Part shown: in pieces, positions 1 to 64,000 of the stretch
Layout of the letters: the number at the start of each line of letters is the position of its first letter
How positions within the stretch are numbered: position 1 is the stretch's first letter
DNA from: Gemella massiliensis
GTDB lineage: Bacteria; Bacillota; Bacilli; Staphylococcales; Gemellaceae
NCBI RefSeq assembly: GCF_900120125.1
Contig: NZ_LT635545.1
Coordinates: 302,813-366,812 of the forward strand
Length of the DNA stretch: 64,000 nucleotides
Reading direction: 5' to 3'
Notes under the pieces: generated by a model
Told to the model about the DNA's origin: nothing
The model's input: the letters and a program-made list of their open reading frames with translations, nothing else
The model's database searches: none
Translations under genes and position numbers: made by a program

Positions 1-229
1 CACCATGAGATACCATAAGATCTGAACTGTGTGCAGTATCCGGAATTTCACGGAATGTTGTATCCCCTGCTAAGTTAAATCTTTTATCTGTTTTTAAGTG
101 AACTCCCGCAGCAGTTGCTAATGCTACTTTCATGTCTTTTAATTCTTTAGTCACTGGAGCCCAAACTGGTTTTGGTGTAATCGGTACATAAATCTCTGAT
201 TGTAGACCTTCAAATATCGTTAATGACAT
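1..229 (-). CDS. prdB: D-proline reductase 26-kDa subunit PrdB, N-terminal part
   Basis: The reading frame starts with ATG at 229 and runs off the left edge after 76 codons. It reads MSLTIFEGLQSEIYVPITP and continues through KRFNLAGDTTFREIP to LMVSHG, which matches the N-terminus of the selenoprotein subunit of D-proline reductase as I recall it. PrdB carries the catalytic selenocysteine at about residue 150, which lies outside this window. With PrdA it reduces D-proline to 5-aminovalerate, the oxidising half of Stickland fermentation. It is the last visible gene of the operon, 18 bp after the small 96-residue gene. A ribosome-binding sequence (GGAGAA) lies just upstream of the ATG. Confidence 0.93.
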   Translation of the reverse strand, partial: MSLTIFEGLQSEIYVPITPKPVWAPVTKELKDMKVALATAAGVHLKTDKRFNLAGDTTFREIPDTAHSSDLMVSHG

Positions 230-247
230 TCTAAATTCTCCTTCCTA

Positions 248-538
248 CTATTCTTCTTTTAGTCTTCTATTTTTTACTTCTTCTTGTAACTTTTTAGTAT
301 TTTTTATTGCATTTACATAATGTTCGTCAGGTTCTTCTGTTATAACTTCCGGATAGCTGAACAAAAAGGCAACTTCTTGACCTATTTGCACAGGATATTC
401 AGAAATCAACATTCTCATAGGAATTTTAAACTGCCCTAAACGTCCTTTAATATCTATCGTAACGCTGGCATCGTTATGATCAACTATTATCCCTTCGAAC
501 ACTCTTTCTGTAGACGCATATTTTAATTTTTCAATCAT
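248..538 (-). CDS. small conserved protein of the proline reductase cluster
   Basis: A 96-residue acidic and lysine-rich soluble protein lying between prdA and prdB. The N-terminal half (about residues 10-65) is predicted to be beta-rich, with alternating hydrophobic residues (VFEGIIVDHNDASVTIDI), like a small OB or SH3-like barrel. The C-terminal 25 residues are a charged helix. I recall a small family in clostridial prd clusters (CBO2463/CBO2479-type) with this size and position, but I cannot prove membership here. Being between the two catalytic subunit genes suggests a role in assembly or maturation of the reductase, which is inference only. No cysteine or obvious catalytic motif is present. 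Confidence 0.7.
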   Translation of the reverse strand: MIEKLKYASTERVFEGIIVDHNDASVTIDIKGRLGQFKIPMRMLISEYPVQIGQEVAFLFSYPEVITEEPDEHYVNAIKNTKKLQEEVKNRRLKEE

Positions 539-561
539 AACTTATTTCCTACTCTTAAAAA

Positions 562-2511
562 TTAATCTTCTTTTTCGTAAATTTCTTGACGTTTTTTAGA
601 TTTTGGTAAAATTTGTTCGTTTTCTAATAGCTCTATTTTTTCTCCTGTAGCTTTTTCAATAACTTCTACGTTATTTAATTTAACATTAGGATTCCATTTT
701 CTTTCAGCTTTTTTTATTTCTCCGCCACCCATTTGTGTTTTAAGCATTGCTAAAGCACGGACAGCATCTTCTCTACATAATGTATTGTTTGAAAGAATTT
801 CGTTTTCAATACCTTGTTTAGATTTATTATTATCTACCATGGCTTTCATGTATTCGTTACCTACTACAAGAGCCCCTTGAACCGCAGAGTAAGTCATACC
901 TACTACAGACACTCCACGAGAACCGATTTGTTCAATATGTGATGCAAAGTCGATATGGTTGTTACCGAATCCTTCTGTTGTAACGATAGCACCATCAATA
1001 TCCATAGCTTCAATAGTCATACCTACACGTTTAGATACATAGAATTTTTCTGAGTTAGCTTGTGGAGATCCAACTAGTAATACCCCTACTAAGTCGATTT
1101 CTTCATCAGTCATCGCTTCTAAGATTAACGGTTCACGATAGTAATGACGAGAAGTTTCTTTTGAAGCTGGCCCGATACATGTTAGCGCATGGATACCACC
1201 ATCTAATACTTCTGTTGGAGCAAGCATAACCGGTAAGTTACCTAAGTCAACGTTAGGTTTAGCACCAAGTGTTCCTACCGGTTCTACCGGTAAAATCAAG
1301 TTATCGTGCATCGCACCTTGTCCCATGATTTCTTTAACTATCAACACTTTTTTATTTCCCGGATGACGATATTGTTCTAATTTAATATCACCAACTACCA
1401 AACTTTCATCATCTAATTCTTTAAGAGCTTTACGAATTTCTTCTGTAATATGGTCAAATGCTTTGTGAGCTGCCAATGGTCCTGGACGTTCCATGTTAGC
1501 TCCCGCTTTGATTGTTACTTGTCCTTTAATGAAGATTTCTCCTTTATCCGGAGCACCTGGACGGCCCCACATAATGTTACGATCCAATTCTCCTTCTGAA
1601 GAACCGAATTCCCCGATTTGAACTCCGTTAGCATCTGTTCCTGTAAGAACCATTACTACACCTTTAAGTTCACGAGTAACACCATGACCGATTTCTCCTT
1701 CTTCTTTAACCGCAATCGGTTGCACGTCCATTATTGTTTCACTGTATGTACCATACTGTTCAGGAGTGATGATTTCTAATTTAACATCCTCTACTAATTC
1801 TTCTGATTCAATAGCAGCTTTACATAAATCTTCCGGAGTTCCTAATACTAAAGTTGTACCTTTAATTTCTGTTTTTTCACCGAAGACTACTTTATCAATT
1901 TTGTAGTGTTTTGTTAAAAGAGAACGAATGAATTTTGGTTCACCTTCATGTTTTTCTTCTGCTTCTTTTTCTACTACTGTTTCTGTTTTAGGAGCTTCTA
2001 CAGCTTTTGTTTCTACTACTTGAGCAGGTGCTGCCGGTTGTGCAACCGGTGCTGCAGATTGCCCTGCAAAAGCTGATAGTGGAATTTCAAGGTTAATATT
2101 TTCACCTTTACCGATTTGTAGTTTGAATACTCCTGAATTTACCGGAGCTTGTGTTTGTTCTGCCACCACTACGGGAGCAGGAATCGGCTCTGCCACTACG
2201 CTAGCTTCTCCTACTACTACTTCTTCTTGTTTTTCTTCTGCTTTTTCTTCTTCTACACCTTGGACAGCATCAATGATATCCGGTGTAATTGGTATTAGAG
2301 CGTCTGTTGTTTTTGTTAATTTTGCTCCTAATACTTGTCCGATTGTTAATGCATTGTCTGGGAATGATAGTAACCCTGAATCTTCTAAGTCATCGAATAA
2401 CCCTGGATCTTCTAAGTTTTCAGGACTAATTACGATACCTTCCTCAGCTCTGCAACAAAATACCGCTTTGTCATTTAAGTGTTCTTTTGCAGTTTCTACT
2501 GTAATTGACAT
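562..2511 (-). CDS. prdA: D-proline reductase proprotein PrdA
   Basis: A 649-residue proprotein. In characterised enzymes the PrdA chain is cleaved at a cysteine, giving a pyruvoyl group on the new C-terminal subunit. Here that site is visible as HALTCIGPASKET, with Thr444-Cys445. Cleavage would leave a C-terminal piece of 205 residues (about 23 kDa), the size known for the pyruvoyl subunit. Residues about 85-195 form a linker rich in Ala, Pro, Val and Glu, with catalytic-type sequence on both sides. The segment NNHIDFASHIEQIGSRG is characteristic of the family. The gene follows prdC by 20 bp and has a good GGAGG ribosome-binding site at 2521-2525. Confidence 0.95.
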   Translation of the reverse strand: MSITVETAKEHLNDKAVFCCRAEEGIVISPENLEDPGLFDDLEDSGLLSFPDNALTIGQVLGAKLTKTTDALIPITPDIIDAVQGVEEEKAEEKQEEVVVGEASVVAEPIPAPVVVAEQTQAPVNSGVFKLQIGKGENINLEIPLSAFAGQSAAPVAQPAAPAQVVETKAVEAPKTETVVEKEAEEKHEGEPKFIRSLLTKHYKIDKVVFGEKTEIKGTTLVLGTPEDLCKAAIESEELVEDVKLEIITPEQYGTYSETIMDVQPIAVKEEGEIGHGVTRELKGVVMVLTGTDANGVQIGEFGSSEGELDRNIMWGRPGAPDKGEIFIKGQVTIKAGANMERPGPLAAHKAFDHITEEIRKALKELDDESLVVGDIKLEQYRHPGNKKVLIVKEIMGQGAMHDNLILPVEPVGTLGAKPNVDLGNLPVMLAPTEVLDGGIHALTCIGPASKETSRHYYREPLILEAMTDEEIDLVGVLLVGSPQANSEKFYVSKRVGMTIEAMDIDGAIVTTEGFGNNHIDFASHIEQIGSRGVSVVGMTYSAVQGALVVGNEYMKAMVDNNKSKQGIENEILSNNTLCREDAVRALAMLKTQMGGGEIKKAERKWNPNVKLNNVEVIEKATGEKIELLENEQILPKSKKRQEIYEKED

Positions 2512-2531
2512 TACTTCTAACCTCCAACTAA

Positions 2532-3854
2532 TTATTTATTATTATGTAATTCTAAGCTTTTATAGCTTCTGTATAAATGATGGTCAGTGGCACGAAGTAC
2601 ATGGTCGGTACTATGATAAACTTTTACTCCTAACCTAGGAGCTACACCTGTCACGGTGTTGGTTCAATCTTGACAAGTACCAGTAATGACTGCTTTCGCA
2701 CCATCTTTTTTCATTTTCAATACTTTTTCCGCTTGTCCTGGGCAAATACCCGGTAATTCACAACGTAATCTACCGTTTTTATCCGGTTTCATACGTTTAC
2801 ACATTTGGACAGACACTACTTCAGCACCCATTCCGTCAGCAATTTGGCGAAGACGTTCTTCTTGTGCACCACATTCACAAATTAGTATTCCTACTTTCTC
2901 TCTTTCTTGTGGATATGGCATAGCCACTAGAAGACCACCGGTTGTTTTATTAATAGGATCTCCTTTTTGTGCCGGACGTCCCGTAAATGGTCCCCCACGA
3001 ACAATCTCTCCATGTGGGTTAATATAACCGCCGGCTTTTTCTATAAACACACTAATCGGTAATCCGATCGGTACATCTAAGAATATGCTTGGGTTATTTA
3101 CACGTCCGCCTACTGTAAGATCTTTGTCAATCAGCGGCTTATCTTCTTCTATTGCTTCCACTATACGCTTAATAGTCTCAACATTTGAGATAATTGCATT
3201 AGCTTCCAATGGTAATTGACCCGGTTTTAAAATCACGCCTAATGTTTCCCTAACAATAACACGTTCGTCTCCTGCTGGATACATATTAGGCAAGATTTTT
3301 ATACTAATATTAGGTTCATTTTTGCACGCTTTACCTAATGCATGCAATGCTTTACGATATTTTGTTTTTATCGCAATATATCCTTCTTTTGCGCCGGTTA
3401 ATTCAACAATATATTTCAAACCGCGTACAAGTTCTTCCGGATGTTCTTCCATAAACTTAACATTATGTCCTAAAATCGGTTCACATTCTGCTGCATTGGC
3501 AATAACATACCCACCCGGTATTTGTGCCGATAACTTAATTCCGGTAGGAAAGCCGGCTCCCCCAACTCCGACAATACCTGCATCTTTTATCTTTTGCAAC
3601 TTATCGTCAGTTTTTTCTAATCTCACATAGTCATCTGTTTGTTCTTTATCTAATTTTACAACGATATTCATATCGTTAATTTCTTCTACAACACCGGATA
3701 AACTAGTGTGAATATTAGCACCTAACCCATTGGGAGTAGCAACTAATTGACCACGTTTTACATGATCCCCGACATTAACAATAGCTTGACAAGGACCACC
3801 AACGTGTTGTTTTAGCGGAATATTGATTTTTTCAACATTATTAAACTCTAACAT
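2532..3854 (-). CDS. prdC: PrdC, RnfC-like electron-transfer selenoprotein (UGA read as selenocysteine)
   Basis: An RnfC-like flavin and NADH-binding protein that passes electrons to proline reductase. The conventional frame stops at TGA (2664-2666) after residue 396, but it stays open for another 43 codons to TAA at 2532-2534, giving 440 residues. Across the UGA the protein reads GTCQD-U-TNTVTGVAPRLGV, the Cys-x-x-Sec type of redox site I recall in clostridial PrdC. Right after the UGA, ACACC/GGTGT form a stem with a GTGACA loop, compatible with a bacterial SECIS element. Other visible features are GVGGAGFPTGIK near residue 97, AECEP near 122, and cysteines in ICECGAQ and GICPGQ. The start has an AAGGAGG site. 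It is the first gene of the operon. Confidence 0.9.
2630..2666 (-). promoter_or_regulatory. candidate bacterial SECIS element at the prdC UGA codon
   Basis: On the minus strand the UGA codon is followed by ACCA and then a five-pair stem, ACACC with GGTGT, closing a GTGACA loop that holds the GU typical of SelB-recognised loops. A second stem (CTCCTA with TAGGAG) follows. The small loop and its closeness to the UGA differ from the E. coli fdhF element, but clostridial SECIS elements are variable. This is a judgement from pairing by eye. Confidence 0.6.
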
Positions 3855-3916
3855 ATTTTTTCCTCCTTTCCTTAAAGATTATGAATAAGCAGTAGCATAA
3901 AACTCCTACTATATTT

Positions 3917-3945
3917 ATTGTATAACAGTCTTAATAATTTTGCAA
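3917..3945 (-). promoter_or_regulatory. sigma-A-type promoter of the prd operon
   Basis: TTGCAA (3940-3945) and TACAAT (3917-3922) are separated by 17 bp and lie about 60 bp upstream of the prdC start. Clostridial prd operons are reported to use sigma-54 with PrdR. No sigma-54-type GG/GC element was noticed here and no prdR gene lies between prdC and prdA. Confidence 0.65.
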
Positions 3946-4374
3946 AACATTTTTAAACAATTTTTCAAAGTTTTTTTTAAAGTTTTTTAAATTTTGCATA
4001 GACAATCTGTTAAATTATTGAATATATGCCTTTTTCAATAAAAATATTTTAATATAATTCTCCCTACAATTTATTCTCTAATTGAAATGTATTATCATTT
4101 AAAAATCTGTTATTAAAAGTTATGGTTACACTTACAAAAATAAACTTTTCTCTAAATAACTCTTGTAACATTCAGAAGTTTCTTTTTTTGAATTTTAATA
4201 TATGTTAGAAATAAAAATAGATTAGAATTGTTATATAAAATTTTTAAACATAATAAATTTCTTTCTTAAAATTTTACTTTTACTGGTATAATACTATAAA
4301 ATTTTAAATATAATTTTTCAAAATTTTTTTAACAACTTCTTTAAATAAAATCTCCTATTTATATTATTTCAAAG
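3946..4374. other. AT-rich intergenic region
   Basis: About 430 bp between the prd promoter and the galU terminator. It is almost entirely A and T, with homopolymer runs. No open frame with a ribosome-binding site, no tRNA and no strong hairpin was seen. Confidence 0.5.
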
Positions 4375-4405
4375 TAAAAAACAAGATTGTAAATTTCAAT
4401 CTTGT
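4375..4405 (-). terminator. rho-independent terminator of galU
   Basis: ACAAGATTG (4381-4389) pairs perfectly with CAATCTTGT (4397-4405) around a 7-nt loop. The minus-strand transcript continues into TTTTTT. It starts 16 bp after the galU stop. Confidence 0.85.
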
Positions 4406-4421
4406 TCTTTGTAACTATCAC

Positions 4422-5294
4422 TTATAAATTTGCTAATTTTTCTTTTAAAAATGGAATCAATTCATCCCTTAAATCGCTTTGAAGTGCAAAATCTATTGTA
4501 GTTTTTACAAAGCCGATAGTTTCACCAACGTCATAACGTTTCCCTTCAAAATCATAAGCATAAACTTTTTCTTCTTTATTTAACATTTGAATTGCATCTG
4601 TTAACTGTACTTCTCCGCCAACACCAACTTGTTTTTTCTCAAGATGTTTAAATATTCCCGGATTAAGAACATAGCGACCCATTATAGCCAGATTAGATGG
4701 TGCTGTCCCTTGTGCGGGTTTCTCAACAAAATTTTCCACCTCATATAATTTTCCATCATTTGATCTTGGAGCGATTATTCCATATCTATGAGTTTGATTT
4801 TCAGGAACTGTTTGTACTCCAATAACAGAGCAACCTGTTTTTTCCGATTTTTCTATTAACTGTTTAATTGCCGGTTTTTCTTTATTTACTACAACGTCAT
4901 CTCCAAGTAAAACGGCAAACGGTTCATCTCCTATAAAACTGCGTGCCGTCAAAATAGCATCTCCTAAACCTGCCATTTCTTTTTGACGAACATAGTGAAT
5001 ATTAGCAAGTGTTGTTGGGTATTTTACTTTTTCCAACATTCCCAACTTACCTTTATTTTCCAATTCTACTTCCAATTCTACATTTCTATCAAAATGATCT
5101 TCTATAGCTCTTTTTTGCTTTCCTGTTACTATTATTATATCTTCTATTCCGGCTTTTACCGCTTCTTCTACTATGTATTGAATAGTAGGAGTATCAATTA
5201 TCGGTAACATTTCTTTAGGTAATGCTTTAGTAGCAGGTAAAAATCTAGTACCATATCCTGCTGCCGGAATTATAGCTTTTCTTACTTTTTTCAT
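4422..5294 (-). CDS. galU: UTP-glucose-1-phosphate uridylyltransferase
   Basis: A 290-residue sugar nucleotidyltransferase that makes UDP-glucose from UTP and glucose-1-phosphate, supplying cell-wall, glycolipid and capsule synthesis. The nucleotide-binding signature [19 protein letters not shown] is at residues 11-29, and the uridine and metal site LLGDDVV is near residue 130. VEKP and the GGEVQLTDA segment are typical of bacterial GalU. Length is normal for the family. It stands alone with its own terminator. Its product is the substrate partner of GalE, encoded at 51679. Confidence 0.96.
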
Positions 5295-5457
5295 TTATTC
5301 ACCTATTTTCTTATATTTTATCATAGGTATAATAACATATTTTTATTTTTTTAGCAAATATCAAACATTTTTCAAACTTATTATTTTTTAAAAATTACAA
5401 TTCAAAGTATTCTATTGCGTACAAATATATAATTAAAAACATTTTTCAAACAAAATA

Positions 5458-5507
5458 AACCAACTTAATAACTCTGTTTCAAATTTATTTTGATTATTAA
5501 GCTGGTT
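5458..5507 (-). terminator. terminator downstream of htrA
   Basis: AACCAACTTAATAA (5458-5471) pairs with TTATTAAGCTGGTT (5494-5507) with one mismatch and a 22-nt loop. On the minus strand it is followed by a short T-rich run. It lies 24 bp after the htrA stop. Confidence 0.7.
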
Positions 5508-5531
5508 TTCATTTTATTAGTTATTACTTAA

Positions 5532-6908
5532 TTAATTATTCGATAAAGATTGAACTACTACATCTGTTGTTTGTTCTTTTCCGTTTCTGTAATAAGTTAC
5601 GGTAACTTTATCTCCGATTTTGGCTTTTTCAAATAAATATTTTCTTACCGCTGCAACATCTTTTACTTCTACACCGTTTAATTTAGTTATGACATCATAC
5701 TTTTTTAAACCTGCTTGAGAAGCCGGAGTATTTTCTTCTACATTTCTTATAACAACTCCCGATTTACCATTATATTTTAATTCAGATTTTACAACATCAC
5801 TATCAACTGATGCTAATGAAACTAATTGTACCCCAAGAGCCGGTCTTGTTACTTTCCCGGATTTTTCTAATTGTTCTGTTATTAATTTTACTTCATTTGA
5901 CGGAATACCGAAACCGATACCTTCAGCAGAAACATTTGAAGTGGCTTTAGCAATTTTAGATTCATTAATTCCGATTAATTTTCCTTCATTATTTATTAAT
6001 GCTCCTCCACTATTACCCGGGTTAATAGCAGCGTCCGTTTGAATTACCGTTTGATTCCAGTCGCTTGTACCGTCACCGTCAATATCCATCGGTATCTGTC
6101 TATTAACAGCCGACACTATACCTTTTGTCACCGTATTTGATAAATTAACATCTAACGGTGACCCTATGGCAAATGCCGTTTCACCGACAGCAACTTTGTC
6201 ACTATCTGCAAAATCCATCGTAGTAGTAACATTTTCGGCACTTATTTTTAAAACGGCTATATCTGTCCAAACATCTGTTCCTACAACTTCAGCATTGACC
6301 TTAGTTCCATCGCTGAGAATTGCTGTTAATTTTTTCGCCCCTTTTATAACGTGGTTATTCGTTACAAGATAAGCTGTATTTCCCGTTTTTTTATAAATTA
6401 CTCCGCTTCCGCTTGAAGCAGGTTTTAACTCACTTGAGTTTGAATTATTTCCACTTTTACCGGTTATACCTCTTAAAGCAGAATCTAAACCGTTATTTGA
6501 TGTGCTTTGATAATTAACTATTGACACTACAGCATCTTTTGCTTTTGAGATTGCATTAACAGTTGTTGTTTGGTTATCCTGTTCCTGTTTTGTCGTTGCA
6601 ACACTTGACGTTTTCGTCGTTTTTGTAGAACCCATAATTGTTTGTGCTCCAAAGACGCTTGTTGCTCCCAAAGCAAAAGAAGCAAATATCGTTAAAAATA
6701 ATTTTCCGTAGTTTCTATTATCCTTTGTTGTTTGAGGCATTTCAAAAGAATTATCATATTGGTAATCATTACCGTTTTGATAATCGTTGTTATAATGTGT
6801 TTGTTGATCGTTATAATATTCTTGATTTATTTGTTGGTTATTGTATGATTCGTTATTATAATTTTGTGTGTTAAATTCTTCATCTCTATTATTATTGTTG
6901 TTTTCCAT
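5532..6908 (-). CDS. htrA: membrane-anchored serine protease HtrA (DegP family)
   Basis: A 458-residue surface quality-control protease. Residues 1-65 are a cytoplasmic tail very rich in Asn, Gln and Tyr. Residues about 67-88 form one membrane segment. The trypsin-like domain carries His186 (TNNHVIKG), Asp216 (WTDIAVL) and Ser300 (PGNSGGAL), and a C-terminal PDZ domain covers about 360-455. I chose the ATG at 6908 because AGGAGGA lies 7 nt before it. An ATG 60 bp further upstream has no ribosome-binding site and would add basic residues unlike family members. Three TTTAAAC direct repeats sit at the predicted -35 region. The homopolymeric Asn/Gln tail is longer than usual. Confidence 0.95.
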   Translation of the reverse strand: MENNNNNRDEEFNTQNYNNESYNNQQINQEYYNDQQTHYNNDYQNGNDYQYDNSFEMPQTTKDNRNYGKLFLTIFASFALGATSVFGAQTIMGSTKTTKTSSVATTKQEQDNQTTTVNAISKAKDAVVSIVNYQSTSNNGLDSALRGITGKSGNNSNSSELKPASSGSGVIYKKTGNTAYLVTNNHVIKGAKKLTAILSDGTKVNAEVVGTDVWTDIAVLKISAENVTTTMDFADSDKVAVGETAFAIGSPLDVNLSNTVTKGIVSAVNRQIPMDIDGDGTSDWNQTVIQTDAAINPGNSGGALINNEGKLIGINESKIAKATSNVSAEGIGFGIPSNEVKLITEQLEKSGKVTRPALGVQLVSLASVDSDVVKSELKYNGKSGVVIRNVEENTPASQAGLKKYDVITKLNGVEVKDVAAVRKYLFEKAKIGDKVTVTYYRNGKEQTTDVVVQSLSNN

Positions 6909-6957
6909 AAAAATCCTCCTAACTTTATTCTTAACTTGTTTTAATCTTATCAATAAA

Positions 6958-6992
6958 AGTTTAAACACAGTTTAAAGGGAGGTTTAAACACA
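6958..6992 (-). promoter_or_regulatory. TTTAAAC direct repeats at the htrA promoter
   Basis: On the minus strand TTTAAAC occurs three times with start-to-start spacings of 12 and 11 bp, ending just upstream of a TAAGAT -10-like hexamer. Streptococcal CiaR activates htrA through TTTAAG-N5-TTTAAG repeats (11-bp period) over the -35 region. The position and period here are the same while the half-site differs slightly. Response-regulator binding is inferred. Confidence 0.55.
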
Positions 6993-7073
6993 ATTAATAT
7001 TTTTATTTAAGTTTTGTTAAGGTTCAGTTATAATTTTGCCGTAATATTATTTTACAATGTATCATTTCAAAAA

Positions 7074-7133
7074 ATAATTACCTTTAGTCGCCCTAAATTT
7101 AAAGTTTTAAAATTTGGTTAAAAAGGTAATTAT
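7074..7133 (-). terminator. terminator downstream of the OsmC-family gene
   Basis: ATAATTACCTTT (7074-7085) pairs perfectly with AAAGGTAATTAT (7122-7133), with a second inner AT stem in the loop. The minus-strand transcript then enters TTTTTT. Confidence 0.75.
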
Positions 7134-7147
7134 CTCTTACTAATATT

Positions 7148-7537
7148 TTATTTTTTTAGCCGTTTTACATTGTAGTTAATATCTAAATCGCTTGTCAATA
7201 AATGAGATACTTTACAACGAAGTTTTATATTATCTAACACTCCTTGTCTATCACCGTTTACAAGCTGTTCTTCAGTTCTATCAACATAAATATCCGCAAC
7301 AATTTTTTTATTATCATAATCTACTGTTAGTTCAACATTTAATTGTAAATTTTTTAGAGCATATGTTCTTACAAAATATCCCTTAGCACACATACTAATA
7401 CACCCAACATAAGCTACGGAAAACAAATCCATCGGTCCATCAATATTTTCTTCAATGAACATCCTATATTCTCCACCTGATGAAGTTACCGCTGTTGTTG
7501 TAAATCCCTCTTTTATTGTTCCTTGTATCTTATACAT
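7148..7537 (-). CDS. OsmC-family protein
   Basis: A 129-residue OsmC/Ohr-like protein. These are small thiol peroxidases that reduce organic hydroperoxides in the cytoplasm using two cysteines. Here Cys46 lies in YVGCISMCAKGY and a second conserved-position cysteine in LRCKVSH near residue 108, spaced as in the family. The first part (TSSGGEYRMFIEE, then GPMDLFSVAYVGC) matches the usual substrate-pocket region. It stands alone with its own terminator and a good AAGGAGAG site. Whether it is OsmC-like or YhfA-like cannot be decided from the sequence alone. Confidence 0.85.
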   Translation of the reverse strand: MYKIQGTIKEGFTTTAVTSSGGEYRMFIEENIDGPMDLFSVAYVGCISMCAKGYFVRTYALKNLQLNVELTVDYDNKKIVADIYVDRTEEQLVNGDRQGVLDNIKLRCKVSHLLTSDLDINYNVKRLKK

Positions 7538-7651
7538 AATTTCTCTCCTTATTTTTTGTTTAATATATATTTTATAACTGTATAAAAATATAATTTAAAA
7601 CAGTAAATTTCTCCATTCCACAGTTTTTACCAAGCCGACTTGTTTCTTTAA

Positions 7652-8323
7652 TTATAAACTATTTTTAGCGGCAATATTTTTTATTGTTTCTAATAAATCT
7701 ACATCTTTATAAACATAATTTACACCGCTAAAATCCATATATTTTGTTATCTCATTTGTCTGTAATATAAGTGTAGCCCCCGAAACACCTGCACCTAACG
7801 CTCCGGGTCTTGAGTCTTCTATAGCTATTGTATTTTTTATATTTACTCCCAATTTACTTGCTGCATGTAAAAAAATATCCGGAGCAGGCTTAGGATTTTT
7901 AACATCTTCTCTTGTTGCAATGACATCTATATATTTATCAAGTCCTTTGTTTCTTAACCCTGCTTCAATATGCCCTAATTTACCATTAGAAGCAACTGCC
8001 ATTTTTATACCGCTTTCTCTTAAAAAACTCATCGTTTCCGGAATCCCCGGAAGGATTTCCGCATTATGATAATTTGCTATAATTCTTTTTGTAATTTCTA
8101 ATTCGAATTTATCATATTCCTCGCCTGTCATATTATATCTCTTATTATAATATCGTTTGCTGGTTTCTTCGTTTGTTCCTGAAACATTATGAATATAATC
8201 CATTTTATCAAGATTTTCATTAAGCCATTCCTTCGTTAGTTCGCTCATAGTTTCATAATATATTTTTTCCGTATTTACTATCGTTCCATCAAAATCAAAA
8301 ATTACCGCTTCTAGTTTATTCAC
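7652..8323 (-). CDS. HAD-superfamily hydrolase (beta-phosphoglucomutase/phosphatase type)
   Basis: A 223-residue HAD subfamily IA protein. The nucleophile motif FDFDGTIVNTE places Asp10 and Asp12 at the active site. The second motif is AVASNGK near residue 110, the Lys is in DVKNPKPAPDIF, and the acid pair is in IEDSRPGALGA. A helical cap lies at about residues 16-90, as in beta-phosphoglucomutase and phosphoglycolate phosphatase. Substrate cannot be assigned; a sugar phosphate is likely from the cap type. The start codon is GTG, supported by CAGGAGAAG 5 nt upstream. Downstream intergenic sequence separates it from the OsmC-family gene. Confidence 0.88.
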   Translation of the reverse strand: MNKLEAVIFDFDGTIVNTEKIYYETMSELTKEWLNENLDKMDYIHNVSGTNEETSKRYYNKRYNMTGEEYDKFELEITKRIIANYHNAEILPGIPETMSFLRESGIKMAVASNGKLGHIEAGLRNKGLDKYIDVIATREDVKNPKPAPDIFLHAASKLGVNIKNTIAIEDSRPGALGAGVSGATLILQTNEITKYMDFSGVNYVYKDVDLLETIKNIAAKNSL

Positions 8324-8394
8324 TTTTCTTCTCCTGACACTTTATTTTAGTACAAATATTATTTTATACTTTTATAGATTAAATTAAAAGTAAT

Positions 8395-8432
8395 ATGAAA
8401 AAACAAGCCTAAAGAACTTTTTAGGACTTGTT
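8395..8432 (-). terminator. terminator downstream of the nitroreductase gene
   Basis: AACAAGCCTAAA (8402-8413) pairs with TTTAGG-A-CTTGTT (8420-8432), with one bulged A. The minus-strand transcript continues into TTTTTT. Confidence 0.8.
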
Positions 8433-8457
8433 AAAATTATTACTATGTTTATTTCTT

Positions 8458-9072
8458 TTACTCAAACGATACTAGACTTTCCGCATCCATCCTTGTTGTT
8501 TTGTGACCGTCTTTTTCTTTTTCCCCTAATGATATTAGCATAATCGGTACAAAATCTTCTTTTACCTCAAAAAGTTCTACTATTTTTTCCTTATTAAATC
8601 CTGCTAATATATTTGTATCGTATCCTTTGGCACGTGCTATATTGGCAAACTGCATTGACCAGAGTCCACAATCATAATAAACTATTTCCCGTTTAGTTTC
8701 TTCATTTAATGAATTAACCATTCCTTCCATATCGTTATACAACCCGTCTTTTATTTCTTGTGGAAGATAACCTTTATCTACAGCAGAACCATAAATCATA
8801 TGGAAGTTATCAAAATAATTCAAATCACCTAATAAAACAATCATGGCTGCCGACGTTTCATTTTGAGCTTTGTTATAATTCGCTTTAGCCAGTTTTTCTT
8901 TCCCTTCAGCAGTATCTACAACAATATATCTCCAAGGTTGGAAATTACAAAATGATGGAGCGGTATTCGCCATATTCAACATTTCTACTATCTCTTCTCT
9001 TGGAATTTTCACTTCATTTTTATAATATTTTACAGAACGTCTACTCTTAATTATCTCAAAAAAGTCTTTCAT
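8458..9072 (-). CDS. nitroreductase-family flavoprotein
   Basis: A 204-residue FMN-dependent NAD(P)H oxidoreductase. The N-terminal SRRSVKYYKNE (about residues 10-20) and APSFCNFQPWRYIVV (about 38-52) are the FMN phosphate- and ring-binding segments of the family. GFNKEKIVELFEVKEDFVPIMLISLGE near the end is the usual closing segment. Such enzymes reduce nitro compounds, quinones or flavins; the natural substrate is unknown. It stands alone, with a normal length, its own terminator downstream and a long repeat-containing gap upstream. Confidence 0.9.
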   Translation of the reverse strand: MKDFFEIIKSRRSVKYYKNEVKIPREEIVEMLNMANTAPSFCNFQPWRYIVVDTAEGKEKLAKANYNKAQNETSAAMIVLLGDLNYFDNFHMIYGSAVDKGYLPQEIKDGLYNDMEGMVNSLNEETKREIVYYDCGLWSMQFANIARAKGYDTNILAGFNKEKIVELFEVKEDFVPIMLISLGEKEKDGHKTTRMDAESLVSFE

Positions 9073-9162
9073 TACCTTACCTCTTTCACCTAACCTATTT
9101 TTCCCAATAACGTCTACATTATATAGTAAATGATAATTATTATCAAGCCATATGTTTTAAAA

Positions 9163-9385
9163 GTATATATTATTTTACAAATATTTCAGCAATGGTTAGT
9201 AGTGGTGTGGACGCCTACAACTAATTCACTGCGTGAATGGATTTTTCGGCTAGAATTTTAGCCAAGGTCTAAAATTCTCCAAGTAAAATGCTAAAAGCAT
9301 TTTACTATTACCACTACAAACATTGCTATTAGGCTCGTCGCCATTCTTAGTGGTGAATTTCTTAAGGTTGCCTTACTATTATAGA
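9163..9385 (+). repeat. modular hairpin-rich repeat, copy 1 (full form)
   Basis: About 220 bp that recur at 43309 and 56528. The left module (GTATATATTATTTTACAAAT through CCTACAACTA) is shared with both other copies. The right module (CAAACATTGCTATTAGGCT through TTAGTGGTG) is shared with the 56528 copy. Between them is a central block of about 90 bp with three hairpins: ATTCAC/GTGAAT (9224-9238), AGAATTTTAG/CTAAAATTCT (9252-9279) and AGTAAAATGC/GCATTTTACT (9282-9306). The left and right modules also pair with each other over about 18 nt (GCAATGG..TAGTGG with CCACTAC..CATTGC). No coding frame is present. Confidence 0.85.
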
Positions 9386-9591
9386 GTTAGCAATAAAAAA
9401 TATTTTGTATATAAATATATAGAAATAGAAACAACTGATTAACTTTTTAAGATAACCAGTTGCCTTTAATAAATTTTTTTATTTGAATTTATAATATACG
9501 TTTTCACAATTACAAAATTTTTGAAAAAATAATGTATTTTATTAATAACATACAAAATCTTACTTAAGTATAACTTTTCCATGAATAAACT
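9386..9591. other. intergenic remainder
   Basis: AT-rich sequence between the repeat and the next gene. It holds a weak inverted repeat around 9426-9464 (AACAACTGATTAA / TAACCAGTTGCC). Nothing else was recognised. Confidence 0.4.
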
Positions 9592-10263
9592 TTATTTATT
9601 TAATATATCTATTATCATATTTGGTTTTGTTACCATTAATAGATGATCGTTCTCCTCTATTTGAATATAATTAATTCCGACTAATTTAAAATATGAAAAA
9701 ATAGTCAATCTATTAAAAATTCCCCTATATCTTTTTAATAATTTTAAATTATCTATCCCTGCATAAAGGGATAAATATTTATATTCCGTTTTTGCGGATG
9801 GACTTATGACATATTCACTACCCTTACTTATAAGTCTTTTTAATAACATTTCTTTTAAAGACTCATTTTCTAACTCATTTCCACTAAGTGTTTTTTCCAA
9901 GTATTCTTCTCTACTTTTAAACTTTACTTCATCTTCAAAATATTTTTTCAATATAGATTTTGGCGGTACGGGTTCCAGCCCTTCAACCACTATTAAATTA
10001 ATTCCGTCAAGATATTCAGAAAATTTTTCCAGACTATTTAGTAACGCAACAGTTCCGTAAGAAACGCTTATAATATAACCACCACGTTTTACCTTTGTCA
10101 TTTTATTTAATAACATCTGTTCAATTTCTTTTTTTGATATTGTTTTAAAACTTTCTTCTGTAAACTCTACGAAATCAAAAATTTTATTATCAATATTGTC
10201 TATAATTTTCGACCAAATAAAATTATCCCAACCTAGCGGATTTATAAATAAGATATCTGTCAT
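9592..10263 (-). CDS. alpha/beta-hydrolase-like protein
   Basis: A protein of 223 residues in the chosen frame. I do not recognise a named family, but the pattern is that of a small alpha/beta hydrolase: an opening strand ILFINPLGWDNFIW, a candidate nucleophile elbow ISVSYGTVALL near residue 70 (with Ser in place of the first Gly of GxSxG), and a late His in EENDHLLMV. The middle part is a lysine- and glutamate-rich helical cap. The start at 10263 was preferred to the ATG 9 bp upstream because AAAGGA is then 8 nt away. It is 24 bp downstream of dprA and probably cotranscribed with it. The missing Gly weakens the hydrolase call. Confidence 0.6.
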   Translation of the reverse strand: MTDILFINPLGWDNFIWSKIIDNIDNKIFDFVEFTEESFKTISKKEIEQMLLNKMTKVKRGGYIISVSYGTVALLNSLEKFSEYLDGINLIVVEGLEPVPPKSILKKYFEDEVKFKSREEYLEKTLSGNELENESLKEMLLKRLISKGSEYVISPSAKTEYKYLSLYAGIDNLKLLKRYRGIFNRLTIFSYFKLVGINYIQIEENDHLLMVTKPNMIIDILNK

Positions 10264-10287
10264 AATTATCATCCTTTCAAATATCTA

Positions 10288-11121
10288 CTAAAATCCCAGT
10301 TCGTCGTTAAAGTCTTCTAATTTATTTACTAACACCGCCCCCTCTTTTATATATTCATTTATAGCAATGCTCATCTTATCCCCAAATTTTCCCGGAAGAC
10401 AAAAAACAGTATTACCCACATCAAGTGCAAAATTAACAGTTCGTGATGTTCCGCTCCTTTTTGCCGCTTCTGTTACCAATAAAGCCCAAGATAATCCGGC
10501 AACCAATCTATTTCTTTCCAAAAATTTATACTTCCTTATCGGTGAAGTAGGAAAATATTCCGAAATAATTAAGTGATTTTTCTCAAGTTCTTCATATAAA
10601 CTTTTACTTTGTTCAGGATAAATAATATTATGTCCGTGTGCAATGACCCCAATGGTAAAACCGTTACTTTCTATCACACTGCTATGAGCCAAACTATCAA
10701 CACCATACGCCAGACCACTTACAATAACAAAATTATTCTTAGTTAAATATGGCACTATTACATCAAGCGCTTCCTCCGAATAGCAGGTATTATTTCTACT
10801 CCCAACTATTGAAAGTTTTCTTCCAAATAACAGTAACTTTTTATTGCCTCTGTAAAAGATTACAAAAGGATAATCATAAAGTCTAAAAAATTCTTTTGGA
10901 TAGTAAATATCATCACAAAATATACACTTTACATTATAAAACTTAAAATAACTATCAAAATCAAAATCTAAATTATACAAAAACTTAGAATACAGTTCAC
11001 CGGATTTATCTTCAAAATAAATGGCAAACTCTGCCGCACTAAGCGTAGAAATCTCCTCTATACTACCTGTTACTTTTAAAACTTTATGTAATTTTAATGA
11101 CGTTATCTTTTCTATTGCCAT
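10288..11121 (-). CDS. dprA: DNA processing protein DprA
   Basis: A 277-residue DprA (Smf) protein, which binds incoming single-stranded DNA and loads RecA during transformation. The extended Rossmann fold is visible: SIVGSRNNTCYSEEA near residue 108, VSGLAYGVDSLAH near 145, and AAKRSGTSRTVNFALDVGNTVFCLPG near 218-243. The N-terminal helical domain is short and no C-terminal winged helix is present. The ATG at 11121 has a poor ribosome-binding site. A 27-codon leader frame with a good site overlaps it, suggesting translational coupling. It sits beside coiA, forming a small competence cluster. Confidence 0.93.
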   Translation of the reverse strand: MAIEKITSLKLHKVLKVTGSIEEISTLSAAEFAIYFEDKSGELYSKFLYNLDFDFDSYFKFYNVKCIFCDDIYYPKEFFRLYDYPFVIFYRGNKKLLLFGRKLSIVGSRNNTCYSEEALDVIVPYLTKNNFVIVSGLAYGVDSLAHSSVIESNGFTIGVIAHGHNIIYPEQSKSLYEELEKNHLIISEYFPTSPIRKYKFLERNRLVAGLSWALLVTEAAKRSGTSRTVNFALDVGNTVFCLPGKFGDKMSIAINEYIKEGAVLVNKLEDFNDELGF

Positions 11122-11167
11122 AAGTGATAAAAGTATTTTTTCTCATGTTCTGTAAATTTTTTTTCAT
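11084..11167 (-). CDS. possible leader peptide overlapping the dprA start
   Basis: A 27-residue frame, beginning MKKNLQNMRKN, with GGGGAAAG 2 nt before its ATG. It ends at TAA 11084-11086, 38 nt inside dprA and in another frame. The dprA ATG itself lacks a Shine-Dalgarno sequence. The arrangement would let ribosomes ending here restart at dprA. No homology is recognised and it may not be expressed as a stable peptide. Confidence 0.35.
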   Translation of the reverse strand: MKKNLQNMRKNTFITYGNRKDNVIKIT

Positions 11168-11194
11168 ACTTTCCCCTAAACATAAATTCTCCTT

Positions 11195-12235
11195 CTAACT
11201 GCTTGCAATCAATAATTCATAATATCGCTTTACTACCTTAATGAAAATTTCCCCTTGTTGAATATTTTTTATATGAATACTCTTTTTAAACTTAATAATA
11301 TTACCCATTATTCTAAGTAACTCGGGATATGTTTTTCCATCTTTATAAAACCTATACATCAGTCCTTGCCAATAGATCAGCGGTGTACTTATTAATACTT
11401 GTTCTAAAATATTCACCCCGATAATTTTTGGGATATTATTTAATTCTATTCTTTGATTATAGAACATGCTTAAAATTTTATTTTTTACGGTTTTATCATA
11501 TTTTATTTGTTCATAAACATAATTCTCAATGTCTTTAGGATATAATTTTGACGTTAAATCTTTATCTAACAATTTCAAATCAAGTGGTATATTAAAATTA
11601 TCAATATCGAATGTTGTTTTTATACATACAGCATTTCGTTTCTTCAGATTATGCGACCAAATCTGATAAAATTCAAATTTTTTATTTTCATTATCCCAAC
11701 CGTAAAAAAATACTTTGCCTTGATAGTAATTCAAAAAATTGCCAACAAATGGTGCATACCTAATATAACTAATACCGTTATAATATCTAAGTTCTTTTAT
11801 AAATTTATTTGTATCAATTAACCAAATTAATTTAATTCCGGCTTTTTCATAACCTCTTGTTCTCTCTTCTATAAGTTCATAAGGTATAACTGAACGTTGA
11901 TACTCAAAAGCGACATTAATATCTTTTATATAAACATCCGCTATTTGAACACTATCCTGCGTTTTAAAAACATACTCAACCTCAACGTTATTATATATTT
12001 TTTTAAAATGGTTATAGAGATTTTTCTTCGTTTCCAAATGCTTTGAATTCTCTGTTTTATACGTATTATACTCACAACTGCAATTTTTAACGTGAGCAAA
12101 ATGCGACTGTACCTTAACACCTTTTCTAAAAATTACTTTCCCTTTACAAACAGGGCAATGGTACTCTTTAGCTTTTTCAATATCATCATCTAATGCGTTA
12201 AAAATCGTTTCTTTATCATCATATGCCACATACAT
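11195..12235 (-). CDS. coiA: competence protein CoiA
   Basis: A 346-residue CoiA-family protein, a nuclease-like factor needed for transformation in streptococci and bacilli. The N-terminal zinc-ribbon-like part has CPVCKGKVIFRKG (Cys27 and Cys30) followed by HFAHVKNCSCEY. The PD-(D/E)xK-type nuclease core is visible as VQIADVYIKDINVAFEYQRS, with the usual Asp and Glu-x-Gln. A hydrophobic IKLIWLIDTN strand follows. It is transcribed toward dprA, 73 bp away. A GGGAGC site precedes the ATG. The two neighbours together suggest that the host is, or was, naturally competent. Confidence 0.9.
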   Translation of the reverse strand: MYVAYDDKETIFNALDDDIEKAKEYHCPVCKGKVIFRKGVKVQSHFAHVKNCSCEYNTYKTENSKHLETKKNLYNHFKKIYNNVEVEYVFKTQDSVQIADVYIKDINVAFEYQRSVIPYELIEERTRGYEKAGIKLIWLIDTNKFIKELRYYNGISYIRYAPFVGNFLNYYQGKVFFYGWDNENKKFEFYQIWSHNLKKRNAVCIKTTFDIDNFNIPLDLKLLDKDLTSKLYPKDIENYVYEQIKYDKTVKNKILSMFYNQRIELNNIPKIIGVNILEQVLISTPLIYWQGLMYRFYKDGKTYPELLRIMGNIIKFKKSIHIKNIQQGEIFIKVVKRYYELLIASS

Positions 12236-12293
12236 AATCTGCTCCCTTTCTATAAAAAACTACTTTTTCAACTTAAAGTTGTAATATACCCTT

Positions 12294-12572
12294 TTATTTC
12301 AACACCCTGTATTTTTTATAAATATATTCTCCTATTTCCACTTCTTCAAAATTATCTAAACTCACCCAAGATATTTCTTTTTTATTATTATCGCTGTCTA
12401 CAAGGTAAATTTTCCCTTCTTTTTCACATAGATAATAATTCTTTTTTTGCTGTACCAATTTTTCATAAAAATCCGGATGTTCATATATGTTGAATTCTAA
12501 AAATTTACTTATCCACTCTTTTTTATCATGTTTTATCACTTCTACTACACTCTTATAGTCTGCAATATTCAT
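12294..12572 (-). CDS. hypothetical protein
   Basis: A 92-residue soluble protein beginning MNIADYKSVVEV. The start at 12572 is preferred to an upstream in-frame GTG because AAGGGG lies 8 nt before it. The sequence has a helical first half, then beta-like segments (YYLCEKEGKIYLVDSDNNKKEISWVSLD) that resemble a small SMI1 or YdbC-like fold, but I do not recognise a family. It lies between the rRNA methyltransferase gene (24 bp upstream) and coiA, so it is probably part of the same transcript. Function unknown. Confidence 0.6.
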   Translation of the reverse strand: MNIADYKSVVEVIKHDKKEWISKFLEFNIYEHPDFYEKLVQQKKNYYLCEKEGKIYLVDSDNNKKEISWVSLDNFEEVEIGEYIYKKYRVLK

Positions 12573-12596
12573 TATTATCACCCCTTGTATAATTTT

Positions 12597-13427
12597 TTAT
12601 TTTACTTCATACTTTTTTCGACAGACTAAAATCTCCAAGTCTATTGTAATTTCCTTTAGAGATTTTATATCATTTTCTGATAACTTTTTAGAAAATGTTA
12701 GCGGTGTCATCTTCAAAAAATTTTTCGCTAAAATTTCCGTTAATCTATAAGTGTTATTAACCCTTATTCTTTCAACTATATCACAAGTATTTTCAATAAG
12801 TTTTATTGTATCATAGTTAGTATATTCACCAGCATTAACTAAATTTCTTATCTCTTTTAAATAATCAGCATTAGGAATAATTTTTATTAAATATCCCTCT
12901 TCTCCAAGAACTCTAAAAAATTCTTCATAATTAGCAGGTGTTAATATATTAAGTACACATGAAATACTTTTATCTTTAAAAGGTAATGCAACTAAATTTG
13001 CCAACATATAAGGGTTATCCTTATCAACTTTTACAGCGGTTTTCACCGCACTTTTGCTATTATCCAACCCAAAGAAATATTTATTAGGAAACATTTTTTT
13101 TAAATTCCTTATGTAATATCCTTCCCCACAACCGACGTCTACAACAATCTTTTTAGAATATTTTTCCATCAATACCTTTAAAACTTCCAACACCGGTTTA
13201 TAAAAGCCGGTTTCAAAAATATTTTTTCTTGCAACAAAGAGTTCTTCATTGTACTTCGTCTTCTTATAATTATTTATAAGATGGATATATCCTTTCTTTG
13301 AAAAATCATACCGATGACTATTCTCACAACATAGACTTATTCCGGTAATTTTGGAGTTAGCGCAACACTTAGGGCAGCGGTAAATTTCATCTTGATTAAA
13401 TTTCTTTATAACATTTTCTATTCGCAT
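12597..13427 (-). CDS. rlmA: RlmA-type 23S rRNA (guanine-N1)-methyltransferase
   Basis: A 276-residue SAM-dependent methyltransferase. The N-terminal zinc knuckle has YRCPKCCANSK then SLCCENSHRYD (cysteines near 18, 21, 33 and 34). The SAM-binding motif is VVDVGCGEGYYIRNL near residue 94, with the acidic GLDNSKSAV following. This architecture, with FSKKGYIHLINNY after the zinc knuckle, is that of RlmA(I)/RlmA(II), which methylate G745 or G748 of 23S rRNA. RlmA(II) affects tylosin susceptibility. Which position is modified cannot be told. A GAGGGAAA site precedes the ATG. Confidence 0.85.
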   Translation of the reverse strand: MRIENVIKKFNQDEIYRCPKCCANSKITGISLCCENSHRYDFSKKGYIHLINNYKKTKYNEELFVARKNIFETGFYKPVLEVLKVLMEKYSKKIVVDVGCGEGYYIRNLKKMFPNKYFFGLDNSKSAVKTAVKVDKDNPYMLANLVALPFKDKSISCVLNILTPANYEEFFRVLGEEGYLIKIIPNADYLKEIRNLVNAGEYTNYDTIKLIENTCDIVERIRVNNTYRLTEILAKNFLKMTPLTFSKKLSENDIKSLKEITIDLEILVCRKKYEVK

Positions 13428-13583
13428 TAATTTCCCTCTTTTAACCTCTAGTTTAATTGTAACAGATATTCACAAATAAAGACAGCAATAACATAAAAAT
13501 ATTTTAAAATCTTTGTTGATTTTAAAAAATATTTTTTTGAGATTTATTATAATTATTTAGCGTTTATAACTATATGTAAAATA

Positions 13584-13615
13584 TAAAACAACAATTTCTA
13601 TTTAATTTAAAATTG
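13584..13615 (-). terminator. terminator downstream of tadA
   Basis: ACAACAATTT pairs with AAATTGTTG around a short AT loop. The minus-strand transcript enters a TTTT run. It lies about 70 bp after the tadA stop. Confidence 0.6.
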
Positions 13616-13683
13616 TTGCTAAATTATTTCCTCTATGAATATTTTTCATTATTTTATAAAAAATATCTAAATATTTACTAATA

Positions 13684-14139
13684 TTATTTTTTTTCTCTCA
13701 ATTCTTTAAAAAAGCCGGTTATCAACTGTGAACATTTATCTTCCAAAACACCTGCCACTACATTTGCTTTATGATTGAATTTATCACTATTAACAATATT
13801 CATTCTACTACCGCAACAACCATATTTAGAATCTTTTGCTCCAAAAATAACATTTTCTATCCGAGCTTGCACAATTGCCCCGCTACACATAACACAAGGT
13901 TCTACTGTAGTGTATAGATAACTGTTGTTCAGTCGCCACAAACCGATCTTTTCGCATGCTTTTTTTATTACGAGAATTTCTGCATGATTTAATACCTGTT
14001 GACTTTCTTCACGGGTATTATGTGCTTTAGCAACAACCCTATTATTTATAACAAGTACCGCTCCTACCGGTACTTCTCCTTTTGCATAAGCACACCGCGC
14101 TTCTTCTAAAGCTAACTCCATATAATAATTGTGATCCAT
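13684..14139 (-). CDS. tadA: tRNA-specific adenosine deaminase TadA
   Basis: A 151-residue deaminase that converts A34 to inosine in tRNA-Arg(ACG). The zinc and catalytic residues are visible: His52-Ala-Glu54 in NHAEI, and Cys82 and Cys85 in EPCVMCSGA. The N-terminal MELALEEARCAYAKGEVPVGAV and the C-terminal EDKCSQLITGFFKELR are typical of TadA rather than cytidine deaminase. GGAGAAAC precedes the ATG. In Bacillus and Staphylococcus the SRP RNA gene and dnaX often follow tadA. No SRP RNA was found here, so this neighbourhood is rearranged. Confidence 0.96.
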   Translation of the reverse strand: MDHNYYMELALEEARCAYAKGEVPVGAVLVINNRVVAKAHNTREESQQVLNHAEILVIKKACEKIGLWRLNNSYLYTTVEPCVMCSGAIVQARIENVIFGAKDSKYGCCGSRMNIVNSDKFNHKANVVAGVLEDKCSQLITGFFKELREKK

Positions 14140-14369
14140 CTGTTTCTCCTATATTATCTTATTTACCGTTTTTTAACTATTTTTTATAAAATTAATTATA
14201 CCATTTTTATATTATACTACACAATAACAAGATAACATAGATTTTTAGTAAAATCTTTTAGCAGCAATTATCAAACGTACAAATACTTGCATTTATTTTA
14301 AAATTAAACGTAATAAATCCGGCAAATTTAGTTACTGTAGAAATTCATAAAGTTTAGGAAATCATACTT

Positions 14370-14403
14370 AAAAATCTTAGTCATTATAATGACTAAGATT
14401 TTT
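14370..14403. terminator. perfect palindromic terminator next to the IS insertion point
   Basis: AAAAATCTTAGTCAT (14370-14384) is the exact reverse complement of ATGACTAAGATTTTT (14389-14403), with a 4-nt TATA loop. It can work in both directions. The ISL3 element inserted right at its downstream T-tract, and its duplicated target begins inside the stem. Confidence 0.8.
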
Positions 14404-14404
14404 A

Positions 14405-15977
14405 GGTTGTATAATAAATACGGGGCATGGGAAAAAATCCATACCTCGTATTGTTTTTTAATATACAAAAAGACAAATATCCAATATAATTAAAGTGCAA
14501 AAAAAATAAACTATGAAAGGATATCTGTCATGAATAATTTTAACACAAAAACAAAAGAAATAAAAGAGGGAGAATTCATTAAAAACCTACTACAAATAAA
14601 AGATAAAAATATAACTATTGAGAAAACACATAACGAAACTATAAAAAATAATCAAAAGTACTTTGTATTCAAAGGTACCTTAACATATAAACCCAAGAAG
14701 TGTGAATGCTGTGGTTGTCTTAATAAAGGTTATACTGTAGTTAAAAACGGCTTTAATGAACTTACTAGAATTAATCTATTAAAAATATCAGGTATCCCTG
14801 CTTATTTGGAACTAAGAAAGCAACGTTTCAAGTGTAAAACTTGTAATAAAAAATTTGTAGCTACTACTTCTTTTGTAGATAAATACTGTAGTATTTCTAA
14901 AAATGTTAAGTTTTCTATAATGAGTGATTTAGCTGATACTTTATCTTTTAAACAAATAGCCAAAATGAATAATGTATCGGTTAATACTGTTATAAGAACT
15001 CTTTATAAATGTAAATCCCATGTAGACATTCTTAACTATAATACCTTACCTGAGTATTTATGCTTTGATGAGTTAAAGTTTACTAAAGATAGTAAAAATG
15101 GTATGAGTTTTATTTTTTTAGATGCTTTAACTCATGAGATTATTGATATAGTTGATGGTAGAACTGAGTATATTTTAAATAATTATTTTTCCAGATTTTC
15201 TAAAGAGGCTAGAAGTAATGTTAAGGCTATTTGTATTGATATTTATACTCCTTATATGAAGTTGATTAGAAATAAGTTTCCTAATGCTGAAATTGTTATA
15301 GATAGGTTTCATATTATTCAAAATGTTAATAGAGAACTTTATTCAAAATGTTAATAGAGAACTTAATAGAACTAGAGTTAAGCTAATGAATATTTACAAA
15401 AAACAAAAAGGTATTAATTATACTCTTTTAAAAAATAATTGGAAGTTAATATTAGAAGATGAAAGTAATGTTACTCATGGTAGGTTTTTCTTTAATAGGA
15501 GTTTTAGGAGTTTAGTTACTAGACGTGATATTTTAGATTATTTATTAGGATTAGATTGTATATTTAAGGCTAGCTATGAGAGAGTTCAGGATATTAGATA
15601 TGCAATAAGGTATAGAAATGAGTTGGAGTTTAAAGAATTAATTGAAAAATCTACTATCGGTTTATCTGATGGTGTTAGTAAGGCTATTAATACTATGAGA
15701 AAACATAAAGAGTATATGCTTAATAGTGTTAGGTATTCTATCTCTAATGGTTCTTTGGAGGGTATTAATAATAAGATAAAGGTTTTAAAGAGAGTTTCTT
15801 ATGGTTATAATAGCTTTTATAACTTTAGATTACGCATTTTAGTTGTTTCTAGGTTATTTGTTTCTGAGTATAAAAATAATATTTCTTTTAAGGGCGTTTT
15901 GAAAAATGCCAAGCAACACTGCATTGCTTAGCATTTTATCCTTATTTTTTCTCATGCCCCGTATTTGACACAGAGCC
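14405..15977 (+). mobile_element. ISL3-family insertion sequence, recent insertion with inactive transposase
   Basis: A 1573-bp element. The ends are imperfect inverted repeats sharing AAATACGGGGCATG and a GAAAAAAT tail; the outer ends read GGTTGT on the left and GGCTCT on the inverted right. It is flanked by the same 8 bp, GATTTTTA, at 14397-14404 and 15978-15985, the target duplication length of ISL3 elements. The intact duplication indicates a recent insertion. It holds one transposase gene broken by an internal 25-bp tandem duplication. It sits between tadA and the metal ATPase and interrupts no coding sequence. Confidence 0.93.
14530..15931 (+). pseudogene. ISL3-family transposase, frameshifted by a 25-bp tandem duplication
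   Basis: The frame opens at 14530 and stops at 15352-15354, and a second frame runs from about 15323 to 15931. The cause is visible: the 25 bp at 15315-15339 are repeated exactly at 15340-15364, shifting the frame by one. Removing one copy gives a 458-residue protein with the normal ISL3 layout: a zinc ribbon (CECCGC and CKTCNKKF), helix-turn-helix-like FKQIAKMNNVSVNTVIRTL, and DDE-type acidic residues in CFDELKF and IVIDRFHIIQNVNREL. Since the duplication is exact and long, this is mutation and not programmed frameshifting. The N-terminal product may bind the ends without cutting. Confidence 0.93.
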
Positions 15978-15996
15978 GATTTTTACTTTGTTAATC

Positions 15997-16030
15997 GGCT
16001 CTCTTTCAAATATAGGAATAAAATTTTTCT
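15997..16030 (+). repeat. degenerate ISL3-type terminal sequence
   Basis: GGCTCTCTTTCAAATATAGG closely resembles the end of the adjacent IS (GGCTCTGTGTCAAATACGGG). It lies 20 bp outside the IS and outside its target duplication. It may be an older element end or a coincidence. Its GGCTCT can also pair with the IS end AGAGCC to form a hairpin across the junction. Confidence 0.35.
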
Positions 16031-16103
16031 TATACTCCATATTTATTATATAACCGTTAATTTCTTATTTTTAAAAAATTTACTATCTTTCCGATTATTA
16101 AAT

Positions 16104-18155
16104 CTATATTTTAAAGTTTTTTAAAACTATTCCAAATGTTGTCAAATTATGAAATATTGCTAACCATTTTGAAGAAATCGCATTAGTTAATCCGAACATA
16201 ATTAGTAAACTGTTGATTAACACTGTTTGTTGAACATTGTCTTTCATTTGATTTTGTAGCTTTTTAGATATATCATCTAATAACAACAATGATTTCAAAG
16301 AATCCGCCTTTAATACTATATCACTTACTTGTCTTGATAAATCTGCACTTTGGTTCATAACGATACTAATATCACTCTCAGACAACGCTGCTGAATCGTT
16401 CAAACCATCTCCTATCATTAACACATTTCTTCCCTGCTCTTTTTCTTGTTTTATATATTCAAATTTCGTAACAGGGGTCATATTGGTATAAACCTCATCA
16501 AAAGAAATATTACTTAGCAGTTTTTGAGTTCTTAGTTTATTATCTCCGGTTAATAGCACTGCCTTTTCCCCCATATTTCTTAGTTCTTTAATAACCAATT
16601 TCGCTTCATCTCTAAGTGGTATATCTATACAAAATATTGAAATCAACTTACCTTTATATCCCAAAAATAGTAAATTATACTCTTCTTGTTTTTCTTCAAT
16701 AATTTTTTGTTGTTCAGATGTTACCGTTATATCTTCTTCAACAAGCAACTGCAAACTACCTATAACCACCTTTTCTTCATTAATATGTGATATAATCCCT
16801 CTTGAAGCTATATGATACAATTCAGTGTGCATTTCTTCATGTTCTATTCCGTCCTCTTCCGCCTTGGTAACGACTGCACTGGCGATGGGGTGATAAATAT
16901 GTTCTTCTAAACATGCTCCTATTTTTATAACTTCCTCGTAATTATATTCATAAAAAGGAATCACCTCTTTAATATATGGTTGTGATACCGTTATCGTTCC
17001 GGTTTTATCAAAAACAAAAGTATCTATTTCTGCATATTTATCCAGAGTTACAGAATTTTTGACAACAATATTTTTATCAATTAAATTTTTAATCGCAGTT
17101 AAATAAGCTACCGGTGTAGATAGTTTTAAAGCACAAGAATAATCTACTAGCAAGAAAGATATAGCTTTACTGAAAGACTTAGTTAAAAGGTACGTAAGCC
17201 CCATAGCAATAAAGTTATATTTAACTATTCTATCCGCTAATTTTATATATTTATAATGGTATGTATTTTCCCTTTTTTCAGATTCTTTTATAAGTTGTAT
17301 GAGTTCATGAATTCTTCCATTAATCTGAGAATTTTCTACTTTTACATAAAGTTCTCCATGAACAATAATTGTGTTTGAATAAACTTCATCACTCAAATTT
17401 TTATTTATAGGAAACGATTCTCCTGTAAGTGAACTTTCATCAACACTACCCGTTCCGAACACTACCGTTCCATCGAATAAAATTTCATTTCCTTCAGAAA
17501 ATAAGATTACGTCGCCTTTTTTTATTGATGAACTTTTTACCTTTTTCTTTGTTTCTCCGTCAACAATCCATACATCTTTATCCTTAGTAGTTAAACTTTT
17601 TTCCAAGTCAATAATCGATTTTTTCTCCGACCAATTATTAAGGGCTTCTCCCAACTCTAAAATAAACATTATAGAGCTGGCGGTACTTCTTTGTCCGGTA
17701 AGTAATGAAACAAAAATAGCCGCCGAATCCAATGTTTCCATCGTTAACTGTTTATTGAATAATAATTTAACAGTATTTTTTAAATATCCCAATGCTTTCC
17801 ACCATGTTTTTACTATCCTTATAGGTAGAGGAATAAACAATTTCGAGACCGCTCTCCAAAATAACGCATCTGATATTATTGTATACGGACTTTCTTCTTT
17901 TTTTAAAATAGGATATTTATAACATTTTTTTATATCCTCAACACAAATACTATTAAAAAATTTTCTAATACATTGTATGTTATCCGAATCAAAGAAAATA
18001 TTAAAAGCAAATTCATCTTGATAAAATTCTATTTTTTTTATTTCTTTAACTTTTAATGCCTGTTTTTTAAAATATTCTCTCACATCCGGAGTTAGACAAA
18101 TCGTAGACTTTATTCGTGCACGTTTACTTGACAAATGCACTATTTTAAAATACAT
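16104..18155 (-). CDS. P1B-type metal-transporting ATPase with noncanonical site
   Basis: A 683-residue P-type ATPase. The actuator motif TGES is at 244-247, the phosphorylated Asp383 is in DKTGT, and GDGLNDSAALSES is near 590. The metal-site helix reads DYSCALKLSTP (338-348), so Ser-Cys-Ala replaces the usual Cys-Pro-Cys/His or Ser-Pro-Cys. The first 75 residues look like a heavy-metal-associated fold that has lost its CxxC. The layout and the small gene just upstream resemble mycobacterial CtpC with PacL1 (zinc or manganese handling). Export of a transition metal from the cytoplasm is inferred; the ion is not known. It is 1 bp from its partner gene. Confidence 0.88.
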   Translation of the reverse strand: MYFKIVHLSSKRARIKSTICLTPDVREYFKKQALKVKEIKKIEFYQDEFAFNIFFDSDNIQCIRKFFNSICVEDIKKCYKYPILKKEESPYTIISDALFWRAVSKLFIPLPIRIVKTWWKALGYLKNTVKLLFNKQLTMETLDSAAIFVSLLTGQRSTASSIMFILELGEALNNWSEKKSIIDLEKSLTTKDKDVWIVDGETKKKVKSSSIKKGDVILFSEGNEILFDGTVVFGTGSVDESSLTGESFPINKNLSDEVYSNTIIVHGELYVKVENSQINGRIHELIQLIKESEKRENTYHYKYIKLADRIVKYNFIAMGLTYLLTKSFSKAISFLLVDYSCALKLSTPVAYLTAIKNLIDKNIVVKNSVTLDKYAEIDTFVFDKTGTITVSQPYIKEVIPFYEYNYEEVIKIGACLEEHIYHPIASAVVTKAEEDGIEHEEMHTELYHIASRGIISHINEEKVVIGSLQLLVEEDITVTSEQQKIIEEKQEEYNLLFLGYKGKLISIFCIDIPLRDEAKLVIKELRNMGEKAVLLTGDNKLRTQKLLSNISFDEVYTNMTPVTKFEYIKQEKEQGRNVLMIGDGLNDSAALSESDISIVMNQSADLSRQVSDIVLKADSLKSLLLLDDISKKLQNQMKDNVQQTVLINSLLIMFGLTNAISSKWLAIFHNLTTFGIVLKNFKI

Positions 18156-18156
18156 T

Positions 18157-18438
18157 CTACTCTTCTCCTATTGATAACAGATTACTTTCCTGTTTTTCCT
18201 TTTCGTATAAATCTTTAGCATCCGCCACCACATCATCAGTGTGCTGTTTTACATTGGAAATAGTATTATCTATTTCATCTTTTGCTTTATATATTTTTGA
18301 AAGTGCAAGAGAATATCCTTTTTTAGCTTCTTTACTAGCTAACAACTTAAATCCGACTGTTCCAAAAGCTACACCCCCTGCAAAAATACCGGGAGTTTTT
18401 AATGCTGATTTTGCAAGTTTTAATATTTTTATTGACAT
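18157..18438 (-). CDS. PacL/DUF6110-like small membrane partner of the metal ATPase
   Basis: A 93-residue protein. Residues about 14-32 (GIFAGGVAFGTVGFKLLAS) are a short glycine-rich membrane-inserting segment, followed by SKEAKKGYSLALSKIYKAKDEIDN and an acidic amphipathic helix ending SIGEE. The order (Gly-rich hydrophobic helix, then a Lys/Arg-Ala helix) is that of DUF1490 PacL proteins of mycobacteria and, as I recall, of Firmicute DUF6110 proteins encoded next to metal ATPases. The PacL1 metal-binding DLHDHDH tail is absent. The stop is 1 bp from the ATPase start, so the two are translated together. A strong AAGGAGG site precedes the ATG. Confidence 0.7.
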   Translation of the reverse strand: MSIKILKLAKSALKTPGIFAGGVAFGTVGFKLLASKEAKKGYSLALSKIYKAKDEIDNTISNVKQHTDDVVADAKDLYEKEKQESNLLSIGEE

Positions 18439-18587
18439 ATATATGACCTCCTTATTTCGTTATATATTCACACCCTTATTATAACACCTTTTTATTCCCA
18501 TGTAAATTTAAAGCGGGTATTAATAACACGATATTACAATAACTAACAAAAAGAAAATTTTATTTTGTACTTTTGAAAATTTTTCTT

Positions 18588-19625
18588 TTATTTCCCATAA
18601 TTTAAAAAATAATATACTTGTATAATCACTATTAATACAACAAATAAAAACGTCAATACGGATAAAATCATAATATGTAACTTTCGCTTAAAATATAAAT
18701 ACCCAACAAATTCTCTGACAAAAGCATTTATACTAAAATATAATTTTGTCGATGCTCCATAACCGATACAACGTATCCCCTGTGCCTTTGCCAGTATCAA
18801 CGCACGATAAACATGATAATAATTAGTAACAAGTGCAAAACGTCCCGCATCTCTCATTAATTTTTTAGAAAATTTAACATTTTCTTCAGTATTCCTTGAT
18901 TTATCTTCCATGATAATATCATCCGCCGGCACTCCTTGCTCTAACGCATAATTTTTCATTGCAAAAGCCTCCGATACCACTTCATCACTACCACGACCAC
19001 CGGACATAATAAGTTTACTGCCGGGATTTTTTCGATATATTTTTATTCCCTTTTGTATTCTTCCGGCAAGTAACGGCGTTACACGTTCTCCAATTAACCC
19101 TGCACCCAAGACCACAACATAATCCAGTTTCCTCGGAAGCAAATTAATAATATTAAGTGTACTCGTCACTAAATAAGATACCGCAATACAAATAAAATAC
19201 AAAATAACCAATCCTACATAAATATATATACCATTCAACCAAATGTACTCATATGTATATTTTGCAATATTCGGCCAATATACTATATAAATTAACAACA
19301 CTAACCCTACTCCAATCGCAAGCAGATTAGTTACCTTTAACCCCTCTCTTCTCACCAACATTATTGAACTATATCCGAACATAAATAACAATGCAAACGG
19401 GAATATTAAAACAATAAATAAAGCTATTACAAATAGTATTACCCCTACTCCATATACTATCTTATTCTCTGTGTTTTGTAATATTAAATTAAATAAAAAA
19501 ACGGCAAAACTTAAACCTGACAATATAAAAAATATACCCAAAAATAAATTACGTCTATCTTTATACAATATTAAAAAAAATACAACTGCAAATAATACAA
19601 ATAAGTAGAAACTTGCTTGTAACAT
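18588..19625 (-). CDS. YdcF/DUF218-family membrane protein
   Basis: A 345-residue protein with about five membrane segments in the first 170 residues, then a DUF218 (SanA/YdcF-like) domain with DYVVVLGAGLIGERVTPLLAGRI near 170-190, KLIMSGGRGSDEVVSEA near 205-220, MEDKSRNTEENVKFSKKLM and ALVTNYYHVYRA. A final membrane helix lies at about 320-340. The DUF218 fold is a Rossmann-like domain placed outside the membrane and linked to envelope processes. Reaction unknown. It stands alone between the ATPase pair and the sdp genes, with a good AAGGAGG site. Confidence 0.85.
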   Translation of the reverse strand: MLQASFYLFVLFAVVFFLILYKDRRNLFLGIFFILSGLSFAVFLFNLILQNTENKIVYGVGVILFVIALFIVLIFPFALLFMFGYSSIMLVRREGLKVTNLLAIGVGLVLLIYIVYWPNIAKYTYEYIWLNGIYIYVGLVILYFICIAVSYLVTSTLNIINLLPRKLDYVVVLGAGLIGERVTPLLAGRIQKGIKIYRKNPGSKLIMSGGRGSDEVVSEAFAMKNYALEQGVPADDIIMEDKSRNTEENVKFSKKLMRDAGRFALVTNYYHVYRALILAKAQGIRCIGYGASTKLYFSINAFVREFVGYLYFKRKLHIMILSVLTFLFVVLIVIIQVYYFLNYGK

Positions 19626-19788
19626 TTTCTCCTCCTTATCTTAAAAAATATTTTATCTTACTCTTAACTCATTATAATAAACCGCAATAAGAAAGTCAAT
19701 TTCGCTATCAAATAACACTATAATTGCTAGAAAATTTTATCAGAAATATTATATAATATTATTTATTTCATGCGATAAAAAGAGAGCA

Positions 19789-19835
19789 GCACAAAATTAT
19801 AATTTTATAAAATCAAATTTTGTCATCTCTCTTAA
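19789..19835 (-). terminator. hairpin downstream of sdpI
   Basis: AGAGAG...CACAAAATT pairs imperfectly with AAATTTTGT...CTCTCT. It lies about 50 bp after the sdpI stop. The minus-strand run TTTTTATCGC follows. An imperfect stem, so moderate confidence. Confidence 0.5.
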
Positions 19836-19886
19836 TAATTCTGTACAATATTTAAAAATTTCAATCTCTTAAGTTAATAGATTTAT

Positions 19887-20510
19887 TTAATTATTCATTT
19901 GTAACTTTTTTGCCAAATAAAACGGATATACTACAGATACTACTGCAAAGATAATTACTAAACAAATAGATATTTCCGTTTTTAAAAAACCGCTTATAAA
20001 AATAACCAACCCACCAAACATCGTTAATTTAGCATAACTTCTAATTACTTTATCTTTATTTACTTTTTTCTCCAATCCGAAAAGATTTAATCTATAACTA
20101 CCCCACCACTCTTGCTTCGGCATATAATTGCCAATTATCATAAATAATATACCTATAACAAAAATAACCAACTTAACAACTTCAAAATTATTATTAATAG
20201 CATAAATTATCAGCGAAATTTGAAATATTATACTTATAATCGGTATTATACTTTTTAATAAATATGCTCCTTTTTTAGCTGTTTTGCTTAAATCTATAGA
20301 TAATGCCATAGCTATTTGAATTATAGAACAAAATATTGGTAGCATTATTACTCCTAATCCTTTGTTTATATATTTATCAGGAACACCATGATAATCAAAG
20401 TGTACCACTATTTTATCGGGTAAAATATTATAAAAATATAATCCAACCGCTATCGGCAATAAACATATAATTATACTGATAAACAAAAAATTTTTATCTA
20501 CTTTATTCAT
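19887..20510 (-). CDS. sdpI: SdpI-family membrane protein
   Basis: A 207-residue protein with six membrane segments. The N-terminal DUF1648 signature is clear: LPDKIVVHFDYHGVPDKYINKG near residues 30-50. The SdpI C-terminal part follows (IGNYMPKQEWWGSYRLNLFGLEKK, a form of the NxxTG/WG region). In Bacillus subtilis SdpI gives immunity to the SdpC toxin and sequesters the repressor SdpR at the membrane. Here the start overlaps the upstream repressor by 8 nt. No sdpC-like toxin gene is seen nearby, so it may serve as an immunity or signal receptor for an outside peptide. Confidence 0.88.
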   Translation of the reverse strand: MNKVDKNFLFISIIICLLPIAVGLYFYNILPDKIVVHFDYHGVPDKYINKGLGVIMLPIFCSIIQIAMALSIDLSKTAKKGAYLLKSIIPIISIIFQISLIIYAINNNFEVVKLVIFVIGILFMIIGNYMPKQEWWGSYRLNLFGLEKKVNKDKVIRSYAKLTMFGGLVIFISGFLKTEISICLVIIFAVVSVVYPFYLAKKLQMNN

Positions 20511-20775
20511 CTTTTTTCCCTCCTAATTCATAAATCCATACAAGGACTTCTTCAAAAACCGTTGCGTTTAATTTGTAATAAATAAAATTTTTATGTTTTG
20601 TTTCTGAAATTAATCCGGCTTTTTTTAATTGTGATAAATGATATGATACCGTAGCCCCGCTCAATTCAAACACCTTAGCAATATCTCCTGCCGATCGTTC
20701 TTCTTCTTTCAACATTTCTAAAATATTTCTCCTTACAGGATCAGCTATCGCCTTTAGTGTATCACTTATTCCCAT
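20503..20775 (-). CDS. sdpR: ArsR-type repressor, SdpR-like
   Basis: A 90-residue winged-helix repressor: MGISDTLKAIADPVRRNILEMLK, the recognition helix region SGATVSYHLSQLKKAGLIS and the wing KHKNFIYYKL. No metal-binding ELCVC box is present, so it is not an ArsR/SmtB metal sensor. The YYKLNATVFEEVLVWIYEL ending matches SdpR. I chose the ATG at 20775, not the GTG at 20781, because AGAGGTGA is then properly spaced. It is cotranscribed with sdpI. A well-formed promoter framed by two palindromes lies upstream, suggesting autorepression. Confidence 0.9.
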   Translation of the reverse strand: MGISDTLKAIADPVRRNILEMLKEEERSAGDIAKVFELSGATVSYHLSQLKKAGLISETKHKNFIYYKLNATVFEEVLVWIYELGGKKDE

Positions 20776-20807
20776 TTGCACTCACCTCTTTACCGCTGTT
20801 CGAACAT

Positions 20808-20841
20808 ATAATCTATTTCGATCTCTATCTAAATAGATTAT
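20808..20841 (-). promoter_or_regulatory. palindromic operator overlapping the sdpR -10 box
   Basis: ATAATCTATTT (20808-20818) and AAATAGATTAT (20831-20841) are exact inverted repeats with a 12-bp spacer. The right arm contains the -10 hexamer. Its layout, including CGAT..TCT in the spacer, is repeated at 20865. Confidence 0.75.
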
Positions 20842-20866
20842 ACATCTTTTTCATAAAACTTGTCAA
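20837..20866 (-). promoter_or_regulatory. sdpR-sdpI promoter
   Basis: Perfect hexamers TTGACA (20861-20866) and TATAAT (20837-20842) with an 18-bp spacer on the minus strand. The TATAAT overlaps one palindrome and the TTGACA overlaps the edge of the other, so a repressor bound at both would cover the promoter. Confidence 0.85.
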
Positions 20867-20898
20867 TAACTATTTCGATTTTTTTCTAAATAGTTATT
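20865..20898 (-). promoter_or_regulatory. second palindromic operator at the sdpR -35 box
   Basis: AATAACTATTT (20865-20875) and AAATAGTTATT (20888-20898) are exact inverted repeats with the same 12-bp spacing as the site at 20808. The two sites are 57 bp apart, start to start. Confidence 0.75.
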
Positions 20899-21143
20899 GT
20901 TATATGATTATAAAAATTCAATCTATTTATTTTTTATTTCTATAAAAATTTTTTATGTTTAATTTTAATTTTAAATAAAACAATTGTTTAGTTTGCATAT
21001 ACAATATTAACCATTAAAAATAATTTATCCAACGGTAACAATATTATAATTTTTAATTGAATTTTAAAATTTTCCTCTAATATTCTTTACCTTATTTTAA
21101 AAATATATTTTATTTTGAAAAAATTTTTAAAAAAATATTTTTG
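20899..21143. other. AT-rich intergenic region
   Basis: About 245 bp upstream of the orphan promoter at 21144, made of A/T runs. No gene or strong structure was seen. Confidence 0.4.
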
Positions 21144-21172
21144 TTGACAAGATTATTTAAACAAGCTACAAT
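21144..21172 (+). promoter_or_regulatory. orphan sigma-A promoter
   Basis: TTGACA (21144-21149), a 17-bp spacer and TACAAT (21167-21172) on the plus strand. It points into a region with no plus-strand gene and is not needed by any annotated gene. Confidence 0.6.
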
Positions 21173-21178
21173 GAAATT

Positions 21179-21561
21179 GTAACCGATTGTTTTGACGAAA
21201 ATTATCTGTAAATGTTTCTATATTTTTAGTAACTAATATTCTTTGTTAAGAATTAAGTTTTTTACTACATCTACAATGCAAATTTGATAACATATTAGAC
21301 AATACTTAAAATATTATTTAATACAAAATTGTATAAGTCAAAGACATATCTATGTCGCCTGCGAAAAATAACAACAGGAAAATTTTCCAATGTTGTTAAT
21401 AAATAATTTTCGGTTGTTAAATTTTATAAAATTATTTAACAATAAACTTTTAATTTATTTCTAAAACTATTTTAGTTTTAGTTTACTACAAAATAACAAA
21501 TTTACCCTAAAATTTTTATTTTGTGTTTATACAAAAACCAGCCTTCTCATCGGCTGGTTTT
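21179..21561 (+). ncRNA. candidate noncoding RNA of about 380 nt
   Basis: Transcription from the promoter at 21144 would run to the GC-rich hairpin at 21534-21561. No frame longer than 16 codons with a ribosome-binding site lies between. Internal hairpins are visible, for example AACAAC..GTTGTT around 21370-21402 and TTGTTAAAT/ATTTAACAA around 21414-21444. I looked for landmarks of RNase P RNA, tmRNA, SRP RNA and 6S RNA and saw none. Alternatives: an antisense or 5' leader remnant, or a chance promoter. Confidence 0.4.
21534..21561. terminator. bidirectional terminator
   Basis: AAAACCAGCC (21534-21543) pairs perfectly with GGCTGGTTTT (21552-21561) around an 8-nt loop. T-runs follow on both strands. 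It serves the LRR surface protein gene on the minus strand and the orphan RNA candidate on the plus strand. Confidence 0.88.
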
Positions 21562-21638
21562 CATATTGACTATTACATTTTCAAATTATATGCTGTATTA
21601 ATTAATATTTTATATTTTTCAGAAAAAACTTATACTTT

Positions 21639-23141
21639 CTAATCTCCTAATATTTCATTAATAGCTTCTTGTAATAATTTTATTTGTTTATCAAACTGCT
21701 CTTTTGTTGTATCGTTGTCGGCTAATAACTTTCTTGCCATAGCACGAGCACGTTTCCACTTAGATTGCAATTCCTTACTTGCTTCATTAAATTTAGTTTC
21801 TGTCTTCAATTTTTTATCAACTAATTTTTCCAACTTAGCTTTCGAATTCTCTATTGTTTCAATGACAGGTTTATTTTCTTTAACTTCATCTTCTACAGCT
21901 TTTTTTGCTTCTGCTACAAGTTGTCTTACCTCTTCTACTGTCTTAGCTTTATTAACTTTTGCAATATAAGGTAATGCTATTTGTGGTTTGTCAATAATTT
22001 TCAATTCCGCTTTTGCTTTTACCTTTTCGCTTCCCAATAACGCATTATTTATCGCCGTTTCTAAGTTTGTTACCACTCTAACTAATTCTTCTTTTGTAGA
22101 ATTGGTATTATGTAAAATATTTTCTGCTTCTGTTTTTACCCTTATCCATTCGTTATTTGTAGGCTGATTGCCTTGGTTTGCTACATAATCTTTGTCTTCT
22201 CTTAAATCCCTTAAAACTAATTTTTGTAGCTTTTGTATTAATTGTTCTTTCGTTTCGTCAGAAGATATTGGATTTTCCGGTTGCGGTTTATTATTTTCAT
22301 CTTCACTAGGTGTCGGTGTTTCGGTATCGACCTTACTATTTTCTTCTATGGCTTTAATAGCATTTCCCAGCTGTGTTAATTGTTTTTCCAATTCTTCTTT
22401 TGTACTGTCATTAGCTAGTAGTTGTTGTGCCTTGGCACGAGCTTTTTTCCAAGCTGACTGGATTTCTGGTTTTAATTTATCATATCCCGCTTCTTTTTTT
22501 AAATCTCTGTTTGCAAGAATTGCTAATTTTTCTTTAATTTCTTCCAATGTATCATCTTTTGATTGTGGTTTTTCCGGTGTGTTCGGCGTTATAACCTCAT
22601 TATTTGTATACACTAATACTATTTCTTTATCTTCATCACCAAATACACCTGTCAATGATTTATTATCTTTTACCACAATATTTTTATACCCTGATATTTC
22701 AGGTTTTTCTATATTATATTTAAACCAACTGTACCCATTTAATACTTTAGATTTTTTCAATTCCTTACCGTCTTCAGTTTGATATTTTACGGTTATAGAA
22801 CGTTTCTCACCTGATTTTGTCGCCCCGGTTTTTTCAACAACCGCTGTTACTTTATGATTTTCATCAAAATTTACTCCGTCCGGTGCAAAAGTATAAGTAA
22901 AGGTCATATCTTTATCCAAACTATTAGGTAAAACAATCTCAGCTTCTTGATATGTACCGTCGCCTGAAATACCATTACCTAATTTACCTATTAACATCAT
23001 AGGATAATCTGATGCAGAAACGTCACTCCCTTTTGTATGAATCGGCCATTCAACACCATTTTGATCAATTATTTTAACTTTTGTTATACTTGCCTTCAAA
23101 TTAGTACCATAAAGATGAGCAACCGTTTTTTTTACTAACAT
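21639..23141 (-). CDS. C-terminal reading frame of the split LRR surface protein
   Basis: This frame opens at an ATG inside the upstream frame and has no signal peptide, so it is unlikely to be a functional separate protein. It begins VKKTVAHLYGTNLKASITKVKI, continuing the beta-domain cut off upstream, then a MucBP-like segment (VKYQTEDGKELKKSKVLNGYSW), then three helical modules of about 75-110 residues with conserved WKRARAMARKLLADN-type cores. It ends LLQEAINEILGD with no sorting signal. Confidence 0.7.
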   Translation of the reverse strand: MLVKKTVAHLYGTNLKASITKVKIIDQNGVEWPIHTKGSDVSASDYPMMLIGKLGNGISGDGTYQEAEIVLPNSLDKDMTFTYTFAPDGVNFDENHKVTAVVEKTGATKSGEKRSITVKYQTEDGKELKKSKVLNGYSWFKYNIEKPEISGYKNIVVKDNKSLTGVFGDEDKEIVLVYTNNEVITPNTPEKPQSKDDTLEEIKEKLAILANRDLKKEAGYDKLKPEIQSAWKKARAKAQQLLANDSTKEELEKQLTQLGNAIKAIEENSKVDTETPTPSEDENNKPQPENPISSDETKEQLIQKLQKLVLRDLREDKDYVANQGNQPTNNEWIRVKTEAENILHNTNSTKEELVRVVTNLETAINNALLGSEKVKAKAELKIIDKPQIALPYIAKVNKAKTVEEVRQLVAEAKKAVEDEVKENKPVIETIENSKAKLEKLVDKKLKTETKFNEASKELQSKWKRARAMARKLLADNDTTKEQFDKQIKLLQEAINEILGD

Positions 23142-25704
23142 TTCCTTTATCAGTTGTCGTAGTTGTCAAATCTGTGCTGTGATGCGCCTGATACGAGCTA
23201 ATTGTTACAAAACTTAAAACAGCATCTTGTTTAGTTTTTCCTACCGGAAGCACCGTAATTACTCGTCCATTCTCTCCACGACCTTCTTCATATGTAGTCG
23301 TTACTTTTTGTCCATTTTTATCTGCAAAAATCAAATTATATGATTTTGCGTTATTTTCATTATTAGAGGGAACATTTATAGTAGCGATAATATTATCACC
23401 AACTTTTTTATAGACAATTCCATCGGTTAAGTTGTTGTTTTTAGTTGCTGTAAAAGGATCAAGAACTTTTATCCTAACATTGTCTACAGTCAAATTTTTA
23501 CCTTTAATCACAACATCTAATGAACCGCCATTTGATTCTAATACCTTATTACTAATTTCATAACCTGTTATCACCGCTTTTTCTGTCGGCTGTTCCGGAG
23601 TTGGTTTTACTGGTTGTTCTGGTTCTATAGGTTTATTATCGTTATTCCCCGGTTTTTTCGGATCTTTTTCATCAGGTTTTGCCGGTTTTTCTTCTGTACC
23701 GCCCTTAACATCGGAAACAATTTTTTTTACTTTTTCTATTGTAGTCGCTTTTGTTATCTGTGGAATTAATTCAAATTTCCCTAATGAGATTAGAGTTTTT
23801 CGTGCTTTTACCTTTTCACTTCCTAATATAGCATTATACGTCGCTTCTTCCAATGAAGTTATCGCCTGTTCTATTTGTTCCTTAGTTGCTTTGTTATCAG
23901 CTAATACTTGCTCCGCCTTTGTTCTAACTTCAATCCATTTATTATTATTTGGTTGATTTCCTTCATTAGGGACATAACCTTCTTCTGATCTTATATCTCT
24001 TTTTATCAATATTTCCAGTTTATTTCTCAATTCACTTTCATTAACTACCGGATTTTCTGTTTTTTTATTTACTTTTATTTTAATATTAGTTAAACTCCAA
24101 GCATACTCCTCAAATCCCAATTTCAAATTAACAGGCACAGTTTTACCATTATTTTGTTTCAAAAATTCATCTGTAAATGTCAACTCAAAATTAGAAGTTG
24201 CAACATTATAAGTTGCACTCACACCTTCTACATTTGTTTTTATATCGGAGAAGAAATTAATAGCTTCCTCACTTTCTAATTGTTTAGCTAATTTTCTTCC
24301 TATTTCATTTATACCTACAAAAGGACTTGACATAGAAACATTTTTTGAGTTTACTTCTACTTCTTTACCATAGTTAATTTTCTGACCATCGAATTTTATA
24401 CTTCCACCTTCTTCGTTAATCATCTTAACAATACGTGGAACTATGTAATCAACTACTTTTGAATAATCTTTAATATGATTACCGCCTAAAATTAATTCTT
24501 TAATGTTAGTCAATCCTGTTAAAACTGAAATATCTGAAATATCATTACTTCCCAGCGATAAAACTTCCAATTTAGTCATATTAGCCACTGCAGAAATATC
24601 TTTAATACCACCGCTAACGATAGGGTGACTTTCATCGCCTGTTTGATCATTATTATTATGAAGATCTAAATGTTTTAGGTTAACTAAATTTTTCAACGAA
24701 CTTATATCCGTTAATTTATTTGAATATAAATCTAAAAATTCTAAATTTGTTAAATCAGACAACGGCGCTAAATTAGTAATTCTGTTTCTAAATAAACTTA
24801 GATGTTTTAATTTTTTCAAATTAGCTAAAGGTGTTAGATCCGTTATCTCATTTTCATCTAAATTTAATTCTTCTAAATTAATCGCTTTTTCCAAACCGGA
24901 AAGATCTTTTATTCCACAAGTAAATACAAATTTAAAATCTTGTGTTCCTTTTAGTGATTTTCTTTCTAATATCGCCTTATTATTTTTATCACGAAGTTTT
25001 ATAATTTTTAATTTTTCTATTTCTGATTTAGTTATTTTTTGATTATCATCACGAGCCGCATCTATATTTTTATTAATTAATTTTTTCAATAACGGATCAT
25101 TTATTATAACTTCCTGATCCTGATCGCCCGGATTTACCGGCTTACTTGGATCTTCCGGTGTTATCGGATTATCAGGTTTATCCTGTTCAGAGGGTTTATT
25201 CGGCTCTATCGGTTGTTTTGGGTCTTCTTTTCTACCATCTTCTGTATTTATTTCTTCTTCTGCATAGTAAGTTACTTCTACTTTTATCTCACTTCCCGCT
25301 ATATTTGCCTTGCTTTCTATATTTTTCTTAACCGGAGCTGTATTTGGCAGCACTCTCTTATTAGCTAAATTTTTTAGTTGTCTTTTGAAATTTTCAAGCT
25401 GCTCTTTTGAAATTACTTTTTCTTCTTTTTGCCCTGCTTTCAGACTGTTAACACGATAACTTATTACTTTTTTACCGTCTATCGTTATTTTTACATCAAC
25501 ATTATTTACATCTCTTACCGCTATAATGTCTACTACTGCTCCGCCATTTTGTTCTTTAATGCTGATTTGTAAATCTTTATTTGCTTTTACTTCAATTTTT
25601 TCTTTTGCTTGAACATCTATTCTTCCTAATTGTGAAATACCGCTTAATACCACTACTCCACTTAGAACTCCACTTGTTATCTTTAAAATTGTTTTATTTT
25701 TCAT
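23101..25704 (-). CDS. N-terminal reading frame of the split LRR surface protein
   Basis: This 867-residue frame is what is made if the A8 tract is read as it stands. It has the signal peptide (MKNKTILKITSGVLSGVVVL), the leucine-rich repeats (LEELNLDENEITDLTPLANL and similar 22-residue units, about six) and a C-terminal beta-domain (ITGYEISNKVLESNGGSLDV), then ends KKNGCSSLWY in the wrong frame. Without the second half and without an anchor it would be secreted. GGAGAAAA precedes the ATG. Confidence 0.75.
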   Translation of the reverse strand: MKNKTILKITSGVLSGVVVLSGISQLGRIDVQAKEKIEVKANKDLQISIKEQNGGAVVDIIAVRDVNNVDVKITIDGKKVISYRVNSLKAGQKEEKVISKEQLENFKRQLKNLANKRVLPNTAPVKKNIESKANIAGSEIKVEVTYYAEEEINTEDGRKEDPKQPIEPNKPSEQDKPDNPITPEDPSKPVNPGDQDQEVIINDPLLKKLINKNIDAARDDNQKITKSEIEKLKIIKLRDKNNKAILERKSLKGTQDFKFVFTCGIKDLSGLEKAINLEELNLDENEITDLTPLANLKKLKHLSLFRNRITNLAPLSDLTNLEFLDLYSNKLTDISSLKNLVNLKHLDLHNNNDQTGDESHPIVSGGIKDISAVANMTKLEVLSLGSNDISDISVLTGLTNIKELILGGNHIKDYSKVVDYIVPRIVKMINEEGGSIKFDGQKINYGKEVEVNSKNVSMSSPFVGINEIGRKLAKQLESEEAINFFSDIKTNVEGVSATYNVATSNFELTFTDEFLKQNNGKTVPVNLKLGFEEYAWSLTNIKIKVNKKTENPVVNESELRNKLEILIKRDIRSEEGYVPNEGNQPNNNKWIEVRTKAEQVLADNKATKEQIEQAITSLEEATYNAILGSEKVKARKTLISLGKFELIPQITKATTIEKVKKIVSDVKGGTEEKPAKPDEKDPKKPGNNDNKPIEPEQPVKPTPEQPTEKAVITGYEISNKVLESNGGSLDVVIKGKNLTVDNVRIKVLDPFTATKNNNLTDGIVYKKVGDNIIATINVPSNNENNAKSYNLIFADKNGQKVTTTYEEGRGENGRVITVLPVGKTKQDAVLSFVTISSYQAHHSTDLTTTTTDKGNVSKKNGCSSLWY

Positions 25705-26046
25705 ACATTTTCTCCATGCTGCTTATTTTCATAAAAAAATTTTTATAGTATTGTAATATTTTTTTGTCAATTCAATATATTTTTTTTATTTTATCCATAT
25801 AATTTACTCCTTTTGTTATATTACATACTAATGATACACTAAAGGAAAATAGTTTTCAATAGAGTTTGAGAATACTTATCTGTTAATAAATCATAGAATG
25901 TAAAAATAATATTTTTATTTTTTTCTAACTCATATTGATATATTAAAAATATAATAAAAATAAAATTATAAAATCATTATATTTAAAAAAATAAAAAATT
26001 ATAATTTTAAAAAATCTATTTTATATAAAACATTGTAAGATAAAAC
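25705..26046. other. AT-rich intergenic region
   Basis: About 340 bp upstream of the LRR gene, nearly all A/T. It should hold the LRR gene promoter but no convincing hexamer pair was found. No gene was seen. Confidence 0.4.
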
Positions 26047-26078
26047 TAAAAAAGATGATTTACAAAACGTAAATCATC
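26047..26078 (-). terminator. terminator of gap
   Basis: GATGATTTAC (26054-26063) pairs perfectly with GTAAATCATC (26069-26078) around a 5-nt loop. The minus-strand transcript ends in TTTTTT. Confidence 0.9.
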
Positions 26079-26110
26079 TCATTAAAGTTAGAAGAATGGT
26101 TGAATGTCTG

Positions 26111-27130
26111 CTATTTAACTAGTTTTACAAAATGTTTTAATGTTCTAATAAGTTGTGCCGTATAAGACATTTCATTATCATACCAAGATACTACTTTTAC
26201 CATTTGATTATCACCTGTTCCAATAACTCTTGTTTGAGTAGCATCAAACAATGAACCGTAGTTCATCCCTATAATGTCTGAAGAAACTATCGGATCTTCT
26301 GTATAACCGTATGATTCATTAGCCGCTTTTTTCATTGCAGCATTTACTTCTTCTACAGTCACTTTTTTCTCAAGATTAACAAATAACTCAGTTAAAGACC
26401 CTGTTGGTACAGGTACACGTTGTGCCGCACCATCTAACTTACCGTTTAATTCCGGTATTACTAAACCGATTGCTTTGGCAGCACCGGTTGTGTTAGGCAC
26501 GATATTTTCCGCAGCAGCACGCCCACGTCTAAAATCACCTTTTTTATGTGAACCGTCTAATGTATTTTGATCCCCGGTATATCCATGAATAGTAGTCATC
26601 AATCCTTGAACAATTCCGAAGTTATCATGCATTGCTTTAGCCATAGGCGCTAAACAGTTAGTTGTACATGAAGCACCTGAAATAACAGTTTCACTTCCAT
26701 CTAATATCTCATGGTTTACATTATAAACTATTGTTTTTACATCACTCCCACCCGGAGCTGATAACAATACTTTTTTAGCACCTGCTTTAATGTGTGCTTG
26801 AGCTTTTTCTTTACTATTAAATCTACCGCTACATTCTAATACTATATCTACTCCTAGTTCTTTCCACGGTAAATTTTCCGGTTCAGGTTCTCCAAATACT
26901 TTAATTTCTTTCCCATTTACTATAAAAGCACCGTCACCTTCTTCAACGGTTCCCGGAAATGGTCCTTGCGTTGTATCATATTTCAACAAATACACTATTT
27001 GATCTATCGGTCTTACTCTTGATCTGTTAACAGCAACAACCTCTATATCATCTGCGTGTTGCGCCTGTATTTGTCTTAAAACAAGTCTCCCTATACGCCC
27101 AAATCCATTTAGTGCTACTTTTATTGTCAT
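26111..27130 (-). CDS. gap: glyceraldehyde-3-phosphate dehydrogenase
   Basis: A 339-residue glycolytic enzyme oxidising glyceraldehyde-3-phosphate to 1,3-bisphosphoglycerate. The NAD-binding start is [10 protein letters not shown] and the catalytic Cys155 is in [12 protein letters not shown]. His is in [11 protein letters not shown] and the C-terminal [15 protein letters not shown] is standard. Oddly, the loop that normally reads VND(L) and fixes NAD specificity reads [10 protein letters not shown], with Arg36 in place of the Asp, which may change cofactor choice. A sigma-A promoter and a cre-like site lie upstream. The preceding GGGGGA is an unusual ribosome-binding sequence. Confidence 0.96.
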
Positions 27131-27173
27131 GTGTTTTTTCCCCCAAAAAATCTTATTTTTTAATTTTTATTAA

Positions 27174-27187
27174 CGTAAGCGTTTCAA
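27174..27187 (-). promoter_or_regulatory. cre-like site downstream of the gap promoter
   Basis: CGTAAGCGTTTCAA (plus strand) matches the CcpA consensus core (TGWNANCGNTNWCA) imperfectly, with the last part shifted by one base. It lies just after the predicted transcription start, a road-block position. A CggR-type operator is an alternative. Confidence 0.35.
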
Positions 27188-27199
27188 ACACCTAGAATT

Positions 27200-27228
27200 A
27201 ATATATCATAACTTTATATCTTTTTCAA
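27200..27228 (-). promoter_or_regulatory. promoter of gap
   Basis: TTGAAA (27223-27228) and TATATT (27200-27205) with a 17-bp spacer on the minus strand, giving a 5' leader of about 60 nt. Confidence 0.65.
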
Positions 27229-27423
27229 GTAGTGTGTTATATTTTTATAATATTATACATTAACTTTATATTTATACAAATATATATATTATTTTATTTC
27301 TCCGTATTTACTAAAATTAGATAATTTATTGAATTACAAATTCATAACTTATCCTAAAAAAACACATAGATAATAAAGAAGTATATAACTCTACAATTAC
27401 TTATATTTTATTTATATAATTTT

Positions 27424-28464
27424 TCATAACCTTATAGATAATTCCGTTAACATCGGCGGCTCTACCTTTTCTTGATTTTTAGGATAATCTTTGTAAATTA
27501 GCATTGGATATTGATTTATATAGTTTCTCAACTCTTTATGAATATACGATATTTTCGATATAACATCTTTTTCCTTTTCAAATTCTAAATAACGTTTTAG
27601 ATAAAATCCATTCAATTCATTTCCATAAATATTCTCAACCGCTTCAATATTCAAAAATTGTGCATTATTATCATAATCGGATTTTGGAAAGGTACTTGCT
27701 ACATATACACTCGTATCATAATACCTTGTATCAGAAATAACTTTTTTAAATCCAAAATTCTTTTTTTGAATGGATAAGTAAAAAGGAATATCCGGATAGG
27801 CAGCCAACCTAACTTCTATTTCTCCGTCATGCGATACTAAATTAGATTTTTTGTAAGTATAGTTCCCATTTCCATATGTTGTATCTAAATATAACGAAAT
27901 ATTCTTCTCATCCAAATCTTCCCATTTAGCTAATTTGTTCTTACTTGTTTTTGGAAAAATAACAGAAGATTCATAAAACAATACATTAACTACTGCATCA
28001 TCCACGATTTGCGAATAGTTTTCCCGCATATCTTTACAAAATTTTTCAATTTTACTACTAAGGGTTATTATATCCTTATCATCTTTTACATCCCATTTTA
28101 TTTTTACCATTCCGGTCGAATATGTTATGTTCTTCATTTCATCTACGGTAAAGTATTTTGGTGCTACAAGATTACATACTTTTTCGATTCTATTGTCTAC
28201 AAACTTATACTCGGGTACCGGAATGGAGGGATTAAAACCTACTTTTTCTTTTACAGTATATTTAACATCCGGATATTTAGTCAAAGAGACTGCCCAACTT
28301 TTCGAATCAATTTGTTCCACCTTAACTTCCCCCGTATTGTAACGTTCTTCAAGTCGTTTTTGTATCCCTTCTGTTGTAAGATGTTTGCTACCGCTCAAAC
28401 TACACCCTGAACTGAGGATTATTATAAGGAAAGTTATTATTATCATGTAACAAGGTTTTTTCAT
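27424..28464 (-). CDS. lipoprotein of unknown function
   Basis: A 346-residue protein with a lipoprotein signal peptide: a hydrophobic stretch then LSSGC, with Cys21 as the lipidated residue. The mature protein seems to hold two similar domains of about 150 residues: KSWAVSLTKYPDVKYTVKEK in the first, and EIEVRLAAYPDIPFYLSIQKK in the second, both followed by FVDNRIEK/TRYYDTSVY-type segments. This internal duplication is by eye. I do not recognise a family. The next gene upstream (methyltransferase) ends 48 bp away, so they may share a transcript. Confidence 0.75.
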   Translation of the reverse strand: MKKPCYMIIITFLIIILSSGCSLSGSKHLTTEGIQKRLEERYNTGEVKVEQIDSKSWAVSLTKYPDVKYTVKEKVGFNPSIPVPEYKFVDNRIEKVCNLVAPKYFTVDEMKNITYSTGMVKIKWDVKDDKDIITLSSKIEKFCKDMRENYSQIVDDAVVNVLFYESSVIFPKTSKNKLAKWEDLDEKNISLYLDTTYGNGNYTYKKSNLVSHDGEIEVRLAAYPDIPFYLSIQKKNFGFKKVISDTRYYDTSVYVASTFPKSDYDNNAQFLNIEAVENIYGNELNGFYLKRYLEFEKEKDVISKISYIHKELRNYINQYPMLIYKDYPKNQEKVEPPMLTELSIRL

Positions 28465-28512
28465 TTATTTTACCTCCCATTTTCGATAGCTACTTTCCAA
28501 AATGTTTTTTTA

Positions 28513-29322
28513 TTAATTTTTGAATTTTAAATAAACTATTAGTGTCCTGTTAAGCTTATCTGCAAAATACATATATACCCTTGTTTTCAATTTTAAATTT
28601 TTACAAATTTTTAGAGCATCCTTGAAGAAACCGTCAACACTGATAAGTTCTGTCTGTGTTTTATCTGCAAATTCAATCGGATTATCTATACTAAAATACA
28701 TTTGTGCAGCACTGTTACCGGTTTTCTTCACATATTTATTTGCAAGTTTTAAACCCGTTGAATTTGTAACATCAAAAATCAACTCTCCTTTAGAAATATT
28801 ATCTTGCATCCGTTTAATCATAGATAATATTTTATCTTCTTTAAAATATTGATATACTCCTGAAACAACAATCAAAGTTGGCAATGAAACATCAATTTCT
28901 TTTGCCCAATCAAGAGTAAACATGTCTCCTGAAATCAACGTTTCATTTTCCGCTTTTCCAAGCACTTGCTTTCTTATCTCTATCACATTCGGTAAATCGA
29001 CTTGATAAAAATATGCTTTTGTATTTCCTATACGATTAAAGGCTGTTTCCAACCCCGCTCCCAAAAATACCACATTACATAAATCATTTTTCTCAAGAAA
29101 TCTTGTTATCTTTTGATCTATTATATATTGCCTACAAACGCTTGCCATATAAAAATATTCTGTTGTATTTTCTTTTATGCTGTTTGCGGGAATATACTTT
29201 TCCAAAGATAAGGCTTTTTTGTCATAAAAAAATTCAGGAAATTTCTTAGACGCATATATTCTTGCCACTAATGGAATATATAAGGTATCTTCCACTCCTT
29301 TTAATATATTTTGTTCGTTCAT
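28513..29322 (-). CDS. LCM-family SAM-dependent methyltransferase
   Basis: A 269-residue protein of the leucine carboxyl methyltransferase/TcmP-like family. Typical features are the early MASVCRQYIIDQKITRFL helix, VVFLGAGLETAFNRIG as the SAM-binding loop near residue 85, FYQVDLPNVIEIRKQVL with the acidic residue, and LPTLIVVSGVYQYFKEDKI. Bacterial members methylate carboxyl or hydroxyl groups of small molecules; the substrate cannot be assigned. It lies upstream of the lipoprotein gene. The ribosome-binding sequence GAGGAT is weak. Confidence 0.82.
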   Translation of the reverse strand: MNEQNILKGVEDTLYIPLVARIYASKKFPEFFYDKKALSLEKYIPANSIKENTTEYFYMASVCRQYIIDQKITRFLEKNDLCNVVFLGAGLETAFNRIGNTKAYFYQVDLPNVIEIRKQVLGKAENETLISGDMFTLDWAKEIDVSLPTLIVVSGVYQYFKEDKILSMIKRMQDNISKGELIFDVTNSTGLKLANKYVKKTGNSAAQMYFSIDNPIEFADKTQTELISVDGFFKDALKICKNLKLKTRVYMYFADKLNRTLIVYLKFKN

Positions 29323-29890
29323 TTTTTATCCTCACAAAAATACTTTATTAACTCTCTTTTCTCTATAAATTATTCTTACCATTATTATATCATAAACGTT
29401 GATTATGTTGAATTTCTACTCGTCTTACACTTCAGCTTTAAGGTTCAAATTATATCATTTTTATAATTAAGAAAATAACTTTTATTGTGTTAGTTGCTCG
29501 TTTAAAGTGTCTTTGCAGTAAGAAATATATAACAAACACTTTAATTTTATAAAACTGTAATCTTCGGTTCCTGTCATGCTACTCCAACGAATTTTCACGG
29601 ATTTACCCCAAAAACCAAAAATTCTAATAGAATTTACTTACTAATAGTTAGAAGTAACCATTTATTGATTTCAAAAGTTATTTCAAGAAAATTTCAAAAG
29701 TCTGATAAACCGAATGAAAACTGCCTGTCAAAATTGATTTTATCGAGATAACAATTTTTAAAAACTCCGGAATTAATCCAAGTTAATTACTACTATTTTT
29801 AATTTTTCAAACTTAGTACAGAATATTTTCGAATACAGATACAGACATATCTGATATTTTTATCTGAAAAAATTTACCAAGTTTAATAAA
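29323..29890. other. intergenic region between divergent genes
   Basis: About 570 bp upstream of both the methyltransferase and the amidase. No start codon with a ribosome-binding site and a useful frame was seen on either strand. The stretch 29560-29720 is slightly less AT-rich than its flanks and may be a decayed gene, but no product could be read. Confidence 0.4.
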
Positions 29891-29919
29891 TTTACAAAAA
29901 CTTTTTACGAAGGTATAAT
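29891..29919 (+). promoter_or_regulatory. promoter of the anchored amidase gene
   Basis: TTTACA (29891-29896), 17 bp, TATAAT (29914-29919), 47 bp before the start codon. Confidence 0.75.
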
Positions 29920-29966
29920 ATATTTTATAAAAATAATTACAAACCAACAATTACGAGGTAAATTAA

Positions 29967-31916
29967 ATGAAAAAGAAAAATTTTAAATTTTTGTTAGCAA
30001 CATCATTAACGGCTACTTTACTTCTTTCATATGGAAAAATAAATTTTTATGATAATAATACAGTAACCGCTAAAAATGTTAATACAACTCAAAAAAATAA
30101 TAATTCTTCTAAAATTCCTATGACCTTGGAAGAATACAAACAAAAAAGCGCCTTAGAATTAGCGGCTCTTATACGCAATAAGAAAGTCACAAGTGAGGAA
30201 CTCGTTACTCTTGCCTACAGAGCAATAGAAGCTGAAAATCCAAGACTAAATCTTGTTCTTATGAATGAAAATGGAAATATTCCTAAAGCAATTTGGGATA
30301 AAGCATATGAAGACGCAAGAGAAATAGACAGACGAATTAACGCAGGTAACGCCGCAAGTAATCCTATTAACTGGCAAGAACAACCCTTTGCAGGAGTTCC
30401 CACACTTATAAAAGGGTTAGATGCCCTAAAAGATGGCGATCACTCTAACGGCGTTTTGTCGGAAAAAGGGAAAATCTCCTCATCAGACGGCCAAGTCGCT
30501 AAAGAATTTCGTAAATTAGGATTTATTATTCTCGGTCAAACCAATTACCCGGAACTCGGTTGGAGAAATATAACCGATTCCAAATTATTCGGGCCTGCCG
30601 GAAACCCGTGGGATCCCGAACGTAATACAGGCGGCTCTTCCGGAGGTTCTGCAGGAGCCGTTGCAGCAGGTTTTGTTCCAATAGCAAGCGGAAGTGATGC
30701 CGGCGGTTCTATTCGTATACCGGCGTCTTGGACAGGTCTTATCGGTTTAAAGCCAACCGGTTCTGTTGTTAAATTCCCACTGGTAAAATCTGTTGAAGAT
30801 GCCAAGGTTTATTTTGATAAAACTACTATTAATAAACCAAAAGAATTAACTCCCGTTCCTAAAGATTTAAAAAAATTGAAAATAGCATACACATTAAAAA
30901 CTCCGTTAAAAGATGTTGAACTTAGTGAAGACGGTAAAAAAGCCGTTCTAAAAGCCGTTGAATTTTTAAAAGCACAAGGTTTTTCAGTTGAAGAAGTTAC
31001 TGAATTTCCTATTGATGGTTATGAAGGAATTAAAACTTATACCGTAAATTCTATCGGTTATGGTTCTAACTATGTAGAAAAAGCGAAGAAAAAAGGAGAA
31101 AACGGAAAATATGATTTAGATCCGGCAACTTACACATTCGGATCGTCTTCTACAAAAGGAAACAGAGCAAATACTGATATTTCAGGTGTAAAACCCGCTT
31201 CTGAATACAAAAAATCTATAAATGAATTTTATAAAAAATACGACTTATTCTTAATGGCAACTAATGCCGTAACCGCTCCGTCTAACAATAAAACCATCGA
31301 CCCCTATGTTAATCCGGATATTGAAAAACAACTATATAATATCAACAGCATACAAGATCCTAAAAAACGCTTTGAATTATTAGTTAAACAGTGGGAACCT
31401 ATGATGAGACGTACTCCATTTACATGGTTATTTAATCTGACCGGAAACCCGGCAATTTCGCTGCCCGTTTATGTCAATAGTAACAACTTGCCACTTGGAG
31501 TAATGTTCGCAGCACAAGATAATTCCGAAAAAATATTATTAGAAATAGCACAACTATTCCAAGATAACAATCAATTTAAGTTGCATCCATCTATAACCAA
31601 TAATGCCACCACTAAAAATGGAAACAAAGTAGCAACCAATGATTATGGAACAAAATTTGAATATAAAATTCCCGATGTTGCTCCTACAAATCCCAAACCT
31701 GAACTAAAAATCAAGGATAATCAAAATACCGACAAAAATAAAACAACCAAAACGTCTCAATCTGACAATAATCAAGATACTGACTACAATAATAAAAATA
31801 CTACAAAAAAAATTCTTCCTAAAACGGGGCTAATTAATAGCTCATTATCATTAATTAAAATACTTACATTTATAATCATCGGTATTAGCCTTATATTAAA
31901 ACGTAAAGTAAAATAA
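29967..31916 (+). CDS. cell-wall-anchored amidase-signature protein
   Basis: A 649-residue secreted amidase. A signal peptide covers about residues 1-35. The amidase-signature catalytic triad is visible: Lys near 148 (PTLIKGLDAL), the cis-Ser in TGGSSGGSAGAVAAG near 222, and the nucleophile Ser in GSDAGGSIRIPASW near 245. Residues 530-615 are a Lys/Asn/Thr-rich wall-spanning region. LPKTG near residue 617, a membrane helix and a KRKVK tail form the sortase signal. It would act at the surface on amides or peptides; the substrate is unknown. Most amidase-signature enzymes are cytoplasmic, so the anchored form is notable. It is a single-gene unit with its own promoter and terminator. Confidence 0.9.
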   Translation: MKKKNFKFLLATSLTATLLLSYGKINFYDNNTVTAKNVNTTQKNNNSSKIPMTLEEYKQKSALELAALIRNKKVTSEELVTLAYRAIEAENPRLNLVLMNENGNIPKAIWDKAYEDAREIDRRINAGNAASNPINWQEQPFAGVPTLIKGLDALKDGDHSNGVLSEKGKISSSDGQVAKEFRKLGFIILGQTNYPELGWRNITDSKLFGPAGNPWDPERNTGGSSGGSAGAVAAGFVPIASGSDAGGSIRIPASWTGLIGLKPTGSVVKFPLVKSVEDAKVYFDKTTINKPKELTPVPKDLKKLKIAYTLKTPLKDVELSEDGKKAVLKAVEFLKAQGFSVEEVTEFPIDGYEGIKTYTVNSIGYGSNYVEKAKKKGENGKYDLDPATYTFGSSSTKGNRANTDISGVKPASEYKKSINEFYKKYDLFLMATNAVTAPSNNKTIDPYVNPDIEKQLYNINSIQDPKKRFELLVKQWEPMMRRTPFTWLFNLTGNPAISLPVYVNSNNLPLGVMFAAQDNSEKILLEIAQLFQDNNQFKLHPSITNNATTKNGNKVATNDYGTKFEYKIPDVAPTNPKPELKIKDNQNTDKNKTTKTSQSDNNQDTDYNNKNTTKKILPKTGLINSSLSLIKILTFIIIGISLILKRKVK

Positions 31917-31941
31917 ATTTTACAACTAAATTCTTTGAAAA

Positions 31942-31973
31942 ATAGGAAAAGATCTTATAAGACCTTTTCCTAT
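31942..31973. terminator. terminator after the amidase gene
   Basis: ATAGGAAAAG (31942-31951) pairs with CTTTTCCTAT (31964-31973), with an inner TCTTATAAGA palindrome. Confidence 0.8.
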
Positions 31974-31988
31974 AATCTAATAAACTAT

Positions 31989-32054
31989 ACAGAGGACGAC
32001 TTGCCAAAATCTATTTCTAACGAAATCACGATTTTTCAAGTCGCCCCTTTTATT
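31989..32054 (+). terminator. second hairpin between the amidase and gdh genes
   Basis: GGACGACTTGCCAAAATC pairs imperfectly with GATTTTTCAAGTCGCCCC. The plus strand then reads TTTTATTTTG. The GCGACTTG/CAAGTCGC core also occurs in the hairpin at 62183. The hairpin's 3' edge reaches to just before the gdh stop codon. Confidence 0.5.
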
Positions 32055-32059
32055 TTGTA

Positions 32060-33319
32060 TTAGCTAAGTTTCCCTTTTAGTTTCATATTTTTAACAATTT
32101 TTTCAATTGAATTTACATAAGCTGCTTTTCTCATCGGAATTTCAAAACGTTCTTTTACTGACCAAATATCATTAAATGCTTTTGTCATAACACGGTCTTG
32201 TTTTTCCACTACTTCTTCTTCACTCCAATAATAACCATATAGATTTTGTACCCATTCAAAATATGATACTGTTACTCCGCCGCTGTTTGCCAATATATCC
32301 GGAATAACAACTTTACCACGCTCCGTTAAAACTTTATCTCCTACCAGTGTAGCCGGCCCGTTCGCTCCTTCTGAAATAATCGGTGCATTTATTAAATTAG
32401 CTTCTTTTTCATCAATAGCATTTTCTAAAGCACATGGACAAAGCACATCAACATCTAATGCCCAAAATTCATCTAAACTTAAACGTTTAGTATTGGGTAA
32501 TGTATGAAATCTTACTTTTGTATCCTTACAATGTTGAAGTTCCTCATAAGATAGTCCTTCAGCACGGTAAACTGCATACTGAACGCCGTTGTCGTCACGC
32601 TCAGTAACTGCAACAACAGTCCCACCGTAGTTGATTATAGTTTGAACGGTGTAGCTACCTACATTACCGAAACCTTGAACAGCAACTTTTGAACCTTTTA
32701 CCGATTTTCCTAATTTTTCCAGTGCTAATTTCGCAGCCAAAGCAACACCATGCCCTGTCGCCTGTGTTCTACCTAATGAACCACCAAGCTCTAACGGTTT
32801 TCCTGTTAGTGTTCCAATCGCCTGTTCTCCTGTCAATGTATTAAACTCATCAATCATCCACGACATAATTTGACCGTTCGTATTCACATCCGGTGCGGGT
32901 ATATCTTGTTTTTCCCCAAGATATTTATATAATCCTCGGATATATCCACGTGATAATTGTTCTAATTCACCTTGTGACAATTCTTTAGGATCTACTATAA
33001 CGCCGCCTTTCCCACCGCCATAAGGTAGATTGGCAACTGCACACTTAAATGTCATCCAAATAGATAACGCTTTTACCTCATCTCCTGTTACTAATGGGTG
33101 AAAGCGTAACCCCCCTTTAGTCGGTCCTATCGCATCATTATGCTGAGAACGAAAACCTTTGAAGTATTTTATCTCTCCACTATCCATTTTTACCGGAATA
33201 GTTATTTCGATAAAGCGTTGCGGATCTTTTAACGCTTCGTATACCTCATCTTTGTACCCAAGTATATCACAGGCACTTTTAATTTGTTCTCTGGCATTAA
33301 TTAATGGATTGTTATTCAT
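32060..33319 (-). CDS. gudB: NAD-type glutamate dehydrogenase
   Basis: A 419-residue GudB/RocG-type enzyme that deaminates glutamate to 2-oxoglutarate and ammonia. The substrate-binding HNDAIGPTKGGLRFHP (near residue 65-80), the catalytic Lys in YGGGKGGVIVDP, and the dinucleotide fold VAVQGFGNVGSYTVQTIINYGG (near 210-232) are present. The ICHEN-like ISEGANGPAT segment completes the active site. The length is that of hexameric NAD-linked Bacillus enzymes, not of the longer NADP form. Together with the proline reductase it points to amino-acid catabolism. The ribosome-binding site is AAGGAGAA. Confidence 0.94.
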   Translation of the reverse strand: MNNNPLINAREQIKSACDILGYKDEVYEALKDPQRFIEITIPVKMDSGEIKYFKGFRSQHNDAIGPTKGGLRFHPLVTGDEVKALSIWMTFKCAVANLPYGGGKGGVIVDPKELSQGELEQLSRGYIRGLYKYLGEKQDIPAPDVNTNGQIMSWMIDEFNTLTGEQAIGTLTGKPLELGGSLGRTQATGHGVALAAKLALEKLGKSVKGSKVAVQGFGNVGSYTVQTIINYGGTVVAVTERDDNGVQYAVYRAEGLSYEELQHCKDTKVRFHTLPNTKRLSLDEFWALDVDVLCPCALENAIDEKEANLINAPIISEGANGPATLVGDKVLTERGKVVIPDILANSGGVTVSYFEWVQNLYGYYWSEEEVVEKQDRVMTKAFNDIWSVKERFEIPMRKAAYVNSIEKIVKNMKLKGKLS

Positions 33320-33520
33320 AACTGATTCTCCTTAAACTTTTTAATTTTAAGAGTAATGATTTTACCCTACCTTATTATAACAAATTAATATCAGGATTGT
33401 AAACGGTATGTTTCTCTTATTAAAGCCAATTTTTTCAACTTTAGCCTATACCTTATTAATAATATTATAAGAGGTAAATTTTTATTTAATTAATACAATT
33501 TTTCGCCTTTTTTTGCTATT

Positions 33521-36136
33521 TTACTTAACATTATACCAACTATCTCCAACACCTGCCTCCGCTTTTAGTTTTACAGATAGTTTAGCGGCGCTCTCCATTA
33601 TTTTCACTATTTCTTTTGTAAATTCCTCTACCACTTTTTTATTTACATCCAAAATTAATTCATCATGAACTTGAAGCAACAATTTAGCATCAATATTGTT
33701 TTTTTCTATATAATCGTTAACATTTATCATTGCGATTTTTATTATATCAGCTGCAGTGCCTTGAATTGGTGTATTCATTGCGATACGTGAATTTAGATTT
33801 ACTATCATTTTATTTTTCGAATTAATTTCCGGAAGGTTTCTTCTTCTATGGTACAGCGTTTCAACATACCCCTTTTCTTTCGCAAAGTTTACAATATCTT
33901 CCATATACTGTTTTACCCCCGGAAATGTTTCTAAATACTTTTTAATAAATTCCTTTGCACGTTTTCTTGTTATTCCCAGATTATTTGATAATCCAAAATC
34001 GGAAATACCATATATTATCCCAAAATTTACCGCCTTAGCTTCACGACGCATAGCAGGGGTTACTTCTTCAAGTGTAACTCCATTCACATCACTTGCCGTT
34101 TTTGCATGAATATCAATATCATGTTCGAAAGCATCAATCATTCTGTCATCATTCGCAATATGAGCTAATACCCTTAATTCAATTTGGGAATAGTCAATTG
34201 ACAAAATAACTCTATCTTCAGAGCCTGAAATAAATGCTTTTCTAATTTTCTTTCCTTCCTCTATTCTTGTCGGTATATTTTGAAGATTTGGATTAACCGA
34301 TGATAGTCTTCCTGTTTGAGTTAATGTTTGTTCATAACGTGTATGAATTTTCCCTTCACGAGTAATATCTTTAACTAATCCTTTAGCATAAGTCGAATTA
34401 AGTTTTGCCAATATTCTGTACTCCATTATAAGCGGGATAATTTCATGAGCGTTTTGGAGTTGTTCCAATACTTCTACAGAAGTGGAATATCCTGTTTTTA
34501 TTTTTTTTATAGGAGGTAAATTTAATTTTTCAAATAAAATTACCGCCAGTTGTTTTGGAGATGCGATATTAAATTCTTCACCTGCTAAAGCATGAATACC
34601 GGCCTCAAGCGTTGAAATTCGTTTATCAAGTTCTACGCTCATTATTTCTAACTCTTTTTTACTAACATGGATACCTTCAAATTCCATTTTTGCTAACACT
34701 TTTGCGGTTTTTATTTCTATGTTCTCAAAAAGATTCATCATATCTTCTTCAATTAATTTTTCCCTTAACGGCTCTTCTAATTTTGAAATATAACTTACTA
34801 TCTGAGCTAAATAGGAATGAATCACACTATTAACCGGTAAGGTTCTTCTTGCTCCTTTGCCGTAGATTTCTTCATCACTTTTTAAAATTTCTCCAAGATA
34901 ATTAAAAACTATTTTATCAATTTGAATTTTTGAAGTTACATCTGCTAAATATGCGGCAATCATAACATCAAAAACATCTCCGTTTATTGTAGTACCGTTT
35001 TTTAACGCTAAATACATCAATTTTTTGTAATCATATACTATCTTTTTATTTTCGGAAGTTAAATAGTCCAAAACCGTTTCGTTACTAAAAAAAGAATCTT
35101 CACTAAATAAATAAATTTTTTCTTGATTATAAACAGCTATTCCTACCACACTGGAATTATGATAATCTTCCGTATAACATTCCGCATGGATACTTGCTGA
35201 ATTAAAATCTATTCTTGTTTTATCAGTAGCATGGATTATCTCCAATTCTTCCTCTGTTTCTAAGCCCTCTTTTTCCGCTTCTATACGTAATTTTTTTAAA
35301 AATGAGGTAAACTCCAATTTTTCAAATAATTTTATTTTCTTTTTTCTGTTTTCTTCAAAAATTAATTCTTCCAGTTTATTTTCTAACGGTACTTCTGTAT
35401 GGATAGTAGCCAATTTTTTACTTATCAAGGCATCTTCTTTCCCCTCTGTTAGACGCTCTTTTAACTTTTTACCGCTTATATTATCAATATTATCTAAAAT
35501 ATTTTCAACACTTCCATACTCGGTAAGCAGTTTAATCGCAGTTTTCTCACCGACTCCGGCTATTCCCGGAATATTATCAGATTTATCTCCCATTAAACCT
35601 TTCATATCAATTATTTGTTCCGGAGTTAAATTGTATTTTTCCTTAATAAATTCCGGAGTATAATAATCAATTTCCGTTACTCCTCGTTTTGTATAATAAA
35701 TTGTGATATTCTCACTTGCAAGCTGAGTTAAATCTTTATCGCCTGAAACAATAATAACTTCTAAGCCGGCTTTTTCTGCCAAACGTGCATAACTTCCGAT
35801 AATATCGTCTGCTTCATAATCAAAATGCTCTTCATATTTTATTCCATAAGATTCTATAAGCTCTCTTACATAACCGAACTGTTCCACCAACTCGTCAGGC
35901 GTTTTATCACGTGTACCTTTATAATTTTCGTAACTTTTATGTCGAAAAGTTTGCTTTCCTTTATCAAAGGCAACAAGTGCATATTTCGGCTTAACATCGG
36001 TTAAAACTCTTTCCAACATTAAGGTAAAACCATAAACACTGTTCGTGTATAACCCTTTTTTATTTTTTAGTGCCGGCATAGCATAAAAAGCACGATAGCT
36101 CAAACTATTACCATCCAATAAAATTATTTTATCCAT
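33521..36136 (-). CDS. polA: DNA polymerase I
   Basis: An 871-residue replication and repair enzyme. Residues 1-290 are the 5' nuclease (LDGNSLSYRAFYAMP, DYEADDIIGSYA, GDKDLTQLA, GLMGDKSDNIPG). Residues about 300-480 have the 3'-5' exonuclease fold but lack the DxE metal-binding motif, so proofreading is probably lost, as in Bacillus PolI. The polymerase part has motif A SIDYSQIELRVLAHI near 645, motif B REAKAVNFGIIYG near 700 and motif C LLQVHDELILD near 822. It follows 100 bp after the TPR protein gene. Confidence 0.97.
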   Translation of the reverse strand: MDKIILLDGNSLSYRAFYAMPALKNKKGLYTNSVYGFTLMLERVLTDVKPKYALVAFDKGKQTFRHKSYENYKGTRDKTPDELVEQFGYVRELIESYGIKYEEHFDYEADDIIGSYARLAEKAGLEVIIVSGDKDLTQLASENITIYYTKRGVTEIDYYTPEFIKEKYNLTPEQIIDMKGLMGDKSDNIPGIAGVGEKTAIKLLTEYGSVENILDNIDNISGKKLKERLTEGKEDALISKKLATIHTEVPLENKLEELIFEENRKKKIKLFEKLEFTSFLKKLRIEAEKEGLETEEELEIIHATDKTRIDFNSASIHAECYTEDYHNSSVVGIAVYNQEKIYLFSEDSFFSNETVLDYLTSENKKIVYDYKKLMYLALKNGTTINGDVFDVMIAAYLADVTSKIQIDKIVFNYLGEILKSDEEIYGKGARRTLPVNSVIHSYLAQIVSYISKLEEPLREKLIEEDMMNLFENIEIKTAKVLAKMEFEGIHVSKKELEIMSVELDKRISTLEAGIHALAGEEFNIASPKQLAVILFEKLNLPPIKKIKTGYSTSVEVLEQLQNAHEIIPLIMEYRILAKLNSTYAKGLVKDITREGKIHTRYEQTLTQTGRLSSVNPNLQNIPTRIEEGKKIRKAFISGSEDRVILSIDYSQIELRVLAHIANDDRMIDAFEHDIDIHAKTASDVNGVTLEEVTPAMRREAKAVNFGIIYGISDFGLSNNLGITRKRAKEFIKKYLETFPGVKQYMEDIVNFAKEKGYVETLYHRRRNLPEINSKNKMIVNLNSRIAMNTPIQGTAADIIKIAMINVNDYIEKNNIDAKLLLQVHDELILDVNKKVVEEFTKEIVKIMESAAKLSVKLKAEAGVGDSWYNVK

Positions 36137-36236
36137 GTCTATCTCCTTATTATACCGTTAATAAACTAAAGAAAACTCACAAGTAAAAATTTTTTAAAAT
36201 CACAAATTTTCTACCTCTGAGTTCCTCCTCTTTTAA

Positions 36237-37421
36237 TTAATATTCATCATGATGATTATGTGAACAACCATGATGGTGATGATGTTCAAAATGTTCTATA
36301 ATTTCATGAACTCTTTTACTTCCTGTTAGCTCATAAACATTTTTTAGTGTTTCCAAATAAGTCGGTTCGTCATGCAATAATTCAACATAAGTCACCGCTT
36401 CTTCTTCAACAAAATCAATATAATCTTCCTCTTCCGATAGAGCATTTAAGGCAGCACCTAACAAAATCGGATCGTCTTTAACAATGGCGTGTTCATTATA
36501 TAAACTATAAATTTTATCATATTCAAATAAAGTTTTTAAAGCATAAATCGCTATATATAGAGTTTCTTCCGAAATTCCCATATTTGTTAAAACTTCTTTC
36601 ATCAACTGACGGATTTTATCATATTCCTTATCGTCGTTATAAAGAGAAATCAAGTGCAAATAGGCACTGTGTGCAACACCTTGAAGTTCGATGTATTTTT
36701 CAAGATATTTTTTCGCTTCTTCACCTTTTGACATATGACCTAAATGTAAATAAGAATCAACAAACTCCGAATCTAAATCTATTGTTTTTAAAAGGTACAT
36801 TTTTGAATTTTCAATATCTTTAAGCTGATTGTACGAATATGCAACAGCGAATAATAAATTGGCATCTTCATACTCCCTACCGTGTCTTGTATAAAAATCA
36901 ACGGCATCTTCAAATAAACCCATTACAAATAAATTATCAAATGCCAAATGAAAACTTTCAGCAGACGGTTCTTCATGGAAAATTCTTTCACTCATAATTT
37001 TCGCCTTATTTTCCCTACCGGTTTCTAAATAAATGGACACCAACTCCGAATCTATACTTCTTACAGCTTCAGGGTGTTTGGTTTTACTGCGTGCCTGTTG
37101 AAACTTATCTTCTGCAATTTCCAACAAACCGTCATTTTTATAAATCATACCCTCTAAATACAAAACCGGTGCTGTTTTTTCAGCATTATATAAAATAAAA
37201 AGGGCATCATCCTTTTTATTAAGATACATTAAATTATGAACATATCCTTCAATCGCATCGTCTTCTTCCTTATTTTGTTCATAAATAATTCTTGACAACT
37301 CAAGTGCATCCTCAAACAATCCATTATTAAATAAAATTGAACGGAAATTTTCCTGTTGTTCTCTATCTAATTGTTCCAAGTCAATACCCTTAAATTCTTC
37401 TAAAAATTTTTGTATATCCAT
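36237..37421 (-). CDS. ypiA: TPR protein (YpiA-like) with a His-rich C-terminus
   Basis: A 394-residue protein made of tetratricopeptide-like helix pairs (EDALELSRIIYEQN, NSKMYLLKTIDLDSEFVDSYLHLGHM, and similar). It ends HFEHHHHHGCSHNHHDEY, a His- and Cys-containing tail able to bind Zn or Ni. Its ATG overlaps the hepT stop by one base, so it is translationally coupled. In Staphylococcus the hepS-menH-hepT-ndk-aro cluster ends in a TPR gene of this type. Here the genes between seem lost, leaving hepS-hepT-TPR. That synteny is the main reason for the YpiA name. The function of YpiA is poorly known. Confidence 0.75.
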   Translation of the reverse strand: MDIQKFLEEFKGIDLEQLDREQQENFRSILFNNGLFEDALELSRIIYEQNKEEDDAIEGYVHNLMYLNKKDDALFILYNAEKTAPVLYLEGMIYKNDGLLEIAEDKFQQARSKTKHPEAVRSIDSELVSIYLETGRENKAKIMSERIFHEEPSAESFHLAFDNLFVMGLFEDAVDFYTRHGREYEDANLLFAVAYSYNQLKDIENSKMYLLKTIDLDSEFVDSYLHLGHMSKGEEAKKYLEKYIELQGVAHSAYLHLISLYNDDKEYDKIRQLMKEVLTNMGISEETLYIAIYALKTLFEYDKIYSLYNEHAIVKDDPILLGAALNALSEEEDYIDFVEEEAVTYVELLHDEPTYLETLKNVYELTGSKRVHEIIEHFEHHHHHGCSHNHHDEY

Positions 37422-38365
37422 TATTTATCTCTCCTTGCTAATTTATTCATTACATATTCTAATTCCAGACGTATTTTTTTATCCATATCTCTAATGATAA
37501 AACGTGCCTTTTCTAAATAACTTACACTCACCGAAAGTGTTTGTTCCAATATCTCTTCATTACTTTTTATAAAATCTATTATCTTCTGCTTATACTCTAT
37601 GCTACTGTCTTTACAAAAATCTAAAAATAACTCGTTATTATATTCTCTAGCAATTATCGCCGGTAAAGTCATATTTCCATTTATTAAATCCTGTCCCGAC
37701 TCTTTACCGAGGTTATTTCCACCGGAAAAATCCAAATAATCATCAACTATTTGATAACTCATTCCAAGGTAATAGCCATATCTGTAACTGCTAATTATAT
37801 CCTTATCCTCCGCCCCCGAAATAATGCTGCCGGCTACACAAGAAAAAGCGATAAGAATCGCAGTTTTACGTTTTATTTTTTTCAAATAATCTAATCTTCT
37901 CGTATTAACATTATACAAATCATCTTCTTGGATTAATTCGCCGACACAAAGCTCTTTTAAAGTCATCGCAAGATAAGTATGCAATCTCTCATCTTTAAAT
38001 TCGCTAATTGTATTAAGAACAACCGCAAAAAGGTAATCACCAACATACAAGGCGAAATAATTCCCGTATTTTTTATTTAGTGTCACATCCCCGCGACGAG
38101 TTTGTGCATTGTCAATAATATCATCATGAATAAGACTCGCAGTATGAATAATTTCAACGATACCAGCAAGACGGATAATATCTTTTTTATTCTCACTAAA
38201 ATTTCCTAATTTTGCACAGATAAGCAACAAAAGCACCCTTATCCTTTTTCCGCCATTCAAAAAATATTTCTTAATAACTTTATTTAATTTATTATCGTTG
38301 CTTTTTGTTATTTCAAAAATATCTTCTAGCACTTCCGCTATCAATCCGTCATACTGTTTTAACAT
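37421..38365 (-). CDS. hepT: heptaprenyl diphosphate synthase component II
   Basis: A 314-residue trans-prenyltransferase that extends farnesyl diphosphate with isopentenyl diphosphate. The two Asp-rich motifs are visible: IHTASLIHDDIIDNAQTRRG near residue 85 and YQIVDDYLDFSGG near 215. GKRIRVLLLL near 38 matches the substrate-binding GGKRxRP, with Val replacing Pro. It works as a heterodimer with HepS, encoded directly upstream (adjacent, no gap). The chain is normally the menaquinone side chain or a similar lipid. No menaquinone gene lies here. Confidence 0.9.
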   Translation of the reverse strand: MLKQYDGLIAEVLEDIFEITKSNDNKLNKVIKKYFLNGGKRIRVLLLLICAKLGNFSENKKDIIRLAGIVEIIHTASLIHDDIIDNAQTRRGDVTLNKKYGNYFALYVGDYLFAVVLNTISEFKDERLHTYLAMTLKELCVGELIQEDDLYNVNTRRLDYLKKIKRKTAILIAFSCVAGSIISGAEDKDIISSYRYGYYLGMSYQIVDDYLDFSGGNNLGKESGQDLINGNMTLPAIIAREYNNELFLDFCKDSSIEYKQKIIDFIKSNEEILEQTLSVSVSYLEKARFIIRDMDKKIRLELEYVMNKLARRDK

Positions 38366-38773
38366 TTAATTCTCCGCCCATACTACTTTTTTGATAAAGG
38401 TTCTGTCATCATCATCTATTTTTTTACCATAAAACTCAAACCACACATAAATAATATTAATAATGAATTTATCTACACTCGAATTATTATTTAATAATTT
38501 TTGATACCCGACCTTCATAATATCTGTCAATTTTTTCAGTTTAACCAAATCTTTTTTTAATAAACTATAATACTCAAAACTATAATAATCACCAAAAAGC
38601 AATGACTTAGTTTTAATGTTATCGGTAGAAAATTCCTTTATATGCTGCTCTAAAGAACTCAAAGCAAAAAATATAGCTTTGTTATATTCTTCATTATTAA
38701 AATGATAACGCTCTTTTATTTTAAAAAGATTTAACTTTTCTATAAATTTTTTATTATAACTATATGTCTTCAT
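38366..38773 (-). CDS. hepS: heptaprenyl diphosphate synthase component I-like
   Basis: A 135-residue protein, short for HepS (usually over 200). The core segment KSLLFGDYYSFEYYSLLKKDLVKL corresponds to the conserved GDxxSxxYYxLL region of HepS, the non-catalytic partner controlling chain length. Position directly before hepT supports the call. The N-terminal part seen in Bacillus HepS is reduced. The ribosome-binding site (TTGAGGT) is modest. The short length is normal for some cocci as far as I recall, but I cannot verify this. Confidence 0.75.
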   Translation of the reverse strand: MKTYSYNKKFIEKLNLFKIKERYHFNNEEYNKAIFFALSSLEQHIKEFSTDNIKTKSLLFGDYYSFEYYSLLKKDLVKLKKLTDIMKVGYQKLLNNNSSVDKFIINIIYVWFEFYGKKIDDDDRTFIKKVVWAEN

Positions 38774-38844
38774 TGTAAAACCTCAAGTTTTTTATCCCTA
38801 TTATTATAACACAATATAGATATTAATAAAAATTTCAAAACTAA

Positions 38845-38929
38845 AAAACTTTCTAACACTTATGAACTATGGTTACTACCTTTTGAAAAATTGAATAAAT
38901 TTTTCGGTTCTTTTTAGTTAGAAAGTTTT
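38845..38929 (-). terminator. long hairpin terminator after the DUF4064 gene
   Basis: AAAACTTTCTAAC (38845-38857) pairs perfectly with GTTAGAAAGTTTT (38917-38929) across a 59-nt loop. The minus strand then shows TTTTTTAG. A long loop makes it less certain than a compact terminator. Confidence 0.6.
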
Positions 38930-38967
38930 ATATGTCTTTTATCAAGTTAAATCAATAGTTTAATTTT

Positions 38968-39426
38968 TTATAAATAACTTACCGTTTCGTTTTGATTAAT
39001 ATCATCTTCAGGTTCTTTTCTTACAAATAACATTATCGCTACTATAAAGTGTAATATATAAATTGGGAAGAAAAATCCAACTGATGTTATACCGACACCG
39101 ATAGCTACCAACAAGAAGAAAATACCGGCAATAATACGTTTTTTTATAATAAATGTCGCTATCAATGCTAATATTAATAAAACAATGTAAATTACCGTAT
39201 AAATTTTAAATGTTGCAACACCTAATTCTAATGCTTTATCCGTAGGAATAGACGCATTTTGTTGAGCTAAGCTGGCTTCAAACGCTCTTAAAAACTCCGG
39301 ATTTTTTAATATATCTTTTGTACTACTAATAAATGATACATAACTTAAACCACCGGTAATAATTAATAATAACACATTAGCTATCCAAGCTAAAATTTTT
39401 TCAGTAGTCCTTTTAAATGGTTTCAT
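38968..39426 (-). CDS. DUF4064-family membrane protein
   Basis: A 152-residue protein with four membrane segments: ILAWIANVLLLIITGGLSYVSF (about 11-32), then an external helix with STKDILKNPEFLRAFEASLAQ, then helices at about 75-90, 95-118 and 120-137. This arrangement and the opening KPFKRTTEKILAWIANVL fit the DUF4064 family of Firmicutes. Function is unknown. The tail EPEDDINQNETVSYL is acidic and cytoplasmic. A single-gene unit. Confidence 0.75.
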   Translation of the reverse strand: MKPFKRTTEKILAWIANVLLLIITGGLSYVSFISSTKDILKNPEFLRAFEASLAQQNASIPTDKALELGVATFKIYTVIYIVLLILALIATFIIKKRIIAGIFFLLVAIGVGITSVGFFFPIYILHFIVAIMLFVRKEPEDDINQNETVSYL

Positions 39427-39571
39427 AAATAACTCCTCCTTATGTTTTAATAAATATTATAGTAACTTTTATATAAACTACCACAATCTTAGTATATCAT
39501 ATTTTAAATTTTTGCGCTAATTTTCCACTAAAGTGTCAAATTTATTATCCAGATGAAAAATAATACAAGAA

Positions 39572-39607
39572 TATAATTTTTTCATACCCTGTATTTGGAA
39601 CAGTCCC
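39572..39607 (+). repeat. solo ISL3-type terminal sequence
   Basis: TTTTTTCATACCCTGTATTTGGAACAGTCCC resembles the right end of the ISL3 element at 14405 (TTTTTTCTCATGCCCCGTATTTGACACAGAGCC) over about 30 bp. No transposase remains nearby, so it looks like the trace of a lost element or a non-autonomous relative. Confidence 0.5.
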
Positions 39608-39636
39608 AAAATTTAATATGATATATGAAACAACTC

Positions 39637-39672
39637 AAAAACCATTACCTTTTTAGATAGATAATGGTTTTT
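39637..39672 (-). terminator. terminator of the HAD phosphatase gene
   Basis: AAAAACCATTA (39637-39647) pairs perfectly with TAATGGTTTTT (39662-39672). It lies at the very end of the gene. Confidence 0.7.
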
Positions 39673-39675
39673 ATA

Positions 39676-40434
39676 CTATTTATAATTTTCTTCAAAATGT
39701 TCTATTGCTTTTGCAAAACTTTCTACTACATATGTAGCCTGTTGCTGCACTTCTTTCGGAGCACCGCTCATACAGTAAGAAATGTCGGCTATTTTAAACA
39801 TATCCACATCATTTCCGGAATCACCCAAAGCAATAATTCTATTATATCCTGATTTTATTAATTTTATTCCACTCGCTTTAGAAATACCCCTAGCTGTTAT
39901 TTCCATTCTTGTTGATCCCGATTTGTAAATTTCTACATTCGGAAATAATTTTCTCATAATTTCATAATGAGAATTTAATTCTTCTTTACACGGTCTTACA
40001 TTTATCTTATAAATTGTTTTCCCAACCAATAGTTCAAAAGGATTATCCACACAAATAAGCTCCATGTTCCAAAGTCTATCCTTTTTCTCATGATTGAAGT
40101 TGCCAATTCTTTGTTTGCCGTCTAAAGCATCAAATATAAGTTTATTTTCTTTTAAATATTTAAAAATATCCTCTAAATCTTTTTCTTGAATATATTTTTC
40201 AAATATAATTTCATTTTGTCTTGTTACAACCGCTCCGTTAAACCCTATCATATGTGTGACTTCTATATTATCACCTTCGGCAATATATTTGATTTCTTCA
40301 ACAGATCGCCCGGTCGCAACTGAGAAGTCCCCATATTTTTTTGCACTATGATACGCCCTTAAATCACCTTGTTCGACGAACACCGAATTTTTTACAAATG
40401 TTCCATCTAAGTCTGTAACAAACAAATTTTTCAT
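39676..40434 (-). CDS. Cof-type HAD phosphatase
   Basis: A 252-residue HAD subfamily IIB hydrolase, a family acting on sugar phosphates and similar metabolites. The nucleophile motif FVTDLDGTFVKNS is at the N-terminus (Asp8 and Asp10), FSVATGRSVEEI near 38 carries motif II, and ALGDSGNDVDMFKIA near 205 carries the acidic motif. The start at 40434 is chosen because GGAGGAA, lying in the end of the PTS gene, is 9 nt upstream; the ATG 21 bp further up has no such site. Close coupling to the PTS gene suggests that it dephosphorylates an imported sugar phosphate (inference). Confidence 0.88.
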   Translation of the reverse strand: MKNLFVTDLDGTFVKNSVFVEQGDLRAYHSAKKYGDFSVATGRSVEEIKYIAEGDNIEVTHMIGFNGAVVTRQNEIIFEKYIQEKDLEDIFKYLKENKLIFDALDGKQRIGNFNHEKKDRLWNMELICVDNPFELLVGKTIYKINVRPCKEELNSHYEIMRKLFPNVEIYKSGSTRMEITARGISKASGIKLIKSGYNRIIALGDSGNDVDMFKIADISYCMSGAPKEVQQQATYVVESFAKAIEHFEENYK

Positions 40435-40438
40435 AAAC

Positions 40439-42145
40439 CTATTCCTCCATACCAAGCATATCTTGAATTTCCATTTTTAACACATTTGCGTGAGAACCAT
40501 AAATAGATTGCATCTGCATATCACTTTCCGCAAATCCCATAGCTCCCAGTTTAGTTGTAATTCTCTCTTGATCTACTAAACTTTTATCTTTAACATTTAT
40601 TCTTAATCGTGTAATACAAGCATCTACCGCTTCAATATTTTCTGCTCCACCATGTGCTTTTACCAATTCAACAGCTTGCTTGTGAATTCCTTCCGGTGTT
40701 TTTTGAACGGTTTCCATAACTTCATCATCACTTGCTGTATTATCCACTTCTTTTGGTGACTCTTCTTTACCGATTGTTGCAATTTCTACACCCAGTTTAG
40801 CACGTGCTTCTTTTTTATTTGATAATCTCACATCGTCAGTATCTTCACGTCCCGGTGTTTTAAGATCAAATTTAACAATCATAAATCTAAAGACAACGTA
40901 GTAGATAAAGAAATATACTATCCCAACAATCGGCACTAACCACCAAGCAGTTTTAGGCCCTTGAAGTACACCGTAAATTACCCAGTTAATAAAACCATGT
41001 CCTGTAGGTGTCGCAACCCCCGCTCCCAACATGTGCATTACAAATAGTGCTGACCCCGCTAAGAATGCGTGTACGATATAAAGGATAGGTGCTACAAATA
41101 AAAATGTAAACTCAATTGGTTCTGTAATACCGGTTAAGAATGATGTCCCTGCTGCTGCAAATAATAATGAACCTACCATTTTACGTTTTTTAGGATCGGC
41201 AGTTTTATACATTGCATAAGCTGCACCGGATAAACCGAACATAAAGTAAACGAATTTACCACCGTTAAAACGTGTAATACTTGGGTCAACATGTGTTACA
41301 TTAGGATCAGCTAATGATGCTAAGTAAGCATTAATTGTCCCAACAACACGTTGTCCACCAATTTCCCATGCTCCTCCAAGTTCTGTAGTACGAACCGGCC
41401 AGTTTAAACCGTGATGAAGACCAAACGGAAGTAAAGCACGTTCTACCAATCCGTAAAGAAATGTCCCTATCGGTCCTGATTTCAAAATAAATATTGACAG
41501 AACACTAATTCCTCTTTGTACCGGCGGCCAAACAAAGAATAATCCGGCTGCCACTACCGACATAATTATAATAGTCGCAATCGGTACAAAACGTGGTCCG
41601 CTAAAAAATCCGATTACCGTTGGAAGTTGTACTTTAACCGCCCATTTATGAACGAAGTAAACAACAATACCGACGATAATACCACCGAATACGCTAAGAT
41701 CCATTGTTTGAATACCAAGAACTTTTGTCTGCATGGCATTTGACAATGCCAATTTAGCCTCATTGCTTGATAATTTACTGGTATCAACTAGTTTATGACT
41801 TTGTACAAGTAGGAAGTTTAGTACATAATGTAAAACGATAAATCCTAATAATCCTGATAAAGCAGCTGAACCTTTTTCACGTTTAGCAAGCCCTACCGCT
41901 ACTCCTACTGCAAAAATTATCGGTAAGTTATTAAATGCCGTATCCCCAAGCACAATTAAAAATTTCATAATAAATTGAATAATATCATTTTTTAATGCCG
42001 GAAACATTTTTAAAGTGTTTGAATTACTGAATGCAGTCCCAATACCTTTAATTATCCCTGCACCGGGAAGTACAGATACCGGTAATAAGAATGAACGTCC
42101 GAATTGCTCAAAAGCGGAAACGAACTTATTTTTTTTCTTTGCCAT
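40439..42145 (-). CDS. PTS glucose/maltose-type EIICB transporter
   Basis: A 568-residue sugar transporter of the glucose-N-acetylglucosamine PTS family. About ten membrane segments make up the IIC part (residues 1-430), with FGLHHGLNWPVRTTELGG and TGITEPIEFTFLF as sugar-site signatures. The IIB domain is at about 490-568, with the phosphorylated Cys510 in VDACITRLR. No IIA domain is attached. It may move glucose, maltose or a glucoside; sequence alone does not decide. The start at 42145 is backed by AAGGAGAAG; an ATG 66 bp upstream is not. It is divergent from an RpiR regulator and has a cre-like site upstream. Confidence 0.9.
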   Translation of the reverse strand: MAKKKNKFVSAFEQFGRSFLLPVSVLPGAGIIKGIGTAFSNSNTLKMFPALKNDIIQFIMKFLIVLGDTAFNNLPIIFAVGVAVGLAKREKGSAALSGLLGFIVLHYVLNFLLVQSHKLVDTSKLSSNEAKLALSNAMQTKVLGIQTMDLSVFGGIIVGIVVYFVHKWAVKVQLPTVIGFFSGPRFVPIATIIIMSVVAAGLFFVWPPVQRGISVLSIFILKSGPIGTFLYGLVERALLPFGLHHGLNWPVRTTELGGAWEIGGQRVVGTINAYLASLADPNVTHVDPSITRFNGGKFVYFMFGLSGAAYAMYKTADPKKRKMVGSLLFAAAGTSFLTGITEPIEFTFLFVAPILYIVHAFLAGSALFVMHMLGAGVATPTGHGFINWVIYGVLQGPKTAWWLVPIVGIVYFFIYYVVFRFMIVKFDLKTPGREDTDDVRLSNKKEARAKLGVEIATIGKEESPKEVDNTASDDEVMETVQKTPEGIHKQAVELVKAHGGAENIEAVDACITRLRINVKDKSLVDQERITTKLGAMGFAESDMQMQSIYGSHANVLKMEIQDMLGMEE

Positions 42146-42192
42146 TACTTTCTTCTCCTTTTTAAAATTATATGTATATATTATAACAAATC

Positions 42193-42206
42193 TGAAAACG
42201 ATTTTT
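42193..42206 (-). promoter_or_regulatory. cre-like site upstream of the PTS gene
   Basis: TGAAAACGATTTTT on the plus strand matches 12 of 14 positions of the CcpA consensus TGWNANCGNTNWCA. It lies just upstream of a TATAAT (minus strand), so catabolite control is plausible. Confidence 0.5.
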
Positions 42207-42316
42207 CTCATCTTGCTTAAAAGTTACTTTCATTGTATTTTTTTACTATTTAGGTAATATTTTACTAATCATCTTTTAAACTTGATACAATCGCTTTCCT
42301 TTTCATTATTTTTATG

Positions 42317-42335
42317 TTATTATACTTTATAATAA
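42317..42335 (+). promoter_or_regulatory. inverted repeat in the rpiR-family promoter region
   Basis: TTATTATA and TATAATAA flank CTT as an exact inverted repeat, 44 bp before the regulator start. It overlaps the likely -10 region. As it is only A/T in the arms it could be chance. Confidence 0.35.
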
Positions 42336-42378
42336 TCACAATGAAAAATTTAGTAAATTTTACTCAAAGGAGTGAATT

Positions 42379-43146
42379 ATGTTTTTTAATAACTTAAAAG
42401 AAAATTACGATAAATTATCTATCTCCGAACAACAAGCAATAGACTATTTAATGAAACAAGATAATATTGAGTACGTCACGTTAAAAGAAATTGGACAAGC
42501 AGTCTTAGTTTCTTCATCAACCATTATCCGTGCTTGTAAAAAACTCGGCTATAACACATTTATTGATTTAAAATATGATTTGAGAACAAGCAAAGAATTA
42601 TCCAAAAGCGAAAATTCATCCACTTCCAACTTCGTTCAATTAAAGGAACAACTAAGCGTTGAATTTGGACGTACCATGTCTATCTTAAATCAAAAAGATT
42701 TTGAGATATTTTCGGATATTATTATAAAATCCCGCAGAATTTTTTGTGTCGGTAGTGGTTCCAGTTATATGGTTATGAGCGATTTCAATAGAAAGCTCAA
42801 ACTTATCAATCTCTGGTCTAACGATTATTTCGAACATTATTCTATAAAACGCATATCCGATATTTCAACAAACAAAGATGTTATTTTGGTATTTTCTTTA
42901 GGAGGAAATACCGAGATTATCAACGACAGCCTTCTAGAAGCAAAACAAAACGGAACAACCATTCTTTCAATAACCAGCTTGTCTAACAGCCCCCTCGCTA
43001 AAATAAGCGACCATGTTATAAAAGTCTATGACGCACCTAAAACCAGAAAAAAAATCCGCTCTCGCCTTATGTTAAATGTTGTCGGAATTATTCTTTTTGA
43101 AACAATCGTCAACACCATGAGCCCGGGTCAGTATATTATAGACTAA
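42379..43146 (+). CDS. RpiR-family transcriptional regulator
   Basis: A 255-residue regulator. Residues 1-75 are the RpiR helix-turn-helix (SISEQQAIDYLMKQ, VTLKEIGQAVLVSSSTIIRACKKLGYNTFIDLKYDL). Residues about 110-245 are a SIS sugar-phosphate-binding domain (RRIFCVGSGSSYMVMSDF, VILVFSLGGNTEIINDSLLEAKQNGTTILSIT). It is transcribed away from the PTS and HAD genes and likely controls them in response to the imported sugar phosphate. A strong AAAGGAGTG site precedes the ATG. Confidence 0.92.
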   Translation: MFFNNLKENYDKLSISEQQAIDYLMKQDNIEYVTLKEIGQAVLVSSSTIIRACKKLGYNTFIDLKYDLRTSKELSKSENSSTSNFVQLKEQLSVEFGRTMSILNQKDFEIFSDIIIKSRRIFCVGSGSSYMVMSDFNRKLKLINLWSNDYFEHYSIKRISDISTNKDVILVFSLGGNTEIINDSLLEAKQNGTTILSITSLSNSPLAKISDHVIKVYDAPKTRKKIRSRLMLNVVGIILFETIVNTMSPGQYIID

Positions 43147-43227
43147 TAATACGAGTATAAAATAAAGATTTTTACACTACAAATAATTCAAAATATATTG
43201 ACAAATATATTCCAAAATAAAAACTAA

Positions 43228-43303
43228 AAAACACTAGGTAGATAGCTATATTCAAAAAAATATTTTTTAAAGTACGGCTAAATAATAAGTTACCTAGTGT
43301 TTT
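43228..43303 (+). terminator. terminator of the RpiR-family regulator
   Basis: AAACACTAGGTA (43229-43240) pairs with TACCTAGTGTTT (43291-43302) across a 50-nt AT-rich loop. A TTTATTAT tail follows. The modular repeat copy 2 starts a few bases later. Confidence 0.65.
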
Positions 43304-43308
43304 ATTAT

Positions 43309-43401
43309 GTATATATTATTTTACAAATATTACAGTAATGATTAGTGGTATGAACTCCTACAACTACCCTACTACGTAAGTGGATTTTTAAGTTAGAATT
43401 A
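43309..43401 (+). repeat. modular repeat, copy 2 (left part only)
   Basis: About 93 bp aligned with the left and central modules of copy 1 (GTATATATTATTTTACAAAT, then CAGTAATG, CCTACAACTA, and GTGGATTTTT..GTTAGAATT). The right part is missing. Its end runs into the stop codon of the minus-strand zinc-ribbon gene. Confidence 0.75.
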
Positions 43402-43839
43402 TCGCTCTTCCATATATTTTTGAATTTCTTTGGAGGTTAACTTCCTCACTTTTGTATTATTATACTCTCTATACTTTTCAACAGCAAAAACAGATTTCAT
43501 AGTATTGCAAGTTTTATCCTTGTTCTTCCTTAAATAACTTTTCAATTCTTTACTATTTGCTAAAATTTTATACGATAATCTTCCATTTCTCTCATTTTTT
43601 ATCTCGTAAATACCACACGAACTTTTCATACTGTAATCGGCTGTTCGTAAATATAATTTTGCAATTTCCAAAGATTTAAAAGGGAAATTCCATCTTTTCA
43701 GCCCTCTAACCGGATCACATTCAATACAAATACAACGCCCACACATTCCACAAATATACTGAGTATGATCTTCTAAACATTCCAAAGGATTTAACAACGG
43801 TGTTATTCTATTTTCAGTTGAGTAACACTCCTCACACAT
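43399..43839 (-). CDS. cysteine-rich zinc-ribbon protein of unknown function
   Basis: A protein of 146 residues in the chosen frame, starting MCEECYSTENRITPLLNP. Cysteines occur as CEEC, YICGMCGRCICIEC and SSCG, enough for two zinc sites, in an N-terminal domain of about 60 residues. The C-terminal half is basic and helical (ELKSYLRKNKDKTCNTMKS, KVRKLTSKEIQKYMEER). I do not recognise the family. The start at 43839 is chosen for the GGTGGGAG site 6 nt upstream; the ATG 42 bp earlier lacks one. The stop codon lies at the edge of the modular repeat, so the last residues may have been changed by that repeat. Confidence 0.65.
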   Translation of the reverse strand: MCEECYSTENRITPLLNPLECLEDHTQYICGMCGRCICIECDPVRGLKRWNFPFKSLEIAKLYLRTADYSMKSSCGIYEIKNERNGRLSYKILANSKELKSYLRKNKDKTCNTMKSVFAVEKYREYNNTKVRKLTSKEIQKYMEER

Positions 43840-44010
43840 TTTTTCTCCCACCTTTCCAATGCTCTTTTCTTGTACATTCACTTAATTATTTTTCCTATAT
43901 TATACCATTTTACAATTTACTTATACAGTTATTGACCAATATACTTATAAAAAATGAAAGAAAGATGATATAATAGGATTAAATAGCGAAAGAAAAAAGG
44001 AAAAATTGTA

Positions 44011-44265
44011 ATGAATACTCCAAATAACAAAAAAGAAGAATTATTAAAAAAATATAACCTTTGGATTAAAAAAAATATGTTCAAATTTTTATTTGGCGTT
44101 ATTTTATATTTAATTATTCTAATAGTAAACTTTATTTTCTTTAAAAATAATAAGGTCACTATCTTCAGTACCCTACTTATTTTTTCATATACAATATATA
44201 TTTATACTTTACGTTGGTTTATTACAAAACATCTTATCGGAAAAATTAATAATATTGATTTTTAA
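44011..44265 (+). CDS. small membrane protein
   Basis: An 84-residue protein with a charged N-terminus (NNKKEELLKKYNLWIKK) and two membrane segments: FKFLFGVILYLIILIVNFIFF (about 24-44) and VTIFSTLLIFSYTIYIYTL (about 49-67). AAAGGAAAAA precedes the ATG and TATAAT lies at about 43969. I do not recognise a family. It is not linked to its neighbours. Confidence 0.65.
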   Translation: MNTPNNKKEELLKKYNLWIKKNMFKFLFGVILYLIILIVNFIFFKNNKVTIFSTLLIFSYTIYIYTLRWFITKHLIGKINNIDF

Positions 44266-44331
44266 CTATATAAAGCGGCTCAAAATTAAGATTTTATTAA
44301 AAATCAATTTTGTTAAGTAGAAATCTCCAAC

Positions 44332-44370
44332 AATTCATTAGATTTGAAAAAACTTTTTAAAGCATATTCC
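44332..44370 (+). repeat. dispersed short repeat, copy A
   Basis: AATTCATTAGATTTGAAAAA through AAAGCATATTCC matches the segment at 62234-62273 at about 30 of 38 positions. Both copies lie in intergenic DNA next to AT hairpins. Confidence 0.4.
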
Positions 44371-44700
44371 TAAAGCAATAAATTTACAACCCTGACTACT
44401 TATAAGTAAAGTTTATCAGAATTTTTATTTTTTAAATCAGTTCTTTAATTATTGTTATACCACTTCAAAAAAAGAGATGAGTTTCCACACTCACCTCTTT
44501 TTTTCTTCACTACTAAACTGAAATATTCCCTTTTTAACCTTTATATAACTCTACTTTAACATATGATTTTCCCATAATTTTATTTCATTTTTATTGTTTA
44601 CATAAATGAATATAATAAGAAAATCTTTTTGGGTCTTAATCACTTGTTAATATATCTAAATTTATTTTCTTCTTAGAAATTTATATAAATTTAACTATTA
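44371..44700. other. intergenic region before the MFS gene
   Basis: Contains the hairpin at 44467-44505 and otherwise AT-rich sequence. No further gene was seen. TATAAT at 44720 is the probable -10 of the MFS gene. Confidence 0.4.
44467..44505. terminator. bidirectional terminator-like hairpin
   Basis: AAAAAAAGAG(A)TGAGT pairs with ACTCA(C)CTCTTTTTTT around a short loop, with one mismatch. T-runs appear on both strands. It probably ends the small membrane protein transcript. Confidence 0.75.
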
Positions 44701-44760
44701 CGAAAAGATTTTTTTTATGATATAATTAGAAAATATAATTTATAAAAGAAAGGAATTTAC

Positions 44761-45924
44761 ATAACACAGAAAAAAAATTCAAAACTATTTCTCGTTCTAT
44801 TTTTAGGAACGTTATCTGCATTTGGACCATTTGTCACAGATTTATATCTGCCGGCACTTCCATTTATGGCAGAATACTTTGGAGCTAATACTTCGACTAT
44901 TCAGTTAACACTTACAGGAAGTATGGTAGGGCTTGCGTTAGGACAACTTCTTATAGGTCCTATCAGTGATAAATTCGGGCGTAAACAACCCTTAATTATT
45001 AGTCTTATTATTTATTTAATCAGCACTATAGCTATTATTGTTTTCCCCAACATTTACGCAATGATTATTTTGCGATTTGTTCAAGGTATTTCATCAGCAG
45101 GGGCAGTTGTTATATCTCGTGCTATCTCTACCGACCTTTATCGCGGAAAAGAAATGGCGGAGTTTTTCGCTTTACTTATGGCGGTTAATGGACTAGCTCC
45201 GATAATCTCTCCTGTTGCAGGAAGTCTGTTGCTTCAATTAACAGATTGGCGCGGTATTTTTATTACACTTGCAATCATCGGTGCAATAATAATTATTGCA
45301 GCTTTTAAATTAGTAGAATCATTGAAAGAAGAAAAAAGACTTAATGTACCTATATTAAAAACCTATAATTCTATAGTTTTAGTATCAAAAAATAAACTGT
45401 TTACTATTCTTGTTTTAATTCAAGCATTTGCATTAGCAACCATGTTCGCTTATATAGCCGCATCTCCATTTATTTTACAAACACATTATAAACTATCACC
45501 ATTCTTATATAGTTTGTGCTTCGGTTTAAACGGTTTCGCTCTTGTTGTAGGTAGTAAGGCAGCCGGACGCTTTAAAGAAAAGAAAAGTATTAAATTAGGA
45601 TTAAGTATTATGCTAATTCTAAGTATTTACTTAGCTATTATTTTAACTTTAGCATTGCCATTTTTATTTGTTGAAGTAGGCTTTTTCTTTTTATTGCTGG
45701 GATTAGGATTTATACTTCCTTCGGGTTCCGCTCTTGCAATGAACTTGGAAAGAGAACGTGCAGGTAGTGCTTCTGCATTATTCGGTTTCCTACCGTTTTT
45801 CTTGGGGGGTGTAGTTTCTCCACTCGTCGGATTGGGTAATATTTTTCATTCCAGTGCTATAGCAATCGTTTTTTGTTCAGCAATTTCTTATTTACTGTTT
45901 AAAACTATCGAGAAAAAAATATAA
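44761..45924 (+). CDS. Bcr/CflA-family MFS multidrug exporter lacking a normal start codon
   Basis: A 387-residue 12-helix major facilitator. The frame begins ITQKKNSKLFLVLFLGTLSAF, contains VTDLYLPALPFMAEYF, then the family motif GQLLIGPISDKFGRK. The first codon after a good AAAGGAA site is ATA, where ATG is expected. No ATG, GTG or TTG lies in frame between the upstream stop and the ATG at 44866, which would remove the first membrane helix. So either AUA initiates at low efficiency or the gene is inactivated by one ATG-to-ATA change. The rest is intact to residue 387. Likely function: proton-driven drug or metabolite export. Confidence 0.85.
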   Translation: MTQKKNSKLFLVLFLGTLSAFGPFVTDLYLPALPFMAEYFGANTSTIQLTLTGSMVGLALGQLLIGPISDKFGRKQPLIISLIIYLISTIAIIVFPNIYAMIILRFVQGISSAGAVVISRAISTDLYRGKEMAEFFALLMAVNGLAPIISPVAGSLLLQLTDWRGIFITLAIIGAIIIIAAFKLVESLKEEKRLNVPILKTYNSIVLVSKNKLFTILVLIQAFALATMFAYIAASPFILQTHYKLSPFLYSLCFGLNGFALVVGSKAAGRFKEKKSIKLGLSIMLILSIYLAIILTLALPFLFVEVGFFFLLLGLGFILPSGSALAMNLERERAGSASALFGFLPFFLGGVVSPLVGLGNIFHSSAIAIVFCSAISYLLFKTIEKKI

Positions 45925-46063
45925 TATTAATAATCGTCAAATAATCTTGATTTGGCGATTATTTTAATTATCAATTATAAATTTCACAATAGTTATTCTA
46001 TAAATAAACTTTTAATAAAGGTGTTTTACTTACCGAGATATATCAAGTTTGTTACAAAACATT

Positions 46064-46094
46064 AAAAGAGTGATGAATTTTTCCATCACTCTTT
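46064..46094. terminator. bidirectional terminator between the MFS and adhesin genes
   Basis: AAAGAGTGATG (46065-46075) pairs with CATCACTCTTT (46084-46094). T-rich sequence follows on both strands, between converging genes. Confidence 0.85.
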
Positions 46095-46158
46095 CTTTTC
46101 CTGATTTTTTAATCAGTTTTGTTTAATAGCCCAAAACGTTTATTACTTTTGTTTATTT

Positions 46159-49155
46159 CTATTCTTCATCTTTTCTTTTTCTTCTTAATGCTAATCCAAG
46201 TCCTGCCAATAATGTTGCCACTCCTGCATATATTCCATTTGTTGCCTCATTACCTGTTTTTGGTAATGGTGTTTTTGGTGTTGTCGGTGGTACCGGATTA
46301 GTTGTCGGATTGGTGTCTATGTCTAATACTCCGTCTGATGTACGGGCTATATTTTTAATCTCTTTGCCATATGTTTCTTCATTGACTTTTACTTTAAATG
46401 TTACTGTCCATGTTTCACCTTTGGCTACTCTCTTAGTCCATACTACTTCTCCGTTTGTGTATTTTCCATTGTTATCTGCTGAATTTTCTACATATGTTGT
46501 GTATTCAGGGATTTTATCTTTAATTGTTACATCTCGGTCTTCTCCCGTTGTATTTGTGTAACTTACTGTATATGTTAAGATATCTCCAGGTTTTACCGCT
46601 TTTCCGTTTATTGTTGTTCCTTTATTATCTACAACATCTTTTATCGGCTTTTTCGGTGTCGGGTTATTTGTTGGGTTGGTATCTATATCCAATACTCCGT
46701 CTGATGTACGGGCTATATTTTTAATTTCTTTACCATCTACGTCATTGTTTACTTTTACTTTAAATGTTACTTTCCATGTTTCGCCTTTAGCTACTTTTTT
46801 ACTCCATGTTACTTCACCATTAGCGAATTTTCCGTTGTTATCCGCTGAGTTTTGTATATATGTTGTGTATGCCGGGATTTTATCTTTAATTGTTACTTCT
46901 CTATCTTGGTCTGTTGTATTTTTGTATTCAACAGTGTATGTTAGAGTTTCTCCAGGTTTTACTACTTTTCCGTTTATTGTTGTCCCTTTATTGTCTACAA
47001 CATCTCTTACCGGCTCTTTTGGCGTTGGATTTGATGTAATGTTTGTATCGAAACTATTAGCAGCATCTTTTGTATGCCCTATATTATCGATTACTTTTCC
47101 GTTTACATCACTATCAACTTTTACTTTAAATGTTACACTCCATTCTTTACCGTCTTCTACTGTTTTTTTCCATGTAATTTTTTTGGTGTTATTGTCGTAT
47201 GCCCCGTTATCACTTGCACTGTTTTCTATATATTTTGTGAATTTTGGAATAACATCGGTAATTTCTACTTCTTGTGTTTTTCCAGTTGTATTTTTATAAT
47301 CAATTTTATATGTTAATTCTTGATTTGGTTTTACTACTTTTCCGTCTATGTTTGTTGTATCCTGCCCTGTAAATACTTTTTTACTTGGTTTTACCGGTGT
47401 ATTTACTTTAACAGGCTCTGATATTACTTTGTAAACATTATTAATATCTAAATCAAAATGATTTTCATATTTTGTACCTTCTTTTGTTACCTTACCTGTA
47501 ATAATCGGTGAAGGCACTTGTGCTTCTTTCGTCGGTTCAGCATTTATTTTACTTAATAGAGCGTCTTTTGCTTTAAATATAAGTAATCTGGAATCTTTAT
47601 CATATGTTACATCATAATCCGGACTGGCTTGTTTTGTTCCTTCTAGGTTAAGTTCATACCCTTCCGGCAATATATCTTTAAATACTAATGATTTAATTTC
47701 TTCGTGTCCTGCAGGGAAGTTTGATGTTTGTAACTTAAATTTTACAACCGAACCTGTTTGAACTGTGGCGTTATTTATATCTTTATCAGCTTCATCTGTT
47801 ACTTTTTTCTCAACTTGTGATTTAACATAAAGAATATCGTAATGATAATTTACTTTTATATCCGGTTTTTTAGGTTCTACCGGTGGTGTTGGTGGTGTTG
47901 GTTCTACAGGTTTTATTGGAACACCCAGAGCTTTAATGTCTGAGTTTAAAGCAAACCATACACAACCACTTTTGTATGAGGCAATATCTAAACTAATTTC
48001 TGGATTAGTCACTCGCCCTACAATAGCACCATACCACTTATTAGTTGCACTTTCTGTATCCCATTCTGTAACATCAAATCTTGATCCTCTACTTTTTGCC
48101 GTATTGTCTTTACTTGCATACGCACCACCATCAGCTTGTGGGGTAATAGAAGATCCTGAAATAGTAATATACTCTCCATTAAAAGAAGCAACCTTCTCAA
48201 TCGCATCTATTTCTACTTGTGACGAACCATTCCCACGATTTAATGACGAAAAACTAAGCAATGCTCCTCTAGTATCAATTTCTTTACCAGCCTCATCATA
48301 AAATTTTACTTTTAAGTTAATTCGTGCACTACCAAAAAAGTCATTATACCATATCGTAACAGTGGGATCATTTTGTAGAACAACTGGAAGTTTATTAGGT
48401 ACTTTTGCCCCAGTAATATCTGTAAAAGTGTATGTATATACTACTTTAGAAATTTTCTTACCATTGAAATAAGAATTTTGTAAATTTGTATAGGTAGCCA
48501 CAAATGGTTTATTTTTTTCTAACATAACCCTTGCGGCATTAGCTCCTTGACCTTTGTTTAATATATCAAAATATACATATCTCCAAGGTTTTGTTCCAAC
48601 ATTCCAAGATTTTACTTCTTTTTCAAATTCATCTCTTGTATATTTCTTAGCAGAAAAACTTAACTTTGCGTTAGGTTCAGATTTAAAAATAAGAAATTGT
48701 GGATATGGCTTAACCATATAACCATCCTCGTTTTTCTTTTTCTCAAGCTCGTCCATTGCTTTTTTATATTTTTCAAGAGCTTTATCATATTCTTGTTTTT
48801 TCTTATCATACTCTGCTTTTTCTGCATTGTATTTATCTAATTCCTGTTTTGCTTGTTTTAGCTTTTGTATCTGTTGATTATAGTCGTCTTTTATCTCAGC
48901 GATTTTTTTATCCGCTTCAACTTTTGTCGCCGCTACCCCTTTATCAATATCACTTTCTTTTTTTACATTTACTCGGGTATCTTGTGCTTGTTTTACACTC
49001 TTGTCAAGTTCTGTTCTATCAACAGTTACTTCAATACCTTTATCTTTATCCGCTGCGTGTATTGTTAAATTCTGTGTTGATACACTAAGCAGCATTAATA
49101 ACGATAAAAACAAGGTAGATGCCTTTCTACCTTTTTCTTTGAGTTTCATACTCAT
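46159..49155 (-). CDS. antigen I/II-like cell-wall-anchored adhesin
   Basis: A 998-residue surface protein. A signal peptide (about 1-35) is followed by a coiled-coil of about 120 residues rich in Lys, Glu and Gln (KKIAEIKDDYNQQIQKLKQA). Then comes a GbpC/Spa-type lectin-like domain (QFLIFKSEPNAKLSFSAKKY onward, about 155-400), a Pro linker (PVEPTPPTPPVEPKKP), and an AgI/II C-domain-like unit (NYHYDILYVKSQVEKKV, about 430-590). Three repeats of about 121 residues follow (INGKVVKPGETLTYTVEYKN and relatives). The C-terminus is LPKTGNE, a membrane helix and RRKRKDEE. Such proteins bind salivary agglutinin, collagen or other bacteria. A strong AAAGGAGG site sets the start. Confidence 0.92.
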   Translation of the reverse strand: MSMKLKEKGRKASTLFLSLLMLLSVSTQNLTIHAADKDKGIEVTVDRTELDKSVKQAQDTRVNVKKESDIDKGVAATKVEADKKIAEIKDDYNQQIQKLKQAKQELDKYNAEKAEYDKKKQEYDKALEKYKKAMDELEKKKNEDGYMVKPYPQFLIFKSEPNAKLSFSAKKYTRDEFEKEVKSWNVGTKPWRYVYFDILNKGQGANAARVMLEKNKPFVATYTNLQNSYFNGKKISKVVYTYTFTDITGAKVPNKLPVVLQNDPTVTIWYNDFFGSARINLKVKFYDEAGKEIDTRGALLSFSSLNRGNGSSQVEIDAIEKVASFNGEYITISGSSITPQADGGAYASKDNTAKSRGSRFDVTEWDTESATNKWYGAIVGRVTNPEISLDIASYKSGCVWFALNSDIKALGVPIKPVEPTPPTPPVEPKKPDIKVNYHYDILYVKSQVEKKVTDEADKDINNATVQTGSVVKFKLQTSNFPAGHEEIKSLVFKDILPEGYELNLEGTKQASPDYDVTYDKDSRLLIFKAKDALLSKINAEPTKEAQVPSPIITGKVTKEGTKYENHFDLDINNVYKVISEPVKVNTPVKPSKKVFTGQDTTNIDGKVVKPNQELTYKIDYKNTTGKTQEVEITDVIPKFTKYIENSASDNGAYDNNTKKITWKKTVEDGKEWSVTFKVKVDSDVNGKVIDNIGHTKDAANSFDTNITSNPTPKEPVRDVVDNKGTTINGKVVKPGETLTYTVEYKNTTDQDREVTIKDKIPAYTTYIQNSADNNGKFANGEVTWSKKVAKGETWKVTFKVKVNNDVDGKEIKNIARTSDGVLDIDTNPTNNPTPKKPIKDVVDNKGTTINGKAVKPGDILTYTVSYTNTTGEDRDVTIKDKIPEYTTYVENSADNNGKYTNGEVVWTKRVAKGETWTVTFKVKVNEETYGKEIKNIARTSDGVLDIDTNPTTNPVPPTTPKTPLPKTGNEATNGIYAGVATLLAGLGLALRRKRKDEE
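46309..47390 (-). repeat. three tandem adhesin repeats inside the AgI/II-like gene
   Basis: Three in-frame units of about 360 bp (about 121 residues). The two C-terminal units share long near-identical stretches (DVVDNKGTTINGK, NIARTSDGVLDIDTNPT); the first is more diverged. The unit looks like an isopeptide-type beta-sandwich (DUF11-like). Copy number probably varies between strains. Confidence 0.8.
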
Positions 49156-49246
49156 AATATAGCCTCCTTTATTATTAAAAATTAATTTTTCGATTAAAAT
49201 TTTATTTTTGCATTTGCAAATTTTCTTCCTTTCTTTGTATTTTAAA

Positions 49247-49387
49247 GTAGGATTTAATTTACAACAATAGTTTAGTATGTTATAATATATATTAGGAATA
49301 ATAGTTTACATCGCTGATATAAGTGGTTTCCTCTTGTTAAGTATTTTATAATATTATGTATTATTTAAGATGTAAATTAAATCCTAC
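49247..49387. repeat. 17-bp inverted repeat pair upstream of the adhesin gene
   Basis: GTAGGATTTAATTTACA (49247-49263) and its exact complement TGTAAATTAAATCCTAC (49371-49387) enclose 107 bp. The enclosed sequence holds TATAATATATATT and is the likely promoter region of the adhesin gene on the minus strand. Each arm also looks like a TGTA..TACA dyad. Either paired operators for one regulator or a small terminal-inverted-repeat element; no target duplication was seen. Confidence 0.6.
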
Positions 49388-49528
49388 ATTTTTATACACA
49401 ATTTTATTATAATACAAGAAAAACACACCTTAGTAAATGTTAAAAAATTGTTTAAAATATAACTACTCACGAAAAATCCTTATCTAACAGTCAAATATTT
49501 GTAAGGTTTTGATGACTATATGCAAAAC

Positions 49529-49569
49529 AAAAAAAGAGCAAACTTTAAATAATAAAGTTCACTCTTTTT
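49529..49569 (-). terminator. terminator of the RpfB-like gene
   Basis: AAAAAGAGCAAACTTT pairs with AAAGTTCACTCTTTTT, with two mismatches. The minus strand ends in TTTTTTT. Confidence 0.8.
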
Positions 49570-49585
49570 CTTATTTTATTTATTT

Positions 49586-50575
49586 TTATCTCATACCCCA
49601 AGCCGAAAGTCCTTGTGCTTTATATGCTCTGGTTGCCGCATTTATTTGATCTTGAACCGTTGCTGTTGAACCCCAACCGGGCATTGTTTGGAATAACCCA
49701 GACGCTCCTGAAGCATTTCTAGCGTGTACTTGTCCGTTAGATTCACGCGCAATAATAGCTTCCCAAGTTGAAGCCGGTACTCCCGTTCTTCTTGCCATTT
49801 CTTGTGCAGCCGCTGAGCCTGTTGCACCGGCAGTATTACCATTTCTTAATACTATAGATCCTCCTGCAGTTTTTGCAGTGTATGTTGCCGTACTTGTTTC
49901 TGCCGCCGGACGTTGTTTTGTTCCGACAAGTACCACTTTAGTTGTCGGTTCTGAAATTACTTTCTCTGAAACTACTTTCTCTGAAACTACTTTTCCATCT
50001 TCTTTAACAGCTTCAACAGTTACTTCTTTTTCACCGTCTTTACCTTCTACTTTTGTTACTTTTTCATCAACATATTTAGAATCATCTTTTTCTTCTTTAG
50101 TTTCAAATTTAACAGCTTCTTTTCTCGTTTCGGTATCTTTATTTACACGAGTAATTTTTATAGTGTCAACAGTTGCCACTTCGCTATCTAAACTTGGTGT
50201 AACTTTATCATCCGATCCTAATGTGATATTCAATTCTTTTAAAATATCCTCTACTTTTGTATAAGTAGTTTTTCTTGTTGTTTCTTTACCGTTATCTACT
50301 ATCGTAATTTCACGTGCTCTATAAATATTAATTGTTTCTCCGCCTTTTACTTTAGTATCCAATCCCGGTTCAACTCTATCGTCTGCTCCGAACGGAATAT
50401 TATTGGTGATAAGAACTTCTCTTACCGTACCTTTTTTTGCTTTAATATCTATTCTGGTATTATCTAAATTCACGGCGAATGCTGATTGCCCTGTGTATTC
50501 TTCTGCAACCATAAAAGCTCCTGATAATAATACTCCTGCTGTTGCTGCCGATGCTACAATTTTTCCTAATTTCAT
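49586..50575 (-). CDS. RpfB/YabE-like secreted protein with lysozyme-like domain
   Basis: A 329-residue secreted peptidoglycan-active protein. A signal peptide covers about 1-35. Two ubiquitin-like DUF348 domains lie at about 37-87 and 100-145. A G5 domain follows at about 150-222 ([21 protein letters not shown] to VLVGTK). The C-terminal lysozyme-like domain at about 262-329 has the catalytic Glu278 in [12 protein letters not shown] and ends [13 protein letters not shown], like staphylococcal SceD/IsaA. The order DUF348-G5-lytic domain after tatD is that of actinobacterial RpfB, while Bacillus YabE in the same place has a 3D domain. The stop of tatD touches the start codon. Expected role: wall remodelling and growth resumption. 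Confidence 0.88.
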
Positions 50576-51364
50576 CTAAATCATTTTCTCCTTTATATCT
50601 ATTTTAAATAACTTACAAGCATTATTAAATGTTTGTTCTGTTAACGATTTATAACTCATCTCTCTAAGATCAGCTATCTCTTGTGCTACATAATGAACGT
50701 AGGCGGGTTCATTTCTTTTACCTCTGTATGGTGTCGGGGTCAAATATGGGCAATCCGTTTCGATTAGTAATCTATCAAGCGGACATGCTTTTGCGACTTC
50801 TTTAGGTGTTTTCGCACTTTTAAATGTGACCGGGCCACCAAGTGAAATATAAAAGTTTTCTTTCAGCATAATATTCATACTCTCTACCGAGCCTGAAAAA
50901 CTATGCATTATCCCACCAATTTCACCTGCATTTTCTTCCTGCAAAATTTGAATTGTGTCTGCCATCGCATCACGAGTATGAATAACGATTGGCTTTTTAA
51001 CTTCTTTTGCCAGTGCTATCTGGCGTCTAAATACTTCTTTTTGAACTTCTTTCGGACTTTTATCCCAGTGATAATCAAGACCAATCTCGCCGATTGCCAC
51101 TACTTTATCATTCGTTAATGCGATTTTTTTTATCATTTCGTATTTTTCTTCCGTAAAATCAATCGCCTCTACCGGATGCCAGCCGACCGTCAAGTATAAA
51201 AAGTCGTATTTTTCCGTAATTTCTAATGCTTTTTGAATACTTTTATCATCGAAACCAACTATGTTAATTAACTTAACACCTTGCATTTTAGCACGCTCTA
51301 TTGTTTCTTCTAAATCTTCTAAATAAGCATCATCATTCAAATGTGCATGTGTATCAAATAACAT
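50576..51364 (-). CDS. tatD: TatD-family metal-dependent DNase
   Basis: A 262-residue TIM-barrel hydrolase. Metal ligands are visible: MLFDTHAHLND at the N-terminus, GEIGLDYHWDKSP near residue 90, VIHTRDA near 127, MHSFSGS near 152 and ETDCPYLTPTPYRGKRNEP near 203. TatD proteins are 3'-5' exonucleases acting in DNA repair and breakdown. It is followed without a gap by the RpfB-like gene. In many Gram-positive bacteria this pair precedes rnmV and ksgA, which are absent here. Confidence 0.94.
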   Translation of the reverse strand: MLFDTHAHLNDDAYLEDLEETIERAKMQGVKLINIVGFDDKSIQKALEITEKYDFLYLTVGWHPVEAIDFTEEKYEMIKKIALTNDKVVAIGEIGLDYHWDKSPKEVQKEVFRRQIALAKEVKKPIVIHTRDAMADTIQILQEENAGEIGGIMHSFSGSVESMNIMLKENFYISLGGPVTFKSAKTPKEVAKACPLDRLLIETDCPYLTPTPYRGKRNEPAYVHYVAQEIADLREMSYKSLTEQTFNNACKLFKIDIKEKMI

Positions 51365-51588
51365 ATCATGCCTCCTTCACCTTTACGATTATAACAAAAC
51401 AAAGTGTCAATAGAATATCTAAACTATTTCAATTAGATTACAATATTTTTTCATCTACTTATAAATTATTATTTCTTAATATTAACCTTATTTAATTCAT
51501 ACTTAACAAATTCTTTGTTCATATTTATTATTTTCCATATTCTAATACATTACATTATTTAACTTCAGTAGCTTCTATCTTTTGCCGG
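51365..51588. other. intergenic region upstream of tatD and galE
   Basis: About 220 bp between divergent genes. AT-rich, without a reading frame of interest. The galE promoter lies at its right end. Confidence 0.4.
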
Positions 51589-51617
51589 TTGACATTCAAG
51601 TGTTATTTTTATAAAAT
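51589..51617 (+). promoter_or_regulatory. promoter of galE
   Basis: TTGACA (51589-51594), 17 bp, TAAAAT (51612-51617). It gives a leader of about 55 nt before galE. Confidence 0.75.
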
Positions 51618-51644
51618 TGTAACTATAAAATATTTATTAGGAGG

Positions 51645-51686
51645 ATGTTTTATCAAATTGATAAAGCTAAACTGATTTATGAGTAA
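51645..51686 (+). CDS. possible 13-codon leader overlapping galE
   Basis: The frame MFYQIDKAKLIYE stops at TAA 51684-51686, 8 nt inside galE in another frame. AGGAGG lies directly against its ATG, which is too close for normal use. The same AGGAGG is 34 nt before the galE ATG, too far. A TTTATCA/TTGATAAA hairpin lies between and could bring them together. Confidence 0.3.
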   Translation: MFYQIDKAKLIYE

Positions 51687-52695
51687 AAAAATATTGGTAA
51701 CAGGCGGTGCTGGTTTTATCGGTTCACACACTTGTATCGAATTATTAAACAATGGAAATGAAGTTGTTATAGTTGATAACTTATACAATGCTAATAAAAA
51801 AAGCATTGATATTATTGAACGCATTACCGGAAAAAAAGTAAAATTTTACCAAGTAGATATTAGAGATGAAAAAGCTCTGGAAAATGTATTTGAAACAGAA
51901 AAGAATATTTTTGGAGTTATTCACTTCGCCGGTCTAAAAGCTGTCGGTGAATCTTGTAAAATACCTCTAAAATATTATGATAATAATATTACAGGTACAC
52001 TTGTACTATGTCGTGTAATGGAAAAATACAACTGCAAAAATATTATCTTCAGTTCGTCGGCAACTGTATATGGTGATCCGCACACATTACCGATAAAAGA
52101 GGATTTCCCATTATCAGTAACTAACCCGTACGGTAGAACAAAATTAATGATAGAAGAAATTCTTGGTGATATTTATACAGCTGATAAAGATTGGAATATA
52201 GTTTTGCTTCGTTACTTTAATCCGATTGGAGCACATGAAAGCGGAGATCTTGGAGAAGATCCTACCGGTATTCCCAACAATTTGCTTCCATATGTTATGC
52301 AAGTTGCCGTTGGGAAACTAGAAAAAGTAAATGTCTTCGGTGATGATTTTAACACACATGACGGAACCGGCGTTCGAGATTATATTCATGTTGTTGACCT
52401 TGCATGCGGACACGTAGCCGCACTTAAAAAACTTGAAAAAGATAGCGGCTTAACCAAATATAACTTGGGAACAGGTAACGGATATTCAGTCCTTGATATA
52501 ATCAAAAATGCATCTCTTGCAGTAGGTAAAGATATTCCTTATGTAATTACTGAAAGAAGAAGCGGTGATATTGCCGCTTGTTATGCGGATGCTACTAAGG
52601 CAAAAAAAGAGTTGGGTTGGGAAGCGAAATTTGACATTAAAAGAATGTGCGAAGATTCATGGCATTGGCAAAGTAAACATCCAAACGGATTTTAA
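51679..52695 (+). CDS. galE: UDP-glucose 4-epimerase
   Basis: A 338-residue short-chain dehydrogenase-type epimerase interconverting UDP-glucose and UDP-galactose. The NAD-binding GGAGFIGSHTCIELL is at residues 8-22. The catalytic Ser region is FSSSATVYGDP near 125, and the catalytic Tyr-x3-Lys is in NPYGRTKLM near 150. RYFNPIGAHESGDLGEDP is the substrate-binding stretch. The start at 51679 is forced by an in-frame TGA two codons upstream, although no Shine-Dalgarno sequence is at normal distance. The gene is a single unit with a promoter at 51589. Confidence 0.96.
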   Translation: MSKKILVTGGAGFIGSHTCIELLNNGNEVVIVDNLYNANKKSIDIIERITGKKVKFYQVDIRDEKALENVFETEKNIFGVIHFAGLKAVGESCKIPLKYYDNNITGTLVLCRVMEKYNCKNIIFSSSATVYGDPHTLPIKEDFPLSVTNPYGRTKLMIEEILGDIYTADKDWNIVLLRYFNPIGAHESGDLGEDPTGIPNNLLPYVMQVAVGKLEKVNVFGDDFNTHDGTGVRDYIHVVDLACGHVAALKKLEKDSGLTKYNLGTGNGYSVLDIIKNASLAVGKDIPYVITERRSGDIAACYADATKAKKELGWEAKFDIKRMCEDSWHWQSKHPNGF

Positions 52696-52756
52696 GATTA
52701 ATTAGAACTAGCCTAAACGCTAACATTTCAATAAAAATTTTTGAACCACTCCATGA

Positions 52757-52795
52757 AAATTCCAGATTTTGATTTAAACACAAAATCTGGAATTT
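52757..52795. terminator. bidirectional terminator after galE
   Basis: AAATTCCAGATTTTG (52757-52771) pairs perfectly with CAAAATCTGGAATTT (52781-52795) around a 9-nt loop, between converging genes. Confidence 0.88.
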
Positions 52796-52813
52796 ATTAT
52801 TTATATCTTTAAA

Positions 52814-53503
52814 TTATTTATAAACTACCATAAAGGCTCCACCTAAAACAACATCTTCTGCTGCCGTGCTACGCTGCTGCCATATTTTATCCATGTTATA
52901 CCAACGATCTGTTTTATCCATATTATCCGGATCAATCGCTTTTGTATTCCCATTATGATATCCGCTTAGAATAACGGAATGGGTACTATTTCCTTTAACA
53001 AAGATCCCATGCCCTACAATGCCAAAAACAATATAACCTTTTTTAAGAGATAATTCCAAATCTTCTTTAGAATTTACAATACGATATTTTAACCCCCAAT
53101 TTTCCAGTGCCAACGCAGCACCTAGACTTGATGTGCCTGTAAATGTGGTATTCATCTCCATTGACGTATTATAAATATAATCGGCAACTTGAACAGGGGT
53201 TACATCTTCTTTTAATTCTGAAATAATCATTGCTAATGAGGTAGGTACGCAGCCTGTAATTTTCAAGTTTGATAAACCGTATCTCTTACCTCCCCATCTG
53301 CTGTCAGCTTGATAATACTGTGGAAATTTTATCGGTTTTGTAAAATCGGAATAGCTTTTATTGTAAAAATTTTCAATAGGTTCTTCATCGGCATAATACT
53401 CCCACTTCCCTTGTTGGTCTTGTATCCAATCTCCCTTTGCTTGTGTAATTCCATTGGTTAGAAATAAACCTATTGTTACTAAGCCTATAACCAATTTTTT
53501 CAT
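52814..53503 (-). CDS. secreted C39-like cysteine peptidase family protein
   Basis: A 229-residue secreted protein with a signal peptide (about 1-22). The papain-like C39_2 domain follows: the catalytic Cys in LKITGCVPTSLAMIISELK near residue 85, the His in STHSVILSGYHNG near 178, and the Asp in AIDPDNMDKTDRWYNMDKIW. Before it, QGKWEYYADEEPI looks like one choline-binding-like or wall-binding repeat. These proteins may act as peptidases on surface or peptide substrates; the target is unknown. A single gene. The tail AAEDVVLGGAFMVVYK is typical. Confidence 0.85.
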   Translation of the reverse strand: MKKLVIGLVTIGLFLTNGITQAKGDWIQDQQGKWEYYADEEPIENFYNKSYSDFTKPIKFPQYYQADSRWGGKRYGLSNLKITGCVPTSLAMIISELKEDVTPVQVADYIYNTSMEMNTTFTGTSSLGAALALENWGLKYRIVNSKEDLELSLKKGYIVFGIVGHGIFVKGNSTHSVILSGYHNGNTKAIDPDNMDKTDRWYNMDKIWQQRSTAAEDVVLGGAFMVVYK

Positions 53504-53735
53504 AACTATACTTACTCACCCCAAACTATATATTTAACAATTTGTTAATAGTATTTTCATATTAATTATATTTTCATTATAAAAGACGCTATTCTTTTAT
53601 TATTTTTAGCCATAATATTTTACAACTTAGTATTATATGAATTAAATTCTAGCCATATATAATATACTCTTAATTTTCAAAAATTTTTTAATAATTTCTA
53701 TGTATATAATCTTTAACATTCTTATAAAAAGCCTG

Positions 53736-55001
53736 TTATTCAAACTGCGCTAATATTTTTTTAGCTGTTTCTAAATTCATGTGTTTTTCTTTTTGTAACT
53801 TTTCTACAACTTCTTCCAGTTGCTCATTGGTAGCTCCGGCTAAAATTGCTAACGATTTAGCGTGTAGTTTCATATGTCCCTTTTGAATACCTGTACTTAC
53901 CAAGGCACGCACTGCCGAAAAATTTTGCGCTAAACCGACAGATACAATAATTCCCGCTAAAGTTTTAGCATCCGGATTTTTCATTAAGGAACGCGCAACT
54001 TTAACGCTCGGATTAATCCCGATAGAGCCTCCAACACTCGCTATAGGCATAGGAAGTGATAATTCTCCAATCAATAACTCTTTTTCATAATCACAAGTCC
54101 AAGTCGATAATCCCTCATAGCGAAAATTTTTAGTTGCGTAGCTTTGGCAGGCAGATTCTACCGCACGCCAATCGTTTCCGCTGGCAACAACTACACTATC
54201 TATTCCGTTAAAAATTCCCTTATTATGTGTAGCCGCACGGTAAACGTCCATTTTGGCAAACTTTCCGGCCAATTCCATTTTTTTAGCTATCTCTTTGCCG
54301 TTTTCTTTTGAAAGTTTATCAAACGGAATCTCACATTTTGAGCTGACTATTGACCTGGTAGCATAATTAGAAAGAATAGCCATTAAAGAATTTCCGCCTG
54401 TTAATTGTTCAAGAAACGGCTTAATTGCTTCCAACATTGTATTCAGCATATTAGCACCCATTGCTTCCAAAGTATCAACAATTAAATAAACTACAACAAA
54501 AGTTACATCATCTTCGTTAAGAATTTTTACTTCCAACTCTCTTGCTCCGCCACCACGCTTAACGATTGACGGATATGCTTCATTTGCTATTTTTATAATA
54601 GTTTCACTGTTAGTTGTAATAGTATCTTTGGCAAGGGTATAATTTTCTACATCGTATAACGCAACTTGACCTATCATTTTTCTGTCATGAATAACGGTCT
54701 TAAATCCGCCACAAGAAGAAATAATTTTCCCGGCGTTACTGCACGCCGCAACAACAGACGGCTCTTCTGTTACAAAAGGAACACAATAGGTGATATTATT
54801 AACAACAAAGTTTGGAACAACACTAAACGGTAGCGAAAAAGTTCCCACTACATTTTCCACCATATTATTTGCCGTTTCAAAATCTAAAACCTTATTTTCT
54901 TCCAATAACTCAAAACTACTTTCATCAAGTATTTCTTCTTTTATAATATCCAAACGTTCTGCTCGGTTTTTTTTATAAAATCCGCTCCAATTTTTTTTCA
55001 T
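53736..55001 (-). CDS. mvaA: hydroxymethylglutaryl-CoA reductase (class II)
   Basis: A 421-residue enzyme making mevalonate from HMG-CoA, the committed step of the mevalonate pathway. ENVVGTFSLPFSVVPNFVVN near 50 contains the catalytic Glu region (the ENVIG motif of class II). RAATHNKGIFNGIDSVVVASGNDWRAVE near 257-285 carries the catalytic Lys and Asp. GGSIGINPSVKVARSLM is the cofactor-site region and KGHMKLHAKSLA near 377 carries the catalytic His. It follows mvaS by 16 bp and forms one transcript with it; in Staphylococcus the two genes are divergent. Confidence 0.95.
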   Translation of the reverse strand: MKKNWSGFYKKNRAERLDIIKEEILDESSFELLEENKVLDFETANNMVENVVGTFSLPFSVVPNFVVNNITYCVPFVTEEPSVVAACSNAGKIISSCGGFKTVIHDRKMIGQVALYDVENYTLAKDTITTNSETIIKIANEAYPSIVKRGGGARELEVKILNEDDVTFVVVYLIVDTLEAMGANMLNTMLEAIKPFLEQLTGGNSLMAILSNYATRSIVSSKCEIPFDKLSKENGKEIAKKMELAGKFAKMDVYRAATHNKGIFNGIDSVVVASGNDWRAVESACQSYATKNFRYEGLSTWTCDYEKELLIGELSLPMPIASVGGSIGINPSVKVARSLMKNPDAKTLAGIIVSVGLAQNFSAVRALVSTGIQKGHMKLHAKSLAILAGATNEQLEEVVEKLQKEKHMNLETAKKILAQFE

Positions 55002-55017
55002 GAAATCTCCCTTTTAA

Positions 55018-56187
55018 TTATTGTCTTTTATAGATACGTTTATGATTTTCTATTTTTTCTAAAACAAACATACTGTCATCTTTAATATCTGAAATATCTA
55101 AATTACCGTCTTTATCAGGTAAAGTACATCTAAAGAACATATCTTCATATTGCTCCACTGTAATTCGTTTACGTTTATTAAAATCATCAAAGCGATTATT
55201 ACGAAGATGATCTCTATACCCTTGTACAAGCGTCATGCTGAAAATTTCCGCTACAGCTCCGCTACCATAACTATAAAGAACTATCTTATCCCCGGCATTT
55301 AATTCTGCACTATTTTCTATAAGAGATAATAATCCTAAAAACAGTGAGCCGGTGTAAATATTCCCTACTCGTTGACTATATAACATAGATTCATCAAAAC
55401 GAGTTAATAATCTTTCTTTTAAATCTGTATCTGTCTTATTTTCTAATAAGGCATTTAACCCTTTAAGACCAAGTTTTGGATAAGGCAGATGCAAACAAAC
55501 GGCAGAAAAATCCTCCAGCGAAACTTTTGCTCTTTTTTCATACTCGTCCCATGTTGTCATTAAACAATCAAGATACTGCTCTGTAGAAAATTTTCCTTCC
55601 ACAAAAGCATAATTTGAATAGTTTGGTCGCCAAAAATCCATCACATCACGAGTTTGACAGATATTATCATTGTTCAATTCCAATACTCTCGGATTTTTAG
55701 CAACAAGCATAGCACAACTTCCTGCTCCTTGAGTAGATTCTCCGGAAGAATTTTTTCCATATTTAGCTATATCACTGGCAATAACCAATACTTTGGAATC
55801 CGGATTATTAAGAACATGATTCTTGGCAAAATCAAGACCTGCAGTTGCACCGTAACACGCCTCTTTTACTTCAATTGCTCGAACAAAAGGATTCATATCC
55901 AGTAAATTATGAATAAAAACAGCGGCGGCTTTACTTTGGTCAACCCCCGACTCAGTTCCGACGATAATCATGTCAATTTTTTCTAAATCATCTTTATCTA
56001 AAATTTCATATGCAGCCTGAGCTCCTAATGTTACTATATCCTGACTGGCAGGCGGAATACTCATTTCAAGCTGTAATAAACCTTTTGTGAATTTATCAGG
56101 TTCTACTCCACGTGCAGCTGCCAAATCACAAATATCTAAATAATACTCCGGCATTGCGAACCCAATTTTATCAATTCCAATTTTCAT
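55018..56187 (-). CDS. mvaS: hydroxymethylglutaryl-CoA synthase
   Basis: A 389-residue thiolase-fold enzyme joining acetyl-CoA and acetoacetyl-CoA. The catalytic Cys111 is in EVKEACYGATAGLDFA, the Glu is in VGTESGVDQSKAAA near 79, and the His is in AVCLHLPYPKLG near 233. The IGIDKIGFAMPEYYLD start is standard for bacterial MvaS. Together with MvaA and the thiolase at 63000 it supplies mevalonate for isoprenoids, including the prenyl chain made by HepS and HepT. Confidence 0.96.
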   Translation of the reverse strand: MKIGIDKIGFAMPEYYLDICDLAAARGVEPDKFTKGLLQLEMSIPPASQDIVTLGAQAAYEILDKDDLEKIDMIIVGTESGVDQSKAAAVFIHNLLDMNPFVRAIEVKEACYGATAGLDFAKNHVLNNPDSKVLVIASDIAKYGKNSSGESTQGAGSCAMLVAKNPRVLELNNDNICQTRDVMDFWRPNYSNYAFVEGKFSTEQYLDCLMTTWDEYEKRAKVSLEDFSAVCLHLPYPKLGLKGLNALLENKTDTDLKERLLTRFDESMLYSQRVGNIYTGSLFLGLLSLIENSAELNAGDKIVLYSYGSGAVAEIFSMTLVQGYRDHLRNNRFDDFNKRKRITVEQYEDMFFRCTLPDKDGNLDISDIKDDSMFVLEKIENHKRIYKRQ

Positions 56188-56527
56188 ATCAATTCTACCT
56201 TTCGATTAATAATCAAACTTCTATCGCAAATTTACATTATTCACAAATTATAGTTAAATTTGTCGCAACTACTATTTTATAAGATTTTTTCAAATTAGTC
56301 TACTTATACCCTCCAAATTTAAAAATTTATTTCTATTTTTGCTTGTTTTTTTAATATAATCGTATAAATATTACAATTTTTTAATAAATTTTTATCAATA
56401 AGCAATGGTATTGAATATATTTATAATCAGCTTGGATTAATCTTAACATTTTCAGCATTAGATATATAAAATATATAAAAATGACCTACGTTCGGTATAA
56501 ATATTTATTCCGTTATTAATGTACACA
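56188..56527. other. AT-rich intergenic region upstream of mvaS
   Basis: About 340 bp with no gene or clear structure. It should include the mvaS-mvaA promoter; no convincing hexamer pair was seen. Confidence 0.4.
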
Positions 56528-56675
56528 GTAAATTTCTTAAGGTTCACCTGAACATATACCCTCAAGTGAAGCCGGTATCCCATCACTAAGAATAACAACA
56601 AGCCTAATAGCAATGTTTGTAGTTGTAGGCGTCCATACTACTACCCATTGTTAGAATATTTGCAAAATAACACAC
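56528..56675 (-). repeat. modular repeat, copy 3 (central block missing)
   Basis: On the minus strand TTATTTTGCAAATATT, CAATGGGTAGTAG, GACGCCTACAACTA is joined directly to CAAACATTGCTATTAGGCTT and TTATTCTTAGTGATG. This is the left and right module of copy 1 without the central hairpin block of about 90 bp. The AATTTCTTAAGGTT flank also occurs at copy 1 but in the opposite orientation relative to the element. Confidence 0.8.
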
Positions 56676-56990
56676 CGTTATTAAACACTAAAATATATTT
56701 TCATTATTATTGAGTGGACATAATTGAAAATGAAAACTAAATTTTATTATATATAACTATTTATTAGATTATAATTTATTTTAAATTCAAAAAGGCTGTT
56801 TTATCAGCATTTATATTTTTTATTAAAAGATATTGATAATCTCTTTCATTTAAAACGGTTTTATGATATAGTATATTATGTTATGAATAAAAATTAAGTT
56901 CAGGAAATTTTTAATAATTTTAGAAAGGGGTGAACTTATTTTCTGATATTAAAATTTCTTGAAGTTAGAAATAAATTAAAGGAGATAAAC
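56676..56990. other. leader and promoter region of the 1721-residue surface protein
   Basis: About 315 bp. CAGGAAATTTTTAATA (from 56901) and TATTAAAATTTCTTG (to 56961) form a long imperfect inverted repeat just before the start codon. The loop contains AAAGGGGTGAAC, a ribosome-binding-like sequence with a GTG frame of ten codons. TATAGTATATTATG near 56872 may hold the -10 element. Control of translation through this leader is possible but not shown. Confidence 0.4.
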
Positions 56991-59900
56991 ATGAAAACAC
57001 AAAACAAATTATTAAAATCCGGTATAACTGTAGCGCTGGCTATGACGATAGGAGGTGTAACCGCTGTAGCATGGCCGGGTGTTCAAACAAACCATGTAGC
57101 TAAAGCTGATTTTGGAGATGAACCTGCATCTTCTAAAACTAAAGAACAATTAAAAACTGTTATTGATAAAATTTTTGCCGATGAAAATTTGACAAATAGA
57201 TATTTGGGAACTATGTTTTACCATAAAGAATCAAAATTTCCTTACTATCACATAACCTTTGAAAATCATCAAGTTCCTGAAGATGTCATTGACACTACAC
57301 CTTGGTACAATATGTGGAGTGAAGCTGCCGCCGCTAAAGCAAAACTTGATGCAAACTCATATACAGAAAAAACTGCTCAAAATGCGATAAGAACCCTTGA
57401 CTACTTCACAAATCTTTTTAATTTTGAAAGAAGTCAGCACCTTACTAATGACGGTTTTTATACAACTACCAACTTTACCACTCCTAAAATGGTTAAAAGC
57501 GATAGCGACGGTCAACAAGATTTTTATAAAAAAGCTGCTAATTCAAACAGCGAAGAAATAAAAAAACTGTTTAAAGATAACCTGCTTGGGGTTTACAAAA
57601 AGGGGCAAGATCTGGAAATAAACCTTGTTGCAAATCCTGACGAAGTAAGTAAAATCACCTCATTTACTGTAAACAAAATTTCTGCAATAGACCCTACAGT
57701 TCACCTAGGTCCTTCTGCCGAAGATCAAAAACAAGTTGCTTTCAGCATTCCCGGAGAATTAAAAGCAGAACAAATAATAGTTACTAATATGACCTATCTT
57801 GATAAACATGGGAATAAACATCAAACCGGAGCCTTTGCACTTGATATTGACTATTCTAAATTGCAAGCTAAACCTAATGCTGACGGCTCTAACGGTATTC
57901 CTAAATATCGTGAAGAATTGGAGTCAAAAATTCAAAAATGGATTGACCGAGGTCGCCAAGTAAACGAATGGCTACTTTCTCCGGCTACAACAAAAGACAC
58001 CGTTATTGATTCGGACATAACTGAACGGGCAAAAATCAGTACAGCTATAAATGAATTGGAAAAATTAAAACGTGACCCTAATGCCAACTATGATAAACTT
58101 TATAAAATAGCAACTCCTATTCATGAAGCTGAAGATGTTGCTACCTTGCGTGAAGTATTAGATATTAAAGTTGCAAAACTTCTTGAAACATTTAGCATAT
58201 ATACTAAAGATATTTACACAGAAAACAGTATTAAAGATTACAAAAATTATATTGAAAGTGTTCCTAAACTTAAAAACGGAAAAAATATTAAAGAGTTGGT
58301 CAGCTTAATTAAAGAGTTTGAAAATTCTCATTATAAATATTTAAAATATAATACAAGCGAATTAGAAGATTTAATTAAAATCGGCGAACAAAAAATGGAG
58401 AGTGAATATACACCTCTAACATGGGGAAAATTCTCTATCGCATTACGCCATTCAAAAGATTGGATTGAACAAAACAAAAAATTCCATCCGCAAATTAATA
58501 ATACCCCTGAGCTTGTTAAACAATTACGTGATTCTATAAACGGCTTAGTTAAAACAAACGGCGAAAAAGGTGAACAAGTTCCTGAGAAAAAACAAGATCA
58601 AAAACAGGACACTGCCAAACCTTACAATATAAAGGGTAAATTTGTTAAACGTGGCGAGGATACTGATGCCATAGGCGAATATAATAGGGACTTATCTTCA
58701 ATTATAAAAAATATTGAAGTTCATGAATTAGGTAATGGCAAAAATGAAATTTATCTTAACCTTGAACCTAAATTAGACTCTTCAGGTAATGTCGAATTTG
58801 CACTTGTAGGAACATTCAAATATAACAGTGCCGGCAACGCTAATGCAGACAGTGAAACTGTTGAAACTACTACTATTAAGGGTAAACAATATCCTACAAA
58901 AATCAAACTTACAGTCTACAGCGACAAATCTAATATTGAATTGGCACTCCTAGGCGATATTCAATTTAAAGATTCTATGCACTTAGGAGATGATGGAATT
59001 TATCACCATACTGCAAATACGGACTTATTCCTAGACTACTCGTCTAAATCTTCTTCTGATGAAACTAAAAAAGATCCGTTAAAAGAAGAACTACAAAAAC
59101 AACTTGATTATTTTAATAAAAAAGAAGTTCAAGAAAATCATAAAAAAGTACCTGATAAATTCAAAACACAATTAGAACAATTAAAAACACAGGCAGCTAA
59201 TCTTCTAAAAAAAGATTCACTTTCAAAAGAAGAAGTATCATCTCTTGTCCACAAGTTATTAGATGAGAATACAAAACTTGACGCATTAGCTAATATGCAG
59301 CTTTCACTTGAAGGGCAAAAAGATACATACGAAAACTTCTGGAAAAATAATAAAGATTATACTAAAGAAAGTATTAAACTTGTAAAAGATAAATTAGACA
59401 AACTGGAACAACGCATTAATAATCTTCAAGCATCTGATGTGGAAGGTACTAAAGAAACTCTTACCGATGAACACGGTGAACAACGTGAAACTATCGTTTA
59501 CAAAACTATTGATGAGATAATCGGACAACTTCAAAATATAGGTGATTATCTACGAGTTGATACAACTCCGTTAGAAAAAGAAGTGGCTAAAGCGGAAGAA
59601 AAACTGAAAGATACAACTAACAGTCCAAAATCTCGTCAAGCATTACAACAAATTATAGAAAAAGCCAAAAAATATATTGAAAATGCGAAACTTACACCTG
59701 ACGATCACGGTACAGACGATAAAGTAAACACAAACCTTAACGATTACTTCATAGAACAATTAAAACTTGCTGTTCAAGATTTAAAACCGGATACAGATGA
59801 CAAAGAAAAACCTGCCAACAAAGACGGGCTTAATGCTAAAATTAAAGAAGTAGAAGCGGTTAAACAAGGGAAGAAATCATCAGCAGCATATACCGCATTG

Positions 59901-62156
59901 CAAAATGAACTTGAAAAAGCCAAAAAAGTTTATGGTAAAACAGATGCTACGGATGAAGAAATCTCTCAAGCATTAACTAATTTAACTTCTGCACTTGATA
60001 CCTTTAATAAATCAGAAGATTCAAAACCTAACGATGAAGTAAATCAAAGTAAAACAAAAGTAGAAGCAGTATTCAAGAAATTCGGAGAAAGCAGCAATTC
60101 GATGACTAATGCCGTTCTTAAAGAAGCATATTTTGTTACAGAAAACGAGAAAAATTATATTGAATTAATTCTTCAACCAATGTACAATAATCAAAATCAA
60201 CCATCAGGTGTTCTGAGCAAATTAACAACATTTGATGACAATAATGCTGAACATGATACAACCGTCCTTGAAGAAAAAGAAATAACATTAACTTTCAACG
60301 GTCAATCCAATACCTATAAATATCCGACTAAACTGCGTATTTCTGTAGAAGGAAAACCTACAAAAATAAATGTGAACACTTACGCAAACAGTCCTGTATT
60401 CGGAATGGAGCAACACGTAAATAAGGCCACTTTAGAAATTTCTTATCCTACCGATAACAACAATGAAGGTAGCAGAGAAGAACTTCAAACATTATTCAAA
60501 ACAGCAACCAGTAAATATTACGAAAGTTGGACAAGTGTATTCAAAAAAAATGGAGTTGAAAAAGATAAAAAAATAGTAGATAATTTCAACAACAAAATCA
60601 ACAATGCACAAAGCGTGCTAAATAACAACTCCGCTACGAACGAACAAATCAGCACAGCTTATGTTGAATTACGTAAAGCACGTATACAATATGATTTCCT
60701 TATTCGTTTAAGACGTGAAAACGAACAACTATTAGCTAACTTTAACCTTGATAAAAATAGCGGTAAATACAGTAAAGAAAGTATAGATAAAGTTGATCAC
60801 TATCTACAAGAAAAAGTTGACAGATTAGAAGCGTTATTAGAAGAAAATCCTTCTTCTAACGAAATAGAAGATTTATTTGACGCTATCAATAACTATTCTT
60901 ACATGTTACGTTATGATACCGGAAAATTAGAAGAAGCTATAACAAAAGCAAATAAAAAATTATCAGAAAAAACTTATACCGAAGAATCTAAATCTAAATT
61001 AACAATAGCTATAAACAATGCTAAAGATTTTATAGAAAAAGCAAAAACTACCAGAAATCTTGAAGATAAACGAGAAGCATTACTAAAGGAAATAAATAAA
61101 GATATTGAAAATTTAAAAGAAACTTCTAAACCTGACGATAACCAAGGTAACAAACCTAATAAAAATGAAAAATTAGAAGCGGAAAAAACTAAATTACTAA
61201 TTCCATTAGAAACAGCTAAAATCCTTATCAAAGATGATAAAGATAAAGACAGCATAAATAAAGATGCTTACAATAAACTTAATGAAGTTGTTGAAAAAGT
61301 TCAAAAAATTTATGATAATCCAAAATCTGTAGATGAAATAAAAGCCGCTAAAGAGGAATTAGATAACGCTATTAAAGAGTATGATAAAAATAAAAATACT
61401 AAACCAAGCGATGACAATAACTCAGGTAACGGAAACAATAATTCCAACGACAATCAAGGTAAAGATCAAAATAATAACTCTAAACCTGATGATACCCAAG
61501 GTAATAATCAAAACAACAATAACAACCAAGATAATAACAACTCTAACACAAACGACCAAACTCCAAATAAACCTACAGAAGATGTTGCCAAACAAATTTT
61601 TAACAACGATAAAACCGGAGTAAGTGTTGAATTATCAGGTAATACTAAAGCAAAAGGTTTATCAGCAGATGAAATAAACGATGCAGCTTTGGCTAAATCT
61701 ATTTTAGAAAAATTAAATTTACCTGCCGATAACAAAATCAGAATATTTGATTTAAAACTTCTTGATAAAGATAATAAAGTTATAAATTCAAACGAAAAAC
61801 GTACGGTGGCAATAGTTCTTAAAGCTGAAGAAAAAGATGTTGCCGTCTACCATGTTAAAGATAACGGTGAATTGGAATTAATTAAATCTAGGGTAGAAAA
61901 TGGTGTTTTAAAATTTGAAATAGATCATTTTAGTAAATTTGCTATTGTGTCTAATTCTAAAAAACATAATACCGACAATGACCGCAAGCCTAATATTATG
62001 CCAACTTCAAATATTACACCAACCAACTCAACATTAAATTCTACAAAAACTCTAAGTAAAACAGGTTTAGAAAATAAATCTACTCTATTAATAGGTGCTA
62101 TAACTTTAGGACTGGGTGTAGTTTTATTAACTAAACGCAGAAAAAACAAACATTAA
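56991..62156 (+). CDS. 1721-residue modular surface protein with LSKTG sorting signal
   Basis: A secreted protein with a signal peptide (about 1-39). Three beta-rich units of about 120-135 residues lie near 176-290 (VYKKGQDLEINLVANPDEV), 548-684 (IEVHELGNGKNEIYLNLEP) and 1018-1153 (AYFVTENEKNYIELILQPM). Each ends in a Leu/Phe-x-Ile/Leu-x-Tyr-Ser/Pro strand. In size and pattern they resemble NEAT haem-binding domains, but this is unproven. Between them are FIVAR-like helical modules (LEEAITKANKKLSEKTYTEE). Residues about 1465-1530 are an Asn/Asp/Gln-rich spacer. The end is TLSKTGLENKS, a membrane helix and KRRKNKH: LSKTG has Ser where sortase A expects Pro. AAAGGAGATAAAC sets the start. Confidence 0.85.
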   Translation: MKTQNKLLKSGITVALAMTIGGVTAVAWPGVQTNHVAKADFGDEPASSKTKEQLKTVIDKIFADENLTNRYLGTMFYHKESKFPYYHITFENHQVPEDVIDTTPWYNMWSEAAAAKAKLDANSYTEKTAQNAIRTLDYFTNLFNFERSQHLTNDGFYTTTNFTTPKMVKSDSDGQQDFYKKAANSNSEEIKKLFKDNLLGVYKKGQDLEINLVANPDEVSKITSFTVNKISAIDPTVHLGPSAEDQKQVAFSIPGELKAEQIIVTNMTYLDKHGNKHQTGAFALDIDYSKLQAKPNADGSNGIPKYREELESKIQKWIDRGRQVNEWLLSPATTKDTVIDSDITERAKISTAINELEKLKRDPNANYDKLYKIATPIHEAEDVATLREVLDIKVAKLLETFSIYTKDIYTENSIKDYKNYIESVPKLKNGKNIKELVSLIKEFENSHYKYLKYNTSELEDLIKIGEQKMESEYTPLTWGKFSIALRHSKDWIEQNKKFHPQINNTPELVKQLRDSINGLVKTNGEKGEQVPEKKQDQKQDTAKPYNIKGKFVKRGEDTDAIGEYNRDLSSIIKNIEVHELGNGKNEIYLNLEPKLDSSGNVEFALVGTFKYNSAGNANADSETVETTTIKGKQYPTKIKLTVYSDKSNIELALLGDIQFKDSMHLGDDGIYHHTANTDLFLDYSSKSSSDETKKDPLKEELQKQLDYFNKKEVQENHKKVPDKFKTQLEQLKTQAANLLKKDSLSKEEVSSLVHKLLDENTKLDALANMQLSLEGQKDTYENFWKNNKDYTKESIKLVKDKLDKLEQRINNLQASDVEGTKETLTDEHGEQRETIVYKTIDEIIGQLQNIGDYLRVDTTPLEKEVAKAEEKLKDTTNSPKSRQALQQIIEKAKKYIENAKLTPDDHGTDDKVNTNLNDYFIEQLKLAVQDLKPDTDDKEKPANKDGLNAKIKEVEAVKQGKKSSAAYTALQNELEKAKKVYGKTDATDEEISQALTNLTSALDTFNKSEDSKPNDEVNQSKTKVEAVFKKFGESSNSMTNAVLKEAYFVTENEKNYIELILQPMYNNQNQPSGVLSKLTTFDDNNAEHDTTVLEEKEITLTFNGQSNTYKYPTKLRISVEGKPTKINVNTYANSPVFGMEQHVNKATLEISYPTDNNNEGSREELQTLFKTATSKYYESWTSVFKKNGVEKDKKIVDNFNNKINNAQSVLNNNSATNEQISTAYVELRKARIQYDFLIRLRRENEQLLANFNLDKNSGKYSKESIDKVDHYLQEKVDRLEALLEENPSSNEIEDLFDAINNYSYMLRYDTGKLEEAITKANKKLSEKTYTEESKSKLTIAINNAKDFIEKAKTTRNLEDKREALLKEINKDIENLKETSKPDDNQGNKPNKNEKLEAEKTKLLIPLETAKILIKDDKDKDSINKDAYNKLNEVVEKVQKIYDNPKSVDEIKAAKEELDNAIKEYDKNKNTKPSDDNNSGNGNNNSNDNQGKDQNNNSKPDDTQGNNQNNNNNQDNNNSNTNDQTPNKPTEDVAKQIFNNDKTGVSVELSGNTKAKGLSADEINDAALAKSILEKLNLPADNKIRIFDLKLLDKDNKVINSNEKRTVAIVLKAEEKDVAVYHVKDNGELELIKSRVENGVLKFEIDHFSKFAIVSNSKKHNTDNDRKPNIMPTSNITPTNSTLNSTKTLSKTGLENKSTLLIGAITLGLGVVLLTKRRKNKH

Positions 62157-62182
62157 TAATTTTTAGATTATTATAGAAAATA

Positions 62183-62230
62183 CAAGAGAGCGACTTGATA
62201 AAATTGATTAATTTTATCAAGTCGCTCTTG
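62183..62230 (+). terminator. hairpin after the 1721-residue surface protein gene
   Basis: CAAGAG(AG)CGACTTGATAAAAT pairs with ATTTTATCAAGTCGCTCTTG, with a 2-nt bulge. No long T-run follows, so it may be a terminator or an mRNA-stabilising end. A second stem, TTCGTTAGATTTG with CAAATCTAACGAA, lies at 62237-62285. Confidence 0.6.
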
Positions 62231-62233
62231 TCC

Positions 62234-62273
62234 GATTCGTTAGATTTGACAAATACTCTTAAAGCAAATTTCC
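62234..62273 (+). repeat. dispersed short repeat, copy B
   Basis: GATTCGTTAGATTTGACAAA through AAAGCAAATTTCC matches the segment at 44332-44370. Confidence 0.4.
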
Positions 62274-62370
62274 AAATCTAACGAACCATTATATCTAACT
62301 ATTAACATATAATTTTTTATAAAATTTTCAGTTTTTGGTTAAAACTGTGTATTTTTTACAACAAATATTT

Positions 62371-62988
62371 TTAAATATTATTTTTAATTTTAAATTCCTC
62401 TATAGCCTGTTTTGCCAATTTATCAGCAAGTTCATTTAATCTCACACCACTATGTGCTTTAACCTTAACAAAATTTACCTTAACCACTTCTAATAATTTA
62501 TTCATATATTGAGCATAATGTTGAGTATACGCCAAATTCGCCTTCCATGCTCCGCTCACCCATGATTCAATGCCCTGATAATCATAGAATAACGTTATTT
62601 CCGGTATTTTATTCTCCTTTGCATAACGTGTAACAAATTTCGCCGCTTCTATTTCACCAGCAACATTATGAAATCGTGCCAATCTTCTATCGTTTCCTGC
62701 TAATTTAGTTTGATATTTCTTATCATTATTTACAATAACAATACCGGAACCGTACACTCCCGTTCTTTTATCAAAACTTCCATCAATATAAGCGTAAAAA
62801 CCGTTAATTTTTTCAGCTTCAACTTCTTTTTTCATATTACCCGCTGTTAAAAAGTTTTCCGCTTCTTCTCGGGTGCTGAAACTTTTAAATACGGCACCCT
62901 TATATCCGTGAACCTGCTCTTTACATTCGTCCCAGGTTAAAAATATTCCTACTTTCCTTCCCTTGCTTACCGCATAATATTTTACCAT
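62371..62988 (-). CDS. rnhA: ribonuclease HI with N-terminal viroplasmin domain
   Basis: A 205-residue enzyme cutting RNA in RNA-DNA hybrids. Residues 1-45 are the hybrid-binding viroplasmin-like domain (YYAVSKGRKVGIFLTWDECKEQVHGYKGAVFKSF). The RNase H core has the four acidic residues: Asp in YIDGSFD near 69, Glu in VAGEIEAAKF near 112, Asp in LFYDYQGIESWV near 136, and Asp in RLNELADKLAKQA near 191. KVKAHSG is also conserved. It starts 12 bp after the thiolase stop, so it is probably cotranscribed. AGAGGTGG is the ribosome-binding site. Confidence 0.95.
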   Translation of the reverse strand: MVKYYAVSKGRKVGIFLTWDECKEQVHGYKGAVFKSFSTREEAENFLTAGNMKKEVEAEKINGFYAYIDGSFDKRTGVYGSGIVIVNNDKKYQTKLAGNDRRLARFHNVAGEIEAAKFVTRYAKENKIPEITLFYDYQGIESWVSGAWKANLAYTQHYAQYMNKLLEVVKVNFVKVKAHSGVRLNELADKLAKQAIEEFKIKNNI

Positions 62989-62999
62989 AATACCACCTC

Positions 63000-64000
63000 T
63001 TAATTTCTATGTATAACAAGTGCTATACCCTGTCCTCCACCTATACAAAGTGAACAAAGACCTCGTTTCTTATTTTCATGAATAAGTTCATGAACAAGGC
63101 TCACTAAAATTCTTGTTCCGCTCGCTCCTATCGGATGCCCAAGGGCTATAGCCCCTCCATTAATGTTTACTTTTTCACTGTCCACACCTAATTCGTTAAT
63201 AACTGCCAGCGACTGTGCTGCAAACGCCTCATTCAACTCGAATAAATCAACCTCTTCTTTTGAAATGTTTAACTTTGTCAATACTTTATTAACAGCCGGA
63301 ACAGGGCCTAAACCCATTATTTTATTATCCAAACCGGAAGTAGCATATCCTTCTATAAAAACCAACGGTTCAATTCCCAATTCTATTGCTCTTTTCTCGT
63401 TCATTAAAATAACCGCCGCCGCTCCATCATTAATTCCTGAAGAATTCCCTGCCGTCACAGTCCCTTCTTTTTTAAAAGCGGGGCGAAGTTTTCCCAGCCC
63501 CTCCATAGTAGAATTAAACCTCGGAAATTCATCGGTATCAAAAATACATTCTTCCTTTCCTATTTTTACTTTAATGGGGACAATTTCTTTCTTAAATTTC
63601 CCGGTTTCTATCGCCCTTTGAGCTTTTTTCTGGCTATCAAACGCAAAAAAATCCTGCTCTTTTCTCGAAATATTAAATTTTTCTGCAATATTTTCGGCGG
63701 TAATTCCCATATGATAATTCTCGAAAGCATCTGTTAAACCGTCAGAAATTATACTGTCTTCCAATTCAAAAGAACCTAATTTTTTCCCAAAGCGAATACC
63801 TTTCGTATAGTATGGTGCACCACTCATAACCTCTAGTCCACCACAAACAACTATGTCATTATCTCCAAGCAGAATAGACTGTGTCCCGAGTAAAACACTC
63901 TTTAACCCGGAACCGCAAACTTTGTTAACTACAAACGCCGGAGTTTGTTTAGACAGACCTGCTTTAACAGAAATTTGTCTAGCTATATTTTGCCCAAGAC
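63000..64000 (-). CDS. thiolase (acetyl-CoA acetyltransferase), 5' part outside the window
   Basis: The frame is open from 63000 to the right edge, beyond the first internal ATG at 63827. The visible 333 residues include the nucleophile Cys in FVVNKVCGSGLKSVLLG, the His in NGGAIALGHPIGASGTRI and the second Cys in SLCIGGGQGIALV, so all catalytic residues are present. It condenses two acetyl-CoA to acetoacetyl-CoA, the first step of the mevalonate route continued by MvaS and MvaA. A role in fatty-acid breakdown is less likely without other such genes. GGLEVMSGAPY differs slightly from the usual GGMENMSxAP. Confidence 0.94.
   Translation of the reverse strand, partial: LGQNIARQISVKAGLSKQTPAFVVNKVCGSGLKSVLLGTQSILLGDNDIVVCGGLEVMSGAPYYTKGIRFGKKLGSFELEDSIISDGLTDAFENYHMGITAENIAEKFNISRKEQDFFAFDSQKKAQRAIETGKFKKEIVPIKVKIGKEECIFDTDEFPRFNSTMEGLGKLRPAFKKEGTVTAGNSSGINDGAAAVILMNEKRAIELGIEPLVFIEGYATSGLDNKIMGLGPVPAVNKVLTKLNISKEEVDLFELNEAFAAQSLAVINELGVDSEKVNINGGAIALGHPIGASGTRILVSLVHELIHENKKRGLCSLCIGGGQGIALVIHRN

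Follow-up and report, generated by a model that had tools for sequence, protein, structure and literature searches.

Does the prdC gene of Gemella massiliensis end at its first in-frame stop codon, or is that UGA read through as selenocysteine (Sec)? We analysed a stretch of 64,000 nucleotides of the genome (the window), which holds on its minus strand an open reading frame (ORF) of 396 codons that meets a TGA at 2666-2664, continues for 43 sense codons and closes with TAA at 2534-2532, just ahead of the prdA start at 2511. A sequence-only reading had proposed that PrdC is a selenoprotein whose UGA is read through, and that a conventional annotation would cut the protein at residue 396; its positions for the gene and the UGA and its residue number proved exact, and the 43-codon extension reaching almost to prdA was confirmed (Table 1).

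Table 1. Features of the prdC region, in positions of the window.
Feature	Position	Strand	Basis or remark
prdB, start	2..229	minus	TIGR04483; gene continues beyond the window, with its in-frame UGA there
Small 96-aa gene between prdA and prdB	248..538	minus	ORF call
prdA, D-proline reductase proprotein, LTCIG processing region	562..2511	minus	TIGR04480, 986 bits
prdC	2532..3854	minus	ATG at 3854; 440 residues with predicted Sec at 397; 396 aa if UGA is a stop
bSECIS-type hairpin GCUCCUAGGUUAGGAGU, GCUCCUA-GGU-UAGGAGU	2626..2642	minus	Apical loop AGGUU at 2636-2632
Second hairpin, nearer the UGA, ACACC-GUGACA-GGUGU	2644..2659	minus	Folds in the window; not conserved
In-frame UGA, predicted Sec codon of prdC	2664..2666	minus	Same site in 7/7 PrdC-bearing Gemella genomes searched
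Putative CxxU redox motif C394-Q-D-U397 of PrdC	2664..2675	minus	Translation; Cys homologues have CxxC
Shine-Dalgarno-like AGGAGGA upstream of the prdC ATG	3861..3867	minus	Sequence

The length of the extension says little when taken alone, because the window is AT-rich (30.9% GC), and of its 48 ORFs that reach 150 codons or more, six have an open run of at least 43 codons beyond their stop. We therefore rejected the open run as proof of read-through, and the same count is what speaks for the UGA being a real stop, with PrdC ending at residue 396 and the downstream frame a product of chance or a relic, an alternative that we nevertheless hold to be very improbable. Against it, the final 35 positions of the model for the family are matched by the tail: read through, PrdC matched positions 2-424 of the 425 of TIGR04481 (NCBIfam, PrdC; 599.7 bits), while the protein cut at the UGA matched only as far as position 389 (537 bits), so that read-through gains 63 bits. 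End-to-end coverage is obtained only with read-through, which supports the Sec reading, and the NCBI model already takes in the PrdC tail past the UGA.

We also compared the tail across relatives. PrdC occurs in 7 of 9 Gemella genomes, always in the Sec-type form with exactly one TGA, and the UGA is found at the same position in genomes outside Gemella. The named matches (Gemella bergeri, G. haemolysans, G. sanguinis, G. cuniculi and Gemella sp. GH3) bear out the genus that the sequence-only reading had suspected for the host. PrdC of the window shares 99% identity with its G. bergeri counterpart, and in the 33 codons that follow the UGA it differs from G. bergeri by two synonymous codons, from G. 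haemolysans by three and from G. sanguinis by five, with no non-synonymous difference in any of these pairs; the most distant family member differs by 13 synonymous and 5 non-synonymous codons. These counts indicate that the codons after the UGA are under purifying selection. With its extension, the C-terminus can be aligned to those of other PrdC selenoproteins, and sister species, rather than ending at residue 396, keep the codons that follow. Homologues without the UGA carry Cys at that position, or Phe in one paralogue, and never Trp, and the Cys-type homologues are translated through the same downstream stretch without a stop. A tail conserved as protein across the genus and beyond, with synonymous change only among close species, speaks against a real stop, and as an account of that tail this alternative is, on the sequences compared, already refuted. 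Conservation is the decisive evidence for read-through, the open run being weak evidence.

Two hairpins fold after the prdC UGA (z = −2.7), and the sequence-only reading had placed a stem with a GU-containing loop there. That hairpins exist held good; the nearest one, at 2659-2644, is not conserved, and it is the next one, at 2642-2626, that is. We rejected the former as the SECIS, since only 74% of its cells are paired among relatives and its loop starts just 9 nt past the UGA. The latter satisfies the published bSECIS rules (spacing of 16-37 nt, a G at the first or second position of the loop, a stem of at least 4 bp and an energy of at most −7.5; PMC13188914): its loop starts 27 nt past the UGA, its stem has 6-7 bp, its energy is −8.3 kcal/mol and a G occupies the second loop position. 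The window has 1960 TGA triplets, and by the same test 0.66% of them are followed by a hairpin as good. The hairpin is 100% paired in the alignment of relatives, with six of six stem pairs kept in all 14 Sec-type sequences compared, and the stem is broken in all 10 Cys-type sequences and in the one Phe-type sequence. It is identical, synonymous sites included, in every Gemella sequence compared, and this near invariance explains why just one compensatory change was seen, a U-A pair replaced by C-G in genome G131. A bSECIS-type hairpin is therefore both present and conserved near the UGA, where a search for one had been recommended. An Rfam scan of 2400-2800 gave no match to a SECIS family, as expected, since in bacteria these elements differ from one gene to the next. 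The peptide encoded at the hairpin reads APR(L/V)GV in Sec forms and APKLK, APQLK, APKLQ or APKLG in Cys forms, so that the SECIS seems to limit the choice of amino acids in PrdC as well.

The earlier claim that the organism has selA, selB, selC and selD was upheld for all four genes. selA (TIGR00474, 595 bits), selB (TIGR00475, 337 bits) and selD (TIGR00476, 376 bits) form one cluster at about C6:206.8-213.6 kb, which presumably also holds genes for a NifS-like and a YedF-like protein and one further small gene, all three named by eye. The tRNA-Sec gene (selC) lies at C6:40443-40535 (68.4 bits against a gathering score of 47; anticodon UCA by ARAGORN). Near it we observed a gene (L022 8611-10983, minus strand) for a protein in which rhodanese domains are fused to a glycosyltransferase domain of the TIGR04282 type and a C-terminus resembling a kinase. 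SelD has an in-frame UGA of its own (VCGG-U-NSKIG; L002 16539-17567, minus strand, G000:C6) with a hairpin after it, and so does PrdB (LTAG-U-GTCHR; L003 17042..16318; G000:C6:302319-303032, one TGA), so that, counting PrdC, the genome has no fewer than three genes that would need Sec. SelA was found in 9/9 Gemella genomes, and the two without PrdC encode a GrdB-like protein with one TGA. Outside the genus, one genome (G218) has no SelA match and carries Cys in both PrdB and PrdC, and another, of the same family but a neighbouring genus (G011), has only a fragment of SelA and a prdC that contains one TGA, one TAG and two TAA; the Sec codon thus goes with the machinery. In the latter genome (L037, L040), the prd operon and selA have decayed jointly, with prdC, prdA and SelA all reduced to fragments.

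The machinery also bears on the alternative that tryptophan and not Sec is inserted at the UGA, or that the read-through is non-specific. TGA is an uncommon stop in the window (2/42 long ORFs, prdC being one of the two), as such decoding would have it, but the absence of Trp from every homologue without the UGA, the conserved bSECIS hairpin, the full sel set with its tRNA-Sec(UCA), and the placement of UGA exactly at the CxxU of PrdC and the UxxC of PrdB make this reading as improbable as a real stop. That the UGA is a sequencing error, or prdC a pseudogene, is the least probable explanation of all: the broken prdC of the neighbouring genus speaks for it, but the same UGA in several independently sequenced Gemella species, a window prdC with no other disruption and an intact operon speak against it, and the sister genomes already refute it.

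Family coverage, conservation, the hairpin and the sel genes thus support the proposal that PrdC is a selenoprotein. The sequence itself shows the UGA, a coding tail conserved beyond it, the hairpin, the prd operon and the sel genes, and we consider prdC almost certain to encode a 440-residue selenoprotein, in which SelB and tRNA-Sec would decode the UGA as Sec under the direction of the hairpin at 2642-2626, with Sec397 lying in CxxU. The actual insertion of Sec in PrdC and its efficiency, as well as the path of electrons, are inferred. prdC is followed on the same strand by prdA, prdB and prdD (TIGR04482), together with a proline racemase homologue below the cut-off of its model. Downstream of the racemase-like gene in this Sec-type operon lie three tandem paralogous membrane proteins (L003 10682-13921, minus strand, G000:C6), which we take, by eye, to be of the TauE/SafE type. 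By family scan, PrdC is an RnfC/NuoF-like flavin and iron-sulphur protein, and following the electron path proposed for C. sticklandii PrdC (PMC3091704) it would most likely be reduced by NADH. PrdB, the Sec-bearing subunit of D-proline reductase and putative acceptor of these electrons, would be oxidised once D-proline has been cleaved to 5-aminovalerate, and the thiol-selenol pair of the PrdC CxxU would then reduce the selenide-sulphide bond in PrdB.

The same genome carries a second prd cluster outside the window (G000:C6:165001-170692; L021 7001-12692, minus strand), which encodes PrdA2, PrdB2, PrdC2 and a PrdD/E-like fusion with Cys at every selenium position. PrdA2 is 47% identical to the PrdA of the window and PrdB2, with the motif CGTC, is 56% identical to the Sec-form PrdB, while PrdC2 has CTDC. 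The all-Cys cluster also occurs in genomes G001 and G002; in the PrdC2 of the former (L013) the second Cys of CxxC is Phe (CTDF) and the rest of the protein is intact. A related all-Cys proline reductase operon was seen in another member of the Bacilli (G525; L113, L101), where it occurs together with genes for a proline racemase-like protein and an aminotransferase of the acetylornithine type; no SelB in this genome scored above the cut-off. A PrdC tree, from which two of the three Cys paralogues of Gemella dropped out as badly filled rows, is not used as an argument here. Paired Sec and Cys enzymes, with the Cys form serving when selenium is scarce, are known from some methanogenic archaea. 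We suggest tentatively, as a possibility that is on balance unlikely, that some Gemella species have two complete proline reductases, one Sec-dependent and one all-Cys, the second being used under selenium scarcity. The second cluster is possibly a selenium-independent isozyme; it adjoins a TrpX-like ABC transporter gene, a neighbour which may hint at another substrate. Cys homologues of PrdB were noted already in 2005 (PMC1088965).

On these results Gemella would have the whole selenocysteine system and would reduce proline in a selenium-dependent (Stickland-type) way. The genus belongs to the Bacilli, a class in which PrdB scored over its family cut-off in only 3/399 sampled genomes. Gene callers that stop at UGA would truncate PrdC, PrdB and SelD in these genomes. 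A search of open-access texts on selenocysteine, selenoproteins, selenophosphate or proline reductase in Gemella met with no account of selenoproteins in the genus, a silence that is weak evidence of novelty.

The Gemella PrdC belongs to an already published selenoprotein family. PrdC was described as a selenoprotein with CxxU in 2010, the Clostridium sticklandii protein being CLOST_2236 with Sec392 of 428 residues (PMC3091704), and PrdC form 1, of which CxxU is the published motif (PMC3091704, PMC13188914), is listed in prokaryotic selenoproteomes (PMC9312934, PMC13188914). With the C. sticklandii protein the Gemella PrdC shares the family model TIGR04481, the C-terminal CxxU and an operon with prdA and the selenoprotein gene prdB; it differs in that its host belongs to the Bacilli and is not a clostridium, and in that the Gemella genome also has an all-Cys prd cluster. 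With PrdC form 1 it shares the redox motif, the family model and a PrdB in the same operon, and apart from Gemella not being named in those two texts (PMC9312934, PMC13188914) there is no difference. The PrdC of Clostridioides difficile is of the same family and role and has Cys in place of Sec (PMC3091704), whereas the protein of the window has a predicted Sec and a SECIS hairpin, the latter missing from the Cys forms that we compared (C. difficile not among them by name).
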